A stretch of DNA of 64,000 nt from contig JAKLJL010000013.1 of assembly GCA_023151185.1 (NCBI GenBank), positions 1-64,000 of the forward strand. The letters are read 5' to 3'. Position 1 is the stretch's first letter; the number at the start of each line of letters is the position of its first letter. Both the position numbers and the translations under genes were made by a program. Positions 1 through 64,000 of the stretch are shown in pieces. The DNA comes from Bacteroidota bacterium (GTDB lineage Bacteria > Bacteroidota > JABWAT01). The notes beneath the pieces were generated by a model, which did not search any database, was not told the DNA's origin, and saw only the letters and a list, made by a program, of their open reading frames with translations.

Positions 1-1871
1 TAATCAATCAGCCACGGGTCTCTGAATTGGACAGAGCCAGCAGGGTAATCAAACCCGTCAACGGTAGTTTTAAGGGAAGCAGATGAAATTTGTTTTAATT
101 GAGACAGGTAGTTGGCATCTTCAGTAATTGGAAATTCATGATGGTTTTTAACCGATGGTTCGATTATGCCCGTTGTCTTGTTTTTCCAAAACTGGTATTT
201 TTCATTTGAAATGACAGTTTGATCCGCTTTAATGATTTCTGTTGTATTTTTTGAAGTCAACATCGGGAGATTTTTTGAAACAGCAACAAAATTTGAGCCT
301 TTCCACCTATACACGGTCCCAACCGACTGGCTCGAACTATTTACCTGATCAACTGTAATTTTGGTGCCGATTTCAGCCCACAATAAAATCTTTGAACGGG
401 TTTCAGGAGTAATGATGTGATGTTCAACCGGGTTTTTCTGAACAACATAATCATCAAATTTGGTCACTGTCGTGTCTATTATATCCAAATTCCAATTCAG
501 GTTCGTTCCTGTAGGGGTTTCCCTGGGAATAAACAGGGAGGACCAGGTTGGGATAAAAACCGGATTGTAATTGATCAAAAGTGACCAATTTACACTACCT
601 ATCCCTGGTATTATATGCTTCATTCCGTCAATTTGAGCTTGGATATTTGAGATCTTTGATCCAGTCCCGTTATCGTTATCTACAGAATTTACTGATGTTG
701 AAATTGGCCCCACAATAAGATCTAATATATGTGCTCCATTTTGATCAATTCCATAGGTTGCTTTGAAATTTCCGTTACTAACCGCATAGTTCTTGCACAG
801 GTGAGGAAAGCCATCACCGTTCAAACCATTAAAATCATAGTTCGCTCCATAAAATTCCAGGTGTGAAACTTTGTCTGAATCATAGGTGCTGTATAAAAGT
901 AACTGTTTGGCTGCTTTTGATTTTAATGTCGTCTGCATTGTTTGGATTGCAGGAACGCTTTCATCCTGTACTTTGACCCAATCTTGTAGAGAGGGGCTAA
1001 TATTTGCACCACGCTGGGGTGAGTCCAACGATAAAAACACACTGACATGATGATTTTGGCCCATCGACTCTGCCTTTGCCAAGGCATACCGGCTGATCAC
1101 ACCTCCCATGCTCAATCCTGCCAAAATAATATTGTCACCATTACCAGAAAGCGAATTAACTTTATCAAGTGCATACTTTAATACATCTGCATTTTCCCTA
1201 AGATCCCGGCCACCATCCGCAAAATTCAGGAAGTAGACATCGTACCCGTTCGCAAGAAGATCATCTTTGATAATTTTCCAAAGAAGGTGATAATAATAGG
1301 AGGGCCAGGTTTGGTTTAACGCATCAAATCCTTCCACTATAAGAAGAGGTTTATTGTGAAGAGGATTGTCACTTTGATAACAATCCAGAAAATCATTGGT
1401 TTCACCGTACCTTTTATCTGCTGTTGGTACAAGTGTCAAACCAACCGAACTTTGAGAAAATTTATACAAATTCAAATCGTAGTATTCAAACCTTAAAGTC
1501 TTTACAACTGAATCGCCTGGATTTGTAACCGGTTGGAAGTTAACAGTAAGATTGGCCTCCGTAAAATCACCAATATATTTTGGACTTGAGAAATCCCATG
1601 CTCCATCACCATTTAAATCACATTTTAAATAAAATGCTCCAAGTTTTGCAAGGTTTTCAGTATCTAGTCCAAATTGAATTTTCCCGCCTGCAACAAATGA
1701 AGGTTCTAAAACGACATCATTTGAGTATTCATGAATGAACACTCCGCCATTTGAAAGTGTGGGATCACCTTCCACGGAAAAAGGAGATTGGGCTGATAGT
1801 TGAGAATGACTACCAATAAATAAGACAACCACCAGAATTGCCTTTGTGAACATTATTCTAAATTTTGACAT
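1..1871 (-). CDS. Secreted alpha/beta-hydrolase (lipase-like) protein, C-terminus truncated by window edge
   Basis: Not in ORF track because it runs off the left edge; hand translation from ATG at 1871 (minus) gives MSKFRIMFTKAILVVVLFIGSHSQLSAQSPF... (signal peptide), ...LLIVEGFDALNQTWPSYYYHLL... and nucleophile-elbow LAGLSMGGVISRYAL; open to position 3. Confidence 0.8.
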   Translation of the reverse strand, partial: MSKFRIMFTKAILVVVLFIGSHSQLSAQSPFSVEGDPTLSNGGVFIHEYSNDVVLEPSFVAGGKIQFGLDTENLAKLGAFYLKCDLNGDGAWDFSSPKYIGDFTEANLTVNFQPVTNPGDSVVKTLRFEYYDLNLYKFSQSSVGLTLVPTADKRYGETNDFLDCYQSDNPLHNKPLLIVEGFDALNQTWPSYYYHLLWKIIKDDLLANGYDVYFLNFADGGRDLRENADVLKYALDKVNSLSGNGDNIILAGLSMGGVISRYALAKAESMGQNHHVSVFLSLDSPQRGANISPSLQDWVKVQDESVPAIQTMQTTLKSKAAKQLLLYSTYDSDKVSHLEFYGANYDFNGLNGDGFPHLCKNYAVSNGNFKATYGIDQNGAHILDLIVGPISTSVNSVDNDNGTGSKISNIQAQIDGMKHIIPGIGSVNWSLLINYNPVFIPTWSSLFIPRETPTGTNLNWNLDIIDTTVTKFDDYVVQKNPVEHHIITPETRSKILLWAEIGTKITVDQVNSSSQSVGTVYRWKGSNFVAVSKNLPMLTSKNTTEIIKADQTVISNEKYQFWKNKTTGIIEPSVKNHHEFPITEDANYLSQLKQISSASLKTTVDGFDYPAGSVQFRDPWLID

Positions 1872-1911
1872 AACTAACCCTAAGATTTTTATTGTATTGT
1901 TTGTAACTTAG

Positions 1912-1939
1912 GGTTGCAAGCAAAATAAGGCTTGCAACC
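1912..1939. other. Intergenic hairpin, perfect 10-bp stem (GGTTGCAAGC-8 nt-GCTTGCAACC)
   Basis: Read directly from sequence; second hairpin TGCCCTA/TAGGGCA at 1984-2004 in the same gap. Confidence 0.7.
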
Positions 1940-2027
1940 TTAGTCGTTTAAGTAGAATGGACGATTTGTTTGCACTTTACCATTGCCCTACTCGTAATAG
2001 GGCAGTGGTTTTTACCTCCCTTTTTAA

Positions 2028-3140
2028 TTAGTTGATTCGCATGCCTCTAATGACAAAAACCCTGTTTGGATCGGTGTTTTCAGAACCGAAAATCAGGACT
2101 AAATCTCCTTTTACAATTACTTCATAATAAAAGTCTGAAACCGCAAATACATTCGATTCAAGGCGAAAGTCTTTCCATGAAGAGCCATTGAAATGAAGAA
2201 CGTGCCCTCCGCTTTGAAGCAAAAACATATCCTTTTCTGAATTCCCGCCAATCGCAGATGTTGTTCGCCAGGAGTTTGGGTAATCGGTTTTTTTTACCCA
2301 ACTTGAATCTGTCAGGGCTTTCTTAAAGTAGGTTCCATTAAATCCTGCAACCCAATATCCAAGATTGCCTTCAAACCAAATGTCCCATTTTGAATATTCG
2401 TTTAACCCTTTAGTAGAAACCAACTCAACGGTTTTATTAGTGATTTTAAGGATTTCAGAGGATTTTAATTCAGAAGGTGTCGAAGCTAATGCCAGCAACT
2501 CATATTCACCTGTTTTTGGATTCCAATCTCCATTTATATCCATGATATCCAAAGACGTGTTGGTGGGGATGGAGGTTAGGGAAGTGCCGTTGTAGTGGTA
2601 TAGTCCGCCGTTGGCACCATAGATGTATAAGTTATTTGAGTTTGAACCCCAAATTTTAGAGAACGCCTTTTTATCGATAATATCCTGAGCCTTTTCTACC
2701 CACCTTATATTATCCCTTTTCATTAACAAAAATCCAGTGCTTATAAATATTTCATTCTCGTCTACGACTGCCATCCCCCGAATAATTGATGCCTCTTTTA
2801 TTTCAGGATTTTCTACATCAGTCCTTGCCATCACAATTTCAGGTGTCCATTTTTTCCCTTCCCAGTGGGCGAGGCCATAATGAGTGGCATTATGATAACT
2901 TGAACTATCAGGATAAATCTCACCGGCTACCCACATGTCATTTTCATTGATGATCACTCCATCTGAAAGGGTGGTATTCCGGTATCCAATGGTGTCTACA
3001 TCCCACACAAAATTGTGGCTGGTCGTATCCGCCTTCGGAGTTTCCGCTTTCGGTTCAGTGGGTTTCTCACAGCCGGTAAAACCGGTGAGAAGAAGGGCAA
3101 GGAACAGAGTAAGGGCTGATGCTGGTTTGGTCATGATCAT
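2028..3140 (-). CDS. Lipoprotein of unknown function
   Basis: ORF track 2028..3218; internal start at 3140 or 3134 preferred because MTKPASALTLFLALLLTGFTGC is a lipoprotein signal with lipobox. Confidence 0.7.
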   Translation of the reverse strand: MIMTKPASALTLFLALLLTGFTGCEKPTEPKAETPKADTTSHNFVWDVDTIGYRNTTLSDGVIINENDMWVAGEIYPDSSSYHNATHYGLAHWEGKKWTPEIVMARTDVENPEIKEASIIRGMAVVDENEIFISTGFLLMKRDNIRWVEKAQDIIDKKAFSKIWGSNSNNLYIYGANGGLYHYNGTSLTSIPTNTSLDIMDINGDWNPKTGEYELLALASTPSELKSSEILKITNKTVELVSTKGLNEYSKWDIWFEGNLGYWVAGFNGTYFKKALTDSSWVKKTDYPNSWRTTSAIGGNSEKDMFLLQSGGHVLHFNGSSWKDFRLESNVFAVSDFYYEVIVKGDLVLIFGSENTDPNRVFVIRGMRIN

Positions 3141-3384
3141 ACGTAAAATGAGTGTGGTTGTACCGGTAATCTGTGTTTTGATTAAAATGATCTTAAGAAA
3201 AGGATCGTTCATTGTCAATTATAAATATCTTACTTTAGAGTAGAAAATAGCTAAGAAGATGGTTATCTGCTCTTTTTGCCAACTTGGTCACAGGGCAATT
3301 CGCTTTGACCTGTCCGGTTTTGTCTTTACCTTTAATTCCGTATCCGGTTCCAAATTCGTTTTAATAAAGGTCTCTGCAGGAATA

Positions 3385-6300
3385 ATGGAGCATTTTTCAA
3401 CTTACCTAAAGAATGTTCGTTCAGCTAACAAGGAATCTACCAAGAAGGAACACTTCAAGGATTTGCTGAACCGCTTATTTGCCGGTCATCCGGATATTAT
3501 GCCCGAGATCGATAAAATCAGTGCCGGTGCTGAAAAGGCTATTCTGAATATCCCAAGAATCGGCAGGACGAAACGGGGCAGTGCCGATTCCCAGTATAAT
3601 AATGTGATTATCGAATTTGAAAATGATCTGAAGAAGTCAGGGAATCATGCCGTAGATCAGCTCCGGGAATATTTCCTGGGTGAATATAAATCGGGTAACG
3701 GAATTAAAAGTACCCTTATTACTTCCGATTGCCTGGAATGGCGGGTTTATTACCCCGATGTCGAAACGTTAAGTACCCTTTCTTCCATCACCGATCCAAA
3801 AGACATTAAACTGACCGAGAATGAAACCGCACGGTTTATTGTAACTGAAAAGAATACGGATGCGTTTAAATACTGGCTCGACCGGTTTCTCTTCCGGGAA
3901 GATCAGGTTAAAGCAACGCTTTTTGGCATCGAGGAAGCTTTTGGTTACCGGTCGCCGGTCTTTGCAGAAGCCTTCCGGTTGATGAAGCTTCATTTTGTAA
4001 AAGCGAAACAGTTTGGTGAAGTTCAGGTTTCGTTCGAACAATGGAATAAATATTTAAGTATCGCCTACGGCACGTTTAATGCCTCGGAAGATACCTTTAT
4101 CATCCATACCTATCTGAGTATCTTTTCCAAAATTCTGGCGTACTCGGTCCTGACTCATGATGATTTTATTGATGATCAGGAAATGAAAGCCATTCTGGAT
4201 GGTACCATGTTCGAACGGTTTAACATCCGGAATTTTGTCGATCATGATTTCCATCAGTGGGTTGCCGCAGATGCCAATTACTCCTCCCTTTTACCCGTAT
4301 TCCGGTTGATGGCGCAGGAAATCAGTCATTTCGACTTCCTTAATCTGGATGAAGACATTCTCAAAGGGGTTTATCAGGAACTGATTGATCTCGATACCCG
4401 GAAAGCACTGGGGGAATATTACACCCCCGACTGGCTCTGTGCCCGCATCGTTCAGGAACTGGATCCGAAACCGGGACAAACCATTCTGGATCCTGCCTGT
4501 GGCAGCGGTTCCTTTCTTCGTGCTGCCGCTGTTCATCTGAAAACTGCCACCCCTGACCTAACGCCGGAACAGCTCTGTTCACAGCTTTATGGCATCGATA
4601 TTCACCCGCTTTCTGTTCAGATTGCCAAAACGACCCTTCTGCTTTCTGTCGGAAAATCGGTTATTCAGTCAAAGAAACCGGTGGTTCTGAATGTGTACCT
4701 TGCCAATACAGTTCTGCTTCCGCAGGGGACTCAAAGCTTATTTGGCGATGAATTTAAACTGACCCTTGACCGGAAAGAGGTTCTGTTAAATTCGGCAATT
4801 CTTGATGATATGGATGTGTTCGACAGAGCCATAGAGCAATGCGATCAGCTTGCCGGACTCTCACCTCTGGCAAAACCTGATAAAATTGAAACCCTCTCCA
4901 AATCTATTCTCAAAGCAACGGGCAAGCCGGATCTTCCCAAAGAGATTCTGAACAGCTTTTATGAAATTTACAAAGAACTGAAAGTCATCAAGGAACAACG
5001 GCGTGACAGTATCTGGAAATTCGTGCTTCAGAACGTCTATAAACCGCATTTCCTTAAAAAGAAATTTGATATTGTGGTCGGGAATCCGCCCTGGTTTACC
5101 TATAACAGTGTTAAAAACGGACAGTATCAGGATACGCTTGCCGGTCTGGCCCAGACCTATAATGTGATGCCGGATAAAAAGGCAAACCTGCCCCATCTTG
5201 AGATTGCTGCCATCTTTCTTGCCCATTCTGCCAATTTCTTTCTGAAGGAAACCACCGGTCGTCTTGCCTTTGTACTTCCCAGAAGCTTTCTGTCTGCAGA
5301 TCACCACGATAACACCCGCAGGGGCAGTGTGAACGGACTGAAATTAACGTCTGTATGGGATCTGAAGGACGTTTCTCCCTTATTCCGGATTCCTTCCTGT
5401 GTGTTGTTTGCCCGGTATGCCCAATTTGAAAAATATCTGCCTAAAACAGGACTTACCGGACTTTCTCTGAAAGGCAATGTAAGAAGACATAACACCAACT
5501 GGGAACAGGCCAAAGGGTTCCTTACAGAAACCCCGGCGACCTGGTTTTATACCAAAATGGGATCGGCAACTGCCATTACCGATTCACTCATTTCATCTTC
5601 GCAGAAAGAGAATGCTTACAAAAAGGAATTCAGGCAGGGAGCAACACTTGTTCCCCGGAACTTCTATTTTATTGCACTGAACCAGCAAGCACCACCTGAT
5701 TTTGAAGACCGCATTCTGAATATCAAGACTTCGCCGGATTCTATGAAAGAAGCCAAAACTCCATGGAATACCGTTGATTTCTCAGGAAAAATAGAAAGCC
5801 GGTTTTTATTCCGGACTGCTATTTCGAAAAGTATTCTGCCCTTTGCCTTGCATGAACCGGCCCTTGTTACCCTGCCGGTCATGATCGAAAATGATAAATT
5901 CAAACTGAAGACCTGGGAACAGCTTAAAAGTGAAGGGTATCTGGAAGCAGCAACCTGGTTCCGGAATGCAAGAAACATGTGGGAAACACTTCGAACAGAG
6001 AAATCAGAAAAACTTACGCTAAATGGCAGAATGAATTATCAAAATGGGGTTACCGAACAGGATTTAACAAAACCTTTTATTGTTTTGTATAATTCTTCAG
6101 CAAAAGATGCTAATGCCGTTGTAGTGAACAGGAATCAGTTTGACTTGCCTTTTGTAGTTGATTACAAAACTTATCGTTTAGAGTTTGAAAAAGAGGAACC
6201 TGCATATTATTTGGTTGCTTTTTTAAATTCAGACTATGCAAATCTTGCAATGAAACCCTTTCAATCATCCGGTTTATTTGGGGCACGTGATGTTTCTAAG

Positions 6301-6528
6301 AAGATTTTAGATGTCCCGCTTCCACGGTTCAGCTTATCCAATCCCGATCATGTTTTATTGGCACAATTAGGAAAGGCGTGCAGCACCAAAGCAGATGAGT
6401 GGGTTAAAGCCAATGTAAACGATCCGATAGCCGGATTGAAATTAGGTCAGGCACGCCTTGCACTTAAAGTCCACCTGAAGGAAGAGCTTGAAGAAATAGA
6501 CCGGGTATTGAAAAGAATCATCGGGTAA
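3385..6528 (+). CDS. Type IIG-like restriction-modification protein (N6-adenine DNA methyltransferase fused to N-terminal nuclease-like region)
   Basis: LGEYYTPDWLCARIV...ILDPACGSGSFLRAA (SAM motif I) and IVVGNPPWF (motif IV NPPW); N-terminal region with FENDLKKSG...YKS resembles a PD-(D/E)XK type module; start at MEHFSTYLKN preferred to 3259. Confidence 0.8.
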   Translation: MEHFSTYLKNVRSANKESTKKEHFKDLLNRLFAGHPDIMPEIDKISAGAEKAILNIPRIGRTKRGSADSQYNNVIIEFENDLKKSGNHAVDQLREYFLGEYKSGNGIKSTLITSDCLEWRVYYPDVETLSTLSSITDPKDIKLTENETARFIVTEKNTDAFKYWLDRFLFREDQVKATLFGIEEAFGYRSPVFAEAFRLMKLHFVKAKQFGEVQVSFEQWNKYLSIAYGTFNASEDTFIIHTYLSIFSKILAYSVLTHDDFIDDQEMKAILDGTMFERFNIRNFVDHDFHQWVAADANYSSLLPVFRLMAQEISHFDFLNLDEDILKGVYQELIDLDTRKALGEYYTPDWLCARIVQELDPKPGQTILDPACGSGSFLRAAAVHLKTATPDLTPEQLCSQLYGIDIHPLSVQIAKTTLLLSVGKSVIQSKKPVVLNVYLANTVLLPQGTQSLFGDEFKLTLDRKEVLLNSAILDDMDVFDRAIEQCDQLAGLSPLAKPDKIETLSKSILKATGKPDLPKEILNSFYEIYKELKVIKEQRRDSIWKFVLQNVYKPHFLKKKFDIVVGNPPWFTYNSVKNGQYQDTLAGLAQTYNVMPDKKANLPHLEIAAIFLAHSANFFLKETTGRLAFVLPRSFLSADHHDNTRRGSVNGLKLTSVWDLKDVSPLFRIPSCVLFARYAQFEKYLPKTGLTGLSLKGNVRRHNTNWEQAKGFLTETPATWFYTKMGSATAITDSLISSSQKENAYKKEFRQGATLVPRNFYFIALNQQAPPDFEDRILNIKTSPDSMKEAKTPWNTVDFSGKIESRFLFRTAISKSILPFALHEPALVTLPVMIENDKFKLKTWEQLKSEGYLEAATWFRNARNMWETLRTEKSEKLTLNGRMNYQNGVTEQDLTKPFIVLYNSSAKDANAVVVNRNQFDLPFVVDYKTYRLEFEKEEPAYYLVAFLNSDYANLAMKPFQSSGLFGARDVSKKILDVPLPRFSLSNPDHVLLAQLGKACSTKADEWVKANVNDPIAGLKLGQARLALKVHLKEELEEIDRVLKRIIG

Positions 6529-6579
6529 AAGCGGGTGTTAGGTAACATTCCGCACCGCTGGTGCGGTTTTTCATTGGAT

Positions 6580-6819
6580 GTATTCGTTTTCTCCCCCTAT
6601 TTCACCCCTCTGGGGTGAGAAACAACATTAACCCATTTTTCAATCTGTTTTCCCTGGAAATAAAACACTACCATTTTTAATCCTGCATCTGGCTCCGGAG
6701 GAGCCGTATAGTGGTAGCCAAAGAATCTCCAATAAACATTAACCGCTCCGAAGGAGCGGAATGGACCTTAACACCTCCTTTAAATTGGTGGAAACAATAT
6801 TCCGCACCGCTGGTGCGGT
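6580..6819. repeat. 240-bp direct repeat copy A, composed of palindromic hairpins
   Basis: Aligns without gaps to 6957-7196 at constant offset of 377 bp; contains CACCCCTCTGGGGTG, GGCTCCGGAGGAGCC, CCGCTCCGAAGGAGCGG, CCGCACCGCTGGTGCGG. Confidence 0.9.
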
Positions 6820-6956
6820 TATCATTTTCATGGGTTCCGAATTTCTACCACTATATCACCCCGCTGGGGTGAAAACGTAATTTCTATTGATTATCCATCT
6901 ACAACTATTTACCCACGACCAAAGGTCTTGGGCGCCGGGGCGGATGATCCTTGTTT

Positions 6957-7196
6957 GTATTCGTTTTTTACCCTTATTTCACTCCTCTGGGGTGAGAAAC
7001 AACATTAACCCATTTTTCAATCTGTTTTCCCAGGAAATAAAACACTACCATTTTTAATCCTGCATCTGGCTCCGGCGGAGCCGTATAGTGGTAGCCAAAC
7101 AATCTCCAATAAACATCAACCGCTCCTGCGGAGCGGAATAGACCTTAACACCTCTTTTAAATTGGTGGAAACAATATTCCGCACCGCTGGTGCGGT
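6957..7196. repeat. 240-bp direct repeat copy B, composed of palindromic hairpins
   Basis: Near-identical to copy A; hairpins here read CACTCCTCTGGGGTG, GGCTCCGGCGGAGCC, CCGCTCCTGCGGAGCGG, CCGCACCGCTGGTGCGG. A further partial unit continues to ~7326. Confidence 0.9.
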
Positions 7197-7484
7197 AATT
7201 GGATTTACGGATTCTGGCTATCTTCCAATATTCCACTCCTCTGGTGTGGTTTTTCATTGAATGTATTCGGTTGCTACTATTAAATCACTCTTCTAAAACA
7301 AAACCAAAGATCTTTGGCGCCGGGTTGAGGAAAATACGCACGTCCCCTTTTCTCCTCCTTCCCAACTCCGCCGAACCCTTCTTTCCCTTTATTATACTAA
7401 CCATTAGTTTCTTTTTGCTGTTATATGTAATGAATGGAACCGCTTCTATTGACATTATTTGACTTTTGATTTATCTTTACTTCT

Positions 7485-7502
7485 GTCAGACCCGGGTCTG
7501 AC
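7485..7502. promoter_or_regulatory. 18-bp perfect palindrome GTCAGACCCGGGTCTGAC upstream of HU-like gene
   Basis: Read directly; ends 40 bp before the ATG at 7543. Function inferred. Confidence 0.45.
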
Positions 7503-7542
7503 TTAACTTACTAAAACAAAATACCGTGAAAGGATTAGTCCC

Positions 7543-7926
7543 ATGTCCGTGCAGTATTCCATCATTACCAGAAAAAACCTGCAGAAACCCAACGATCCCC
7601 CCAAGTTTTATGCAATTGCCAAAAGCCGGGGAGAGATCACCTTAAGAGAACTTGCCAAGGATATCTCGGCGACCTCCACCGTTGCTGTCGGCGACGTTCT
7701 TGCCGTACTCGAAGGATTCATTTCGCAGGTTCCGAAACACATTTCGAACGGAAACATCGTCCGGTTGGGAGAGTTTGGAACCTTTTCCCTGTCGATCAGC
7801 AGCGAAGGTGCTGCTACCGAAGAGGAATTCCATGCCGGTTTGATCAAGAGCAACAGCCTGAATTTCCGGCCGGGAAAAGAAGTCCAGGATTCACTGGATG
7901 CTGTTAAGTACAAAAAGGTAATCTAA
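7543..7926 (+). CDS. HU/HIG-type DNA-binding protein
   Basis: MSVQYSIITRKNLQKPNDPPKFYAIAKSRGEITLRELAKDISATSTVAVGDVLAVLEGFISQVPKHISNGNIVRLGEFGTFSLSISSEGA is typical of the Bacteroidota HU-like family. Confidence 0.88.
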   Translation: MSVQYSIITRKNLQKPNDPPKFYAIAKSRGEITLRELAKDISATSTVAVGDVLAVLEGFISQVPKHISNGNIVRLGEFGTFSLSISSEGAATEEEFHAGLIKSNSLNFRPGKEVQDSLDAVKYKKVI

Positions 7927-7973
7927 CCTCATCTGACCTGCCTTACCCGCCTCTTCAGACTCTTCCGTTTCTC

Positions 7974-8001
7974 GCCCGGTACCCCAACCCGGGCTTTTTT
8001 T
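7974..8001 (+). terminator. Rho-independent terminator after HU-like gene
   Basis: GCCCGG-TACCCCAA-CCCGGGC followed by TTTTTTT. Confidence 0.75.
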
Positions 8002-8070
8002 CCCCGGCGCTACTGGATTCCTGACCGATCAATAAAATCGATTGCAAGTCTGCGTATCATCAGCCAAATT

Positions 8071-8150
8071 CATTAGCATGAGTTGAGTAACTCATTAGCA
8101 TGACTTGAGTAACTCATAAGCATGACTTTTGAAAAGCATAAGCATGAGTT
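8071..8150. repeat. 22-bp tandem repeats, ~3.5-4 copies (CATTAGCATGAGTTGAGTAACT)
   Basis: Units start at 8071, 8093, 8115, 8137, exactly 22 bp apart; consensus CATWAGCATGASTT. Confidence 0.9.
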
Positions 8151-8340
8151 TGCCCGGTCATTTAAAGGGGTTGTTTCCCTTAAAAGAATATCAGGTTGAA
8201 TGGGTTTAGGAGAGGTCGGGTAAGGCAGTCAGCGGCTGGGAAACTGTACCGGGCTGTGGCGGAGTTAAAAACCCGGGGAATGCTTTCCCTCCCCCGGTTT
8301 CGGGGAAGGATGCTGACGGGGAGGAATCAGATACCCGGCT

Positions 8341-9420
8341 TTACCGGGTTTTCCAGAGAGACCAGTACTCGTCGTAAAACGAACCGGAAATTGCGGGATC
8401 AAGGGTCAGCGGGTTCCTGGCATCGAGCATGACGGCATATTCATCCGTCCGGTCTTTCTGATGCTGGTTTTCGTAGGCTTTTGGGTGTGGTCCGTGGTGG
8501 ATACCCAGCGGGTGAAACGTCACCATTCCTGCTGAAATACCGTCCCGGCTGAAGAAATTTCCGGCGTGGTAGAAAATGACTTCATCGTAGTCAATATTAC
8601 GGTGCCAGAAGGGAACCCGCTGGGCACCCGGTTCTTCTTCCAGCGGCCGGGGAACGAAACTGCAGATGACAAACTGGTTTCCGATCAGGGTCGAATGAAC
8701 CGACGGAGCCAGATGCCCGCGGTGGCTCATGACAGGTCTGAAATCCCGGATGTTCAGCTTCCAGGGGAACAAAGTCCCCTTCCACCCGGCCACATCCAGC
8801 GGATGGTACGGGTAGATGACCTGTGTAAAAACACCGTTCCGTTTAATCCTGACTTCATACCGGCTTTTCTCTGACGGCATAACCACAGGCTCAGGTATTT
8901 CAATGGAAGCCGGGTCATACAGGGCATGCTGGCCGAGCAATCCCCGGTCGGGCTGTTTCAGTTCACTGGCCGATTCCACCATCAGAAACTTGCAGGGGCC
9001 TTCAGGAACCAGACGGTAAGTCGTTCCTCTGGGAATGATCAGGTAGTCGCCGCCGGTAAAGGCAAGCGGTCCGTAATCCGTCTCAAGAACGCCCTTTCCG
9101 GCATGGACGAAAACGGCCCAGTCGCCATCGGCATTCCGGGAGTAAAACAGATCCGGTTTGGCCAGATGGTGCATATACATCGCCACATCCCGGTTATACA
9201 AAAACCGGACAGGTTCACCCTGGAAGGTAAACTTCTCGGTATTGAAGGCTACCGGCTTACACGGACCTTCGATAGAGACCCAGTTGGTGGGTGAGTTTTT
9301 GTGATAGAGGTGGGAAACGGGACCGTAAAACCCGTCACGCCCATGTTCTTCCTCAAAGGTACCTTCAGGAATTGCAACGTGAGCCTGTTTTGATGTTATC
9401 CCTTTTTTCAGGTGGGGCAT
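8341..9420 (-). CDS. hmgA: Homogentisate 1,2-dioxygenase
   Basis: Protein resembles HmgA (FEEEHGRDGFYGPVSHLYHKNSPTNW..., GGDYLIIPRGTTYRL, HRGHLAPSVHSTLIGNQFVICSFVPRP); adjacent to fahA and hppD. Confidence 0.88.
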   Translation of the reverse strand: MPHLKKGITSKQAHVAIPEGTFEEEHGRDGFYGPVSHLYHKNSPTNWVSIEGPCKPVAFNTEKFTFQGEPVRFLYNRDVAMYMHHLAKPDLFYSRNADGDWAVFVHAGKGVLETDYGPLAFTGGDYLIIPRGTTYRLVPEGPCKFLMVESASELKQPDRGLLGQHALYDPASIEIPEPVVMPSEKSRYEVRIKRNGVFTQVIYPYHPLDVAGWKGTLFPWKLNIRDFRPVMSHRGHLAPSVHSTLIGNQFVICSFVPRPLEEEPGAQRVPFWHRNIDYDEVIFYHAGNFFSRDGISAGMVTFHPLGIHHGPHPKAYENQHQKDRTDEYAVMLDARNPLTLDPAISGSFYDEYWSLWKTR

Positions 9421-9450
9421 GGTTTGTTCCTGGAAAAAATTTCTAATTCA

Positions 9451-9891
9451 TTATTTCAGTGAAAATGTAGTTGAAATAAGTCTGTCATCATAATACGGAA
9501 TGGTGGCAAAATGATCCTCAAATAAAATCACTCTGGCCCTGAATGGCCCTTTAAACGCACTTAACCTTGACACCGGAAAATCCAGTCTGTCCATTTTAAC
9601 ATTGTCTGATTGTGTAGCCGGAAACGTAACATCAACGGCAGGACCTGAAGTTGCAACTTCAACCCAGCCGGAAGCTTCCTGATGTTCGATCCGGAATACA
9701 TTTTCATTTGGAAAATATTTTGGAGTTGTAAGGTGAGTTTCCAGATAAAAATTAAGAGTTGAATCGAATACTTCAACGGTAACCCAGGTTTCCCGGGGAA
9801 CCTCCTTTTTCTTTTCATCCTCATTTTGATCACAGGACACCATGAAAAGAAACCCAGAGATAAGAATAAGGAAGACCAGGTGTTTTTTCAT
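9451..9891 (-). CDS. Small lipoprotein of unknown function
   Basis: MKKHLVFLILISGFLFMVSCDQ lipobox; lies between hmgA and fahA. Confidence 0.6.
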   Translation of the reverse strand: MKKHLVFLILISGFLFMVSCDQNEDEKKKEVPRETWVTVEVFDSTLNFYLETHLTTPKYFPNENVFRIEHQEASGWVEVATSGPAVDVTFPATQSDNVKMDRLDFPVSRLSAFKGPFRARVILFEDHFATIPYYDDRLISTTFSLK

Positions 9892-10877
9892 TTTCTGACC
9901 ACTTTGTTTCGTAAAATGCCAAGTCCGGTAATTTCAAGTTCCATCACATCGCCGGGCTGAACCCACCGGTCCAGTTCATATCCGCATCCGGTCCCGACCG
10001 TTCCCGATCCCAGGATATCACCGGGATACAGCATTTCATCCTGCGAGACGTGGGCAATCATCTGCTCGAACGTCCAGTGAGAATCCCCCGAATTTCCCCG
10101 GCTCCATTCTTCCCCGTTGATCCGGGCAATCATGGTCAGGTTCCGCACCGAATCCAGTTCATCCGGGGTCACCAGCCAGGGCCCGATGGCGGTGGCGAAA
10201 TCTTTCCCCTTTGCCGGACCCAGCCTCAGGCTCATTTCCTTCATCTGGATATCCCGGGCAGAAAAATCATTTAGAATGGTGTATCCGGCAATGTACTCAT
10301 GGGCTTCTTCCACCGGGATGTTCATCCCGGCTTTGCCGATGATACAGGCCAGTTCAAGCTCATAGTCAAATTTTTCGGTGTAGGACGGCCAGGTCACCAG
10401 TGATTCCGGCCCGATGATGGTTTTCGGGTTTCCCTTATAATAAACGGGCAATTCATACCAGAGCCGGGGAAACTCCTGGCCCCGCCGGTCGTAACCCGTC
10501 CGGGTATGCTGCTCAAAGGCAAGGAAGTCTCGGAGTGACGGCGGATCGGGAAGCGGGGCAACCAGCCTGACGGAATCAGAGCTCCAGATAATCTGTTCTT
10601 CTTTCGGACCCCGGAGCCCGGGTTTCAGGTAACCGAAGTCGGCCAGATCTTCCAGAACCTGGGCAGCGGCAATCCGGCCGTTGATCCCGGTCTGAAGAAA
10701 ACTGAGCATATCAGGGGGCAGTTCGGCTGCCGCAATTTCATACGCCCGGGGTTCATCCTGATCAGAAAGAAGAAGCGTGTACGCAAAGTTCAGATCCACA
10801 ATCTGATCACCGGCCAGAGCACCCAGGCGGCGGATACGGCCCAACGGACAAACAAACTCGAAGGTTACCAGTTTCAT
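9888..10877 (-). CDS. fahA: Fumarylacetoacetate hydrolase family protein
   Basis: FDYELELACIIGKAGMNIPVEEAHEYIAGYTILNDFSARDIQ..., GDILGSGTVGTGCGYELDRWVQPGDVMELEITGLG. Confidence 0.85.
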   Translation of the reverse strand: MKLVTFEFVCPLGRIRRLGALAGDQIVDLNFAYTLLLSDQDEPRAYEIAAAELPPDMLSFLQTGINGRIAAAQVLEDLADFGYLKPGLRGPKEEQIIWSSDSVRLVAPLPDPPSLRDFLAFEQHTRTGYDRRGQEFPRLWYELPVYYKGNPKTIIGPESLVTWPSYTEKFDYELELACIIGKAGMNIPVEEAHEYIAGYTILNDFSARDIQMKEMSLRLGPAKGKDFATAIGPWLVTPDELDSVRNLTMIARINGEEWSRGNSGDSHWTFEQMIAHVSQDEMLYPGDILGSGTVGTGCGYELDRWVQPGDVMELEITGLGILRNKVVRK

Positions 10878-10889
10878 CGGGCTTTTCCT

Positions 10890-11969
10890 TTATTTCAACA
10901 CACCGCGTTGCATCTGATCCCGTTCAATGGCATCGAACAACGCCTGAAAATTTCCGTCACCGAATCCGTCATGCCCCTTCCGTTCAATCATTTCGAAAAA
11001 GGACGGCCCGATCTGGTCTTTGGTAAAAATCTGAAGCAGATAACCGGTTTCATCCCCGTCGACCAGAATGGATTCTGCTTCAAGTTCAGCCAGGTTTTCA
11101 CTTACAGCCGGAACCCGTTCCGGAACCATTTCATAATACGAATGCGGCGGCGGGGTTAAAAATTCAAATCCGGCAGACCTGAGTTTTTTCACGGTTTTCA
11201 GGATATCCCGGCAGGAAAGAGCAATGTGCTGGACGCCGGATCCCCGGTGGCGCCGGATAAACTCCGAGATCTGATCGTCACCATCCGGGCCCCAGGGTTC
11301 GTTGATGGGAATGGTGACCTGTTTATTTGCAGACCGGACGACCTTCGACCGCAGGGCCGTCTTTTCTCCTTTGATTTCAAAATACCGGACGGCCTCGAAG
11401 CCGTAAATGCGGTGATAAAAATCAACCCACTTCTGCATTTCACCAAAGGGAACGTTATTGGTCAGGTGATCGAGGTGAATCAGTCCCGGATTCCGGTCAT
11501 CCGGAAGGCTGCCGGGATCATCAACGGAAGAAAATCCGGGTGAAAACGCCGGAAACCCGGTTCTCTCAATGAACAGATTCAGCACGTCACCGAAGCCCTG
11601 AATCCCGGTTCTTTTGTAAATACCGGTTCCCTGCTGGACGATTTCGAGCGGAATCCGCTGTTCTGCACCCCGCCGGAGGGCTTCGGCAAGTGCGGCTTCA
11701 GCATCCTCGACCAGAAAGGCGATGGCCGAAACCCCGCCATCATGCCGGTCGAGATACTGGCGGTTATAATCGGCACCTGAAGGCTGAGAGATGAGGAAAC
11801 TTATTTTCCCGGTCTGCATCAGACTCTGGGAAAGGGCCGGCGTGTGTTTTTCGGCCGTTTTTTTCATGCCGAGCGCATGAAAAAGAGAGATCAGGGTACC
11901 GGGTGATGAAGTTGTAAATTCCAGATGGTCAATCCGGATTATTCCCAGCGGATTTTCGGTCGTTTTCAT
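10890..11969 (-). CDS. hppD: 4-hydroxyphenylpyruvate dioxygenase
   Basis: Two glyoxalase-fold halves: IRIDHLEFTTSSPG..., LIHLDHLTNNVPFGEMQKWVDFYHRIYGF..., GSGVQHIALSCRDI, C-terminal DGFGDGNFQALFDAIERDQ. Confidence 0.9.
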   Translation of the reverse strand: MKTTENPLGIIRIDHLEFTTSSPGTLISLFHALGMKKTAEKHTPALSQSLMQTGKISFLISQPSGADYNRQYLDRHDGGVSAIAFLVEDAEAALAEALRRGAEQRIPLEIVQQGTGIYKRTGIQGFGDVLNLFIERTGFPAFSPGFSSVDDPGSLPDDRNPGLIHLDHLTNNVPFGEMQKWVDFYHRIYGFEAVRYFEIKGEKTALRSKVVRSANKQVTIPINEPWGPDGDDQISEFIRRHRGSGVQHIALSCRDILKTVKKLRSAGFEFLTPPPHSYYEMVPERVPAVSENLAELEAESILVDGDETGYLLQIFTKDQIGPSFFEMIERKGHDGFGDGNFQALFDAIERDQMQRGVLK

Positions 11970-11996
11970 GGTTTTCCTTAGGTAAGACAGAGTGAG

Positions 11997-13115
11997 TTAC
12001 CGGTCCTGCAGGCGGTGAATCACCTTCCGGAAGGTTTCCGAAAAAATCTGGTTTTCCTCCGGCGTTCCAGTGGTCACCCGAAGACACTGCCCCAGATCAA
12101 ACGCCTTCAGCGGCCGGACCATAATGCCCTGTTCCAGCAGTTTCTGATGAACCGCCTGAACCCGGGATTCTGTGCCCAGATCAACCGTAACGAAATTGGC
12201 GTAGCTGGGAATGAAGGAAATTCCCAGATCCTGAAAAAGGGTATACAGAGACTCACGGGCCTGCCGGTTGGTATCAATCGTTTTCCGGATGAAACCGGTA
12301 TCTTCCAGCGATGCCAGGGCCGCCGCCTGAGCCAGGGAATTGGGTTCAAACGGGAGCTTAACCTTCATCAGGTTCGTGATCAGCCGGTCATGAGCCAGGC
12401 CGTATCCCACCCGGATTCCCGCCAGCCCGTGGGCCTTTGAAAAGGTCCTGAGGGTAATGACATTGTCGTACCGGTACTTCATACTGTCCGGGTAATCGGG
12501 TGAATCCTGGGCAAACTCAAAGTAGGCTTCATCCAGCAGGATCAAAACCCGTTCCGGAACGTGGCGGTAAAACTCATCAAATTCTTCACGGGTGAAAATG
12601 GTCCCGGTAGGGTTGTTGGGATTGCAGAGGTAAATGATTTTGGTCTTTTTGCTGATATACGGCAGGATGGCTTTCAGTTCGAACCGGTAATTGTTCAGCG
12701 GAACGTAAATGGTTTTTTTTCCGGAGGCATTGGCCAGAACTTTAAACCCGATAAACGTTCCTGCCGAAGTGATAATTTCATCTTCATCCATCAGGAAAGT
12801 ACGCATGATGTTCGACATGATACCTTCTGAACCCGATCCGATGACCACATTTTCCACCTTGACCGAGTAAAGGGCTGCCAGCCGGGATCTCAGTTCTGCC
12901 CCGCCGGAATCGGGATACCGGTGAAGTGAAGCGATGTGGTCTGTGATGGCCTGCTGGGCGAGGGGTGAAGGTCCAAACGGATTTTCGTTGGACGCCAGTT
13001 TGATAATCCGGTCCAGACCGTACTTTTTCCGGATTTCCTCAATGGTTCCGCCGGCTTTGTACGGTTCAAGATTTTCGATGTAATGCGGTACAAGTGTCAT
13101 GGTTTGCCTGGTCAC
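11997..13115 (-). CDS. hisC: Histidinol-phosphate/aromatic aminotransferase family
   Basis: KYGLDRIIKLASNENPFGPSP, IYLCNPNNPTGTIF, LLDEAYFEFA, TFSKAHGLAGIRVGYGLA; located in tyrosine catabolism cluster. Confidence 0.85.
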   Translation of the reverse strand: MTRQTMTLVPHYIENLEPYKAGGTIEEIRKKYGLDRIIKLASNENPFGPSPLAQQAITDHIASLHRYPDSGGAELRSRLAALYSVKVENVVIGSGSEGIMSNIMRTFLMDEDEIITSAGTFIGFKVLANASGKKTIYVPLNNYRFELKAILPYISKKTKIIYLCNPNNPTGTIFTREEFDEFYRHVPERVLILLDEAYFEFAQDSPDYPDSMKYRYDNVITLRTFSKAHGLAGIRVGYGLAHDRLITNLMKVKLPFEPNSLAQAAALASLEDTGFIRKTIDTNRQARESLYTLFQDLGISFIPSYANFVTVDLGTESRVQAVHQKLLEQGIMVRPLKAFDLGQCLRVTTGTPEENQIFSETFRKVIHRLQDR

Positions 13116-13266
13116 TGTGTCTGGCTGCAGCCTGGCCGGGCAGGTGGTCAGATCTGCCGGATGGATGCAGAAAATTTCAATTGATTGCTGGCATCAAATA
13201 TACCACTTTTCATCACTCTGCTGAAAATTTTTTTGTATTTTTAATAAAACAAAATCAGGGAACCGG

Positions 13267-16113
13267 ATGGCCGGACAAGCCGAAAATTGGTCTGAACCGC
13301 TGAATTTCCACGAACTGGAATTCATGGAGTTTCTGGTTGAACTTTCCAGCCGGTTCATCAATCTGCCGGCGGGTGAAATTGACACCGAAATTTACACGGC
13401 TCTGCGCATGACCGGCGAAAAACTGAATGTGGACCGGTGCTATGTCTTCCTGTTCAACCACGACCTGTCGACCATGTCGAACACCCACGAATGGTGTGCA
13501 GAAGGCATCGAACCCCAGCTTCCGAACCTTCAGGAGGTGCAGACTGCCGACTTCCCCGGCTGGATGAATCCCCTGTTGAACAATCAGGATATTTACATCC
13601 CCGACGTCAATGCCCTTAAACCTGAAGACCAGGCACTGAAAGAGGTTCTGGCGGGGCAGAGCATTGCCTCACTTTTAGTCTCACCCATGACTTATTCCGG
13701 CCGTCTGATCGGATATCTGGGATGGGATTCCGTCAAAAGGAAAATTCAGCTTACTCCCCATCACGTTCATATTTTACGGCTGGTCGGCAATATCCTGGCT
13801 TCAGCCCTGATCAGGAAGCAAACAGAAAATGCCCTGCAGGAAAGTGAAGCCAAATTCAGGGCCCTGTCCGAAACGGCAGCAACGGCTATTTTTATTTATC
13901 AGGGCCCGGTTTTTGTCTATGTGAACCCAATGGCCTGTGAACTGACCGGTTACCCGGCGAAAGAGCTGCTGACGATGAATTTTTGGGATGTGGTCCACCC
14001 GGAGTACCGTGAAACGGTCATGCAGCGTGGCCTTGCCCGTCAGCGGGGAGAAAAAGTCCCGAGCCGGTATGAATTTGTTATCCGGACGAAAACAGGCGAG
14101 ACCCGGTGGCTTGATTTCACTTCGGGGGTTATCCAGTTCGGCGGCAGAACGGCGGCATTGGGAACCGCCTTCGATATCACTGAACGGAAACTGGCTGAAG
14201 ATGCCCTGATCAAAAGTGAAATGCTTTACCGGGAACTGTTTGACCATGCCACCGATATTATTTACCTGCATGATCTGAAGGGAAATCTGCTGTCGATCAA
14301 TAAGACCGGCGAAAACCTGATCGGATATTCCCGTGAAGAACTTTCTGGCAAATCGCTGGCGAGTATTCTGCCGAAAGAATATGTGGAACTGGTCAGGCGG
14401 ATGACCACCCGACAGATCTTTCTGGACCTCCCTACTCTGATTTATGAGATTGAACTCATTACCCGGAAAGAAGAGACGATCCCGCTGGAACTGAATACCC
14501 GGCTGCTGTACCGTGACGGGGAACCGGTTGCTGTTCAGGGAATTGCCCGGGATATTACTGAACGGAAAAAGGCGGATCTGGCCCTCTCGGCTGAGAAGGA
14601 CCGGCTGGCCATTACCCTGAAATCAATCGGGGACGCCGTCATTTCGACTGACCCGGAAGGCCGGATAATCCTGTTCAACGAAATGGCTGAACAGCTTACC
14701 GGCTGGCATCATGCGGATGCCATTGGCCGTCAGATCACCGATGTGACAGTTCTGGTTAACGAACTGACCGGGCAGCCGGAAGAAAACCCGGTTTCCCGGA
14801 TTCTGAAATCGGAGGCAAAATCACTAAAAGATTCGGGACTTTGTCTGATCAGCCGGGATGGTTCCCGGTTTATTATGGCCGATTCGGCTGCTGAAGTAAC
14901 AGATTCTGATGGTAACCGGATCGGAACAGTGCTGGTTCTGAGGGATATCACCGACCGCAGAAAGATCCAGGCAGAACGGCTGAAAAACCAGAAAATTGAA
15001 TCTCTGGGAATTCTTGCCGGCGGCATCGCCCATGATTTCAACAATTTCCTGACGGCCATCCTCGGAAACATTTCCCTAACCCGCCTGTCTCTCGAAAAAC
15101 ACCAGACCGACCGGATGGAGCTGCTCTTAAGAGAAGCAGAATCTGCAACTCTGAAAGCCCGGGAACTGACCCGCCAGCTCCTCACTTTTTCAAAAGGAGG
15201 AACGCCGGTCAAACAGACAGCATCAATAACCGACCTGCTGAAGGATACAGCCGCCTTTATCATACGGGGAACGGGCTGTCTGCTCGAAACCGACATTGAT
15301 CCGGCCCTTTCACCCGCCGAGGTCGATGAAGGGCAGATCAGCCAGGTAGTCAATAATCTGATCCTGAATGCGGTGCAGGCCATGCCCGGCGGCGGCACGG
15401 TTACCCTGAAGGCAGATACGATTCTGATGGATGCTGAATCTGCCCGGATTCTCAGCATCAGCCCGGGACGGTATATCCGGATTCAGATTGCAGATCAGGG
15501 TACCGGAATCAGTCCGGAGCATCTGTCCAATATTTTTGATCCGTACTTTACAACGAAAAAAATGGGATCCGGGTTGGGACTGGCCACCAGTTACTCCATC
15601 ATCAAAAAGCATGACGGTGCCATTTCGGTAACGTCAGAACCTGGCGCTGGCACCGAATTCACGGTCTATCTTCCTGCATCCGAAAAACCCTTCAGCCCAC
15701 GGACAGAACAGGAAAATCCGGCCGGGACCCATTCACCCGGAAGGATTCTGGTCATGGATGATGAGCAGATGATCCGGAACCTGCTGTCCGAAATATTGAC
15801 GTACCTGGGGTTTGAAGTGGTGACGGTGACCAATGGCGACGAAGCAATTGAGGCCTACCGGGTTGGGAAAAATGAGGGAAACACATTCAGTCTGGTGATC
15901 ATGGATATGACCATCCCCGGCGGAAAAGGCGGCAGGGAAACCATTACCGAACTCCGGAAAATTGATCCGGATGTAAAGGCCCTGGTTTCCAGCGGATATG
16001 CCAATGACCCGGTGCTTTCAGACTATAAGGCCTACGGTTTCACCGGGATTCTGGCAAAACCATACCGGGTTGAAGACCTCTCTGCCATTATTTCAGAGGT
16101 GCTGAAACCGTAA
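13267..16113 (+). CDS. Hybrid sensor histidine kinase (GAF, multiple PAS, HisKA/HATPase, receiver)
   Basis: GAF-like N-terminus, repeated PAS ending DITERK, LGILAGGIAHDFNNFLTAILGNISL (H box), QVVNNLILNAVQAMPGGG (N box), GSGLGLATSYSIIKKH (G box), receiver ILVMDDEQMIRNLL...VIMDMTIPGGKGG. Confidence 0.9.
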   Translation: MAGQAENWSEPLNFHELEFMEFLVELSSRFINLPAGEIDTEIYTALRMTGEKLNVDRCYVFLFNHDLSTMSNTHEWCAEGIEPQLPNLQEVQTADFPGWMNPLLNNQDIYIPDVNALKPEDQALKEVLAGQSIASLLVSPMTYSGRLIGYLGWDSVKRKIQLTPHHVHILRLVGNILASALIRKQTENALQESEAKFRALSETAATAIFIYQGPVFVYVNPMACELTGYPAKELLTMNFWDVVHPEYRETVMQRGLARQRGEKVPSRYEFVIRTKTGETRWLDFTSGVIQFGGRTAALGTAFDITERKLAEDALIKSEMLYRELFDHATDIIYLHDLKGNLLSINKTGENLIGYSREELSGKSLASILPKEYVELVRRMTTRQIFLDLPTLIYEIELITRKEETIPLELNTRLLYRDGEPVAVQGIARDITERKKADLALSAEKDRLAITLKSIGDAVISTDPEGRIILFNEMAEQLTGWHHADAIGRQITDVTVLVNELTGQPEENPVSRILKSEAKSLKDSGLCLISRDGSRFIMADSAAEVTDSDGNRIGTVLVLRDITDRRKIQAERLKNQKIESLGILAGGIAHDFNNFLTAILGNISLTRLSLEKHQTDRMELLLREAESATLKARELTRQLLTFSKGGTPVKQTASITDLLKDTAAFIIRGTGCLLETDIDPALSPAEVDEGQISQVVNNLILNAVQAMPGGGTVTLKADTILMDAESARILSISPGRYIRIQIADQGTGISPEHLSNIFDPYFTTKKMGSGLGLATSYSIIKKHDGAISVTSEPGAGTEFTVYLPASEKPFSPRTEQENPAGTHSPGRILVMDDEQMIRNLLSEILTYLGFEVVTVTNGDEAIEAYRVGKNEGNTFSLVIMDMTIPGGKGGRETITELRKIDPDVKALVSSGYANDPVLSDYKAYGFTGILAKPYRVEDLSAIISEVLKP

Positions 16114-16116
16114 GGA

Positions 16117-18450
16117 TTACCGGCCGGACCAATCAGGAGGCCTCTGAAGCCGGGAAACATCGCCCCGGTATTCGGGTGCGGCAAATTTCAGGCCTTTAAA
16201 AATCCGGTTGGCTGATTCTGCAGAGCTGAGTTCTTCGGGAACGGGGAATAAAATCCGTTCTGCCCGGATCTCACCGGTTGTTGCCATTAACTGAACGGAA
16301 AGATCGGTTTCGGTTCGGGTCAGGATCAGTTTCTCGCCCGAATAAACCACCGCCGGAACCAGTTCAAACTCCGGAAATTTGATCTGGAAGGTAACATCAG
16401 AGGTAAGACTGTCCGGGAGCAGGGTCCATTTTTCTGTACCGTCCGACCGGCGGAAACTGCCTTTCAGACTGCCGTTGAACAGAGGAATCTGAAATTCAAG
16501 CCGGGAAAGAGAATCGGGAATCTGCGGAGTGAACCGAACCAGACGACCCGGTGCATCAGGCTGCAGCCCTAAAAATCCCTGGTACCAGACCCGGATAACT
16601 TCGGCCATACTCCACGCCTGCGAAAAGGTGCCCGAAAGCCGGGGTAAGGACCCCCCTTCCGGCGGAAAGGCATCGGTCAGTTCACTTAACGCCCCAACTG
16701 CGCCGGGAGGAGCCACCGCCTGACGGGTCATCGCCGAAAACAATTCCCACGCCGGTTGGATTTGGCCGGCTTCCAGCATCCGGTCCATGGCAATTCCATT
16801 ATTCCATAGCCAGACCGTGCCGTTGTGGTAAGCCCAGTCTTTGTGATAGTCTGCCGGATAGTGTTTCCAGGCTGTGTGGTACGGGTGGAAATTCGGATCG
16901 CCCTGCCAGAGGGAGGCGACTCCCCAAGGATAAACCAGATTTTCCCAGGCTTTCCTCGTAAGCTGCCAGCGAAGCGTGTCTGAAGAAACAAAATCAAGAC
17001 AGAAAAACTGATTCGGGCGGAAGGTATAATCCGGCTTTCCGTCAGGTTTCAGGCGGTCGGCCATTCTGACCTGCTCCGGATCAACGAAATCAGCTTCGAA
17101 ACGGGCTTTGACTTTTTCTGCCAGCACTTTCCAGTTCATGGCTGAAACTGAATCACCGGTCATTTCGGCAAACCGGACGGAGACTCTGAGCTGGTGATAC
17201 CACAGACTCTGAATATCATTGGCCCGGTTTCCACGGGGTGACAGAGGAATCCGGTTGTCAATTTTAGCATCCATCCAGGTGTCGGCATCGTCGTGGGTCA
17301 GATAGCCGTTTGCATCCATCCAATACCGGATTGGCCCGTCTGCGGCCCGTTTCACTGCCGGATAGAGTTGCCGGACCAATGCCGTATCCCCCGAATACCG
17401 GATGTAGTCATAAAGAGAAAGGACAAATCTCGGGGTTCCGTCGGTTGTATTGTAGATAATATCTCCCGGTCTTACCCGGTTGGGAACCCGTCCGAAATAC
17501 CGGGAATTTTCATCGGTGTTCTGATAGTCAGCAAATGACATCAGGATCCGCCGGGCCACGTCAAACTGACCGGTTACCAGTACTGTTCCGGCAAAGGAAA
17601 TAAACATATCCCGTCCCCAATAATCATTGAACCAGGGCAGTCCGGCGTAAATTCCTTCACCGGTCTGACGGGTAACCAATCCGTCGAGAGTTAAAACCAT
17701 CCACTTAACCGCCAGATCCGTCTCAGGTGAATCTGACCGGAAATAATTGTTTTTCAGCAGGGACTCCAGTCTTGAAATCCGTTGCCGGGTCCAGTTTTCA
17801 TGCGACGACCGGGCCGATTCCAGTAAGGCAACCGCACCGGCTGCAGCAGAATCGAGAGTCAGAAAAAACCCGGCTGCCGGGCTTTCCGATTCCAGCCAGA
17901 GGATGCCGTCCAGATCCTTCCGGGTCAGCGGGGCACCTGTTACCGTTCCGGCAGCCAGAATCCATCCCCGGGGATCTGCCGGAGAGAAAAGAGCAATACC
18001 ATCCTTCAGATCAAGGAACTTCAGATCACCTTTGAGTGAAATCCCGGTCGGGCCTGCATCCTGATCCAGACCGATGCTGAGCACTTTCCGGCCATCAAAC
18101 ATCCGGAAGGTCTCGGTAACCTGACCAAATTCTCTGACCAGCCGGTCAGGATATACTGTAACGGCTGCCTGCGCCCGGTCCAGTTCCTTTCCGCCGGCTG
18201 ACAGCCGGTAATCGCTGAAAACCCGGTGGGTGGCCACATTCCACCCCGAAAAGTAGTCGGGATCCTTCAGATGGGTCCGGGTATAAAAGTAGGCCGATTC
18301 CTTGTCGGTAAAGGCGGTTTCCCGGTTGTCTTCTGCCCGCACCTGGAGACCCATTCCCTCCAGAAGAGAATCAGGCTGTTTGTCACGGCTGCAGGAAATT
18401 GAAATCAGACCGGCCACGACCGGAATCCAAATTTTGAACCTGGTTTTCAT
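16117..18450 (-). CDS. Glycogen-debranching-type (amylo-alpha-1,6-glucosidase-like) lipoprotein
   Basis: GLPWFNDYWGRDMFISFAGTVLVTGQFDVARRILMSFADYQ...GRVPNRV...YNTTDGTPRFVLSLYDY...DADTWMDAK; MKTRFKIWIPVVAGLISISC lipobox supports start 18450. Confidence 0.78.
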   Translation of the reverse strand: MKTRFKIWIPVVAGLISISCSRDKQPDSLLEGMGLQVRAEDNRETAFTDKESAYFYTRTHLKDPDYFSGWNVATHRVFSDYRLSAGGKELDRAQAAVTVYPDRLVREFGQVTETFRMFDGRKVLSIGLDQDAGPTGISLKGDLKFLDLKDGIALFSPADPRGWILAAGTVTGAPLTRKDLDGILWLESESPAAGFFLTLDSAAAGAVALLESARSSHENWTRQRISRLESLLKNNYFRSDSPETDLAVKWMVLTLDGLVTRQTGEGIYAGLPWFNDYWGRDMFISFAGTVLVTGQFDVARRILMSFADYQNTDENSRYFGRVPNRVRPGDIIYNTTDGTPRFVLSLYDYIRYSGDTALVRQLYPAVKRAADGPIRYWMDANGYLTHDDADTWMDAKIDNRIPLSPRGNRANDIQSLWYHQLRVSVRFAEMTGDSVSAMNWKVLAEKVKARFEADFVDPEQVRMADRLKPDGKPDYTFRPNQFFCLDFVSSDTLRWQLTRKAWENLVYPWGVASLWQGDPNFHPYHTAWKHYPADYHKDWAYHNGTVWLWNNGIAMDRMLEAGQIQPAWELFSAMTRQAVAPPGAVGALSELTDAFPPEGGSLPRLSGTFSQAWSMAEVIRVWYQGFLGLQPDAPGRLVRFTPQIPDSLSRLEFQIPLFNGSLKGSFRRSDGTEKWTLLPDSLTSDVTFQIKFPEFELVPAVVYSGEKLILTRTETDLSVQLMATTGEIRAERILFPVPEELSSAESANRIFKGLKFAAPEYRGDVSRLQRPPDWSGR

Positions 18451-18577
18451 ATAAGTCCGGATTAAATCCCGGAAAATACATCCGCCAGCGGGAATTTTCA
18501 TCTTTCAGTCCCGGTAAAAACAGACAAAATCAGCCGGAACTGTGAAATCCTGTGACACTCAGGAACATTTCATAAAA

Positions 18578-18591
18578 TGTAAACGTTTGTA
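18578..18591. promoter_or_regulatory. LacI-family-like operator candidate TGTAAACGTTTGTA between divergent glycan genes
   Basis: Near-palindrome with central AAACGTTT in intergenic region between the debranching lipoprotein and GH13 genes. Confidence 0.3.
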
Positions 18592-18689
18592 TTTTAACGT
18601 CAATTGTGACAGTTGAAAATATTCAAATCCCTATCTTTGATTTTCTGATGGCGCTGTGTGTTGAGTTTATGATTAAATTTTTCCGCTGA

Positions 18690-20945
18690 ATGTACTCCGA
18701 ACAATCCGAATTCCAGGGACACAATCCCCATTCCTCCCACTCCGTTTCTGTTTTCAGTGCTGATCAGATCAACCTGACTACTTTCTTTGTCCGGACATCC
18801 GGACTCCCCTTTCCCCCCGGCCCTGATCACATCCGGGTTTTTCCTGAAACTGCCGTTCTGGCTGTGAACCCGGCTTATGATGGCTATATGGTGATCACCG
18901 AACCGTTGAGATGGGATGAAAATTATTCCGTTTCGGTCCTGGACAGTGAACCCCGCCGGGTAAATCCGGATGAATGGCTGAACACCCTGTATTCGGATAA
19001 ACCGCTTGGAGTGACGGTTTCTCCTGCCGGAACCGGATTTGGCGTTTTTGCTCCCAGAGCCACCTGGGTCAGGTTGGTTCTCTTCAGCACACCCGACTCT
19101 GAAAATTATATCGAGTTTGAAATGAACCGGGATGAAAACGGGGTCTGGGAACTCTTTTTCCCCGAAAACCTGACCGGGAAAGCCTACGGGTACCGGGTTG
19201 CAGGCAAACCGGATGAAACGGAATGGTTCAATCCGGACGTGGTTATTGCCGATCCCTATTCACATGCCATGACTTCGGTCAATACCTGGCATCATTCATC
19301 CAGAACTCTGATTCTGGATGAATCCTTTGACTGGCAGGGCGATACCTTCCTCAGACACAATCTGAATGAACTGGTGATTTACGAAACCCACCTCAGAGAT
19401 CTGACGGTACATCCCAGTTCGGGATGCACCCGGCCGGGAACCTACCTGGGCTTCATAGAAGAAAACCAGACCGGCGGACTTCCGCACCTGAGAAAAATGG
19501 GGGTGAATGCAGTCGAGTTTCTTCCGCTGATGGAATACGGAAAGATTGAAATTCCCTATCAGAAACAGGTCGAAAACGGGATGATGAATACCTGGAATGC
19601 TTACTCCAGAAACCACTGGGGATACATGACCACCGGGTTTTTTGCCCCTGAAAGTTATTATGCTACCGACGGACACCTGATTCCCGGACAGCGAATCGGG
19701 GCCTCGGGCCGGCAGGTAACCGAAATGAAGGAAATGGTCAGGGTTCTGCACGAAAACAACATTGCGGTAATTCTGGATGTGGTGTACAATCACGTTTCCC
19801 AGTACAACCACAATCCCCTGAAACTGATTGATAAAAAATATTATTTCCGGCTGGATGAGTGGGGAAATCCCCTGTCAGAAAGCGGATGCGGGAACGATTT
19901 CAAGACTGAAAGACCCATGGCACGGCGACTGATTCTGGACTCCATCCGGCACTGGATGACCCACTATCACATCGACGGATTCCGGTTTGATCTGGCCCAA
20001 CTGATCGACAAGGAAACCTGTGCCCAGATTTACCACGAGGCCCGGAAAATCAATCCGAATGTCTTCCTGGTTGCGGAACCCTGGGGCGGCGGCTACGATC
20101 CGAACGGATTTGCTGATATCGGGTGGGCAAGCTGGAACGATCAGATCCGCAACGGACTGAAGGGCTTCCACCCGCATGATGAAAACAAGGGACTCATTTT
20201 CGGACGGTTTTTTAACCAGCAGGATTTCTTTTCCCTCGTCCGGTTCGTTCGGGGAAGCCTGAGACAGGACGGCGGCCAGTTTCACCGGCCCTCACAGAAT
20301 GTCAATTACCTCGAAAGCCACGACGACCATACCTTTGGCGACTTTATCCGGCTTGCAACCGGCCGGGTTAAACCCGGGCAGAAAATTGATGATCTTACCG
20401 AAAATGCCCGGCTGACCAGTTATGAACTGAAGCTGCACAAACTGGCGGCGACCCTGCTGTTTACTGCACAGGGGAATGTCATGATTGCCCAGGGGCAGGA
20501 ATTCGGGCGGTCGAAGGTGACTGCACCCTCACCGGCCCACGATCCGCACATCGGTGAAATTGATCACAATTCCTATGAAAAGGACAATGAAACCAATTTC
20601 ATCAACTTCAGTCATCTGGAGCTGAATGAGGATCTGGTGGAATTTTACCGGGAACTGATTGCACTGAAGAAAACTTACCGGGTATTCACCCACTGTTCAA
20701 CAAAGGATATTAACTTCTTTCCGAACATGAATACCCTGGCGTTATTTTACGAACTGGAAGGCGGCGGATTTGAGGAGCCGGATTTCTTCGTTGCTGTCAA
20801 TGCCAATCACCGGCATCCGTCAGACTGCCACCTGCCCGACGGAAAGTGGCAGATCCTGCTGACGAACGGCGACCGGTCGGGTGTTGTTTCAGGGAAACTG
20901 ACGGTTCACCAGACAGAAGCCCTGATCCTCATGAAAATTGACTGA
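18690..20945 (+). CDS. GH13 family alpha-glucan debranching enzyme (type I pullulanase/isoamylase-like)
   Basis: CBM48-like GFGVFAPRATWVRLVLF, LNELVIYETHLRDLT, VILDVVYNHV, IDGFRFDLAQLID, NVFLVAEPWGGGYDPNGF, VNYLESHDDHT. Confidence 0.83.
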   Translation: MYSEQSEFQGHNPHSSHSVSVFSADQINLTTFFVRTSGLPFPPGPDHIRVFPETAVLAVNPAYDGYMVITEPLRWDENYSVSVLDSEPRRVNPDEWLNTLYSDKPLGVTVSPAGTGFGVFAPRATWVRLVLFSTPDSENYIEFEMNRDENGVWELFFPENLTGKAYGYRVAGKPDETEWFNPDVVIADPYSHAMTSVNTWHHSSRTLILDESFDWQGDTFLRHNLNELVIYETHLRDLTVHPSSGCTRPGTYLGFIEENQTGGLPHLRKMGVNAVEFLPLMEYGKIEIPYQKQVENGMMNTWNAYSRNHWGYMTTGFFAPESYYATDGHLIPGQRIGASGRQVTEMKEMVRVLHENNIAVILDVVYNHVSQYNHNPLKLIDKKYYFRLDEWGNPLSESGCGNDFKTERPMARRLILDSIRHWMTHYHIDGFRFDLAQLIDKETCAQIYHEARKINPNVFLVAEPWGGGYDPNGFADIGWASWNDQIRNGLKGFHPHDENKGLIFGRFFNQQDFFSLVRFVRGSLRQDGGQFHRPSQNVNYLESHDDHTFGDFIRLATGRVKPGQKIDDLTENARLTSYELKLHKLAATLLFTAQGNVMIAQGQEFGRSKVTAPSPAHDPHIGEIDHNSYEKDNETNFINFSHLELNEDLVEFYRELIALKKTYRVFTHCSTKDINFFPNMNTLALFYELEGGGFEEPDFFVAVNANHRHPSDCHLPDGKWQILLTNGDRSGVVSGKLTVHQTEALILMKID

Positions 20946-20957
20946 CCGGCTTTCCGG

Positions 20958-22625
20958 TCAGGATCTGCTGCCGCTGCCAGAGACCTGCTTCCTGCCAAAT
21001 TCAATCGCTTCATCCAGATTTCCGAAGAAATAATCTTCCCCCAACCGGTCATAAAATCCCGTCCGGGTGGCAGTAAACAGCGGCTGGGTATGAATCTCGG
21101 AAATGACCAGACGGATCCCGGTTTTTTCGCACCGGTCTTTTAATTCTTCAAGTGCATGCAGACCGCCCGCATCCATGTACGGCACACTCCGCATCCGTAA
21201 AATCAGTACTTTGGGAGAGTTTTTCCCGATGTTGAGGGTGTCATGGAATTTATCCACAATCCCGAAGAAAAACGGCCCTGAAATTTCGAATACCTCGACT
21301 CCTTTGGGAATTTCACGGGTGGTCACTGAGTTTGCATCCGGGACGTCTTCAGAATCTTCGATTTCCTTCGAGATAATTTTCACATTGCTGACATCAGCCA
21401 TCCGCTTCATAAAAATAAAGGCAGCCAGGATCATCCCGACTTCAATAGCCACGGTCAGATCGATCAGAACCGTCAGGAAAAAGGTTGTCAGCAGCACAAT
21501 AATATCTGCCCTCGGGCCTTTCAGGATGGACCGGAAGGCATCCCGTTCACTCATATTCCAGGCGACGAAAACCAGAATTGCAGCCAGTGTGGCCATGGGA
21601 ATGAGGCCTGCCCACTTCCCGGCAACCAGCATGATAACCAGAAGCACCAGAGCATGGGTCATTCCGGAAACCGGTGTCCGTCCGCCGTTTTTTACATTGG
21701 TAGCTGTTCTGGCAATGGCACCGGTGGCAGGAATGCCGCCGAAAACCGGAGAAAAAAGATTGGCAACCCCCTGGGCTACCAGTTCCATGTTCGACCGGTG
21801 ACGGCCGCCGATCATCCCGTCGGCAACAACAGCACTGAGCAGCGATTCAATGGCAGCCAGAAGGGCAATGGTGGTGGCCGGGATAATCAGATTCCGGATC
21901 ACTTCCCAGCTTAGATGAGGAAAGACCGGAACAGGCAGGGAATCGGGAATTTCACCGAACCGGCTGTGAATCGTCTCCACCGGCAGACTGAAAAACTGGA
22001 CTGCAGCGGTTGACAGTACCAGGGCAATGAGCGACCCGGGAATTTTCTGGTTGACCTTCGGCCAGAACACAATGATGGCAAGCGACCCGGCGGCTATCAG
22101 AAAGGCCCACGGATTCAAAGTGTGAATATGACCCGAATAGGCCAGAATTTTTTCAAAAAACTCACTGGGAACCGACCCCATTTCCAACCCGAAAAAATCC
22201 TTGATCTGCGACAGGAAAATAATGACGGCGATTCCGGAGGTAAATCCGGTAATGATGGGGTAGGGTATATACTTGATCAGCCCGCCGAACTTGGCAAAAC
22301 CCATAATGATGAGGATGCCACCTGCCATAATGGTGGCAATCATCAGACCATCGATACCGTACTTCTCGATAATGCCATAAACAATGACAACGAAGGCTCC
22401 GGTTGGTCCCCCGATCTGAACCCGGCTTCCCCCAAGAAAGGAAATGATAAATCCGGCTACAATGGCGGTGTAAAGACCTTTTTCGGGCGAAACCCCCGAG
22501 GCAATGGCAAAAGCAATGGCCAGCGGAAGGGCAACGATCCCGACGATGGTGCCGGCGGTAAGGTCTTTATAGAACTGCTGGGTGGAGTAGTCTTTGAGGG
22601 TGGTAAAAAACTTGGGAACAAACAT
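20958..22625 (-). CDS. SulP family anion permease with C-terminal STAS domain
   Basis: [40 protein letters not shown]..., [54 protein letters not shown]. Confidence 0.92.
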
Positions 22626-22749
22626 GGCAGATTTCGGAAAAAATGTGAACAGAGAGAAACAGATGACTCTTCAATTTCCCCGAAAAAACCGGAAAGATCA
22701 ATTTAAAATAAAGGAAAGTGACACCAGAAACCGTAAAAAGTGAGGAAGA

Positions 22750-23742
22750 TCAATCTTCGGTCTCCCGTTCCCGGTTCAGATTTTCGAGGGGACGGGCATC
22801 CAGTCCGGCTTCTCTGAGCCACCGGGCAAAGGACCGGTTGAATCCGTGATAGACAAGAACTTCCTCTGCTCCCGATTCGCGGACGGCCAGATTCAGTTCA
22901 GCCCAGTCGGCATGATCCGACAGAACAAATCCACGGTCAAATCCGGTTTGACGGGTTTTTCCCGTTGCCATCCATCCGGATGCAAAGGCGATGGATGTCT
23001 TCCCGAAAACAGACTCATCCCGGAACTGACTTCCGGAAACCGGTGCCAGAATCAGACTTCCTTCCAGATCCCGCCGGGTGACGGTTTTGTCAAGAAGACG
23101 GGAAGGCGGAAGAGGAATTCCGTGAGCCCGCAGGGCTTCATTCATTTTCTCTGCCGACGGATGGCAGAATACCGAACCGGTAGTCAGATCCAGTCCGGCA
23201 AGAAGCCGTTGGGCTTTGCCCAGTGAGTAAGCATTCAGAACTGAGGTAATCCCCTTTTCCCGGTTGGCTTTCCACCATCGGTTAATCTGGTTCATTACCC
23301 CGGCCTGATCGGGCCACTGGTAAACCGGCAGACCGAAGGTGGCTTCAGTAACCAGAATATCACAGGCAACCGGCTCGAAGGGAACGGTCAGTCCGTCCGG
23401 TTTGACTTTGTAATCTCCGGTGACCACCGCAACCCTTCCCCGGTGCTCAATCCGGATCTGGGCGGAACCGATGATATGTCCGGCCGGGTGCAGCGAAACG
23501 GTGACGTCACCGATCCGGAGTGACTGGTTATAGTCCCGGGTTTCAACGGGCATGGAAGTACCGAGGCGGGCTCTGAGAACCGGAAGGGAGTCGGTGTGAA
23601 CCAGGCAGGAACCGTGACCCGACCGGGCATGATCCGAATGGCCGTGGGTAATTACCGCCCGTGGGACCGGTTTCATCGGATCAATGTAAAAATCACCGGC
23701 AGGGCAATACAGTCCGGCCGGAGTCAGATCAAGCAGTTTCAT
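22750..23742 (-). CDS. Metallo-beta-lactamase fold, ligase-associated-type DNA exonuclease
   Basis: GLYCPAGDFYIDPMKPVPRAVITHGHSDHARSGHG (HxHxDH), VVTGDYKVKPDGLTVPFEPVACDILVTEATFGLPVY. Confidence 0.78.
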   Translation of the reverse strand: MKLLDLTPAGLYCPAGDFYIDPMKPVPRAVITHGHSDHARSGHGSCLVHTDSLPVLRARLGTSMPVETRDYNQSLRIGDVTVSLHPAGHIIGSAQIRIEHRGRVAVVTGDYKVKPDGLTVPFEPVACDILVTEATFGLPVYQWPDQAGVMNQINRWWKANREKGITSVLNAYSLGKAQRLLAGLDLTTGSVFCHPSAEKMNEALRAHGIPLPPSRLLDKTVTRRDLEGSLILAPVSGSQFRDESVFGKTSIAFASGWMATGKTRQTGFDRGFVLSDHADWAELNLAVRESGAEEVLVYHGFNRSFARWLREAGLDARPLENLNRERETED

Positions 23743-23919
23743 CCGGTAAAGATAAGCAGAGGCATCCTGATTTCTGAACGGACAGTTTTCTGCCGGAATT
23801 CAGGACCGGATGTGGTGGAATGGGTCTATCCGGGCTTTAATTTCAGACCTTTTTTGCTTAATTTGATTTTTTCCGGACTGACCTGCCGGAGTGACCAACT
23901 GACAGAAAAGGAATTGACT

Positions 23920-24777
23920 ATGAAAACGACCTCCATCAGAAAACCAATTGCAGCAGGAACCCTGTATCCTTCAGACCCGGCGGATCTGAAAAAACAGGTG
24001 ACCGATATTCTGAACTCAGCCGGAAATTCTCTTCCCGGATCTCCCAAAATCCTGGTTGTCCCCCAGGGAAGCTATACCGACTGCCGGGATCTTTATGCCT
24101 CGGCTTATGCCTCGGTGAAGGGAAAACAGGTTGAAACCGTTGTCCTCGCCGCTTATTCAGAAACTGAATTTTTCAATTTTATCTCTGTTTTTTCAGGAGA
24201 TGAATATCACACCCCGCTCGGTGCACTCAAAATTGACTACCTCATGCGGGATGAGTTTGCCGATGAAGATGACGACATTTACGTAAGTGACAAAGGCCAT
24301 TTCAGCAAGGATTCCTTTATTGAACTGCAGCTTCCCTTTCTGCAGACGGCTCTGGAACCCGGATTTAAAATCCTACCGGTTGTTATCGGAAACCAGACCC
24401 GTGAGTTCTGCGATGAACTGTCGAATGCCATGGGTGAAATCCTGAGTTCCCGCAATGTCCTGATCGTTCTCTGTGCGGATATGATCAGCGATCCGTCAGC
24501 TTCCCCAGAGACCCTTTCCGGTCTGATTGCCGAACTGGAAGAAAAAATCCGGTCACGCCAAACCGACTCCTTTTTCACCCGGGAATTGAAAAATAAATTT
24601 CAGGCCGGTGCCTTTGGACCGCTTCATATTGCCAACCGGGTTTCCGATATGACCGGATACAAAACCTTCCATCTGCTGAACCACCAGACAGCTCAGGAAA
24701 AATGGGACAACGGGGACCACCTGGTTACCTACTTTTCCATGGCCTGGACCCGTTCCGGCGGACCCAGACACAGTTAA
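23920..24777 (+). CDS. MEMO family protein (AmmeMemoRadiSam system protein B-like)
   Basis: MKTTSIRKPIAAGTLYPSDPADLKKQV, HTPLGALKIDY, DKGHFSKDSFIELQLPFLQTAL; internal ATG at 23920 is in frame with ORF track 23596..24777. Confidence 0.75.
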   Translation: MKTTSIRKPIAAGTLYPSDPADLKKQVTDILNSAGNSLPGSPKILVVPQGSYTDCRDLYASAYASVKGKQVETVVLAAYSETEFFNFISVFSGDEYHTPLGALKIDYLMRDEFADEDDDIYVSDKGHFSKDSFIELQLPFLQTALEPGFKILPVVIGNQTREFCDELSNAMGEILSSRNVLIVLCADMISDPSASPETLSGLIAELEEKIRSRQTDSFFTRELKNKFQAGAFGPLHIANRVSDMTGYKTFHLLNHQTAQEKWDNGDHLVTYFSMAWTRSGGPRHS

Positions 24778-24792
24778 CCGGAACCCGTACCC

Positions 24793-25716
24793 ATGCAGCC
24801 AAAAAAGCAGACCTTTAAATCGTACCGGATTTCAATTTTCGGAGCTGGCCGGCTGGGTTCGACCCTGGCCCGTCATCTCCATTCGCTGGGAAACTCTCCG
24901 TTTTCCCTGATTTCCGGTTCGGTTTCCTGGCTTGAACTTCTGGCTGCCGACTCGCACCCGGTCAATATCAGTTCCCGGCCGGATGATCTCCACCGGGAAT
25001 CCAATCTGATTTTCCTGTGCGTCCCCGATCAGGAATTACCTTCAGTCGTTCAGCAACTGGCCAACATTTTGTTTTTTGACTGGCAGAATGCCGTCGTTGT
25101 CCACTGTTCCGGCGCCCAGACAGCTCAGGTTCTTCAGCCGTTGGCCCGGCTGGGTGCCGTAACGGCTGCCATGCACCCGATTCAGACTTTCCCGACTAAA
25201 ACTGAACCGGCTTCCCGCTTTTCTGATATTTACTGGGGAATCGAAACTGCCCAGGCGAACCAGAAACAGATCCGGGACCTGGTCCATGATCTCGGCGGCC
25301 ATCCGGTTCTGATTCCTGCCCAGGCAAAGGCCCTGTACCATCTGGCCTGTGTGCTCTCGAGTAACTACCTGGTCACGCTGGTCAGTTTATCGTCAGAAGT
25401 ACTGGCCGGCTGCGGACTCCCGCGGGAAGATGCCTTTAAAATGATGGCTCCGCTGATTTCCGGAACACTTGAAAGCCTCGGGAAACAAACTCCTGAAAAA
25501 GCACTGACGGGCCCGATTGCCCGGGGTGATTCAGAAACCATCCGGAAACATGTCTCTGAACTTGCTGACCAGTTGCCGCACCTGGTGCCGGTTTACCGGA
25601 GTCTTGCCTCAGAAACCGTCCGTCTGGCGGTAAAAAAGGGAACCGTTTCCCCGGCATCCGCTGCCTCACTGATGACGGTTCTGTCACCTCCTGACGGGGA
25701 TACCGGGAATGGGTGA
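24793..25716 (+). CDS. Rossmann-like/DUF2520 oxidoreductase
   Basis: YRISIFGAGRLGSTLARHLH, FLCVPDQELPSVVQQL, MHPIQTFP, LYHLACVLSSNYLVTLV. Confidence 0.78.
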   Translation: MQPKKQTFKSYRISIFGAGRLGSTLARHLHSLGNSPFSLISGSVSWLELLAADSHPVNISSRPDDLHRESNLIFLCVPDQELPSVVQQLANILFFDWQNAVVVHCSGAQTAQVLQPLARLGAVTAAMHPIQTFPTKTEPASRFSDIYWGIETAQANQKQIRDLVHDLGGHPVLIPAQAKALYHLACVLSSNYLVTLVSLSSEVLAGCGLPREDAFKMMAPLISGTLESLGKQTPEKALTGPIARGDSETIRKHVSELADQLPHLVPVYRSLASETVRLAVKKGTVSPASAASLMTVLSPPDGDTGNG

Positions 25717-27541
25717 GGCCCTCCGGTTTCGGCTTCCCTTCCTCCTTTTTCTGCCTTGTTTTCTGACACCGGCTATCGGAATTTCACAATCACAACCGGC
25801 ACCGGTCACCTATTCCTATCAGCAGTTTCTCAACACCGCCCGGGCTGATCTGTCTGCCCAGATTCCGGTTCATAGCCCGGCCAGCCTTTCGGGTCTGACT
25901 GAATTCAGATATCAGACCCTGATCAATAAAAACAACCAGCATCAGATCCGGGATGAAATAACCGCATCAGTTCTGCTTCGCCGCCCGGTTCTGGATTCTG
26001 CCGGTATCCAGACGGATGTAAGAACCCTGTCGGTCTTTCTCGACCAGGAAAAAGTATTTTCCCGGAGCCTGGAGTGGTCGGGAACCGCCGGGTTGTATTA
26101 CCGCAACAGCAACTCACATACTTCAGCCTCAGCCGGTATCTGGCTGACTGAGCAAAAAAAACAGCAGGCTGCCGGACCGGCAGCAGACCTTAAGCATCAG
26201 TCCGAAGAACTGCTCACCGAATGGGCCCAAAGCCGTCTCGATCTGGCCTGGTTTACCGGATCGGCCGGGAAACGGGAACTGGACCGGAGGAATTTTACCG
26301 TCACGGTTCAGGACCCGGGTCAAACTTTCTACAGTCTGTCCTGGCAGCGGTATCAGCTCAGCCGGGACTATCTCGCCGGAACGGTTTCGGGTGACTCTCA
26401 ACTGGATTACCGGGATGAAGCTTCTGACCGCATTTCACTAAGAGTGAACTCGCCTGAACTGCTGTCGGTTTTTCAGGCAGAACTGCAGTCCTCCTGGGCA
26501 GACCGAACGGTGAAGCGGCGGTCTGATCTGGCCGGAATTCTGAATCCGAATTACCAGGTCAGGTCAGGGTCTGCAGAAAATGAACTGGCTCTGTCGGCCC
26601 GGCTCGGTGGCTGGCAGTTCCGGTTTCCGGTTGCGGTTTCATCCGGCACCGAAGACTATTCCGTTCTCGAAACCCGGGGCCTGACCGGCAGCAATGAAGA
26701 TATTCAGAATGATAAACTGAGAAAACGGAATCTGGAAACCCGGATGACCCGCATCAGTCCGTCACTCCGGTGGACTTACGGACGGTGGACTTCAGGAACC
26801 GGTGTTCTGATTTCGAAAAACCAGCTCTTTAATCCCGAAAATAACCGGTATGATGATTTTGATACCGGAACGCTGGGGTTCATGCAGGAAATTACCTACA
26901 CCCGGTCAGCCCGGTCTGTGTTTGCTGCTGAGGCCGGTTACCAGCAGATTCACCAGGTCTTTATCCACCGTGACCGGTCGGGTGATAATTATAAAAACTA
27001 CCTGATCCGGCTGGCCGGTCACTGGCGGGAGCAGTTCAAAGACGAGGGGTATCATTCTCTCCGGGTTCAGATTTCCTCTCAGCTCAGAGCTTTCGATTAT
27101 GATGACCGCTTTACCTCCAAAAAAAGTTTTTCCTTCCGGGTATTAACCGTCGAAGATTCACTTTCGGGTTCCCTGTTCCGCCAAATCTGGTTTTTCAGAC
27201 TCCGGACCGGTGAGACCAGTCAGGGAACTTATTTCCCCGGCAGACAGACCGAACTGCCCGTCCGGCATCTGTCTTACTACCTGGCAGAACCCGGACTTAC
27301 CTTTGGCCGGACTCTTCTGTCCGTTTCCTGGCGGCTCGTTTCCCAGGATCAGTTCGTCTGGACAAAGGGTACCTGGACGTTTCAGCAGAACATCCGGCAG
27401 AGCGGGCCGGTGATTCAGTCAACCCTCACCACCGCCTGGATGGAGTTTTCCGGTGACATCTGGCTTATGTCCCGGAAAATGACCGGTGAAAAGTCCGGTT
27501 TCCTGCCTTCCCTGACCCTGAACTGCCGGTACCGGTGGTAA
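25709..27541 (+). CDS. Secreted/outer-membrane beta-rich protein of unknown function
   Basis: N-terminal signal peptide and alternating aromatic/polar beta-strand pattern; no family recognised. Confidence 0.55.
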   Translation: MGEALRFRLPFLLFLPCFLTPAIGISQSQPAPVTYSYQQFLNTARADLSAQIPVHSPASLSGLTEFRYQTLINKNNQHQIRDEITASVLLRRPVLDSAGIQTDVRTLSVFLDQEKVFSRSLEWSGTAGLYYRNSNSHTSASAGIWLTEQKKQQAAGPAADLKHQSEELLTEWAQSRLDLAWFTGSAGKRELDRRNFTVTVQDPGQTFYSLSWQRYQLSRDYLAGTVSGDSQLDYRDEASDRISLRVNSPELLSVFQAELQSSWADRTVKRRSDLAGILNPNYQVRSGSAENELALSARLGGWQFRFPVAVSSGTEDYSVLETRGLTGSNEDIQNDKLRKRNLETRMTRISPSLRWTYGRWTSGTGVLISKNQLFNPENNRYDDFDTGTLGFMQEITYTRSARSVFAAEAGYQQIHQVFIHRDRSGDNYKNYLIRLAGHWREQFKDEGYHSLRVQISSQLRAFDYDDRFTSKKSFSFRVLTVEDSLSGSLFRQIWFFRLRTGETSQGTYFPGRQTELPVRHLSYYLAEPGLTFGRTLLSVSWRLVSQDQFVWTKGTWTFQQNIRQSGPVIQSTLTTAWMEFSGDIWLMSRKMTGEKSGFLPSLTLNCRYRW

Positions 27542-27607
27542 TTCAGGCCCGGAATTGCGAATCAGCGCCAGAAAAGCTATTTTCAGACAGAAAATCAGCG
27601 GGATTAC

Positions 27608-28015
27608 ATGGAACTGACCATTTTTTCTGATCCGGCCAACGTCAGGAACATCGAAGATTTCATCATCGAAACCTGCGAAGGATGGAATCTGAACGAAGAC
27701 GACATCAATGCACTGATGATTGCCGTTACCGAGGCTGCCAATAATGCGGTCTTTCATGGCAACCGCAGCGATCCCGCTAAAAAGGTAACCGTTTCGATGG
27801 ATCTTGACGGATCTCTGCTGAAAGTTTCTGTCCGGGATCAGGGTGCCGGGTTTGATCCGCATAAAATCCCCGATCCGCTCGCCGAAGAAAACCTGCTGAA
27901 AACTTCAGGACGGGGTGTGTTTTTGATGCGGAATATCATGAAAGACGTCCAGTACGCCTTTTCACCCGAAGGTACCACCGTGTCCATGACTTTTGATGTA
28001 ACCCCCGGTTCATGA
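27608..28015 (+). CDS. Anti-sigma regulatory factor-like serine kinase (RsbW/HATPase)
   Basis: ALMIAVTEAANNAVFHGN (N box), VSVRDQGAGFDPHKIPDP, GRGVFLMRNIMKDV (G box). Confidence 0.88.
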   Translation: MELTIFSDPANVRNIEDFIIETCEGWNLNEDDINALMIAVTEAANNAVFHGNRSDPAKKVTVSMDLDGSLLKVSVRDQGAGFDPHKIPDPLAEENLLKTSGRGVFLMRNIMKDVQYAFSPEGTTVSMTFDVTPGS

Positions 28016-29430
28016 GCTGGACCGCCCGCCTTTCCCTGCTGTCCTTCCTGTTTCTGGCCGTTCCCGTACTTTTCCTCCCACCTGGTTCCTGGCCCTACTC
28101 TGCCCTGATTTTCAGTTCGGTTCTGGTGTTTGGTCTGGCCTGGCTTCGACTGGATTTCAGCCCTGAAACCGGATCAGACCGGAACTGGCTTCCCTGGTTT
28201 GCCTTTCTGGTGATCGGGGTCCTGTCAGTGAGCCGGTTTTCGACCCTGCCGGTTTACTCCACCGGATTTTACCGGTTTTTCTGGGACGCCGCCGTTTCTG
28301 CACATGGGATGAATCCGTTTCTGATGACCCCGGCCGATGCCCTCGAACAGATTCCTGCATTGTCGGTTCTGGCTTCGGCCTCCTGGACAGCAACCAGCTA
28401 CTCCTTTCAGCCACCGGTCGCACAGGCCGTTTTTTCTTTTGCCCTGAACTATCCGCTGCCAACAGCTTCTGCCGGACTTTTCAGTTACCGCCTCGAAATT
28501 CTTCTGACGGTTTTCTATGTGCTTTCTGCCTGGCTTTGGGTGCTTCTGAACCGGACAGATGGCGATTATGGACGAAAGGGCATTTTACTTCTGCTGTCTC
28601 CCGTACTTCTCCTCTCCGGAATTCTGGAAAGTAGCCCAGGGCTGATCGCCGTTTTCTTCCTGTTTCTGGCTATGCTCTGGCAGGAAAGGAATCTCTCTTT
28701 TCTTTCCGGAATGGCGCTTGCCGCTGCCTGCGGGGCCGATCTTTCATCTGTTCTGCTGGTTCCATTTTTCCTCTGCCCCACCGCCTGGCATAAAAACGGA
28801 AAAATGCTTCTCGGGTGGAGTCTGACCTCAGCCGCAATCTGGATTCCCGGTATCCTGCAGTCCGGACCGGTTCATCCCGCAGAAATGCTGACCGGACTGT
28901 ACAGTCAGGTTACCAACGGACTTCTTCCCGGACTTTGGCTGCTGGGCGCCAGGGGACTTGGTCTGACTGCGGATCCGCTGGGAATGGCTGCCGGACTTTT
29001 TTCGGTCCTCTTCCTGTTCTGGATCGTTCTGATCTGGCTTTCCCGGCAGCGCAAAGACCCGAAATCACGTCGGATTCTGGCCTGGTTTGCCCTTGCCGGC
29101 CTGCTGCTGATTCTGCCGGAAGTCAGGTTCTGGATGCTGCTGGTGCCGTTTGCCGTGGCGATGTCAGCCGGATTTACACCGCTTAGTCTGGCCGCCTGGT
29201 TTTTACTGACGCTGATTCCCGATCTGATTTCTGAAGTTCCGGGAGTTTATCTTGACCAATCTTCGTTCAGGATCTGGGAATATGCCATTCTGTTACCCCT
29301 CCTTACCACCGATTTTCTTCTGGCCCTTAAGACGGAACCGGTTACCAATGCGGAAGAAAGTGAGGAAGAACCGGCACTTCCTGCCCCGGCCGGCAGCGGA
29401 AAAGATGAAACTTTAACCGGAATCCGGTAA
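28012..29430 (+). CDS. Polytopic membrane protein (possible GT87/mannosyltransferase-like)
   Basis: Many hydrophobic segments; family assignment tentative. Confidence 0.5.
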   Translation: MSWTARLSLLSFLFLAVPVLFLPPGSWPYSALIFSSVLVFGLAWLRLDFSPETGSDRNWLPWFAFLVIGVLSVSRFSTLPVYSTGFYRFFWDAAVSAHGMNPFLMTPADALEQIPALSVLASASWTATSYSFQPPVAQAVFSFALNYPLPTASAGLFSYRLEILLTVFYVLSAWLWVLLNRTDGDYGRKGILLLLSPVLLLSGILESSPGLIAVFFLFLAMLWQERNLSFLSGMALAAACGADLSSVLLVPFFLCPTAWHKNGKMLLGWSLTSAAIWIPGILQSGPVHPAEMLTGLYSQVTNGLLPGLWLLGARGLGLTADPLGMAAGLFSVLFLFWIVLIWLSRQRKDPKSRRILAWFALAGLLLILPEVRFWMLLVPFAVAMSAGFTPLSLAAWFLLTLIPDLISEVPGVYLDQSSFRIWEYAILLPLLTTDFLLALKTEPVTNAEESEEEPALPAPAGSGKDETLTGIR

Positions 29431-29465
29431 CTTGCAGATTTACAATCACCCATTTAACTGACCTG

Positions 29466-30203
29466 ATGACACAGATGACACCCTCTCCCGGAACTTCCCG
29501 CCCCGATCTGAAGGAAAAGAAAAAATACGTCCGCCACATGTTTAACGGTATTGCCGGAACGTATGACCTGCTGAATCACCTGCTTTCCTTCGGCATTGAT
29601 CATTACTGGCGCTGGCGGGCAATCCGGCTGCTGAAACCCGTCCGGCCTGAACTGCTTCTCGACATGGCAACCGGAACCGGCGATTTCGCCATTGCTGCGT
29701 CCCGGCAACTGAACTGCCGGATTATCGGTCTGGATCTTTCTGAACAGATGCTTGCCGTCGGTCATCAGAAACTGGTCAGAAAAGCCCTGACTGAAAAAAT
29801 CCAGTTCGCCTGCGCTGATGCAGAAAACATCCCGGCAGCAGAGGATACCTTTGATGCTGCAACCGTGGCCTTCGGCGTCCGGAATTTCGAAACCCTTACC
29901 CGTGGGCTCCGGGAATTCTGCCGGGTATTGAAACCAGGCGGCCATCTGGTTATCCTTGAATTTTCAAAACCCAGGTTATTTCCCTTCAAACAGCTTTATT
30001 TCTTCTATTTCCGGTCGGTGCTTCCGCTGGTTGGCAGGCTCGTATCGAAAGATCCGGAAGCATACACCTATCTGCCCGATTCCGTTTCCCGGTTCCCAGA
30101 GCCGGAATCCCTTGCCGAAATAATCCGGAATGCCGGCTTTTCTTCGGTTGACTACCGCCCGTTAACTTTCGGAATCGTTCACATCCACCATGCAGTCAAG
30201 TAA
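29466..30203 (+). CDS. ubiE: Demethylmenaquinone methyltransferase
   Basis: KKKYVRHMFNGIAGTYDLLNHLLSFGIDHYWRWRAI, LDMATGTGDFAIAA, FGVRNFETLTRGLREFCRVLKPGGHLVILEFSKP. Confidence 0.93.
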   Translation: MTQMTPSPGTSRPDLKEKKKYVRHMFNGIAGTYDLLNHLLSFGIDHYWRWRAIRLLKPVRPELLLDMATGTGDFAIAASRQLNCRIIGLDLSEQMLAVGHQKLVRKALTEKIQFACADAENIPAAEDTFDAATVAFGVRNFETLTRGLREFCRVLKPGGHLVILEFSKPRLFPFKQLYFFYFRSVLPLVGRLVSKDPEAYTYLPDSVSRFPEPESLAEIIRNAGFSSVDYRPLTFGIVHIHHAVK

Positions 30204-30939
30204 ACCCTGGTTCGAAACCTGGTTCAACCACCCGCTGTACCTCCAGGTCTATGCGCACCGCGATGATTCGGATGCACGGAAGCTGCTGGATCTTGTCCTT
30301 CCTGCAACCGGACTGAAACCCGGCGACCGGGTGCTAGATCTCGCCTGCGGCGCAGGTCGGCATGCCCTTGAACTGGCTGCTGCCGGTTTTGAAGTTACCG
30401 GAGTGGATCTTGCCGGAAATCTGCTGGCAGTTGCCGAAGAAGAAGCGGCACGGCGCCGGCTTTCCGTTTCCTGGATCCGGGAGGATATGCGGTATTTCAG
30501 AATCCAGCCCCCATTCAGCGGGATCTTCAGTCTGTTTACCAGCTTCGGGTATTTTGATGAGGACCGTGAGAATTTCAGCGTACTGAAAACCGTTGCTGAT
30601 CATCTCGTTCCGGGTGGCGTTCTGGTTTTTGATTACCTGAACCCGGAGTGGCTCACGAGCCAACTGATCGCAGAAGACGAAAAAATGGCTGGTGCTGCCC
30701 GGATCCATCAGAAACGCCGGATTGAAGACGGAAAAGTGAAAAAACAGGTCCGGATTTCACATCCGGAACTTGGTAACCTGGAATTTGAAGAGTCTGTAAA
30801 ACTTTACCCGCCCGGGCAGTTCCGATCAGTTCTGCCCCGGTTTGGGTTCCTGATTGAACAGGAATGGGGAAGCTATGACGGTGCACCGGTCTCGGACAGT
30901 TCCCCCCGGTATCTGATTCTGGCCCGGAGGACAGAGTGA
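30190..30939 (+). CDS. Class I SAM-dependent methyltransferase
   Basis: GDRVLDLACGAGRHALELAAAGFEVTGVDLAGNLL. Confidence 0.82.
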   Translation: MQSSKPWFETWFNHPLYLQVYAHRDDSDARKLLDLVLPATGLKPGDRVLDLACGAGRHALELAAAGFEVTGVDLAGNLLAVAEEEAARRRLSVSWIREDMRYFRIQPPFSGIFSLFTSFGYFDEDRENFSVLKTVADHLVPGGVLVFDYLNPEWLTSQLIAEDEKMAGAARIHQKRRIEDGKVKKQVRISHPELGNLEFEESVKLYPPGQFRSVLPRFGFLIEQEWGSYDGAPVSDSSPRYLILARRTE

Positions 30940-31499
30940 ACCGGATTCTGATTCTCACCGGATTCCTGCTCCTCAGCACCTGCAGTCTGCTCGACCTTCG
31001 CCCTCCTGAAGACCCGTCCTTTACCCGGTCTTCATTCGTTCAGCCTGCCCTGCCCGAAGACGTCCCCGAAAACCTCCGGTTTGCCTATTCGGAAGGGAAC
31101 AAGGAAAATTTCAGGAAATGCCTCGGTGACCCGGCCAATCCGGAATCTTACCGGTTTATTCCAAGCCCGGAACTTCAAACCCAAATCCCCGGCTTTTCAC
31201 CCGAGGAAGAAGTTTCCTCTTTTTCCAATCTGATGCTGAATCTGCTTCCCAGGGAGAAAATGACTGTTCAGTGGCTGAATGCCAAAATGGAAAACCAGAT
31301 CGACTCTGCCCGCTGGACAGCAGACTACCAGCTTTTTATCCCCAGGTCCGGCTCCGATTTCCCCAGCTTTATTGATGGCCGCATTCAGCTTCACCTCCGG
31401 AAGGATGCCTCCGGCTTCTGGACAATCTACCGCTGGCGGGATTTTTCCCTCTCAGGAAATTATTGCTGGAGTCAATTGAAATGGCGGTTTGTGCGGTAG
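30936..31499 (+). CDS. Lipoprotein of unknown function
   Basis: ILILTGFLLLSTCSLLD lipobox; overlaps upstream gene stop. Confidence 0.6.
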   Translation: MNRILILTGFLLLSTCSLLDLRPPEDPSFTRSSFVQPALPEDVPENLRFAYSEGNKENFRKCLGDPANPESYRFIPSPELQTQIPGFSPEEEVSSFSNLMLNLLPREKMTVQWLNAKMENQIDSARWTADYQLFIPRSGSDFPSFIDGRIQLHLRKDASGFWTIYRWRDFSLSGNYCWSQLKWRFVR

Positions 31500-31599
31500 G
31501 GCGGAAAAGAAGTGTTTTTTCTCGAATTTTATCACCAACTAATTGGTAGCCATTCTCTTGAAAAAGAAGTATATTACAGCATAATTATACAGTATATTA

Positions 31600-32541
31600 A
31601 TGAACCAACTTACCTCTTTAGAAATTTGTGCAGGTGCAGGCGGTCAGGCTCTTGGACTTGAACAAGCTGGGTTTCAGCATCTGGCGCTTATTGAAATTGA
31701 CCATAATGCCTGCTTAACCCTTGAATTTAATCGGCCAGTTTGGAATGTAATAAGAGGAGATATTAAAAATTTTGATGGATCAAAATTTTTAAACACAATT
31801 GACCTGCTTGCTGGCGGAGTTCCCTGTCCCCCATTTTCTATTGCCGGCAAACAACTGGGTGAGAATGATGAAAGGGACCTGTTTCCCGAGGTTTTGCGTT
31901 TGGTAAATGAGATAAACCCAAAAGCAATACTCATTGAAAATGTTAAGGGGCTTCTGGACAGGAAATTTTCTCAATACAGAGAACAGATAATCAGGGAGTT
32001 AGATATATTGGGTTATAAATCTGACTGGAAACTGATTAATTCTTCTGATTTTGGAGTCCCGCAATTACGCCCGAGAGCAATTTTAGTCGCCATGAAACCA
32101 CAATACTTTACGAAGTTCAACTGGCCCCAAAAGAAGGCTGAAATTTTAACAGTAGGTGAAGCACTATACCCGTTAATGAGTGAATTAGGTTGGGAAAAAG
32201 CATCCGAATGGGTAAAAACCGCCTACAAACCTGCACCAACGCTGGTCGGTGGTTCAAAAAAACATGGAGGGGCAGACCTTGGCCCAACAAGAGCTAAATC
32301 AGCTTGGAGAGATTTGGGGATTGATGGCTCTGGAATTGCCAATGAAGCCCCACGAAATGGGTTTGCCGGAAACCCAAAACTAACCCTTAAAATGACTGCA
32401 AGAATTCAGGGGTTTCCTGACAACTGGACGTTTGTGGGAAAAAAAACACCAGCATACCGGCAAATAGGAAATGCATTTCCTCCACCAGTAGCAAGAGAAA
32501 TCGGGATCGCAATTATTCAGGCGCTGAAAGATGAAAAATAA
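31600..32541 (+). CDS. DNA (cytosine-5-)-methyltransferase
   Basis: SLEICAGAGGQALGLEQAGF (motif I), GGVPCPPFSIAGKQLGENDERDLF (PC motif), ILIENVKGL (ENV), FPDNWTF...YRQIGNAFPPPVAREIG (motifs IX/X). Confidence 0.93.
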   Translation: MNQLTSLEICAGAGGQALGLEQAGFQHLALIEIDHNACLTLEFNRPVWNVIRGDIKNFDGSKFLNTIDLLAGGVPCPPFSIAGKQLGENDERDLFPEVLRLVNEINPKAILIENVKGLLDRKFSQYREQIIRELDILGYKSDWKLINSSDFGVPQLRPRAILVAMKPQYFTKFNWPQKKAEILTVGEALYPLMSELGWEKASEWVKTAYKPAPTLVGGSKKHGGADLGPTRAKSAWRDLGIDGSGIANEAPRNGFAGNPKLTLKMTARIQGFPDNWTFVGKKTPAYRQIGNAFPPPVAREIGIAIIQALKDEK

Positions 32542-33109
32542 TAAGAAAAAAGGATCAAAAGGCCTTTTACGTCAATTCTTTTTTACAAATATTGGAAAGG
32601 TAATTTCCTCAGATGAACTAAGAGAGATAGCGGGAATAAGTGAATGGGCGAGACGGGTCAGAGAACTCAGAAACGAGGAAGGACTTAACATCCAAACTCA
32701 TAATGATCGTAGTGATTTGAAACCCGGTGAATATATTCTGGTTGATCTAAAACCAATACCATCCTTTGCTCGCGAAATATCAAAGGAAACCCGAGCTTTG
32801 GTTTTAGATAGAAATGGGTATACTTGTCAATCGTGCGGAGCCGCTGCAGGGGAACCAAATCCCTACGATGGAAACAGAAAAACAAGACTGCATATTGCAC
32901 ATATTATTGATAAGTCAATGGGCGGCTCTGATGAGCCTGCAAATCTCAAAGCGGTATGTTCAGTTTGCAATGAAGGAGCGTCAAATCTAACATTGAACCG
33001 TCCGGAAGCAATTAAGCTAATATCTCAAATCAGAAGAGCACCTGTTAAAGATCAGCTTGATGTTTTAAAATGGCTGGTAAAAAAATTTCCTGCTCAAGCA
33101 AAACAATAA
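32531..33109 (+). CDS. HNH-type restriction endonuclease, partner of upstream C5 methyltransferase
   Basis: CQSCGAAAGEPNPYDGNRKTRLHIAHIIDKSMGGSDEPANLKAVCSVCNEGASNL = HNH motif with CxxC pairs; start overlaps methyltransferase stop. Confidence 0.82.
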   Translation: MKNNKKKGSKGLLRQFFFTNIGKVISSDELREIAGISEWARRVRELRNEEGLNIQTHNDRSDLKPGEYILVDLKPIPSFAREISKETRALVLDRNGYTCQSCGAAAGEPNPYDGNRKTRLHIAHIIDKSMGGSDEPANLKAVCSVCNEGASNLTLNRPEAIKLISQIRRAPVKDQLDVLKWLVKKFPAQAKQ

Positions 33110-33150
33110 GGGGAGAACTTTTGGCTTTTATTGACTTAAGCAAGTTCCTT

Positions 33151-34566
33151 TTACGGATACCTGGGCGGCAGTGGGGTAATATTCCGGATGGATCTGGCTG
33201 CCGGTGATTCATCCTTCTTCACTTCCCTGTACTTTCCCCGGTTCTGTTCCTCTTCCTCTTTTTCGAGTTCTTCACGGGTTTTTCCCGAAAAATCAAGAGT
33301 TTCCGTCCGCTGATACTGGCTTTCGTTAAACCGGCCGGTCCGCACCGGCGGCTGATAGTAAACGGTTACCCGGTCAGAGGTCATCAGCAGGCGTAAGGAA
33401 GTGGAATCCGGTTGGGAATCTCTCAGGGAAATGGTAATGGAACCCGGCAGTGTGAACCATTGGCGCAGGTCGGCTTTTTCGGTTACATCGTTGGTCACCT
33501 TCATGATGTTTCCAGCAACGAAAACACCAAACAGAACACCATCAACCCAATTGGCCTCATCCACCTTTTCGCCTTTTTCCTTCTGTTTTTCCCGGTCTCT
33601 TTCCCGGTCATCCAGAATGGCTTCAGATACGTTCGTGGCCATTTCGGCCAGTACAAACTTGGTAGCAACCCTGGCCATAGCCTTCCCCGAAAGTTCTTTT
33701 TCAGAAATTTCCAGTTCCTTTGTAAACTGCCCGTTCACATCCATCCCGGCCGACCGGGTATTCTGATCTTTCAGGTTCAGGACAGAGGGCTGAACAATAA
33801 ACGGATCGAACACGACCGGGAACGCCACCTTCAGGGTGTGAATATCCGAATCGGTCGTCAGAATCAGCCGGATGTAGGCTTCCTGAAGTTCGGCTACAAG
33901 TCCGTTCAGGTGAACCACAATGTGGGCCCGGTTTTTAGCGGGAAGTGAGCTTTTCAGAGAATCGAAATCAGCCCCGGCCAGCCTGAAATTCACCCGTGCA
34001 TCGTTCTCGTCACCGTTCAGCCACGAAATCCAGGCTGAATATTCATTCAGCAGCCTGAAATCCGTCCGTTTGATCTCATACGGTTTTCCCTTCTGTTCCA
34101 GAAAGTCCAGTTTCTGCTGCAGTTTCCTCACTTCGACAGCCGCACCCGCCACATCGTTCCGCCCGAGATAAATCAGGGATTTGAAAAAATGAACCAGCAG
34201 GTGCTCAACCGGATAGCCCTGGTAATTTACCGAGTACTGATTCGTAACCAGACTTGAAGCTTCCTGCGAGACCCGGCGGGTGTACTGATCTTCAATGGTA
34301 GCCTCTGCCTGGGAAAACCGGGCCAGACTGGAATCATACTCCTGCCGGAAGAAAAACAATCCTGCCTGGTTAAGCTGGCGGAAAAGACGGAACTGGAAGG
34401 TGCGGATATCGGGAATTTTGTTCAGGGCCTGTCCCGATTCAGCCGAGGCGGTCCCGGCGATGATATCGTCCTGAACGGCGGTTCTTTGGGCCACAAAGCC
34501 GGCCTGCCCGCAGGCAGACAGCCAGATTCCCAGAACAGGGATGAGATATCGTATCGGTGAAGTCAT
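33151..34566 (-). CDS. Lipoprotein resembling the COG3014 family
   Basis: IPVLGIWLSACGQ lipobox, YQGYPVEHLLVHFFKSLIYLGRNDVAGAAVEVRKLQQ. Confidence 0.6.
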   Translation of the reverse strand: MTSPIRYLIPVLGIWLSACGQAGFVAQRTAVQDDIIAGTASAESGQALNKIPDIRTFQFRLFRQLNQAGLFFFRQEYDSSLARFSQAEATIEDQYTRRVSQEASSLVTNQYSVNYQGYPVEHLLVHFFKSLIYLGRNDVAGAAVEVRKLQQKLDFLEQKGKPYEIKRTDFRLLNEYSAWISWLNGDENDARVNFRLAGADFDSLKSSLPAKNRAHIVVHLNGLVAELQEAYIRLILTTDSDIHTLKVAFPVVFDPFIVQPSVLNLKDQNTRSAGMDVNGQFTKELEISEKELSGKAMARVATKFVLAEMATNVSEAILDDRERDREKQKEKGEKVDEANWVDGVLFGVFVAGNIMKVTNDVTEKADLRQWFTLPGSITISLRDSQPDSTSLRLLMTSDRVTVYYQPPVRTGRFNESQYQRTETLDFSGKTREELEKEEEEQNRGKYREVKKDESPAARSIRNITPLPPRYP

Positions 34567-34599
34567 GGCCGGGTTTACGGAAGGCGAACAGTGAAAGAT

Positions 34600-35208
34600 T
34601 CAGGTGGTCAGAAACTCCAGCACCTCTGTGGCATGCTGCATGGCCGTATCCTGCCAGGACAGCCACCCGGAATGTGCATCAGGACCCACCAGGTTGCTGA
34701 TCCCCAGAACCGCATGAACCGGAATTCCCGCCAGAGAGCAGGCCCGCCAAACGGAAAAGGCTTCAAGGTTTTCGGCATCTGCCGAGTAGGCTGCCTGCAG
34801 CCTCACGGCCGTTTCTGCATCCCGGGTGATGGAGGGAACCGTCAGGATCCGTCCGTTTTTAACTTTAAACGAAAACCGGTGATCCAGACAGACCGGCACC
34901 AGATCTCCGGCTGTCACCTGAATTCCGGGCACATAGCCGGTTCCGGCAGCGGCAGCCGCATCCCCGAAAACCACCGATGACCCGATAAGCACATCACCCG
35001 GTTCCAGATACCGCCCCGGGTAAGCACCGCCGGTTCCCAGAAACCAGACAGCATCCGGAGTTTCGTCTTCCAAAAGCCTGCGGGTTAAAATTCCGGCGTC
35101 AACCGGACCGATTCCGCAGACAGCCGTCTTTACCTTTGACTTGTTTTTTGCGACCTTCAGGAAGTGCTGTTCCCGTTCAATGGCACTGATAATCAGGATG
35201 GATTTCAT
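34600..35208 (-). CDS. mqnB: Futalosine hydrolase
   Basis: Nucleosidase fold: TAVCGIGPVDAGILTRRLL, FLGTGGAYPG, DVLIGSSVVFGDAAAAAG, ENLEAFSVWRACSLAGIPVHAVLGISNLVG. Confidence 0.83.
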   Translation of the reverse strand: MKSILIISAIEREQHFLKVAKNKSKVKTAVCGIGPVDAGILTRRLLEDETPDAVWFLGTGGAYPGRYLEPGDVLIGSSVVFGDAAAAAGTGYVPGIQVTAGDLVPVCLDHRFSFKVKNGRILTVPSITRDAETAVRLQAAYSADAENLEAFSVWRACSLAGIPVHAVLGISNLVGPDAHSGWLSWQDTAMQHATEVLEFLTT

Positions 35209-35210
35209 TG

Positions 35211-36062
35211 ATGGATATTCGATTGGCTTACAGTCCGGATTCGGACGATTTCTTCATGTTTTACCCGGCGATGATGGGTTGGATTCCCACCGGGGAATAC
35301 CGGTTTCTGGCTGAAACGTTCGACACCCAGAAGTTAAACCAAATGGCGAATGAAAGCAACCGGTTTGATGTTTCGGCTATTTCCCTGCATGCCTATGCGG
35401 ATCTGGCAGACCATTACCTGGTTCTGCCCCACGGTGCCAGTGTGGGACGGAATTACGGCCCTGTTCTGATCTCGAAAGAACCCCGAACCCTGGACAGCCT
35501 GGCCGGTGCCCGGATTGCCGTTCCCGGTCTGAAGACAACCGCCTACCTGGTCCTGAAGCTGATGATCCCATCCCTCACCCCTGTCGTTACCCCGATTGAA
35601 CCGTTCTACCGGATTTTTGATTCGGTGGAGGAAAAGGAGACTGATGCGGGACTGGTGATTCACGAAGGACGTCTGATTTACTGCGACCGCGGATTTCATC
35701 TGATTGCGGATATCGGAAAGTGGTGGTACAGTCAGTTTGCCCTGCCGCTGCCGCTGGGAGTCAATGTCATCCGCAGGGACCTTGGCCAGGATCACATCCG
35801 CCGGATCAGTGAGATTCTTCAGGACTCCATCCGGTACTCTCTGGCTCACCGGGAAGACATGATCCGGTTGTGGATGGCCACCGACCCCCGGGGGATCAGG
35901 GAACTCAGGAACACGGCCCGGATTGATGAATACCTCTCACTCTATGCCAATGCCGATACCGAAAGCACCACCCCGGATGTAAAATTAGCCGCCAGTCTGC
36001 TGCTGAAACTCGGGGTGGAACACCATCTCATTCCCCATCCGGTCGAAATTGACTGGGCGTGA
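35211..36062 (+). CDS. mqnD: 1,4-dihydroxy-6-naphthoate synthase-like (MqnD/MqnA family)
   Basis: MDIRLAYSPDSDDFFMFYPAMMG, FDVSAISLHAYADLADHYLVLPHGASVGRNYGPVLIS, RIAVPGLKTTAYLVLKLM; track start 35208 is a TTG, ATG at 35211 preferred. Confidence 0.8.
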   Translation: MDIRLAYSPDSDDFFMFYPAMMGWIPTGEYRFLAETFDTQKLNQMANESNRFDVSAISLHAYADLADHYLVLPHGASVGRNYGPVLISKEPRTLDSLAGARIAVPGLKTTAYLVLKLMIPSLTPVVTPIEPFYRIFDSVEEKETDAGLVIHEGRLIYCDRGFHLIADIGKWWYSQFALPLPLGVNVIRRDLGQDHIRRISEILQDSIRYSLAHREDMIRLWMATDPRGIRELRNTARIDEYLSLYANADTESTTPDVKLAASLLLKLGVEHHLIPHPVEIDWA

Positions 36063-36069
36063 GGAAAGA

Positions 36070-37530
36070 TTAAACCTCATATCTTTCCAATTTTTGATCT
36101 TCTTGAAATCCTGTTATCTCATGTCGTGGTCTAAGTAATTTTTCTGCTGGAAACCCTATAGAAACATGAGCTGTAAATTCCCAAGTTCCTGATCTGGCAA
36201 ATTGTTCCTCCATCTTTTTTGCATAAAACGTTGAATTCCAGGCAAACCCGAGGTTTTCATTAATTGCAGCAAGCCAAAGAGTATGTATCGCACTTATTGT
36301 CGAATGTTTTAAAGCGTCTGGGAATGTTGCCCATCCCTGTCTAAAACCAGCCGAAGGTTTAGTTTCAGTAAACACAGATAATTGAATCGGTGCGCTAAGA
36401 AAGCCTTCTAAATTAAGATTATTATAAGCAGAGACCTTTCCTTTGGGTAAAAAGGATTTTGTGATTTTATTTGCTGAAAAATAATTTTCCTTCAATAAGA
36501 GTAAAGATTGAGGGGATTTTATCTCAACAATTCGCCAAGGCTTACAATTGCCAACAGAGGGAGCTCCGTGCATTTGTAACAATATTGAATCAAGAATATC
36601 CTTCGAAACAGGATCAGTTTTAAATAATCGTGTTTGTCTACGATTTTGTAATATGTCGTTAAAAATGCCATTTGTAAGGGATTTCATTACGTTTTGTGAT
36701 TCCTTTCTAAATACAAAATGGGGCCACGCTTGCTCGCAATGTATTCTATGGCTAATTATCATCTCTTCCATTGCTTGAGTGGCACCCAAACATGAAGAAC
36801 TATCTGCATCATCATAAACTAAATACGCCCCTGTACACAGGTTTGGCCAAACAGCTTCCTGGGCAAAGGAAACTGATGAATAGGTATCGCAATCAATATG
36901 AACCAGTCCAAATGATTCAGTCATATTCTTAACCTGCATAAAGGTATCTTGAAATTTTCCTTGAATAATCATCAAGTTGGTTATTCCAAGTTCAGAACAA
37001 CGTTGCTCCAAGATCTTTCTGCTACAATCAGCGAAATCCCCTTTTTTATGCAAATCTAATGCTGAATCAGAAGTTGGAATCCCTTCAAACGTATCCAAGG
37101 CAAAAACTTTTGAATTCGGTGATAACCTATTTAATAATACGCTAAAAAAAATTGCGGTTCCTCCTTTGTAACTTCCAAATTCAATAATATTTTGGTTTTC
37201 CAGACCTAACAGTCCTTCTGTGATCATCAAGAAAAGATTAAACATCCTTTGTTTTGGTAAAATACTGAAGACGTCAACCCCTTGGGCTTTTTCATACGCC
37301 TCGTTAAATAAAGGATTTTGCTCAATTTTCAAATACAGGGACGTATTTTGAAGCATCCATCCCCGTCGATATCCTTCACTTAAATTCCTTCTCTTTTCAG
37401 ATTTTTCCATTTCAGGAATCTCTGTACTTCCTTGCCACCTTGAATTTTTCCTGGCAAGTGATGGTAATTCATCCCTGCAAGGCGGTGTGAACTCAATACC
37501 AAGAAATTCGATTTGCTTTAATTTTGGCAT
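36070..37530 (-). CDS. Two-domain fusion: TylF/MycF-type methyltransferase + nitroreductase/BluB-like domain
   Basis: N-terminal half: NIIEFGSYKGGTAIFFSVLL, FALDTFEGIPTSD, LVHIDCDTYSSVSFAQEAVWPNLCTGAYLVYDDAD. C-terminal half: NRRQTRLFKTDPVSKDILDSILLQMHGAPSVGNCKPWRIVEI, HSTISAIHTLWLAAINENLGFAWNS. Confidence 0.78.
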   Translation of the reverse strand: MPKLKQIEFLGIEFTPPCRDELPSLARKNSRWQGSTEIPEMEKSEKRRNLSEGYRRGWMLQNTSLYLKIEQNPLFNEAYEKAQGVDVFSILPKQRMFNLFLMITEGLLGLENQNIIEFGSYKGGTAIFFSVLLNRLSPNSKVFALDTFEGIPTSDSALDLHKKGDFADCSRKILEQRCSELGITNLMIIQGKFQDTFMQVKNMTESFGLVHIDCDTYSSVSFAQEAVWPNLCTGAYLVYDDADSSSCLGATQAMEEMIISHRIHCEQAWPHFVFRKESQNVMKSLTNGIFNDILQNRRQTRLFKTDPVSKDILDSILLQMHGAPSVGNCKPWRIVEIKSPQSLLLLKENYFSANKITKSFLPKGKVSAYNNLNLEGFLSAPIQLSVFTETKPSAGFRQGWATFPDALKHSTISAIHTLWLAAINENLGFAWNSTFYAKKMEEQFARSGTWEFTAHVSIGFPAEKLLRPRHEITGFQEDQKLERYEV

Positions 37531-37571
37531 ATTTCACCAACCAAGATATTTAGAGATACTTTTTTTCCCTG

Positions 37572-38345
37572 TTATTTTTTTTTTCGATCGTAAATTAAAC
37601 GGAGCCCAATTAAAACAATATAGATGAAAGCAAAAATAGATACAAAAGAGTTTAAGAAGCTATACTGATGGGTCCATAACAAAACGACAATAGAAAACCA
37701 TGTTAAAAATGCAATAAAATCAGAAAGACACCATAATCCTAATTTTTTGACGATAGGGTTTTTAAACAATTTTTTGTCTTTTCCCTTTTTAATATAAATA
37801 GTAATCATGCCAAATATAGACCAGACCATAAAAAGCAAGAATGTGACTGTTATTAGAATTAAATAAATTAGTTCCTTATTACTTAATTCAAAATTCATTT
37901 TCTGAACCCAGGCTATGATCAGTACCTTTTTTTCGGGGAAAAAATCAAGAAGGCTTATAACAGAATCACCTTTGGAGAAAGCACCTAAAACAATAATAAT
38001 AATAAATAACCTCAATATTTTCTCTAACCTTGATCCCACCCACCCATGTGTCTTATTTTTCCAATCTTTTTCTTCCTTTTCTAAAATATGGAAGCCCTGG
38101 TATATTATATATTGGTGATAAGCTGAAAATAATATTACTATGTAAAAAAGATATCTTAAAATATCATTAATAATATTATCTTTTAAGCCTGAAGTAATTG
38201 AATATTTTTGTATTGTATGTGATATTTTCAAGGAAATAACAATACCAGCAATGGCAAACAATAATGTATATATTTGGCTTATATTTATTTTTTGTATTTT
38301 ATCCCAAGCTAATTTTATGTTTGAGCCAAATTGAGGAAATAGCAT
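37572..38345 (-). CDS. Multi-pass membrane protein of unknown function
   Basis: Several hydrophobic helices; same strand and spacing as flanking genes. Confidence 0.5.
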   Translation of the reverse strand: MLFPQFGSNIKLAWDKIQKINISQIYTLLFAIAGIVISLKISHTIQKYSITSGLKDNIINDILRYLFYIVILFSAYHQYIIYQGFHILEKEEKDWKNKTHGWVGSRLEKILRLFIIIIVLGAFSKGDSVISLLDFFPEKKVLIIAWVQKMNFELSNKELIYLILITVTFLLFMVWSIFGMITIYIKKGKDKKLFKNPIVKKLGLWCLSDFIAFLTWFSIVVLLWTHQYSFLNSFVSIFAFIYIVLIGLRLIYDRKKK

Positions 38346-38383
38346 ATTCCCTTCCTTCCCTATTTCATAGTCATTTTTTATAT

Positions 38384-39130
38384 TTATCTTGCAATGATTT
38401 CAGCCCTAATAAATTCCTTAAGTTCCTTTGTAAAGGGTCTTCTGAAAAGGGTTTTTGGAGGGCCTGACTCAATTATCGTCCCATTATTCAAAAAATCTAT
38501 TCTCTCCCCATATTGCCTTAAAAATCCAAGCTGATGTGAAATAAAAACTATTCCAATGCCTCTTTCACTCGCCTTCACAAGAACATCAGCAACAGAGACA
38601 GAAGCAATGGGGTCAAGATTTGCAGTAATTTCGTCGCAAAGGAGGTATTTGGGCTCCATTGCCAATGCCCGTGCAATACATACCCTCGCTAATTGGCCGC
38701 CTGATACTTCTCCTGGAAATTTGTTTTCATGACCATTTAAACCAAATGTTCTTAAAAGCAATTTTGCAATTTTTCTGGAATCTTCGAGTTTTATTTTCTT
38801 TACTACATTGGGCCCTTCAGCAACTAAATCAAGAATAGTCCTATATGGTGGAAGAGCACGCACCTGTGATACATATCCAATATGTTGCCTAAGAAATGCC
38901 CAAGGAAATTTCACTTCAACAGGAAATTGAATATTAACATTTTGCTCATCAAAGAGGTACTCCCCTGCTTCAGGCCTCTCCAGTCCGACAAGACTTCTCG
39001 CCAACACAGTTTTGCCAGAGCCACTCGTTCCGACCAACCCAACAATTTGCCCAGGAAGAATAGTGAAATCGACACCCTTTAAAACAGGAGTTGTTCCGAA
39101 ACTTTTATACAGTTTTTTTACTTTTAACAT
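38384..39130 (-). CDS. ABC transporter ATP-binding protein (polar amino-acid type)
   Basis: GLVGTSGSGKTVLARSLVGLE (Walker A), GEVSGGQLARVCIARALAMEPKYLLCDEITANLDP (signature, Walker B). Confidence 0.92.
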   Translation of the reverse strand: MLKVKKLYKSFGTTPVLKGVDFTILPGQIVGLVGTSGSGKTVLARSLVGLERPEAGEYLFDEQNVNIQFPVEVKFPWAFLRQHIGYVSQVRALPPYRTILDLVAEGPNVVKKIKLEDSRKIAKLLLRTFGLNGHENKFPGEVSGGQLARVCIARALAMEPKYLLCDEITANLDPIASVSVADVLVKASERGIGIVFISHQLGFLRQYGERIDFLNNGTIIESGPPKTLFRRPFTKELKEFIRAEIIAR

Positions 39131-39809
39131 TAGCTGAAGAAGGGTTTAGCTTAATTGAATTTAGATCTTCAATTTTCCGTAAAATAAAAATTGATGGGAA
39201 TACCAGAACAGAGTAACATATGGCCATCGCGGTATATATTTCAAATGGTAGCGGTTTTTTTAACATAATTAATTGAAAAGAATATGTGAGTTCAGGAACG
39301 GCAATTAGAGATGCTAAACTAGACATTTTAATTAACCCAATTGTTTGTCCATTTAAAGCTGGAAAGGAACGACGAAAAACCTCAGTAAATATAACCCTCC
39401 TAAAAACCATTGAATTAGTCATACCCAGTGCTAATGCCGACTCCTTGGTTGTTTTTGGGATGGCAAGAATTGCCCCTCGAAAAATATCAGCTGCATATGC
39501 TCCATAAATTGCAATGAATACAACTAAGGAGGAAGTCAGTCCATTTAATCGTATGCCAACCCAAATTGGCAAGGCAAAATAAATCCAAACGAGCCAAACA
39601 AGTGGGGGTATTGCACGGATAACTTCAACAATTGCTGTAAAAAGCCAAAATAATAACTTTCTGTTGTCTGCTGCTAAAATCGGTGAGACAGCTAGCCCAA
39701 TTAAAGTGCCAAATATTGTGGGAACTATGGTGAGGATAATTGTAAAGCCAAGACCTAATAGTATTGCATCACAAAATTCACACAAAGCCAAAAAACTTGA
39801 AAACTCCAT
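39105..39809 (-). CDS. ABC transporter permease (polar amino-acid type)
   Basis: GLGFTIILTIVPTIFGTLIGL..., VEVIRAIPPLVWLVWIYFALP, EVFRRSFPALNGQTIGLIKMSSLASLIAVPEL. Confidence 0.9.
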   Translation of the reverse strand: MEFSSFLALCEFCDAILLGLGFTIILTIVPTIFGTLIGLAVSPILAADNRKLLFWLFTAIVEVIRAIPPLVWLVWIYFALPIWVGIRLNGLTSSLVVFIAIYGAYAADIFRGAILAIPKTTKESALALGMTNSMVFRRVIFTEVFRRSFPALNGQTIGLIKMSSLASLIAVPELTYSFQLIMLKKPLPFEIYTAMAICYSVLVFPSIFILRKIEDLNSIKLNPSSANVKSKKTV

Positions 39810-40648
39810 TATTGAAAGTTACTTCCAGCCTCATCGTACCATATTTTTGATTTAGAATATTTTAAATTTATTGAATCCAACTCACCTGAGATTTTTAGGT
39901 TCCTAATAGCAACATCCAAGAATTCTTTAAGAAAATAATCTTCTGACCTTACCAAAAAACCAGCGTTCTGCCTACTTAGTACCATTTTTTCTAGTACCCG
40001 TACATTTGAATTATTTTCCGCAAACCGAACGGCAGTACCATAATCCACAATGGCTACATCCGCTCGTCCTGCTGCCACTTCCAGCATTCCCAAATTTGGG
40101 TCATTTGGCGGAAATTCAGAAATAATTGCCCCTTTCATGAATTTGGACACAAAATCAGCATCAAAGCCTCCTCTGCCAACTGCAACTCTTAGCCCACTTT
40201 TTTGCAAATCACTAATTGCGTTGATACTGTTATTTTCATTTGAAATTACAGGAACGACAGCAAAATCATATATCGGCTTTGAAAATAAGTACTCGAAGGC
40301 TCGACCCTCGGTCATAAATATCGGACCAATAACAACATCAACTTGGTTTGAAATTAAGGCAGAACCGAAAGTCTCCCAACTACTTGAAATGAATTCAATT
40401 CTTAGGTTGGTCCGTTTTCCAATTGCAGCAATAATATCTACCGAATGCCCGGTAGCAGTTTTCGTTCCCGCGTCATATAAGGATACAGGAGGAACTGACA
40501 AAACACCTACTTTTAAGGTAGTTATTTTATTTTTTCCAATCTTTTCCTCAACATTAGCTACTCTATTTATTATTATTAGCGAATAAATTGACATGCAAAT
40601 GGCAACAATGGCTATGACCATTTCATAAGTAATTGAGATTTTTTTCAT
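39809..40648 (-). CDS. ABC transporter substrate-binding protein (family 3), N-terminally membrane-anchored
   Basis: Hydrophobic N-terminus then LKVGVLSVPPVSLYDAGTKTATGHSVDIIAAIGKRTNLRIEFISSSWETFGSALISNQVDVVIGPIFMTEGRA. Confidence 0.88.
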   Translation of the reverse strand: MKKISITYEMVIAIVAICMSIYSLIIINRVANVEEKIGKNKITTLKVGVLSVPPVSLYDAGTKTATGHSVDIIAAIGKRTNLRIEFISSSWETFGSALISNQVDVVIGPIFMTEGRAFEYLFSKPIYDFAVVPVISNENNSINAISDLQKSGLRVAVGRGGFDADFVSKFMKGAIISEFPPNDPNLGMLEVAAGRADVAIVDYGTAVRFAENNSNVRVLEKMVLSRQNAGFLVRSEDYFLKEFLDVAIRNLKISGELDSINLKYSKSKIWYDEAGSNFQ

Positions 40649-41667
40649 ATCCTTCCTCCTTTTATTTTTTTCTTTTCGAAAATTCTTATATAAATGAGAA
40701 AATAAAATGAATTATTTGAATTATTTTATGGAACTCATTTTGTCCAAAACAAATGCAAGAATGTATATTTAATTCTGCACGACTCATTTAATCAACAAAA
40801 ATGACTTAAAAAAAACCGATTTTATACTCCACGATATCAAAATGAAGAATTTATTTATAATCCAATTTTTAAAGGGATCCAATCTTAAATTAACTTTAGA
40901 GTCCACTTTATTTTAAAGAAGATTACTAATATGCCGAGGCTGTATATCAAATAATTCAGATTCCACTTGGAAACATATGATATTCGACCGATTTAATGAG
41001 TTAAGCATTTTCCATTTATTTCTTCATACCGAGAAACAAAATTAGTACCAATGCTGTTTGAATAATTCGTTTGCCACTATCACCCAATGTTTAAAAAACA
41101 GAATAGGAATATTGGCAGTTGAGTGAATATTTTTTACCTTACTTCATTTACGGAGATGAGAATACCTGTAAATCACCTATTTAGAAAAACAAAGTAACTT
41201 GGCTTTTCGAAACTTCAATAACATTATAATACCCCACAACACCCAAAGAACTACCTATAAAAAAGGTTCTTTTATAAACTAATATCACTCCTTTTCATGG
41301 CAAATGCAATACAAAGCATTTTTTATAATCCAGAAAAAAGGATCATGGGTTTTTGTGCAATTTGACCTTAGAAGTCTCCACTTGGTGCCAATAGGTAATC
41401 GCAGAAGCTTTTAACTAAATGACCAATAGTTGTCATGCTGCGTACATTTATGTTTTTACCCATTCCACTTTCTATTTCAGATACAATTTTCTTCTTTCCC
41501 TCAGACTACCCTATTGAACTTTTTACAGAACCGGCTCCCTACCACCTTAAGGCGAAAGGAAACCCGGCCGGTTTACAGAGAGGTATTCAAACAGTCTCAT
41601 CTGCCGGCCGTTGGCATCTGACCGCCGGATACCGTACCTTTGCCACCGAACTTCACCCCTTTACCAA

Positions 41668-42144
41668 ATGTTATTTGAAATGATGGCAGAACCGGAAAAA
41701 ATCACCCGACGGGAATTACGTGTAAAAGTCATGCAGGCACTCTATGCCCATGAACTTTCCGGCGACCCGATTTCACACCTCAGAGAAACCATTCTGGCAG
41801 ACGTCAGGGAGGCAACGCCCGACTATGAATACGCCGCCCGGATGCTGAACGCTGTCATCACCCGGTCAGAAACCCTGACTCCCTGGGTGGAACGCCACCT
41901 GAAAAACTGGGACCTGGCCCGCATTGCCGTCATCGACATGGTCCTTCTGAAAATGGGAACTGCCGAGTTTCTTCACTTTCCGGAAATCCCGCCGAAAGTG
42001 ACCATCAATGAAATGCTTGACATCGCCCGGGCCTACTCTACCGATCAGAGCAATAAATTCATCAACGGTATTCTCGATGCCGTCCTCGACGATATGAAGA
42101 AACAGAAGGTTCTCGAAAAATCGGGCCGGGGCCTGATCGGATAG
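41668..42144 (+). CDS. nusB: Transcription antitermination factor NusB
   Basis: ITRRELRVKVMQALYAHELSG, WDLARIAVIDMVLLKMGTAEFLHFPEIPPKVTINEMLDIARAYSTDQSNKFINGILDAVL; ORF track starts at 41611, start at ATG 41668 or slightly later preferred. Confidence 0.92.
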   Translation: MLFEMMAEPEKITRRELRVKVMQALYAHELSGDPISHLRETILADVREATPDYEYAARMLNAVITRSETLTPWVERHLKNWDLARIAVIDMVLLKMGTAEFLHFPEIPPKVTINEMLDIARAYSTDQSNKFINGILDAVLDDMKKQKVLEKSGRGLIG

Positions 42145-42148
42145 CCGA

Positions 42149-42841
42149 ATGGTGCTGCCTTCCCTCCCTCAGAACAATACGTTTGCCATCGGCGATATTC
42201 ACGGCTGCCTGAAAACCCTGAAATCCCTGCTGATGAAACTGCCGCTGAACCAGGATTCTGTCCTGATTTTTCTGGGGGATTACATCGACCGGGGACCCGA
42301 TTCCAAAGGAGTTCTCGACTTCCTGATTGACTTTTCCACCCGTCAAAAATGTTATTTCCTGCTGGGAAACCATGAAGTCATGATGGCCGAAGCCCTGAAA
42401 TCCGGCAGTACCGAAAACTGGGAACTGAACGGGGCCCGGGCTACCCTGGCCAGTTACGTCACCCCCGGTGCTTCAACCTTTGACCTGCCGCATTCCCATG
42501 CTCTCTTTCTGGACCGGTGCGACTGGTTTATTGATTCACCCGGATTTTTCTTCGTTCATGCCGGTGCCAATCCGTACCGGACCCTGGCAGAGTCCGTCCG
42601 GATGGAGCAGTGGGAAGAATTTGTCTGGGAACGCAACCATCTGAAAGTCGAAAATCCGGTCTGGGAAAAACCGGTGGTCTGCGGTCATACGCCGCACAAG
42701 ACCCCGCTGATCCGGGAAAAACTGATGGTGATTGATACGGGATGTGTCTATACAACCTCTCAGAAATATTCGGGTTACGGCACCCTGACGGCCATCCAGC
42801 TTCCGTCGAGAAAAATTTACCAGGCAGCCTACTGTGAGTAA
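42149..42841 (+). CDS. Ser/Thr-type metallophosphatase
   Basis: FAIGDIHGCLKTLKSLL, LIFLGDYIDRGPDSKGVL, YFLLGNHEVMM. Confidence 0.88.
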   Translation: MVLPSLPQNNTFAIGDIHGCLKTLKSLLMKLPLNQDSVLIFLGDYIDRGPDSKGVLDFLIDFSTRQKCYFLLGNHEVMMAEALKSGSTENWELNGARATLASYVTPGASTFDLPHSHALFLDRCDWFIDSPGFFFVHAGANPYRTLAESVRMEQWEEFVWERNHLKVENPVWEKPVVCGHTPHKTPLIREKLMVIDTGCVYTTSQKYSGYGTLTAIQLPSRKIYQAAYCE

Positions 42842-44132
42842 CCGGCCGCTTCCCGCCAGAAAAGAGATTTTATCCTGGGCCCTGTACGACTGGGCCAACA
42901 GTGCCTTTGCCACAACGGTCATAGCCGGATTTTTCCCGATTTTCTTTAAGGACTTCTGGAGCAGGGATCACCCCGTCGAACAATCGACCTTCTGGCTGGG
43001 TGTAGCCTTATCCTCTGCCGGGATCATCGTTGCCATTCTGTCACCGCTGCTCGGGGCTTTTTCTGATCTGGGCGCCCGCAAGAAGCTGTACCTTTCGGGG
43101 TTTGCCGGACTTGGAATCGTCATGACGGGCGGACTTTTCTTTCTGGATGCCGGAAACTGGCCGATGGCGGCTTTAATGTACACCCTGGCCATGGTGGGGT
43201 TCCTTTCCTCGAATGTGTTTTACGACTCGCTGATTACCAGCGTCAGCACCGATCAGACCGTTGACTTGGTTTCCAGTCAGGGTTACGGACTTGGGTACAT
43301 CGGCGGCGGAATTCTCTTTCTGCTGAATGTGCTCATGGTTCAGCAGCCTGGCTGGTTCGGACTTGAATCGGCCTCTGAAGCAGTCAGATGGTCGTTTCTT
43401 TCAGTCGCGGTCTGGTGGCTGATCTTTTCCCTTCCGCTGATTCTGGTGGTGAAGGAACCGGCACCGCCCCAGCGACTGAAAAGCCGGGAAGTCATCCGGT
43501 CCGGGACAGCAGAATTTCTTCACTCCCTCCGGTCCATTTTCCGTAATCGGCAGATTGCCCTGTTCCTGCTGGCATACTGGCTTTATATTGACGGGGTGGA
43601 TACGGTCATTGCCATGGCAGTGGACTTCGGCAAATCGATCGGGATTCCCAACAGTGACCTGATTACGGCCCTGCTGATCGTGCAGTTTGTCGGCTTCCCC
43701 TTTGCCCTGCTGACGGGCTGGCTGGGGCAGAAATTCGGCGCCAAACCGATGATTCTGATCTGCATTGCAGCCTATTTCCTCATTACCCTGTTCGGAAGCC
43801 GCCTCGACAACCATCCGGTGGATATCGGCGGGATAGCGGTGAGCAAGTTTTATCTGCTTGCCGGTGCCGTTGCCATGGTTCAGGGCGGAATTCAATCTCT
43901 CAGCCGGAGCTTTTTTGCCCGGATCGTTCCGCCGGATCAGTCGGGGGAATATTTCGGATTTTACAACATGATGGGGAAATTTGCCACCATTCTCGGTCCG
44001 ATGCTGGTAGGAACTGTCACGATTTTGACAGGGGATGCCGGAACCGGAATCCTCAGCATTTCGGTTCTGTTCATTGTCGGCGGCCTGATTTTACTGAAAG
44101 TCCGGCTTTCCCGAACGGAGGTTCCCCGATGA
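42834..44132 (+). CDS. MFS transporter, UMF1/Atg22-like family
   Basis: EILSWALYDWANSAFATTVIAGFFPIFF...; GGIQSLSRSFFARIVPPDQSGEYFGFYNMMGKFATILGPML. Confidence 0.87.
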   Translation: MSNRPLPARKEILSWALYDWANSAFATTVIAGFFPIFFKDFWSRDHPVEQSTFWLGVALSSAGIIVAILSPLLGAFSDLGARKKLYLSGFAGLGIVMTGGLFFLDAGNWPMAALMYTLAMVGFLSSNVFYDSLITSVSTDQTVDLVSSQGYGLGYIGGGILFLLNVLMVQQPGWFGLESASEAVRWSFLSVAVWWLIFSLPLILVVKEPAPPQRLKSREVIRSGTAEFLHSLRSIFRNRQIALFLLAYWLYIDGVDTVIAMAVDFGKSIGIPNSDLITALLIVQFVGFPFALLTGWLGQKFGAKPMILICIAAYFLITLFGSRLDNHPVDIGGIAVSKFYLLAGAVAMVQGGIQSLSRSFFARIVPPDQSGEYFGFYNMMGKFATILGPMLVGTVTILTGDAGTGILSISVLFIVGGLILLKVRLSRTEVPR

Positions 44133-44692
44133 CCCGGTTGATCCTGATTTTTCTGTTTATGCCGCTTTTGGCTTTTTCTCAGCCCTGCCCGGGAAGTCAA
44201 TCCGGATTTTTCTGGGGACTTGCAGCCGGTCCGTCTGTGTATTCAGTAACAGCCACCGGCCTTGCCGGACAGGACGGACTCAGTTTCACCCTTCCGAATC
44301 TGAAAGCAGGGTATTTTCTGACGGAGGCGACAGCCCTGGCAGTGATCATTCCCGGAACGGTTTATCCCTACCGGGGACCGGGCCGAAGCCGGGACCGGAT
44401 TTTTGAAGGCGTGATTCCAGCAGTTCACCACCAGGTTCGACCGGACGTCTGGGTGCAGGCAGGTGCGGGACTTTCTCTGGACGCCATGACGTTTTATGAT
44501 ACCCGGAGCCGGGAAGAAATCCGGATTTATACCGGACCGTCCTGGCTGGCTGCTGCCGGACTGGATATCGGGCACTGGCGGTCAGCTACGGTGGATCTTC
44601 AGGTGCGGTACCATGGCGGAATGTCCCGCATTCCCGGTGGCACCCGCCACCTTCATACTCTGGATCTGATGGCCGGACTGACCTGGTACTGA
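44129..44692 (+). CDS. Secreted protein of unknown function
   Basis: N-terminal signal peptide MTRLILIFLFMPLLAFSQP; overlaps MFS gene stop. Confidence 0.55.
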   Translation: MTRLILIFLFMPLLAFSQPCPGSQSGFFWGLAAGPSVYSVTATGLAGQDGLSFTLPNLKAGYFLTEATALAVIIPGTVYPYRGPGRSRDRIFEGVIPAVHHQVRPDVWVQAGAGLSLDAMTFYDTRSREEIRIYTGPSWLAAAGLDIGHWRSATVDLQVRYHGGMSRIPGGTRHLHTLDLMAGLTWY

Positions 44693-44749
44693 GTCCGGAA
44701 TTCCTTTCGCCGGATAAATTGGTTATTTTTACCTGAAATTACTTTTACT

Positions 44750-45151
44750 ATGGCAAAACTCAAGTGGGCGCTAAGCTCAAAAATTCAGAAAGCAATCGTC
44801 ACGGAAGCCAATCTGGCTTATGTGGGCAGCATTACCATTGATGAAGATCTGATCGAGAAATCCGGATTATGGCCGGGAGAACGGGTCCTGGTGGTCAGCA
44901 ACACGTCGGGATCCCGTCTGGAAACCTATGTGATCAAAGGCGCCCGCGGGTCGGGTGCCATTCACATGAACGGCGCTGCAGCCCATCTCATCAAACGGGG
45001 CGAGGAACTGATTATCATGGGCTTTACCCTCACCGATGAGCCCATCACCCCGAAAAATGTTCTGGTCGATCCGCATAACCGGTTTGTCCGGTTTGTAACC
45101 GAAGAAGAGAAGATGATTCTTTCCGACCCGTTCAGTGACCGGGAAGGGTGA
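44750..45151 (+). CDS. panD: Aspartate 1-decarboxylase
   Basis: [70 protein letters not shown]. Confidence 0.92.
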
Positions 45152-45464
45152 CCGGCGTAAAGAAGCAGGATACTTCACCGGTATGGCAGGCTGATCCGCC
45201 GGTTTGGTCCACCCGGGCCAGCAGGGTATCCGAGTCACAATCCATCCAGAGACTTTTCACTTTCTGAATATGCCCCGAGGTTTCTCCTTTGTGCCAGAGT
45301 TCCTGTCGTGACCGGGAATAGTACCACATTTCTCTGGTTTCGAGGGTTTTCTGCCAGGATTCCTCATTCATATACCCCACCATGAGCACCTGGCCGGTCC
45401 GGTCATCCTGAACCACAACCGGCAGGTGACCGTCGGAGTTTAATTTCAGATCAGACCAGTTCAT
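45132..45464 (-). CDS. hisI: Phosphoribosyl-AMP cyclohydrolase
   Basis: [73 protein letters not shown]; internal start MNWSDLKL at 45464 preferred. Confidence 0.92.
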
Positions 45465-46227
45465 GCGTGACCTTCCGGATGGGAATTCCCCGGGATGCCA
45501 GGTAAGATTTTGCACCGGCAATGGTCAGTTCCCGGTAATGGAAAATCGAAGCCGCCAGAACCGCATCGGCTAAACCGAGGGTAAAGGCATCATATAAATG
45601 CTCCAGCGTTCCGGCCCCGCCACTGGCGATTACCGGCACTTTCACCCGGGACGAGATTTCCCGCAGAAGCGCCGTATCAAATCCGGCTTTGCTGCCGTCA
45701 CGGTCCATCGAGGTCACCAGCAGTTCACCGGCTCCTTTTTCAACACCGGCGACGGCCCATTCTACTGCATCCAGCCCGGCCGGCTTTCTGCCGCCATGGG
45801 TAAACACTTCCCAGGACCCGCCTGCCGTCTGTTTGGCATCAATCGCCAGAACAATACACTGCGAGCCGAATTTTTCTGCTCCTTCCGAAATCAGATCCGG
45901 ATTCTGAATGGCACTGGAATTGACCGAGATTTTATCGGCACCCCGGTCGAGCATGGCTTTCATATCGGCCACCGACCGGATTCCTCCGCCAACCGTGAAG
46001 GGAATAAACACCGATTCTGCCGTTTTTTCAATAACATCGTAAATGGATCTGCGGTTATCTGACGTGGCGGTGATATCCAGAAAAACCAGTTCATCGGCAC
46101 CGGACTGATTGTAAAACCGGGCCTGCTCAACCGGATCTCCGGCATCCTGCAGATTGACAAAACTGACGCCTTTGACCACCCGGCCGTCATGGACATCCAG
46201 ACAGGGAATAATCCGCCGGGTCAGCAT
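45451..46227 (-). CDS. hisF: Imidazole glycerol phosphate synthase cyclase subunit
   Basis: [54 protein letters not shown]. Confidence 0.95.
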
Positions 46228-47027
46228 ACGGCTCCGGGCTTTTTCCGGAAATCATGTTCGGTGAACACTTTGATTTCCTTTTCCACTTCCAGGCCTTTTT
46301 CACATTCCCGCCAGAGAACCTGACAGGGGAACCGGTTTTCGTACAGCGCCTTCCCGACGATGACCGAATCTACCCCAAACGGTTCCAGTTCCTTAAGGGC
46401 AATCAGGTCACGGAACCCGGAAACACCGCCGGATGCCGTAATTTTAATTCCGGATTGCACCGCAAGGTTTTTGGTTGCATCCAGATTGGGGCCCTGAAGC
46501 ATCCCATCTTTGGAAATATCGGTGAAAATAATCCGTTGAAGTCCGTACTCTTTCATCTGCAGGGCCAGATCGACCGCATCAAGCGGAGACGTTTCCGTCC
46601 AGCCCTTAATCGCCACTTTCCCGTTCGAGGCATCGATTCCGACGATAATCGCCCGGGGTCCGAATTCATCAATCGCCTGGCGGACGAGGTCAGGATTCTT
46701 GACTGCAGCCGTTCCGATAATCACCCGGCAAACCCCGATTTCCAGATACGACCGGATGTCGTCCAGCGTCCGGATTCCCCCGCCGATCTGAACGGGAATA
46801 TCCACACTGTTCACAATTTTTTTGATAACCTCAAGATTGGCCCGGTTCCCTGAAAGAGCGCCGTCCAGATCAACCAGGTGAAGAATTTTCGCATTTTCAA
46901 TCCGCCAGAGCTGGGCAGTTTTAACCGGATCAGGAAAATAGACGGTTTCATCTTCGAACCGGCCCTGCTGCAGCCGCACACACTGTCCGCCTTTGATATC
47001 AATTGCAGGAATGACCAGCATCATCAC
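46221..47027 (-). CDS. hisA: ProFAR isomerase (phosphoribosylformimino-5-aminoimidazole carboxamide ribotide isomerase)
   Basis: [37 protein letters not shown]. Confidence 0.93.
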
Positions 47028-47623
47028 AACTCTCCGAAATTTTTTAACAGCGTCAGACCGGTGGTCTGGCTTTTTTCGGGATGAAACTGCATCCCGACTA
47101 CATTTCCGTTCCGCATGACCGAGGAAAACCGGCCGAAGTAATCTGTTTCAGCCAGAGTCTGCTTCCCTGACGGTGCATAGTAACTGTGTACAAAGTAAAC
47201 GTAATCGCCTTCCTGAACATTCCGGAACAGCGGATCGGCTGTGACCGGCAGCAACTGGTTCCAGCCCATGTGGGGAATTTTCGGAAGGTCTTTAAAGGCC
47301 GTGATCCGGGTATCCAGCAATCCTAGGCCCGGGTAGTACCCAAATTCTTCACTGCCGGCGGCGAGAAGCTGCATCCCAAGGCAGATACCCAGCAACGGGC
47401 GGTTTCTGGCGGCATGGTCTCTGAGCAGATTGGTAACCCCCAGCGATTCGAGTTTCTTCATCGCCGGCTGAAAAGCCCCGACTCCCGGCAGTAAAATCCG
47501 GTCTGACCGGCTGATCACCTGCGGATCTCCCGAAAATGTGACCGAGAAACCAACGGTTTCGAGGGCCTTGATGGCACTGCGGATGTTGCCGATTCCGTAA
47601 TCAATAACGGTTATGGATTTCAT
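47024..47623 (-). CDS. hisH: Imidazole glycerol phosphate synthase glutaminase subunit
   Basis: VIDYGIGNIRSAIKALE, LPGVGAFQPAMKKL, LGICLGMQLLA, GMQFHPEKSQ. Confidence 0.94.
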   Translation of the reverse strand: MKSITVIDYGIGNIRSAIKALETVGFSVTFSGDPQVISRSDRILLPGVGAFQPAMKKLESLGVTNLLRDHAARNRPLLGICLGMQLLAAGSEEFGYYPGLGLLDTRITAFKDLPKIPHMGWNQLLPVTADPLFRNVQEGDYVYFVHSYYAPSGKQTLAETDYFGRFSSVMRNGNVVGMQFHPEKSQTTGLTLLKNFGEL

Positions 47624-47791
47624 TTTCTTCCGATAAAAGCGGTTACAAAGGTAACGGTCCCCTCAGACAATCTCAAACCGGGTGTGGCTGCGGGTAGTAA
47701 CCGGGTTGCCCGTTGACTTAAAAGGTCCTGGCGGAAACCTGACCGGGCTGCATCCGTAGACTCTGGTTTACTTTTACCGAAAGGGTGCGCA

Positions 47792-48658
47792 ATGGTCCGT
47801 TTTCTGCTGGTTTTGCTGATTTTACTTCCGGTTCAGGCATCGTTTGCCGCCGGTCCGTCTCTCGAAAAGGGAATCAAACTGATCGAAAGCAAAGATTTTA
47901 AAGGGGCAATTTTATTTTTCGGACAGCGGGTGAAGGAAAATCCGGACGATCCCGACGCCTCTTATTACCTCGGCCGGGCGTATCTGGGAACCGGCGATTA
48001 TGAAACGGCTATCGACTACCTGGAGCAGGCCGTTGACCTGAAGGAATCGGTTGCCGATTATCATTTCTGGCTGGGACAGGCTTTGGGTGCCAAGGCCCAG
48101 CAGGTCAATCCGGTCCGGCAGGCGTTGCTGGCAGGTGATATCCGGGATGAGTTTGAGGAAGCCGTGAAACTGAATCCGAATCATATTCCGGCCCTGAACG
48201 GACTCGTCATGTTTCACCTGATGGCCCCCGGGGTCATGGGCGGCGACAAGGACAAGGCCCTTCAGTATGCCGGCACCATTAAAAAGCTGGATGAGAGGAA
48301 GGGCACCTTACTTCTGTGCCAGGTGTATGCCAAACTGGGCCGGATCCGGGAAGCTGATGCAGAATATAAAAAGGCAGAAGCCGCCTTCCAGGACGGCACG
48401 GACAATCCGGGATTTTTTAATGTGTACGGGTACTATCTGCTCGAACAGAAACGCCCGGCAGAGGCGGTCATTCAGTTTGAACGGCAAGCCCGGCTGGCAC
48501 CGAAAGACGCCAATTCCTGGGACAGTCTGGGGGATGGCTATCTGGCACTGGGTAAAAAGAAGGATGCACTCGAGGCTTTTGAAAAGGCCCTTCAGATCAA
48601 TCCCGGATTTAAAGCTTCGAAGGAAAAAGCCGAAAAACTGCGGAAGGAAGTCAAGTAA
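47792..48658 (+). CDS. TPR-repeat secreted protein
   Basis: Signal peptide; repeated TPR pattern (DASYYLGRAYLGTGDYETAIDYLEQAVDL, NSWDSLGDGYLALGKKKDALEAFEKALQINP). Confidence 0.85.
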   Translation: MVRFLLVLLILLPVQASFAAGPSLEKGIKLIESKDFKGAILFFGQRVKENPDDPDASYYLGRAYLGTGDYETAIDYLEQAVDLKESVADYHFWLGQALGAKAQQVNPVRQALLAGDIRDEFEEAVKLNPNHIPALNGLVMFHLMAPGVMGGDKDKALQYAGTIKKLDERKGTLLLCQVYAKLGRIREADAEYKKAEAAFQDGTDNPGFFNVYGYYLLEQKRPAEAVIQFERQARLAPKDANSWDSLGDGYLALGKKKDALEAFEKALQINPGFKASKEKAEKLRKEVK

Positions 48659-48823
48659 GGAAGCCGGATAGTACCCGGTGGCGGGCTGCAGAGGCCGGCC
48701 CCGGTTTTGAAGAAGGGGTGACTTTGGTGCAGTTCTGTAACTGGAGACCCCCTGTCCGGGCAAGCAGATGAAAGGATCCGGAAAGGTGGACTTCACCCGT
48801 CGGCTCAATTGGGGGTAAGACCG

Positions 48824-49225
48824 TCAGCGATCAGGTTGATTCTTTCCCGGGTGGGTGAACAAAACATACCCAAATCCGGCAGCAAACAGCACATAAAGAA
48901 AGGCGAGGCCCGCCAGGACAACTGAAGGGAGATTTCCGCTGACGAGAGATTTCAGGAGTGCAAGGCTGCCAATCAAAAAATGAGCAAAATTCCCAAGGCT
49001 TAGCGGTCTTGAGTAAATCCCCCCGATCAGGCTGCTTTTAGCCGTCCAGTTTGTCAGTGCGAGGCCAAAATAAACCGCACCGGTCAGTTGAAGCATCAGG
49101 ATGAGCAGTCTGGTGGATGTCTGCCCCAGGGCCGCCAGAATTTCTTCGGGAATAAAACTGAAGGCGATCCCGAGACACCCCATAAAAACGGCACTGCCCG
49201 TCATCAGTAATTTGGTATTCATCAT
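48824..49225 (-). CDS. Small integral membrane protein of unknown function
   Basis: Four hydrophobic segments; no family recognised. Confidence 0.55.
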   Translation of the reverse strand: MMNTKLLMTGSAVFMGCLGIAFSFIPEEILAALGQTSTRLLILMLQLTGAVYFGLALTNWTAKSSLIGGIYSRPLSLGNFAHFLIGSLALLKSLVSGNLPSVVLAGLAFLYVLFAAGFGYVLFTHPGKNQPDR

Positions 49226-49441
49226 TTTAATTTTCCTTCTCCGGTTTTTCTGTACCCGGTCTGATCCGCCTGCAGGGCAGGGACGTCTTTCTTAAACTGA
49301 GTCGCCTTTGTGTTCGTTGAACTAAAAGCCCTGCTTCACCCGGTAAGTTTGTCTTTTTGCCGGGTCGGGATATTGAGATACTTTATGGAAAACTCTCAAA
49401 ACCCACTGAAACCGCTATATTTTATACCCGTTGTTAGGGCA

Positions 49442-50068
49442 TTATTTTTTAAATCTGATCCTTTTAAGTCTCACATTCTCAACATAATTCTTATCTGCCA
49501 AATTAAGTGTATCCTGTGTTTTTATCTCCTGAAAGCAGTTATTGTTAATTTCAAAGGTCCAGATTGTTGGATAATCCATTTTGTTGTTTTTTGTAAATCC
49601 AAGAATATAAACGAAATCAGTTTTAACCCAATAAGCTTCTTCTGGTCTGCAATCAGTTCCGCCAAGTAATAGCCTGATCCTTCTTTTTCCTTTTATATCA
49701 ATCAAGGCAGTTTCAGTATCCACTTCGCTGCCATTTGAAGTTAATTGTCCAAGGGAGTCCTTCTCAAGCATTAGTGAATACCTGTCTAAATCAATGAAAT
49801 AAGAAGAATCAGGTGAAAAGACAAAAAAATCAGTAAATAGATTACTTGTGTCGGATAAATACTCATATTCAAATGAAATTGCGTTTCTCCCGGTCTTTGG
49901 TAGTGAATCACGAAACGATTCCAATTTTAAGTCATAATAATTTAACCATCTCTCAAGTCTGTTTTTATTTGACTGATTCTCCTGCCTGTCAGAAAATTCA
50001 GTTTTAATATCCCGATTCCCACATGATATCAGGAGAGTAATCAAGCTAACTGTCAGTATGAATCTCAT
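49442..50068 (-). CDS. Lipoprotein of unknown function (cassette 3)
   Basis: MRFILTVSLITLLISCGN lipobox; lies between attC-like element 2 and half-element at 49433. Confidence 0.6.
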   Translation of the reverse strand: MRFILTVSLITLLISCGNRDIKTEFSDRQENQSNKNRLERWLNYYDLKLESFRDSLPKTGRNAISFEYEYLSDTSNLFTDFFVFSPDSSYFIDLDRYSLMLEKDSLGQLTSNGSEVDTETALIDIKGKRRIRLLLGGTDCRPEEAYWVKTDFVYILGFTKNNKMDYPTIWTFEINNNCFQEIKTQDTLNLADKNYVENVRLKRIRFKK

Positions 50069-50090
50069 GTAACGTATTTTTTAAAATGAA

Positions 50091-50225
50091 CCATAACGTT
50101 TTGCGGCTTGGCGTAGTGGCGGATTTTTAGCACAAAAGTTCAATCGGAGAACTGCACTTGAACCTACCATAAAACTGTCATACGAAGCACTGCACCCGCC
50201 ATTACGCCAAACCGCTGTTGGTGGC
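50091..50225 (-). repeat. attC-like hairpin element, copy 2 (3' of HAD/PRTase/DprA cassette)
   Basis: Top strand CCATAACGTTTTGCGGCTTGGCGTAGTGGCGG...CCGCCATTACGCCAAACCGCTGTTGGTGGC; arms GCGGCTTGGCGTAGTGGCGG/CCGCCATTACGCCAAACCGC pair with few mismatches; homologous to 52692-52827. Confidence 0.75.
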
Positions 50226-50275
50226 TGGTGTTCTTGTTGTCCGCAATTTATTTTAGTTATCAATTTCTGTTTTTG

Positions 50276-51283
50276 TTAGTCAAATAAATTTCCTTGCTGA
50301 AAAGTTGTCGAGCTTTTAACTGTCGGCTGTTTGTTCAATATTTTCGAAACTGTTTCGTAAATATTTTCCTGTGTTATTATTGTGATGTCCCTTTGTTCTT
50401 TGATTAAATCTCTGTTTAAGTCAAACATTGGGTTGTTTTCGTCAATATGTTCGTCATACATTACTGCCCTCGGAATACCATAATCTTTTGCGAAACCCAT
50501 AGCTAAACGAGCACCACTGTCAAGTTTTTGTCCAAACATTTTCCATCGTTCAGCCGAATTTTGAGCATAGCTTGCAGCCAAAACAATTGTGTCGCAGAAC
50601 AACGCTTGTAATCGGTCTCTTTCTTTGTAACGACTACTTAGTTCCATTTGGCTTTTAAAATCAGTTCCATATTCTGTAACAAGCAAACCGCCTTCTTCTA
50701 CAATTTGGAACGCTAAACCTTTATTTCTTACTGGCATTATACTACTGAGTGGACTTGGCAAAACTGCAACGGTTTTACCATTAGAATCTAATGCTTGTTG
50801 ATGTGATATGCTGTCGCAACCAAAAGCGAGACCACTCACTATGGTAGCACCTTTCTTTACAAATTCAGCAACTATTTTTCTTTCTCTTTCTTCTATATCG
50901 CCTTCTGGGTTTAAAAGTCCAATTACAGTGATGTTTATATTGTCAATGCTCAATAAGTCGATGTTGCCTTTGTAATAAAGAAAAATAGGTCTTTCACTTT
51001 CTTTCACATTGCCACGATGTTTAGGGAAATCTTTATCTCCTAATGCTACAATCCCATCACAAAGTTCATTGTCAAACTTTTCTAAAAGCTTATTTTCAAA
51101 ATTATTTTTAAGACGTTCAAATTCATCTTCGTTTGTTTGCTCTCCTTTGATTGTTTTGTTAAGCAATGAAACAATTGTTTCCACACTTTCGTTGCCCTTC
51201 AGATTTTTCACAATCCAAGCATTACCAATTCCTTTGTAAGATTTGGTTGTTAAAATATTTAATGCGTTATCGGTATACTTCAT
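50276..51283 (-). CDS. DprA/Smf-like (SLOG superfamily) protein
   Basis: GATIVSGLAFGCDSISHQQALDSNGKTVAVLPSPLSSIMPVRNKGLAFQIVEEGGLLVTEYG resembles the DprA Rossmann core; start MKYTDNALN at 51283 (track start 51385 would overlap the PRTase). Confidence 0.72.
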   Translation of the reverse strand: MKYTDNALNILTTKSYKGIGNAWIVKNLKGNESVETIVSLLNKTIKGEQTNEDEFERLKNNFENKLLEKFDNELCDGIVALGDKDFPKHRGNVKESERPIFLYYKGNIDLLSIDNINITVIGLLNPEGDIEERERKIVAEFVKKGATIVSGLAFGCDSISHQQALDSNGKTVAVLPSPLSSIMPVRNKGLAFQIVEEGGLLVTEYGTDFKSQMELSSRYKERDRLQALFCDTIVLAASYAQNSAERWKMFGQKLDSGARLAMGFAKDYGIPRAVMYDEHIDENNPMFDLNRDLIKEQRDITIITQENIYETVSKILNKQPTVKSSTTFQQGNLFD

Positions 51284-51293
51284 TGTCGCTAAA

Positions 51294-52049
51294 TTATTGA
51301 TTTCGTGATACAGTTTTTCCAACGGAGTAAAAAGTAACAGAATTGGCTCCCTTGTCCAATAGTGCTTGAATTGCATCTTCATCAATGTTTACGCTTTTCG
51401 TGTATAAATCATCAATGAGTAAAATGTTTTTGCCATTTACCTGTCCTGAAATTGTGCAGGTGTCTTTTGTGATTCCTGGGTATGGCAAATTTCCGTCACC
51501 ACCTTCGCCATTTCTGTCTAAATGCGTTGTTCTTGTATTTGTGTGTCGCACAATGTAATTAGTTCCGTTTTCAAAATTTGGCAATTGGTCAACCACATTA
51601 CTAATTACCATTCTAAAAAGTAATTGGTTGGCTCTATAATGACCTTCCGCTTTTGAACGTGGAACAACACAAACGGTAAAATTGTTCTTTCTTGTCTGTC
51701 TGAGGATTTCTGGTAAATCTTGCCTTAATATTGCTGAAAGCTGTTGCTGGACTTTAGGTAGTCTTTCAGGAAATGGGTCAACATCATTCTTAAAAGTCCA
51801 AATCAAATTTTCAATACTATTGGGGATTTGCCAAGAACTACCACTATTATAATCAGCGTGAAAAAATGCATTTGTATTCTGTTTGAGAAATGTCCCAATT
51901 AATCTGATTTCATCAGAGTCATTTACGAAAAATCCTGTGTTGGCAACTCTTCCTTTTCGTTTGTCACCAATAAGTCTTCGAAAGTTAGCTTCTCTTTCAT
52001 TCGGTATTTTATACCATTGTTCTTCTGATAAGATTGTGAAATTTTCCAT
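51294..52049 (-). CDS. Phosphoribosyltransferase-like protein
   Basis: PRPP-loop-like GKNILLIDDLYTKSVNIDEDAIQALLDKGANSVTFYSVGKT. Confidence 0.72.
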   Translation of the reverse strand: MENFTILSEEQWYKIPNEREANFRRLIGDKRKGRVANTGFFVNDSDEIRLIGTFLKQNTNAFFHADYNSGSSWQIPNSIENLIWTFKNDVDPFPERLPKVQQQLSAILRQDLPEILRQTRKNNFTVCVVPRSKAEGHYRANQLLFRMVISNVVDQLPNFENGTNYIVRHTNTRTTHLDRNGEGGDGNLPYPGITKDTCTISGQVNGKNILLIDDLYTKSVNIDEDAIQALLDKGANSVTFYSVGKTVSRNQ

Positions 52050-52052
52050 TTC

Positions 52053-52649
52053 TTATAGATTTGTTGGGTTGATAATTGTTATCCCTGCTTTATGTGCATC
52101 CGCAATTTCGCTTTCTTCATTTTCAAAAGCGATAATCAAATTGGGCGGAACGCCCAATTTTAAAATAGCATTTTGAAATTTGTTTATTTTTTGTCCATTG
52201 TCGCCAAACTCTCTGTAGAAAATATTGCTGAATTTGTCGTCAAGTCCGAAATGTATTAATGTTTTCATTGCTCTGTCTTTTCGGCAATTTGTTACTAAAA
52301 CAGTTTTGTTTGTTTTTGAATACTTAAAAAGTATTTCTGCGGTTTCTACATTTAGTTTTGTTTCGTTTAGAAAGTCGTTGTAGTATTCTTCCTTTTCTTG
52401 GATTATTCTCTCGTATTCTTTCTCCGTCAAGTTTGGAACAGCAGTTTTAAGACTACTACGGTTAAAGCGTTTGTCAGAATTGTATGTTAGGTCGTGGTTT
52501 GATTTTGTTACGGAAAGTATTGCCTTCTTGTATGAAAGAAAGTTTGCAAGGTTTGTATCTACCAATGTTCCGTCCATATCGAAGAATAAAACTGTGTCTG
52601 CCGTGATTTTACTGTCAAGGTCTTGAATTAATTTGTCTTTTTGCTCCAT
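52053..52649 (-). CDS. HAD superfamily hydrolase
   Basis: VLFFDMDGTLVDTNLA (motif I), KTVLVTNCRK (motif II), IIAFENEESEIADAHKAGI (motif IV). Confidence 0.87.
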   Translation of the reverse strand: MEQKDKLIQDLDSKITADTVLFFDMDGTLVDTNLANFLSYKKAILSVTKSNHDLTYNSDKRFNRSSLKTAVPNLTEKEYERIIQEKEEYYNDFLNETKLNVETAEILFKYSKTNKTVLVTNCRKDRAMKTLIHFGLDDKFSNIFYREFGDNGQKINKFQNAILKLGVPPNLIIAFENEESEIADAHKAGITIINPTNL

Positions 52650-52691
52650 TCTTCTGTTCCGTTTTTCGTTTATGTGGTCGTCTTTACACTT

Positions 52692-52827
52692 GCCACCAAC
52701 GTTTTGCGGCTTGGCGAAGGTGGCGATTTTACCACTGAAATTTCATACGAAGCACACACTTCAAATTTACGAAAAACTGTCATACGGAGCACTGAACCGC
52801 CACTTTTGCCAAACCGCTGTTATCAGC
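52692..52827 (-). repeat. attC-like hairpin element, copy 1 (3' of metal-resistance cassette)
   Basis: Top strand GCCACCAACGTTTTGCGGCTTGGCGAAGGTGGCG...CGCCACTTTTGCCAAACCGCTGTTATCAGC; shares GTTTTGCGGCTTGGCG, ACTGTCATACG(A/G)AGCACTG and GCCAAACCGCTGTT with copy 2. Confidence 0.75.
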
Positions 52828-52923
52828 TGCCCTTCTGTCTGTCCGAAGTGTTGTCGTTGTTGAATATACACTAAATTGTCCACGTTGTTTGCGGTCTGGT
52901 CTGCGGTGCACGGGTGCGGTTGC

Positions 52924-52988
52924 TTGCACTCTCTTTTGCTTTTGCTGCGTTTGCCTGTGTGTGGTTGCAAAAGCAAATGTGAGTGCAA
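52924..52988. other. Long inverted repeat (22-nt arms, 2 mismatches)
   Basis: TTGCACTCTCTTTTGCTTTTGC (52924-52945) vs reverse complement of GCAAAAGCAAATGTGAGTGCAA (52967-52988). Confidence 0.75.
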
Positions 52989-53029
52989 ATGAGTGGGTTT
53001 TGTATGCACTGTCATTACGATTGCAGGTT

Positions 53030-54934
53030 TCAATGTCCGCTTACAATTTTATTTTCAAACTTCATCAAATTCAAACTTGTCAAAATTACTATAAGTGTTA
53101 CTCCAACGTATGCTGCAATAGCGAAAACCAAATTGCTGTAACCAATAAAGGCAAGCGTTATGAAAATGAGTTTAACTGCTATTGCTCCAATGGTGTTGAA
53201 TTTTATTCTGCGTAAAGTTTTTTGACTTAACCGAATGAGAAACGGAATGAGTGAAAGTTTATCGTTCATTAATGCAATGTTTGCGGTTTCTATGGCGGTG
53301 TCGCTTCCTGCTGCTCCCATTGCTATGCCTACGGTGCTTTGTGCAAGGGCTGGTGCATCGTTTATGCCATCGCCTACCATTGCTACAAATTTATATTGCT
53401 GCAATAGTTCTTTGATTTTTTCGGCTTTGTTTTCGGGTAGCATATTGCCGAATATTTTTTTGATGCCTACTTGCTGTGCTACATAGTTTGCTGCTTTTTC
53501 GCTGTCGCCTGTAAGCATTACAGGTTCTATGTTCATAGCTTCTATTTCTTTTAACGCTGCTGCACTGTCGGGTTTTATTTCGTCCATCAATCCAATAATT
53601 CCTGCAACTCCATTGCCAAAACTTACTACTACACTAGTTTTGCCTTGGGCTGAAAGTTGCTCTACAATTTTTAGTGCTTCATTGTCTATGGTTTGAGTTT
53701 CTTGTATAAAATCTAATTTGCCTACATAAATTGTTTCGTCCTCACACACCAAACATTTTGCAGTTGCCCCTTTGCCCATAATGCTTTTGAAACCTTCGGT
53801 TTTGTGTGGTTCAAAACCTTCCTTCTTGCTTGCATCAACTATGGCTTGTGCCAATGGGTGTTCGGAAAATATTTCTGCTCCTGCGGTGCAAGCCAATAGT
53901 TCTTCACGGCTTGTTCCGTTCAATGGGAAAATATCCGACACGATTGGATTTCCAAAAGTGATGGTTCGTGTTTTGTCTAATGCAATTGCTTTTATTGATG
54001 CCAATGCTTCAATATATTTTCCACCTTTAACTAATGCTCCTTTTACTGATGCGTTGCCTATGGCTGCATAAATTGCAACGGGTGTAGAGATGACTAATGC
54101 ACAAGGACAAGCAATAACTAAAAGTGTAATTGCCTGTTGTAACCAATGGTTAAAATCTAATTGCATTGCAAATACGGGAATTACAAAAACTAAAATTGCC
54201 ATTGCAATAATGGACGGTGTGTAATACTTTGAAAATTGCTGAATGAATTTTTGAGTTTCACTTTTGTTGCCTTGTGCTTCAAATGTTAGGCGAATGATTT
54301 TTGAGAAAGTTGTATCAACAGAAAGTTTGGTTGTTTCCATTTCTATGAAACCATTTTTGTTTAGCGTTCCTGCAAATAAATTATCGCCTATGCGTTTGTC
54401 TTTAGCAATTGGTTCGCCTGTGATGGCAGCTTCATCAACCATTGTTTCGCCTGAAATAATTTTGCCGTCAAGCGGTATCATTTCACCTGCTTTGACTTGA
54501 ATGATTGTGCCGACTGCAATTTTATCAATAGCCACATTTGCATTTTCAGTTTTTACAAAAGCGGTCTTGGGTGCTTTGCTTACTAATTCATCTAATGCAG
54601 ATTTTGAATTTTCAATTCCTATATCTTCTAATCGTTCGCCTAAAACATAAAGCACTATTACAACTGCTGCTTCTGGATATTCGCCCAAATAAAATGCTCC
54701 GATAACGGCAATAGTCATTAGTAAATTGATGCTGCTGAATTTGAGTTTGATGATTGCTTTTACTCCGTTCCATAAAACATTGTAGCCAATTCCTAAAATA
54801 AAAATGGCGAAAAAAAAAGGTGCATAAGGCATTGGTATGTGTATGCCGATGATAGAAAGAATTTCTAACGCAACTACTATTGTGATTGCTGAAAGAAGAA
54901 AAAGGAATTTTTTATCGTTGATTGGTAACTTCAT
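53030..54934 (-). CDS. Heavy-metal translocating P1B-type ATPase (Zn/Cd/Pb type)
   Basis: ACPCALVISTPVAIYAAIG (CPC motif), ALDKTRTITFG (DKT), HPLAQAIV, MVGDGINDAPALAQ. Confidence 0.93.
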   Translation of the reverse strand: MKLPINDKKFLFLLSAITIVVALEILSIIGIHIPMPYAPFFFAIFILGIGYNVLWNGVKAIIKLKFSSINLLMTIAVIGAFYLGEYPEAAVVIVLYVLGERLEDIGIENSKSALDELVSKAPKTAFVKTENANVAIDKIAVGTIIQVKAGEMIPLDGKIISGETMVDEAAITGEPIAKDKRIGDNLFAGTLNKNGFIEMETTKLSVDTTFSKIIRLTFEAQGNKSETQKFIQQFSKYYTPSIIAMAILVFVIPVFAMQLDFNHWLQQAITLLVIACPCALVISTPVAIYAAIGNASVKGALVKGGKYIEALASIKAIALDKTRTITFGNPIVSDIFPLNGTSREELLACTAGAEIFSEHPLAQAIVDASKKEGFEPHKTEGFKSIMGKGATAKCLVCEDETIYVGKLDFIQETQTIDNEALKIVEQLSAQGKTSVVVSFGNGVAGIIGLMDEIKPDSAAALKEIEAMNIEPVMLTGDSEKAANYVAQQVGIKKIFGNMLPENKAEKIKELLQQYKFVAMVGDGINDAPALAQSTVGIAMGAAGSDTAIETANIALMNDKLSLIPFLIRLSQKTLRRIKFNTIGAIAVKLIFITLAFIGYSNLVFAIAAYVGVTLIVILTSLNLMKFENKIVSGH

Positions 54935-54957
54935 TGTATGATTATTTTAAAATTTAA

Positions 54958-56232
54958 TTAATGTTCGTGTGCTTCACCTTTGTTGTTCATTTTAGCCAAA
55001 ATAAAAAATGCACCGTTCACAACAACTTTACTGTTTGCTGGAATATCTTTTAGCAAAGTAATTTCGCTGTAACCCACATCGGTAGTGCCTTTTCGGATGG
55101 GGATTTTTTCAAAGGTTGTTCCTTCTTCGTTGTGTTCGGGTTTTTCCTTTTCGCTGTGTTGGTGTCCGCCTTCATCGTGCTTGTGTTCGGTAGTTTCTTT
55201 TTCCGAATGATGTTCTTCTTCCTTATGAGCATCGGTAACAATAAAAATGTAGTCCTGCCCTTCGTGGTTTACAATGGCGTTGGTGGGCACTGCATCAACG
55301 GTAGCGTTTTCTAAACTTACCAATGCCGTAATGCTCATGCCGTCAATCAATCCCTGCTTGTTTCCTTTCACCATTGCATGAACGGCAACGGCTTTTGTGT
55401 TTTGCTCAAAGGTGTTACTGATGGCGAAAACATCTGCATCATATTCTTTGCCCGGATTGTTGGTGAGCGTAAAATGTATTGTTTGACCTTCTTTGAGTTT
55501 ATGCAAATCTTTTTCATACACATACAAATCCAAATGCAGTTGGCTGTTGTCCACTATTTCGGCAATAGGATTATTGGCATCTACAAAGCTTCCAATGTTT
55601 ACCATTACGTTGCTGATAGTGCCGTTTATAGGGCTTGTAATATTTATAACTGACTGGATATTTTCACTTGAAAGAGAATTTGTATTGATGCCGACAAGTT
55701 CTAATTGCTTTTGCAAACTTGCTTTACGGGCTTTCAATGTTTTTAGTTCTGCATCGGCTGACTGCAAGTTTTTCAATGCACCTGCATTGCCTTGTTGCAA
55801 TTCTTTTTGTCGGGTAAATTCTAATTGTGCTAACTCTGCCTTTGAAGAAACACTTAAAAATTCTTCTTGCATTGTGATGAAAGAATTATTTGAAATGGTG
55901 GCAATTACTTGTCCTTTGCTTACCGTATTTCCCGTTTGCACCAGAATAGATTTGATAACTCCACCCAATGATGCTGTAGCGTTTGCCCTGTTTTGATTAG
56001 GCACTTTCAAAAGTCCGTTGGCTTTGAGTGAAGCTGTGAGTTGCTTTTTCTCAATACTTCCCAACTCAATTTTTATGGATTTCATTTGCTCGGCTGTAAG
56101 CATAGCCGTGTTGGAGTTTTCGTGTTCATCGTGATGCTCGGTTTCTTCTCCGTGCGTTTCGGTTTTATTGCTGTTGCAGGATGCAAATACTATTGATGTT
56201 GCAAGGGCTGCTATAAAGATTATATTTTTCAT
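54958..56232 (-). CDS. RND efflux periplasmic adaptor (CusB/CzcB-like)
   Basis: Lipobox SIVFASCNSN, His-rich segments, GGVIKSILVQTGNTVSKGQVIATI, INITSPINGTISNVMVNIGSFVDANNPIAEI. Confidence 0.9.
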   Translation of the reverse strand: MKNIIFIAALATSIVFASCNSNKTETHGEETEHHDEHENSNTAMLTAEQMKSIKIELGSIEKKQLTASLKANGLLKVPNQNRANATASLGGVIKSILVQTGNTVSKGQVIATISNNSFITMQEEFLSVSSKAELAQLEFTRQKELQQGNAGALKNLQSADAELKTLKARKASLQKQLELVGINTNSLSSENIQSVINITSPINGTISNVMVNIGSFVDANNPIAEIVDNSQLHLDLYVYEKDLHKLKEGQTIHFTLTNNPGKEYDADVFAISNTFEQNTKAVAVHAMVKGNKQGLIDGMSITALVSLENATVDAVPTNAIVNHEGQDYIFIVTDAHKEEEHHSEKETTEHKHDEGGHQHSEKEKPEHNEEGTTFEKIPIRKGTTDVGYSEITLLKDIPANSKVVVNGAFFILAKMNNKGEAHEH

Positions 56233-56244
56233 TTTTGTGAAATT

Positions 56245-59200
56245 TTATTTGTTGATTAAGAAATTAATGTTGATGACTGACTGATTGAGTTGGTTAACAC
56301 TTTGCAGATAATTCAACTGCACATCGGTAGCGGTTTGCAATGCCTGTAAGTATTCTATGTAGCCAATGTCGCCACTTTTGAAACCAAGCGTTGCGGTGCT
56401 GATAATTATTTCGGCATTAGGCAAGGCAGTTGATTGGTAGAAATTGTATTGCGACAAATTCTGGTTGTATTGCTGAAAAGCATTTTTCAGTTGGTTTTGT
56501 AAAATGAGTTTTCCGTTGTCGGCTTCTGCTTGCAATGCCTGTTGCTTGTAGTTCAGCGATTTTATTCTTGATGCGTTGCTGAAAAAAGTAAGCGGAACAC
56601 TGATACCGACACTAACACCCTGAAAGCGTTTGGTGCCGTCAAAATTCACTTCCGTTCCATTTACATTTTGAAACCCGATTAAGGACTGATTGAAATAACC
56701 CACACTGAAATTGGGAAACGCAGAGGCGGTTTCAACTTTCTTGTTTTGCTCTGCAATTACTGCTTGCTGATACAACACTTTCAAAGAAGGATTATTTGCA
56801 ACAAGCGTGGTGTCAAACGAATTGCTTAACACAAGCGGTTGCAAATTTTCATTTACGCTAATTGTAAAATCTTCGCTTGTATTCATCAGTGTTTTCAGCG
56901 AATTGTAAGCGGTTGCAAACTCGGTTTCGTTTTGTTTGAGTAAAAGCAAAAGCTGTCCCCGTTTGGTTTCGGCTGTGGTTTTTTCCAACAGATTTGTTTC
57001 ACCTGTTTTGTAACGCAAAGCGGCAGCACTTACAAAATCCTTATACAAACTGTCTAACGATTGCAGTTGTTTTTTTGCAGTTTGCAAATACTGTAACTGA
57101 TAAAACCAGTATTGCACCTGTGCTTTTATTTCGTTGGCTGTGGCTTGCTGTTGCAATTCACTGTTTTGCAATTCGGCTTTATACAAACCTGATTTTGCTG
57201 TGTAATAAGTAGGGAAGGGAATACTTTGTGAAATCTGAAACGCATTATCATTATTGATGGTATTGAATTGTCCGTATTGAAAATTCACATCTGTTTTAGG
57301 CAATTCAAATACCGATTTTTTTAACGTAGCGGAAGATTGCACATTGAGTTGTTGGGATTGCATTTCTAAATTATTTTTCAGTGCGGTGCTTATTGCATCA
57401 TCAACCGAAATGGTTTTGGTTGATGGCGTTTGAGCATTTGCCATATTGAATGAAAGCAATGCAAATACTAAAACTACAGTTGTAGAAATACTTTTTTTCG
57501 CTTTTCCAATTTTAGAAAACAAAACATACAATAAAGGCAATACAAACAGTGTCAAGAATGTGGCTGTAAGCAATCCACCTATCACCACGGTTGCCAATGG
57601 TTTTTGTACTTCTGCTCCTGCACTGTGCGAAAGTGCCATTGGCAAAAATCCTAATGATGCAACAGTGGCGGTCATTAGCACTGGTCGCAAACGAATTTTT
57701 GTTCCTTCAATTACCCTTTGTATTACATCACTCACTCCGTCTTTTTCTAATTGGTTGAATGTGCTGACTAATACAATTCCATTTAGCACCGCCACACCAA
57801 ACAAGGCAATGAAACCAACACCTGCTGAAATACTAAATGGCATATCACGAATGAGTAACGCAAACACACCGCCTATTGCACTCATGGGAATGGCTGCGTA
57901 AATAAGAGTGGCTTGTTTTACTGAAGTGAAAGTGAAGTAGAGCAACATAAAAATGAGAGCCAATGCAACAGGCACGGCTATCATCAACCGTGCGGATGCG
58001 GCTTGCAGGTTTTCAAATGTGCCTCCGTAGGTGTAATAATATCCTTCTGGAAGTTTAACTTTCGTGTCTAACTGTTCCTGAATTTCTTTTACCACACTGG
58101 CTACATCTCTGCCATTTACATTAAAGCCGACTACAATTCTCCTCTTGCCATCTTCACGGCTTATTTGTGAAGGTCCCAATTCCATTTTAATTTCTGCCAC
58201 TTGTGATAAAGGAATTTGTGTTCCGTTGGCAAGAGGAATATAGAAGTGGTCTAAATCGTCAATGTCGCTTCGGTGCAAACTGTCTAACCGCACCACCAAA
58301 TCAAACCGTCTTTCATTTTCAAAAACGACGCCTGCCGTTCCACCTGCAAAGGCAGTGCTTACAATGTGATTGATGTCTTCAATGTTCAATCCGTAGTTTG
58401 CAATTTGTGTCCTGTTGTATGTGATTACAATTTGCGGAAGCCCTGCAACCCTTTCTACACTCGGTTCGGTAGCACCTTCCACACTTTGAACAATTGCATT
58501 TACTTTATTGGCATAGTTCAAAAGAGTATCCATGTCCTCACCAAATATTTTTACTGCAACATCTTGCCTTATGCCAGTCATGAGTTCATTGAAACGCATT
58601 TGAATGGGTTGGTTTTTTTCAAAGAACACACCGGGAATAACTTCCAGTTTCTCCATGATTTCATCTGCAAGTTCCTCATAGGAAATATCCCGTTTCCATT
58701 CATCGGGCTGTTTCAGAATTACCATCATGTCGGTGGCTTCGGGAGGCATAGGGTCGGTTGGCACTTCGGCACTTCCTGTTTTACCAACTACCATCTTCAC
58801 CTCGTCAAACTGTTTGATGATTCTTGATGCCTGCATACTTGTTTCAATGCTTTGAGAAAGCGATGTGCCTTGCGGCAATATGCAGTGAAAAGCAAAATCG
58901 CCTTCGGCAAGAACGGGAATAAATTCGCCTCCCAATCGTGTGAACATAAAAATACTTACCGCAAAAGCGAACACCGTTGCACCAACCACAATTCTTTTTG
59001 CGTGAATGGCTTTTTGTAAAAGCGGTGTGTAAATGCCTTGGAAAAAATCCATTATCCTGTCACTGATATTTCTTTTGTGCGAAGTTTTCTTGCTCAGAAA
59101 AACTGAAGAAATCATCGGGATGTAAGTGAGTGAAAGAAGAAACGCACCCAGAATGGCAAACGAAACAGTTTGAGCCATTGGTCCAAACATTTTTCCTTCA

Positions 59201-60615
59201 ATGCCAATCAATGAAAGAATTGGGAGGTAAACGATGAGAATAATTATTTGTCCGAATGCAGCACTGCTCATCATTCGTTTTGCACTTTGAAAAACTGTTT
59301 CGTCTAATTGCTTCTGCGACAAAACATTTGTTGATTTACCTGCATGTTCATAAGCAACTCGGTGAAAAATCGCTTCCACAATAATTACCGCACCGTCCAC
59401 AATCAAACCAAAATCAATTGCTCCTAAACTCATCAAGTTTGCACTCACACCAAACACATTCATCATTCCCAATGCAAACAGCATTGATAAAGGAATTGCA
59501 CTTGCCACAATTAAACCTGCACGAAGGTTTCCTAAAAACAGAACCAAAACGAAAATCACAATCAATGCACCCTCAATCAAATTTTTCTCTACCGTTCCAA
59601 TGGCACGATTCACTAAATCGGTTCTGTCCAAGTAAGGTTCAATCACTACATCATCAGGCAAAGATTTTTGAATGGTTGTCATTTTCGCTTTTATGCTTTT
59701 CACTACTTCGGCACTGTTGTATCCTTTCAACATCATCACCACTCCACCTACTGCATCCACTTCACCATTGTAAGTCAAAGCACCATAGCGGACAGCGCTT
59801 CCAAAATCCACATCGGCTACATCTTTAATCAAAATAGGTATTCCATTAGGACTGTTTTTTACCACAATGTTTTTCACATCATCTATTGAACTCACTAAAC
59901 CAACTCCACGAATGAAATAGGCGTTGGGTTTTTTGTCAATGTATGCACCGCCTGTGTTTTCGTTGTTCATTTCCAAAGCCGAAAAGATTTCGGGAATGGA
60001 AATGTTCATTGCTAAAAGTTTGTCGGGGTTTACTGCAACTTCATATTGTTTGAGTTTGCCACCAAAAGAATTTACCTCTGCAATTCCTGCAGTGCCGTAA
60101 AGTTGTCGGGCAACAATCCAGTCCTGCATGGTTCTCAATTCCATTGCAGAATATTTTTGTTCGCTTCCTTCTTTCGGGTGAATGATGTATTGATAAACTT
60201 CCCCCAAGCCCGTGCTTACTGGTGCTAATTCGGGTTGACCAACTCCTTTAGGGATTTTTTCTTCGGCTTCTTTTAATTTTTCGTTGATGAGTTGCCTTGC
60301 GAAATACACATCCACTTTGTCTTTGAACACAACGGTAACAACCGAAAGTCCAAATCGTGAAATGCTTCGCAACTCTTCCAAATCGGGAAGGTTGGCAATG
60401 CTTTGTTCTATTGGGTAAGTTACCAACTGCTCCACCTCTTGCCCTGCAAGCGTTGGGCAACGTGTTATGATTTGCACTTGGTTGTTGGTGATGTCGGGAA
60501 GAGCATCAATAGGCAGTTTGCTTGCACTCCACACTCCCCAAATAATGAGTGCAAAGGTCATCAAGGCAATGATGAATTTGTTTTTTATGCTGAACGCAAT
60601 TATTTTTTCTAACAT
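56245..60615 (-). CDS. CusA/CzcA-type RND pump fused to C-terminal TolC/CusC-type outer-membrane factor
   Basis: FALIIWGVWSASKLPIDALPDITNNQVQI...GAIDFGLIVDGAVIIVEAIF; after ~residue 1040 a signal-like FALLSFNMANAQTPS then OEP repeats (ISVDDAISTALKNNLEMQSQ..., NFSVGYFNQS). Confidence 0.92.
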   Translation of the reverse strand: MLEKIIAFSIKNKFIIALMTFALIIWGVWSASKLPIDALPDITNNQVQIITRCPTLAGQEVEQLVTYPIEQSIANLPDLEELRSISRFGLSVVTVVFKDKVDVYFARQLINEKLKEAEEKIPKGVGQPELAPVSTGLGEVYQYIIHPKEGSEQKYSAMELRTMQDWIVARQLYGTAGIAEVNSFGGKLKQYEVAVNPDKLLAMNISIPEIFSALEMNNENTGGAYIDKKPNAYFIRGVGLVSSIDDVKNIVVKNSPNGIPILIKDVADVDFGSAVRYGALTYNGEVDAVGGVVMMLKGYNSAEVVKSIKAKMTTIQKSLPDDVVIEPYLDRTDLVNRAIGTVEKNLIEGALIVIFVLVLFLGNLRAGLIVASAIPLSMLFALGMMNVFGVSANLMSLGAIDFGLIVDGAVIIVEAIFHRVAYEHAGKSTNVLSQKQLDETVFQSAKRMMSSAAFGQIIILIVYLPILSLIGIEGKMFGPMAQTVSFAILGAFLLSLTYIPMISSVFLSKKTSHKRNISDRIMDFFQGIYTPLLQKAIHAKRIVVGATVFAFAVSIFMFTRLGGEFIPVLAEGDFAFHCILPQGTSLSQSIETSMQASRIIKQFDEVKMVVGKTGSAEVPTDPMPPEATDMMVILKQPDEWKRDISYEELADEIMEKLEVIPGVFFEKNQPIQMRFNELMTGIRQDVAVKIFGEDMDTLLNYANKVNAIVQSVEGATEPSVERVAGLPQIVITYNRTQIANYGLNIEDINHIVSTAFAGGTAGVVFENERRFDLVVRLDSLHRSDIDDLDHFYIPLANGTQIPLSQVAEIKMELGPSQISREDGKRRIVVGFNVNGRDVASVVKEIQEQLDTKVKLPEGYYYTYGGTFENLQAASARLMIAVPVALALIFMLLYFTFTSVKQATLIYAAIPMSAIGGVFALLIRDMPFSISAGVGFIALFGVAVLNGIVLVSTFNQLEKDGVSDVIQRVIEGTKIRLRPVLMTATVASLGFLPMALSHSAGAEVQKPLATVVIGGLLTATFLTLFVLPLLYVLFSKIGKAKKSISTTVVLVFALLSFNMANAQTPSTKTISVDDAISTALKNNLEMQSQQLNVQSSATLKKSVFELPKTDVNFQYGQFNTINNDNAFQISQSIPFPTYYTAKSGLYKAELQNSELQQQATANEIKAQVQYWFYQLQYLQTAKKQLQSLDSLYKDFVSAAALRYKTGETNLLEKTTAETKRGQLLLLLKQNETEFATAYNSLKTLMNTSEDFTISVNENLQPLVLSNSFDTTLVANNPSLKVLYQQAVIAEQNKKVETASAFPNFSVGYFNQSLIGFQNVNGTEVNFDGTKRFQGVSVGISVPLTFFSNASRIKSLNYKQQALQAEADNGKLILQNQLKNAFQQYNQNLSQYNFYQSTALPNAEIIISTATLGFKSGDIGYIEYLQALQTATDVQLNYLQSVNQLNQSVININFLINK

Positions 60616-60716
60616 ATTTTAATCAGTTTAATGAATGAATACACGATTACTTGCGGTGCGTTAGTACCGTAAGTAGTTTTGTTTTGTCCCGCTGAAAGCG
60701 GAAAATCATAAATTCA

Positions 60717-61040
60717 TTAACTGATTTTCGGCGGTTGCCAAATAGACAAATACACCTCTGAAACAAATGAGGCGCTGTACATCGGGAATTTGTCTAACGA
60801 AACAGGAACGTTAAGGGTTAAACTGTAATTACTAAACGAACTACTAAAAGTTTGTCCGCAACAAGCACACATACAAAAAGGTGAGCAATGCTCGGTGTCG
60901 CTGTCGTGGTCTGAATGGTATGTTGTTGCGAAAGTGGATTGGACGGCACTCTGATATTTACAGTCGTCATTGTCGCTGCACGGCATGACTGCCAGAGCCA
61001 ACAAGCAAAAACTAAAAAAGAGTGTCAAAAATGTTTTCAC
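60717..61040 (-). CDS. Small Cys/His-rich secreted protein (DUF6660-like), metal-resistance associated
   Basis: Signal peptide; DSDTEHCSPFCMCACCGQTF; directly upstream of CusA-like gene. Confidence 0.65.
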   Translation of the reverse strand: MKTFLTLFFSFCLLALAVMPCSDNDDCKYQSAVQSTFATTYHSDHDSDTEHCSPFCMCACCGQTFSSSFSNYSLTLNVPVSLDKFPMYSASFVSEVYLSIWQPPKIS

Positions 61041-61544
61041 AGGACAAATGTAGGAAAAAAAATTGTCAATTTAAAACAAAACTGTCGGATGGCACTGGTG
61101 TGGTTGGGCAAAATCAAAATGTGCTGCAAAAGCGGGTCGGTTTGTGGGTGGCTTTGCAGCTCTCTTTATTTTGCGAAGGGATAGCCAAACGGCTTTGCCG
61201 AAAATTGTACTTTCGGTCGGGTTTTGTCTGGCGGTTGATAGTTGCACGGTCGGGTTTTAGGGTTGCTGATAACTCTCTTATATAAGCCCCTTTTATACCC
61301 ATATCTATCCTGCACTAGTGAAAGATATGAGAATAAGTGTGTTCCTTAGCTTGTACTAATATCTGCTCTTTTACTTTCAGGCGCAATACAGGAAACCCCT
61401 GAATCTTTGGGTCTAAAGGGCCTTAGTTTTCGCCGGTTCAGGACCTTAGAGAGTCTCAGGTGTCAGTCCGGCAGGGACCATCTGCCCAGGTTCACTTAAC
61501 GATCCCTGAATTTCAACCATCGCCGTATCAACTTGATAAGCTGG

Positions 61545-61619
61545 CCTCACTTTTTCAGTCACCGGTCGGTCTATAGTGGAAACCCCCCAAGACGCAAAGG
61601 CGCAAAGGTGCACCCTTTT
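61545..61619. repeat. Direct repeat copy 1 flanking Fic gene
   Basis: CCTCACTTTTTCAGTCACCGGTCGGTCTATAG...GCGCAAAGGTGCACCCTTTT, repeated at 62864-62929. Confidence 0.85.
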
Positions 61620-61759
61620 TGTGAGACAGGGACTGAAACATCAATCGGTTACCGGCGCTTTTCAGTTAGCTGCGATGAACCTGATGGAAAGCAAAACCCC
61701 TGAAACTGCACCCCCGCCAATTTGCAGGCACGATGGCGGCGTTTCGTCGTTTTCAATTT

Positions 61760-62707
61760 TCACTCTTTTTCTTCATAATAATAGGAATAGTCAATTCCTT
61801 TCATAAACATTTCACGGTCATTTATTTTGTCAGTAAGCGCAGAACGCAAAAGAGCCTTTAGAATACTGCTTTCTGCCGGACTTAGCTTCATTGCATTCAT
61901 ATAGTCTCTTTTACTTATTTTACTCCAGTCAACGCATTTTTTAAGGTGTAATTTTAACATCAAATCCAACCATATCCGTGTACTTCTGCCATTACCTTCC
62001 ATAAAAGGATGGGCAATATTCATTTCAACATATTTAGTAACAATTTCGTCGAATGAATTTTCCGGCATTGCATCCACCCGCTTTAATGTATCACCTAAAA
62101 AGCGTGAAGCAGCAAATTGAAATCCTCCTTTTGAAATATTCTTTTGCCTGATTTGCCCTGCAAAATCATACAATCCTCCAAACAAATAGGCATGAATCTG
62201 CTGTAAGCCTTTGGCTGTCCCAACTTCAATGTGTTCAATAAACGAACTTTCAAATAAGGCATACGCTTTTGTTTTACTTTTTCCGTCTATACTCTCATCA
62301 CCATAAGTAAACCAGTCAATAAACCGGTTTGCTTTTTTTCCGGGAAATTCTTTACCCAATGCAATTATGCCGTTATAATCCAACATATCAGCAAACCGTC
62401 TTTTTCCGTCGGGAGCAGGAAACTTCAACTGGGTAGCAGCACTAACCACTTGGCTGTTTTCCTTCTTTAACTTTGCTTTAAGGTACTTCCAATAATTGCG
62501 GGTTTTTGCATAGTCATCCTGGTCGGTTAGCACTGCAACAATATCCAGCACTGAAAACCACCATTTTGCATTGTCTTCATCCCAGATAGCCCGTACTTCG
62601 CGGTCGTCAAAAAAACGGATGGATATTTTTGTGTTACTCATTTTTTCAAATTCAGTCTGTTCTGATCGTATTACTTCAAAATACTGATAATTTTTAACTT
62701 GAACCAA
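61760..62707 (-). CDS. BRO-N/DinD-like domain fused to Fic/DOC domain protein
   Basis: N-term [33 protein letters not shown]; Fic motif [16 protein letters not shown]-term [14 protein letters not shown]. Start may be internal [10 protein letters not shown] (~62644). Confidence 0.83.
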
Positions 62708-62863
62708 AGGACTCCGGTCTCTTTTCAGGTCTGCCCATTAACGCTACAATTCCCATCCACTTCCTTCCCGTTCCGGGCAAAGGGACAGTCAGGAGCATTT
62801 TTCTGTTTGGTAACATCCGCTAATATCCCACCTTCCCTGTTCAGGCGCAATACAGAAAGCCGT

Positions 62864-62929
62864 CCTCACTTTTTCAGTCACCGGTCGGTCTATAGGGGAA
62901 ACCCCTAAGGCGCAAAGGTGCACCCTTTT
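62864..62929. repeat. Direct repeat copy 2 flanking Fic gene
   Basis: See 61545-61619; short upstream match CAGGCGCAATACAG also repeats (61378-61391, 62842-62855). Confidence 0.85.
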
Positions 62930-63268
62930 CTTCCATCTGTTCCTTCCACTTTCCTGGTACCTGAGTGGCTCCTTCTTTCGGCGTAGCTTCGTTGTAGCTT
63001 CGTTGTGGAACCGGTGTGAGTGCTTCCACCAATGGGACAACCCCAAAGGCGAAATGTCCCAACGAAACGACAAAAGGAAAGGGGCAGAGTTCAGTTCCGT
63101 GGTTTCAGTCGGGAGTCCGGGTGGGGTGAAATACCAGTGCCGGTCAGGCCTGAGGCGGGAAACACAGACTTTTCCTGCGGAAATCCGGTGCCGGTAAATG
63201 GATATCCCGGTTAAAATTCTGTACTTTTTCGGGTTTAACGTCATCTGTCAGTTAACCGGAGCCGGATT

Positions 63269-64000
63269 ATGCCCTCTTTCAGGTTTCTATTCTTTCTCTT
63301 CCTGTGGCTGCCCCTCAGTCTGGCGGCTCAGCCGGCCGGGAAACTCCGGTCGGCAATTCCCTACTATCCGGCCTCGGCCGGTCAGGATGCTTACCTTCAG
63401 GAAAAATGTCTGCTGGATGTCTGGATTCCCGATTCTGCCCGGAACCTGCCGGTGGTGATCTGGTTTCATGGCGGCGGGCTTTCGGGCGGGAAACGGGAAA
63501 TTCCGGCCGAACTTCGCCGGTCCGGTCTGATTGCTGTTGGTCCGGGTTACCGGCTGGCACCGGCTGTCCGGTCGCCGGTTTATCTGGAAGATGCGGCTGC
63601 CGCCATTGCCTGGGTCTTCCGTCATGCGGCTGAGTTTGGCGGAGATACCACCCGGATTTTCGTCTCGGGTCATTCCGCCGGTGGCTATCTGGCGGCAATG
63701 ACGGGTCTGGATACAACCTGGCTGGCACCCTGGGGGATCAATGCAAACCGTCTTGCCGGTATCATTCCCTTCAGCGGTCAGATGGTGACTCATTTTACCA
63801 TCCGGAAGGAACAGGGAATTCCGGATACGCAGCCGGTCATTGACCGGTTTGCCCCGCTGTTTCACGTCCGGAAGGACGCCCCCCCGCTGCTGCTCCTGAC
63901 CGGTGACCGGGAAAAAGAACTGCTGGGACGCTATGAAGAAAATGCCTACATGGCCCGGATGATGAAACTTGCCGGACATACCCAAACCACCCTGTATGAA
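63269..64000 (+). CDS. Secreted alpha/beta-hydrolase (carboxylesterase-like), truncated by right window edge
   Basis: Hand translation: MPSFRFLFFLFLWLPLSLAAQPAG..., oxyanion motif WFHGGGLSGG, nucleophile FVSGHSAGGYLAAMTG; open to 64000. Confidence 0.85.
   Translation, partial: MPSFRFLFFLFLWLPLSLAAQPAGKLRSAIPYYPASAGQDAYLQEKCLLDVWIPDSARNLPVVIWFHGGGLSGGKREIPAELRRSGLIAVGPGYRLAPAVRSPVYLEDAAAAIAWVFRHAAEFGGDTTRIFVSGHSAGGYLAAMTGLDTTWLAPWGINANRLAGIIPFSGQMVTHFTIRKEQGIPDTQPVIDRFAPLFHVRKDAPPLLLLTGDREKELLGRYEENAYMARMMKLAGHTQTTLYE

Follow-up and report, generated by a model that had tools for sequence, protein, structure and literature searches.

We find that three adjacent genes in a Bacteroidota genome, encoding a HAD phosphatase, a phosphoribosyltransferase (PRTase), and a DprA-like protein, quite probably form a three-gene variant of the ShosTA toxin–antitoxin system carried on an integron cassette, with the PRTase as the toxin, the DprA-like protein as an antitoxin located at the replication clamp, and the HAD protein working in series. 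This reading draws on directly observed features, namely the gene order and its conservation, the intact active sites, the fold match to ShosT, the enrichment of a C-terminal motif, and the cassette boundaries. In the mechanism we propose, the PRTase toxin would use PRPP, disturbing the purine/PRPP pool and damaging DNA in the way that ShosT reportedly does. The DprA-like antitoxin would sit on the replication clamp via its C-terminal tail and keep the PRTase in check there, a placement we suggest because a tail with a clamp motif replaces the C-terminal end found in housekeeping DprA. Phage takeover of replication would then disturb the clamp-held pair and release the toxin, and the HAD protein would process either the product or the substrate of the PRTase. 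A role in defense, raised in a preliminary description of this DNA, appears to be the best reading because ShosTA is the closest characterized system; for nucleotide signaling as such, also raised there, we find no evidence, the nearest precedent being a PRPP-using toxin restrained by an antitoxin.

The window (the whole 64,000-nucleotide stretch analyzed, part of contig 4 of a draft genome of 3.74 Mb) contains the following features:

52053..52649, minus strand: HAD phosphatase gene, first of the operon (198 aa, helical cap; Pfam HAD_2 E=1.7e-12; AlphaFold2 pLDDT 93.7; invariant catalytic residues)
52566..52580, minus strand: HAD motif I in the sequence, DMDGT (D24-T28; D24, D26, and T28 invariant)
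51294..52049, minus strand: ShosT-like PRTase gene, predicted toxin (251 aa; AlphaFold2 pLDDT 84; PDB matches 8zvd/8zvc/8zvb; hhalign 94.6%)
51399..51413, minus strand: PRPP loop, DDLYT (D213-T217; D213, D214, and T217 invariant in 37 PRTases)
50276..51283, minus strand, ATG at 51283: DprA/ShosA-like gene, predicted antitoxin (335 aa; Pfam DNA_processg_A E=3.8e-32; separate clade)
50282..50296, minus strand: C-terminal QGNLF of the DprA-like protein, a motif of the sliding-clamp-binding type (enriched in the clade)
50098..52700, minus strand: integron gene cassette with the three genes and one attC-like site (identity to loci L011 and L013 stops at AAC|GTT at the readable ends)
50094..50228, minus strand: attC-like site, cassette 3' end (inverted repeat; two related copies in the genome)
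52698..52822, minus strand: attC-like site of the preceding unit, at the cassette 5' boundary (attC-like hairpin)

The three ORFs, their coordinates, and their shared minus strand are as first described, in the order HAD, PRTase, DprA-like with intergenic gaps of 3 and 10 bp, and chance is excluded as the source of this tight spacing, since the same order and spacing are seen again in dozens of loci. The start of the DprA-like gene at ATG 51283 is the same ATG that close relatives have; an alternative frame from TTG 51385 is longer and overlaps the PRTase, and orthologues do not use it.

Conservation of the Triad and Its Enzymes

Protein searches recovered the triad in one further genome from this phylum (locus L004, identities of 43, 58, and 66%) and on the Synechocystis plasmid pSYLB (L010; 35, 46, and 52%), and 47 further loci emerged when the PRTase alignment was run against 85,462 species genomes. 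Their record names include Bacteroidota, Chloroflexota, Spirochaetes, Cloacimonadota, Nitrospinota, Planctomycetota, Proteobacteria, candidate phyla, and others, many of them being metagenome-assembled genomes (MAGs) for which some taxon names may reflect binning errors. The HAD-PRTase-DprA order is kept in pSYLB, in L004, and in most of the 47. A DprA relative lies directly downstream of the PRTase in nearly all loci. Of the 45 loci with space for an upstream HAD relative (pSYLB counted), 37 have one and 8 do not, and in L048 and L055 the HAD forms a single ORF with the PRTase; the PRTase thus often has the HAD as a partner but can do without it. By this neighborhood analysis the three genes are a conserved unit.

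Within the phylum the occurrence is patchy, with a convincing match in 2 of 395 genomes, and neither of the two congeners searched gave one. Genes for YhcG-type nucleases, type I methylases, AbiEii-like AAA proteins, and RhuM stand near related loci, a listing from these loci alone that we do not read as defense-island enrichment. Viral contigs searched with the DprA alignment of this clade yielded nothing and no phage record matched in the PRTase search, so the HAD-PRTase-DprA lineage is not phage-borne in the collections searched. A Porphyromonas MAG carries a tandem duplication of the PRTase-DprA pair (L056, 389-4022) in which the first DprA copy is truncated.

The PRTase matches no Pfam model. 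Among all solved structures, the best matches to its AlphaFold2 model are the ShosT entries 8zvd, 8zvc, and 8zvb, a modest similarity (TM 0.40-0.45 on the query), and hhalign aligns it with phage ShosT at 94.6% probability over the catalytic region, with a common RHT...DD..T pattern. The long divergent N terminus noted earlier holds for the window's closest relatives; in distant orthologues about 40 residues of it are missing. PADLOC labels the window pair ShosT/ShosA. We rejected its profile matches as proof of membership, since both profiles also match housekeeping proteins: in 391 of 395 genomes the ShosT profile picks up other PRTases, probably of the ComF type, and with the ShosA profile the genome's housekeeping DprA scores 212 bits, above the 154 of the DprA in the window. 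The PRTase is frameshifted in L019 and L021 and truncated in L057, with the DprA intact in all three; contig ends and duplications aside, no locus showed the converse, an intact PRTase beside a broken DprA. This pattern, from three loci, agrees weakly with the PRTase being the toxin.

The predicted HAD phosphatase site is intact, as D24, D26, T28, K157, and E176 are invariant in 31 HAD orthologues, and the nearest solved folds to its AlphaFold2 model are of the phosphoglycolate phosphatase/beta-phosphoglucomutase type. The fusion of the two in some relatives makes it most likely that the HAD would work in series with the PRTase, acting either on what the PRTase makes or on what it uses (a phosphoribosyl compound or nucleotide monophosphate). 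We considered and rejected the idea that the HAD descends from the N-terminal domain of ShosT, there being no detectable profile similarity to the P2 ShosT domain (hhalign probability 1%); given this absence, HADs may have been recruited independently as fused domains and as separate genes. The separate gene offers a natural case for studying the HAD activity as a protein of its own.

An Integron Gene Cassette

The window shares 96.6% DNA identity with Flavobacterium stagni over 50094-52701 and none beyond, and a Chitinophagaceae copy (L013) is 97.2% identical and runs to its own contig end. The common block stops at AAC|GTT in the window, in L011 (3' end), and in L013 (5' end). It is because of these shared boundaries, not of attC folding, that we call the unit an integron gene cassette, which bears out the putative mobile cassette of the preliminary description and sharpens it to 50098-52700; this cassette nature is new as far as we found. 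For the attC-like sites, folding is by itself weakly significant (z of -1.8 and -2.5). A different attC-like hairpin precedes the Chitinophagaceae copy, no attC-like site was found before the F. stagni copy, and the genome holds a third attC-like copy 94% identical to that of the window. A full integron integrase is encoded on another contig (TIGR02249, 430 bits against a cut-off of 265; G000:C5:61111-62052), and none adjoins the cassette. As in other integron cassettes with toxin–antitoxin or defense genes, we see an attC-bounded unit and an integrase in the genome; it differs from them in carrying a three-gene ShosTA-like system and in lying outside an integrase-proximal array. The cassette would add a defense-type toxin–antitoxin unit to the Bacteroidota integron repertoire.

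The cassette is part of an island of low GC content (35-43% over about 49.3-63 kb, with about 54% in the surrounding DNA). Directly upstream of it, on the minus strand of the same island, are genes that we named by eye as heavy-metal resistance genes (53030-60615): a P-type ATPase (53030-54934), a CzcB-like protein (54958-56232), and a CzcA-like protein (56245-60615) that seems to be fused with an outer-membrane efflux part. A further minus-strand ORF of the island (61760-62707) looks, by eye, like a RhuM/BRO N terminus linked with a Fic domain and is possibly another toxin or defense gene. Downstream of the attC-like site, a small lipoprotein-like ORF (49442-50068, minus strand) without a clear Pfam or PADLOC match is possibly the next cassette. 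Contig 1 (G000:C1:45000-60000) holds a second, lower-scoring integrase; after it come a set of type I restriction-modification genes and an attC-like site that is 94% identical to the one in the window. No sign of the Ter-type stress modules named in the preliminary description was seen: no TerB, TerC, TerD, or TelA was recognized by eye among the ORFs at 44-64 kb or among the first 25 of the families listed for related neighborhoods.

The DprA-Like Protein and Its C-Terminal Tail

The DprA-like protein had been thought unlikely to be the housekeeping DprA, and it is not. The genome has a separate housekeeping DprA on contig 21 (G000:C21:200753), the DprA-like clade is supported at 100/100, and a tree that unites it with housekeeping DprA is rejected (p-AU 0.004); the analysis separates the two without fixing the clade's exact place among ShosA-like proteins. 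With the triad association conserved and this DprA apart from its housekeeping counterpart, we found neither of the results that had been named in advance as speaking against the proposal. The TVIGLLNP motif singled out from the sequence is real and clade-wide: GLLNP replaces the usual GSR-type loop, and G122, L123, L124, and P126 are invariant or nearly so across 44 orthologues. The protein also lacks the C-terminal end typical of housekeeping DprA.

Its C terminus instead reads QQGNLFD. A Qxx[LIM][FLM] pattern occurs within the last 12 residues of 16 of the 24 clade representatives (clustered at 70%), compared with a mean of 0.53 and a maximum of 4 for shuffled tails, and a third of the representatives (8/24) have no recognizable clamp motif. 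In phage and plasmid DprA proteins adjoining a ShosT-like PRTase, the pentapeptide is present in 8/25 and a penta- or hexapeptide in 12/25 (shuffle mean 0.69), in forms such as QLSLL, QMSLF, QFSLF, QLDLL, and QIQMDI, with QQSLDL also among the tail variants. The motif was found in none of 24 housekeeping DprA proteins, in at most 1 of 23 phage DprA proteins without a clear PRTase partner, and in 1 of 417 other ORFs of the same loci. The motif persists on differing linkers, as expected of a clamp-docking tail. The published beta-clamp motif has a weak C-terminal QLxLF consensus (PMC4549789), and the tail of the DprA-like protein agrees with this type in being conserved and above chance.

These tails suggest that ShosA is probably tethered to the replication clamp. 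We found no report in the searchable literature of a clamp-binding tail on a ShosA/DprA-like antitoxin, and the recurrence of the predicted tail in this clade and in phage ShosA (QLSLL) is apparently new as far as the literature shows. More tentatively, with somewhat less than an even chance of being right in full, we propose that ShosA-type antitoxins of at least two deep lineages are clamp-tethered guards that would dock on DnaN by a QxxLF/QLxLxL tail, keep a PRPP-consuming toxin at the replisome, and let this toxin go when a phage displaces or hijacks the clamp, with the HAD of the window lineage turning over the toxin product. Proposals for how ShosTA detects infection still diverge, naming phage SSB-type proteins, T7 Gp0.7, or DNA-protein intermediates, and a clamp tail, if true, would link antitoxin and replisome directly and provide a specific and cheap way to test sensing.

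The same toxin–antitoxin pair could work with the tail bound to the toxin or to another partner such as RecA or SSB, and with the DprA fold sensing by binding DNA or a nucleotide. An antitoxin has to touch its toxin somehow, as in the physical interaction of RqlI with RqlH (PMC4670107), and so short a tail could be a toxin-binding peptide; we nevertheless consider this unlikely, as QxxLF, QLSLL, QLDLL, QMSLF, QIQMDI, and QQSLDL on different linkers make up the spread expected of clamp-binding motifs. A somewhat better, though still minority, prospect is that the HAD is a second safety device, a detoxifying antitoxin that destroys the toxic PRTase product and stands outside the toxic pathway. 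Phosphatases of this fold do act on small phosphorylated metabolites, and the HAD is sometimes missing, as an accessory might be; yet where it is fused, the fusion is to the PRTase and not to DprA (L048, L055, and phage ShosT), suggesting a shared enzymatic step, and the fused P2 version has no intact motif I.

Readings without a toxin fare worse. HAD and PRTase proteins are common salvage enzymes, and the toxic or antiphage role of this clade is itself a predicted one, so one may picture a metabolic operon in which the PRTase makes a nucleotide, the HAD dephosphorylates it, and the DprA serves as a SLOG-type nucleotide-binding regulator, with no role in defense. The patchy, cassette-borne distribution (2/395 phylum genomes), a defense toxin as the best structural match, and the finding that the broken gene is the PRTase with DprA intact make this improbable. 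We give still less credence to an accessory set for natural transformation or DNA uptake, built on a ComF-like PRTase and DprA: ComF and DprA are competence partners and an H. pylori ComF structure ranks fifth among the PRTase fold matches, but ShosT ranks above it, the unit is a mobile cassette, and the DprA lies outside the housekeeping clade in a genome with a DprA of its own.

Comparison with Known Systems

With housekeeping DprA and ComF the operon has its superfamilies in common, and it differs from them in its separate tree clade, in its other C terminus, and in the operonic association of HAD and PRTase. The PsyrTA/RqlHI systems are closer, pairing a DprA-like antitoxin with a toxic PRTase domain that needs its PRPP site: RqlH toxicity requires that site, and the DprA-like RqlI restrains RqlH (PMC4670107). 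There, however, a RecQ-type helicase carries the PRTase as its C terminus and RqlI bears an HTH at its own C terminus; we found no helicase part in the 251-aa PRTase of the window or in its operon.

Plasmid operons of Sinorhizobium (pHRB800, L105) and Segatella copri (L106) unite the same three families in the order PRTase-DprA-HAD, differing in that the HAD is downstream (L105 3949-4443, L106 3970-4467) and of a shorter type; we know of no published system name for them. In P2-type ShosT proteins (L102, L164-L172), a HAD-like region in which motif I is degenerate (FSIADVV) stands N-terminal to the PRTase, and some other phage ShosT-like proteins keep the HAD motif intact (FDLDNTL in L112, FDLDDTL in L116). 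Since P2 fusion, intact phage fusions, and plasmid PRTase-DprA-HAD operons are all seen, predicted HAD-type domains are joined to this toxin–antitoxin pair in several ways, and we treat the N-terminal HAD fusion as a variant feature and not as one that defines the ShosTA pair.

ShosTA itself is represented by PADLOC entries PDLC03012/02997 and PDB entries 8zvb-d, 9w2p, 9w2q, 8zva, and 9vzo (E. coli, P2-like phage), the E. coli P2-type ShosT of phage 10W being identical to the PDB sequence. The DprA+PRTase pair encoded by a P2-like phage confers protection from T7 and lambda (PMC9122126), and ShosT is described, in the part of PMC12593503 that cites Pu et al. 2025, as a PRTase/pyrophosphatase that upsets the purine pool and causes DNA damage. 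In both ShosTA and the window, a DprA-like gene directly adjoins a PRTase gene on one strand, the PRTase fold (best solved match) retains its PRPP-loop Asp pair, a HAD-like part is linked to the PRTase, and the DprA protein ends in a clamp-like motif, QLSLL in the phage version. The two differ in gene order (ShosA-ShosT versus HAD-PRTase-DprA), in genomic setting (a phage hotspot versus an integron cassette), and in the DprA protein, which in the window belongs to a different clade, is about 25% identical to phage ShosA, and has GLLNP in place of GTRNP. Furthermore, the HAD-like part that is fused to the N terminus of P2-type ShosT and degenerate is here a separate gene with intact catalytic residues, a three-gene variant that would widen the ShosTA family well beyond proteobacterial phages.
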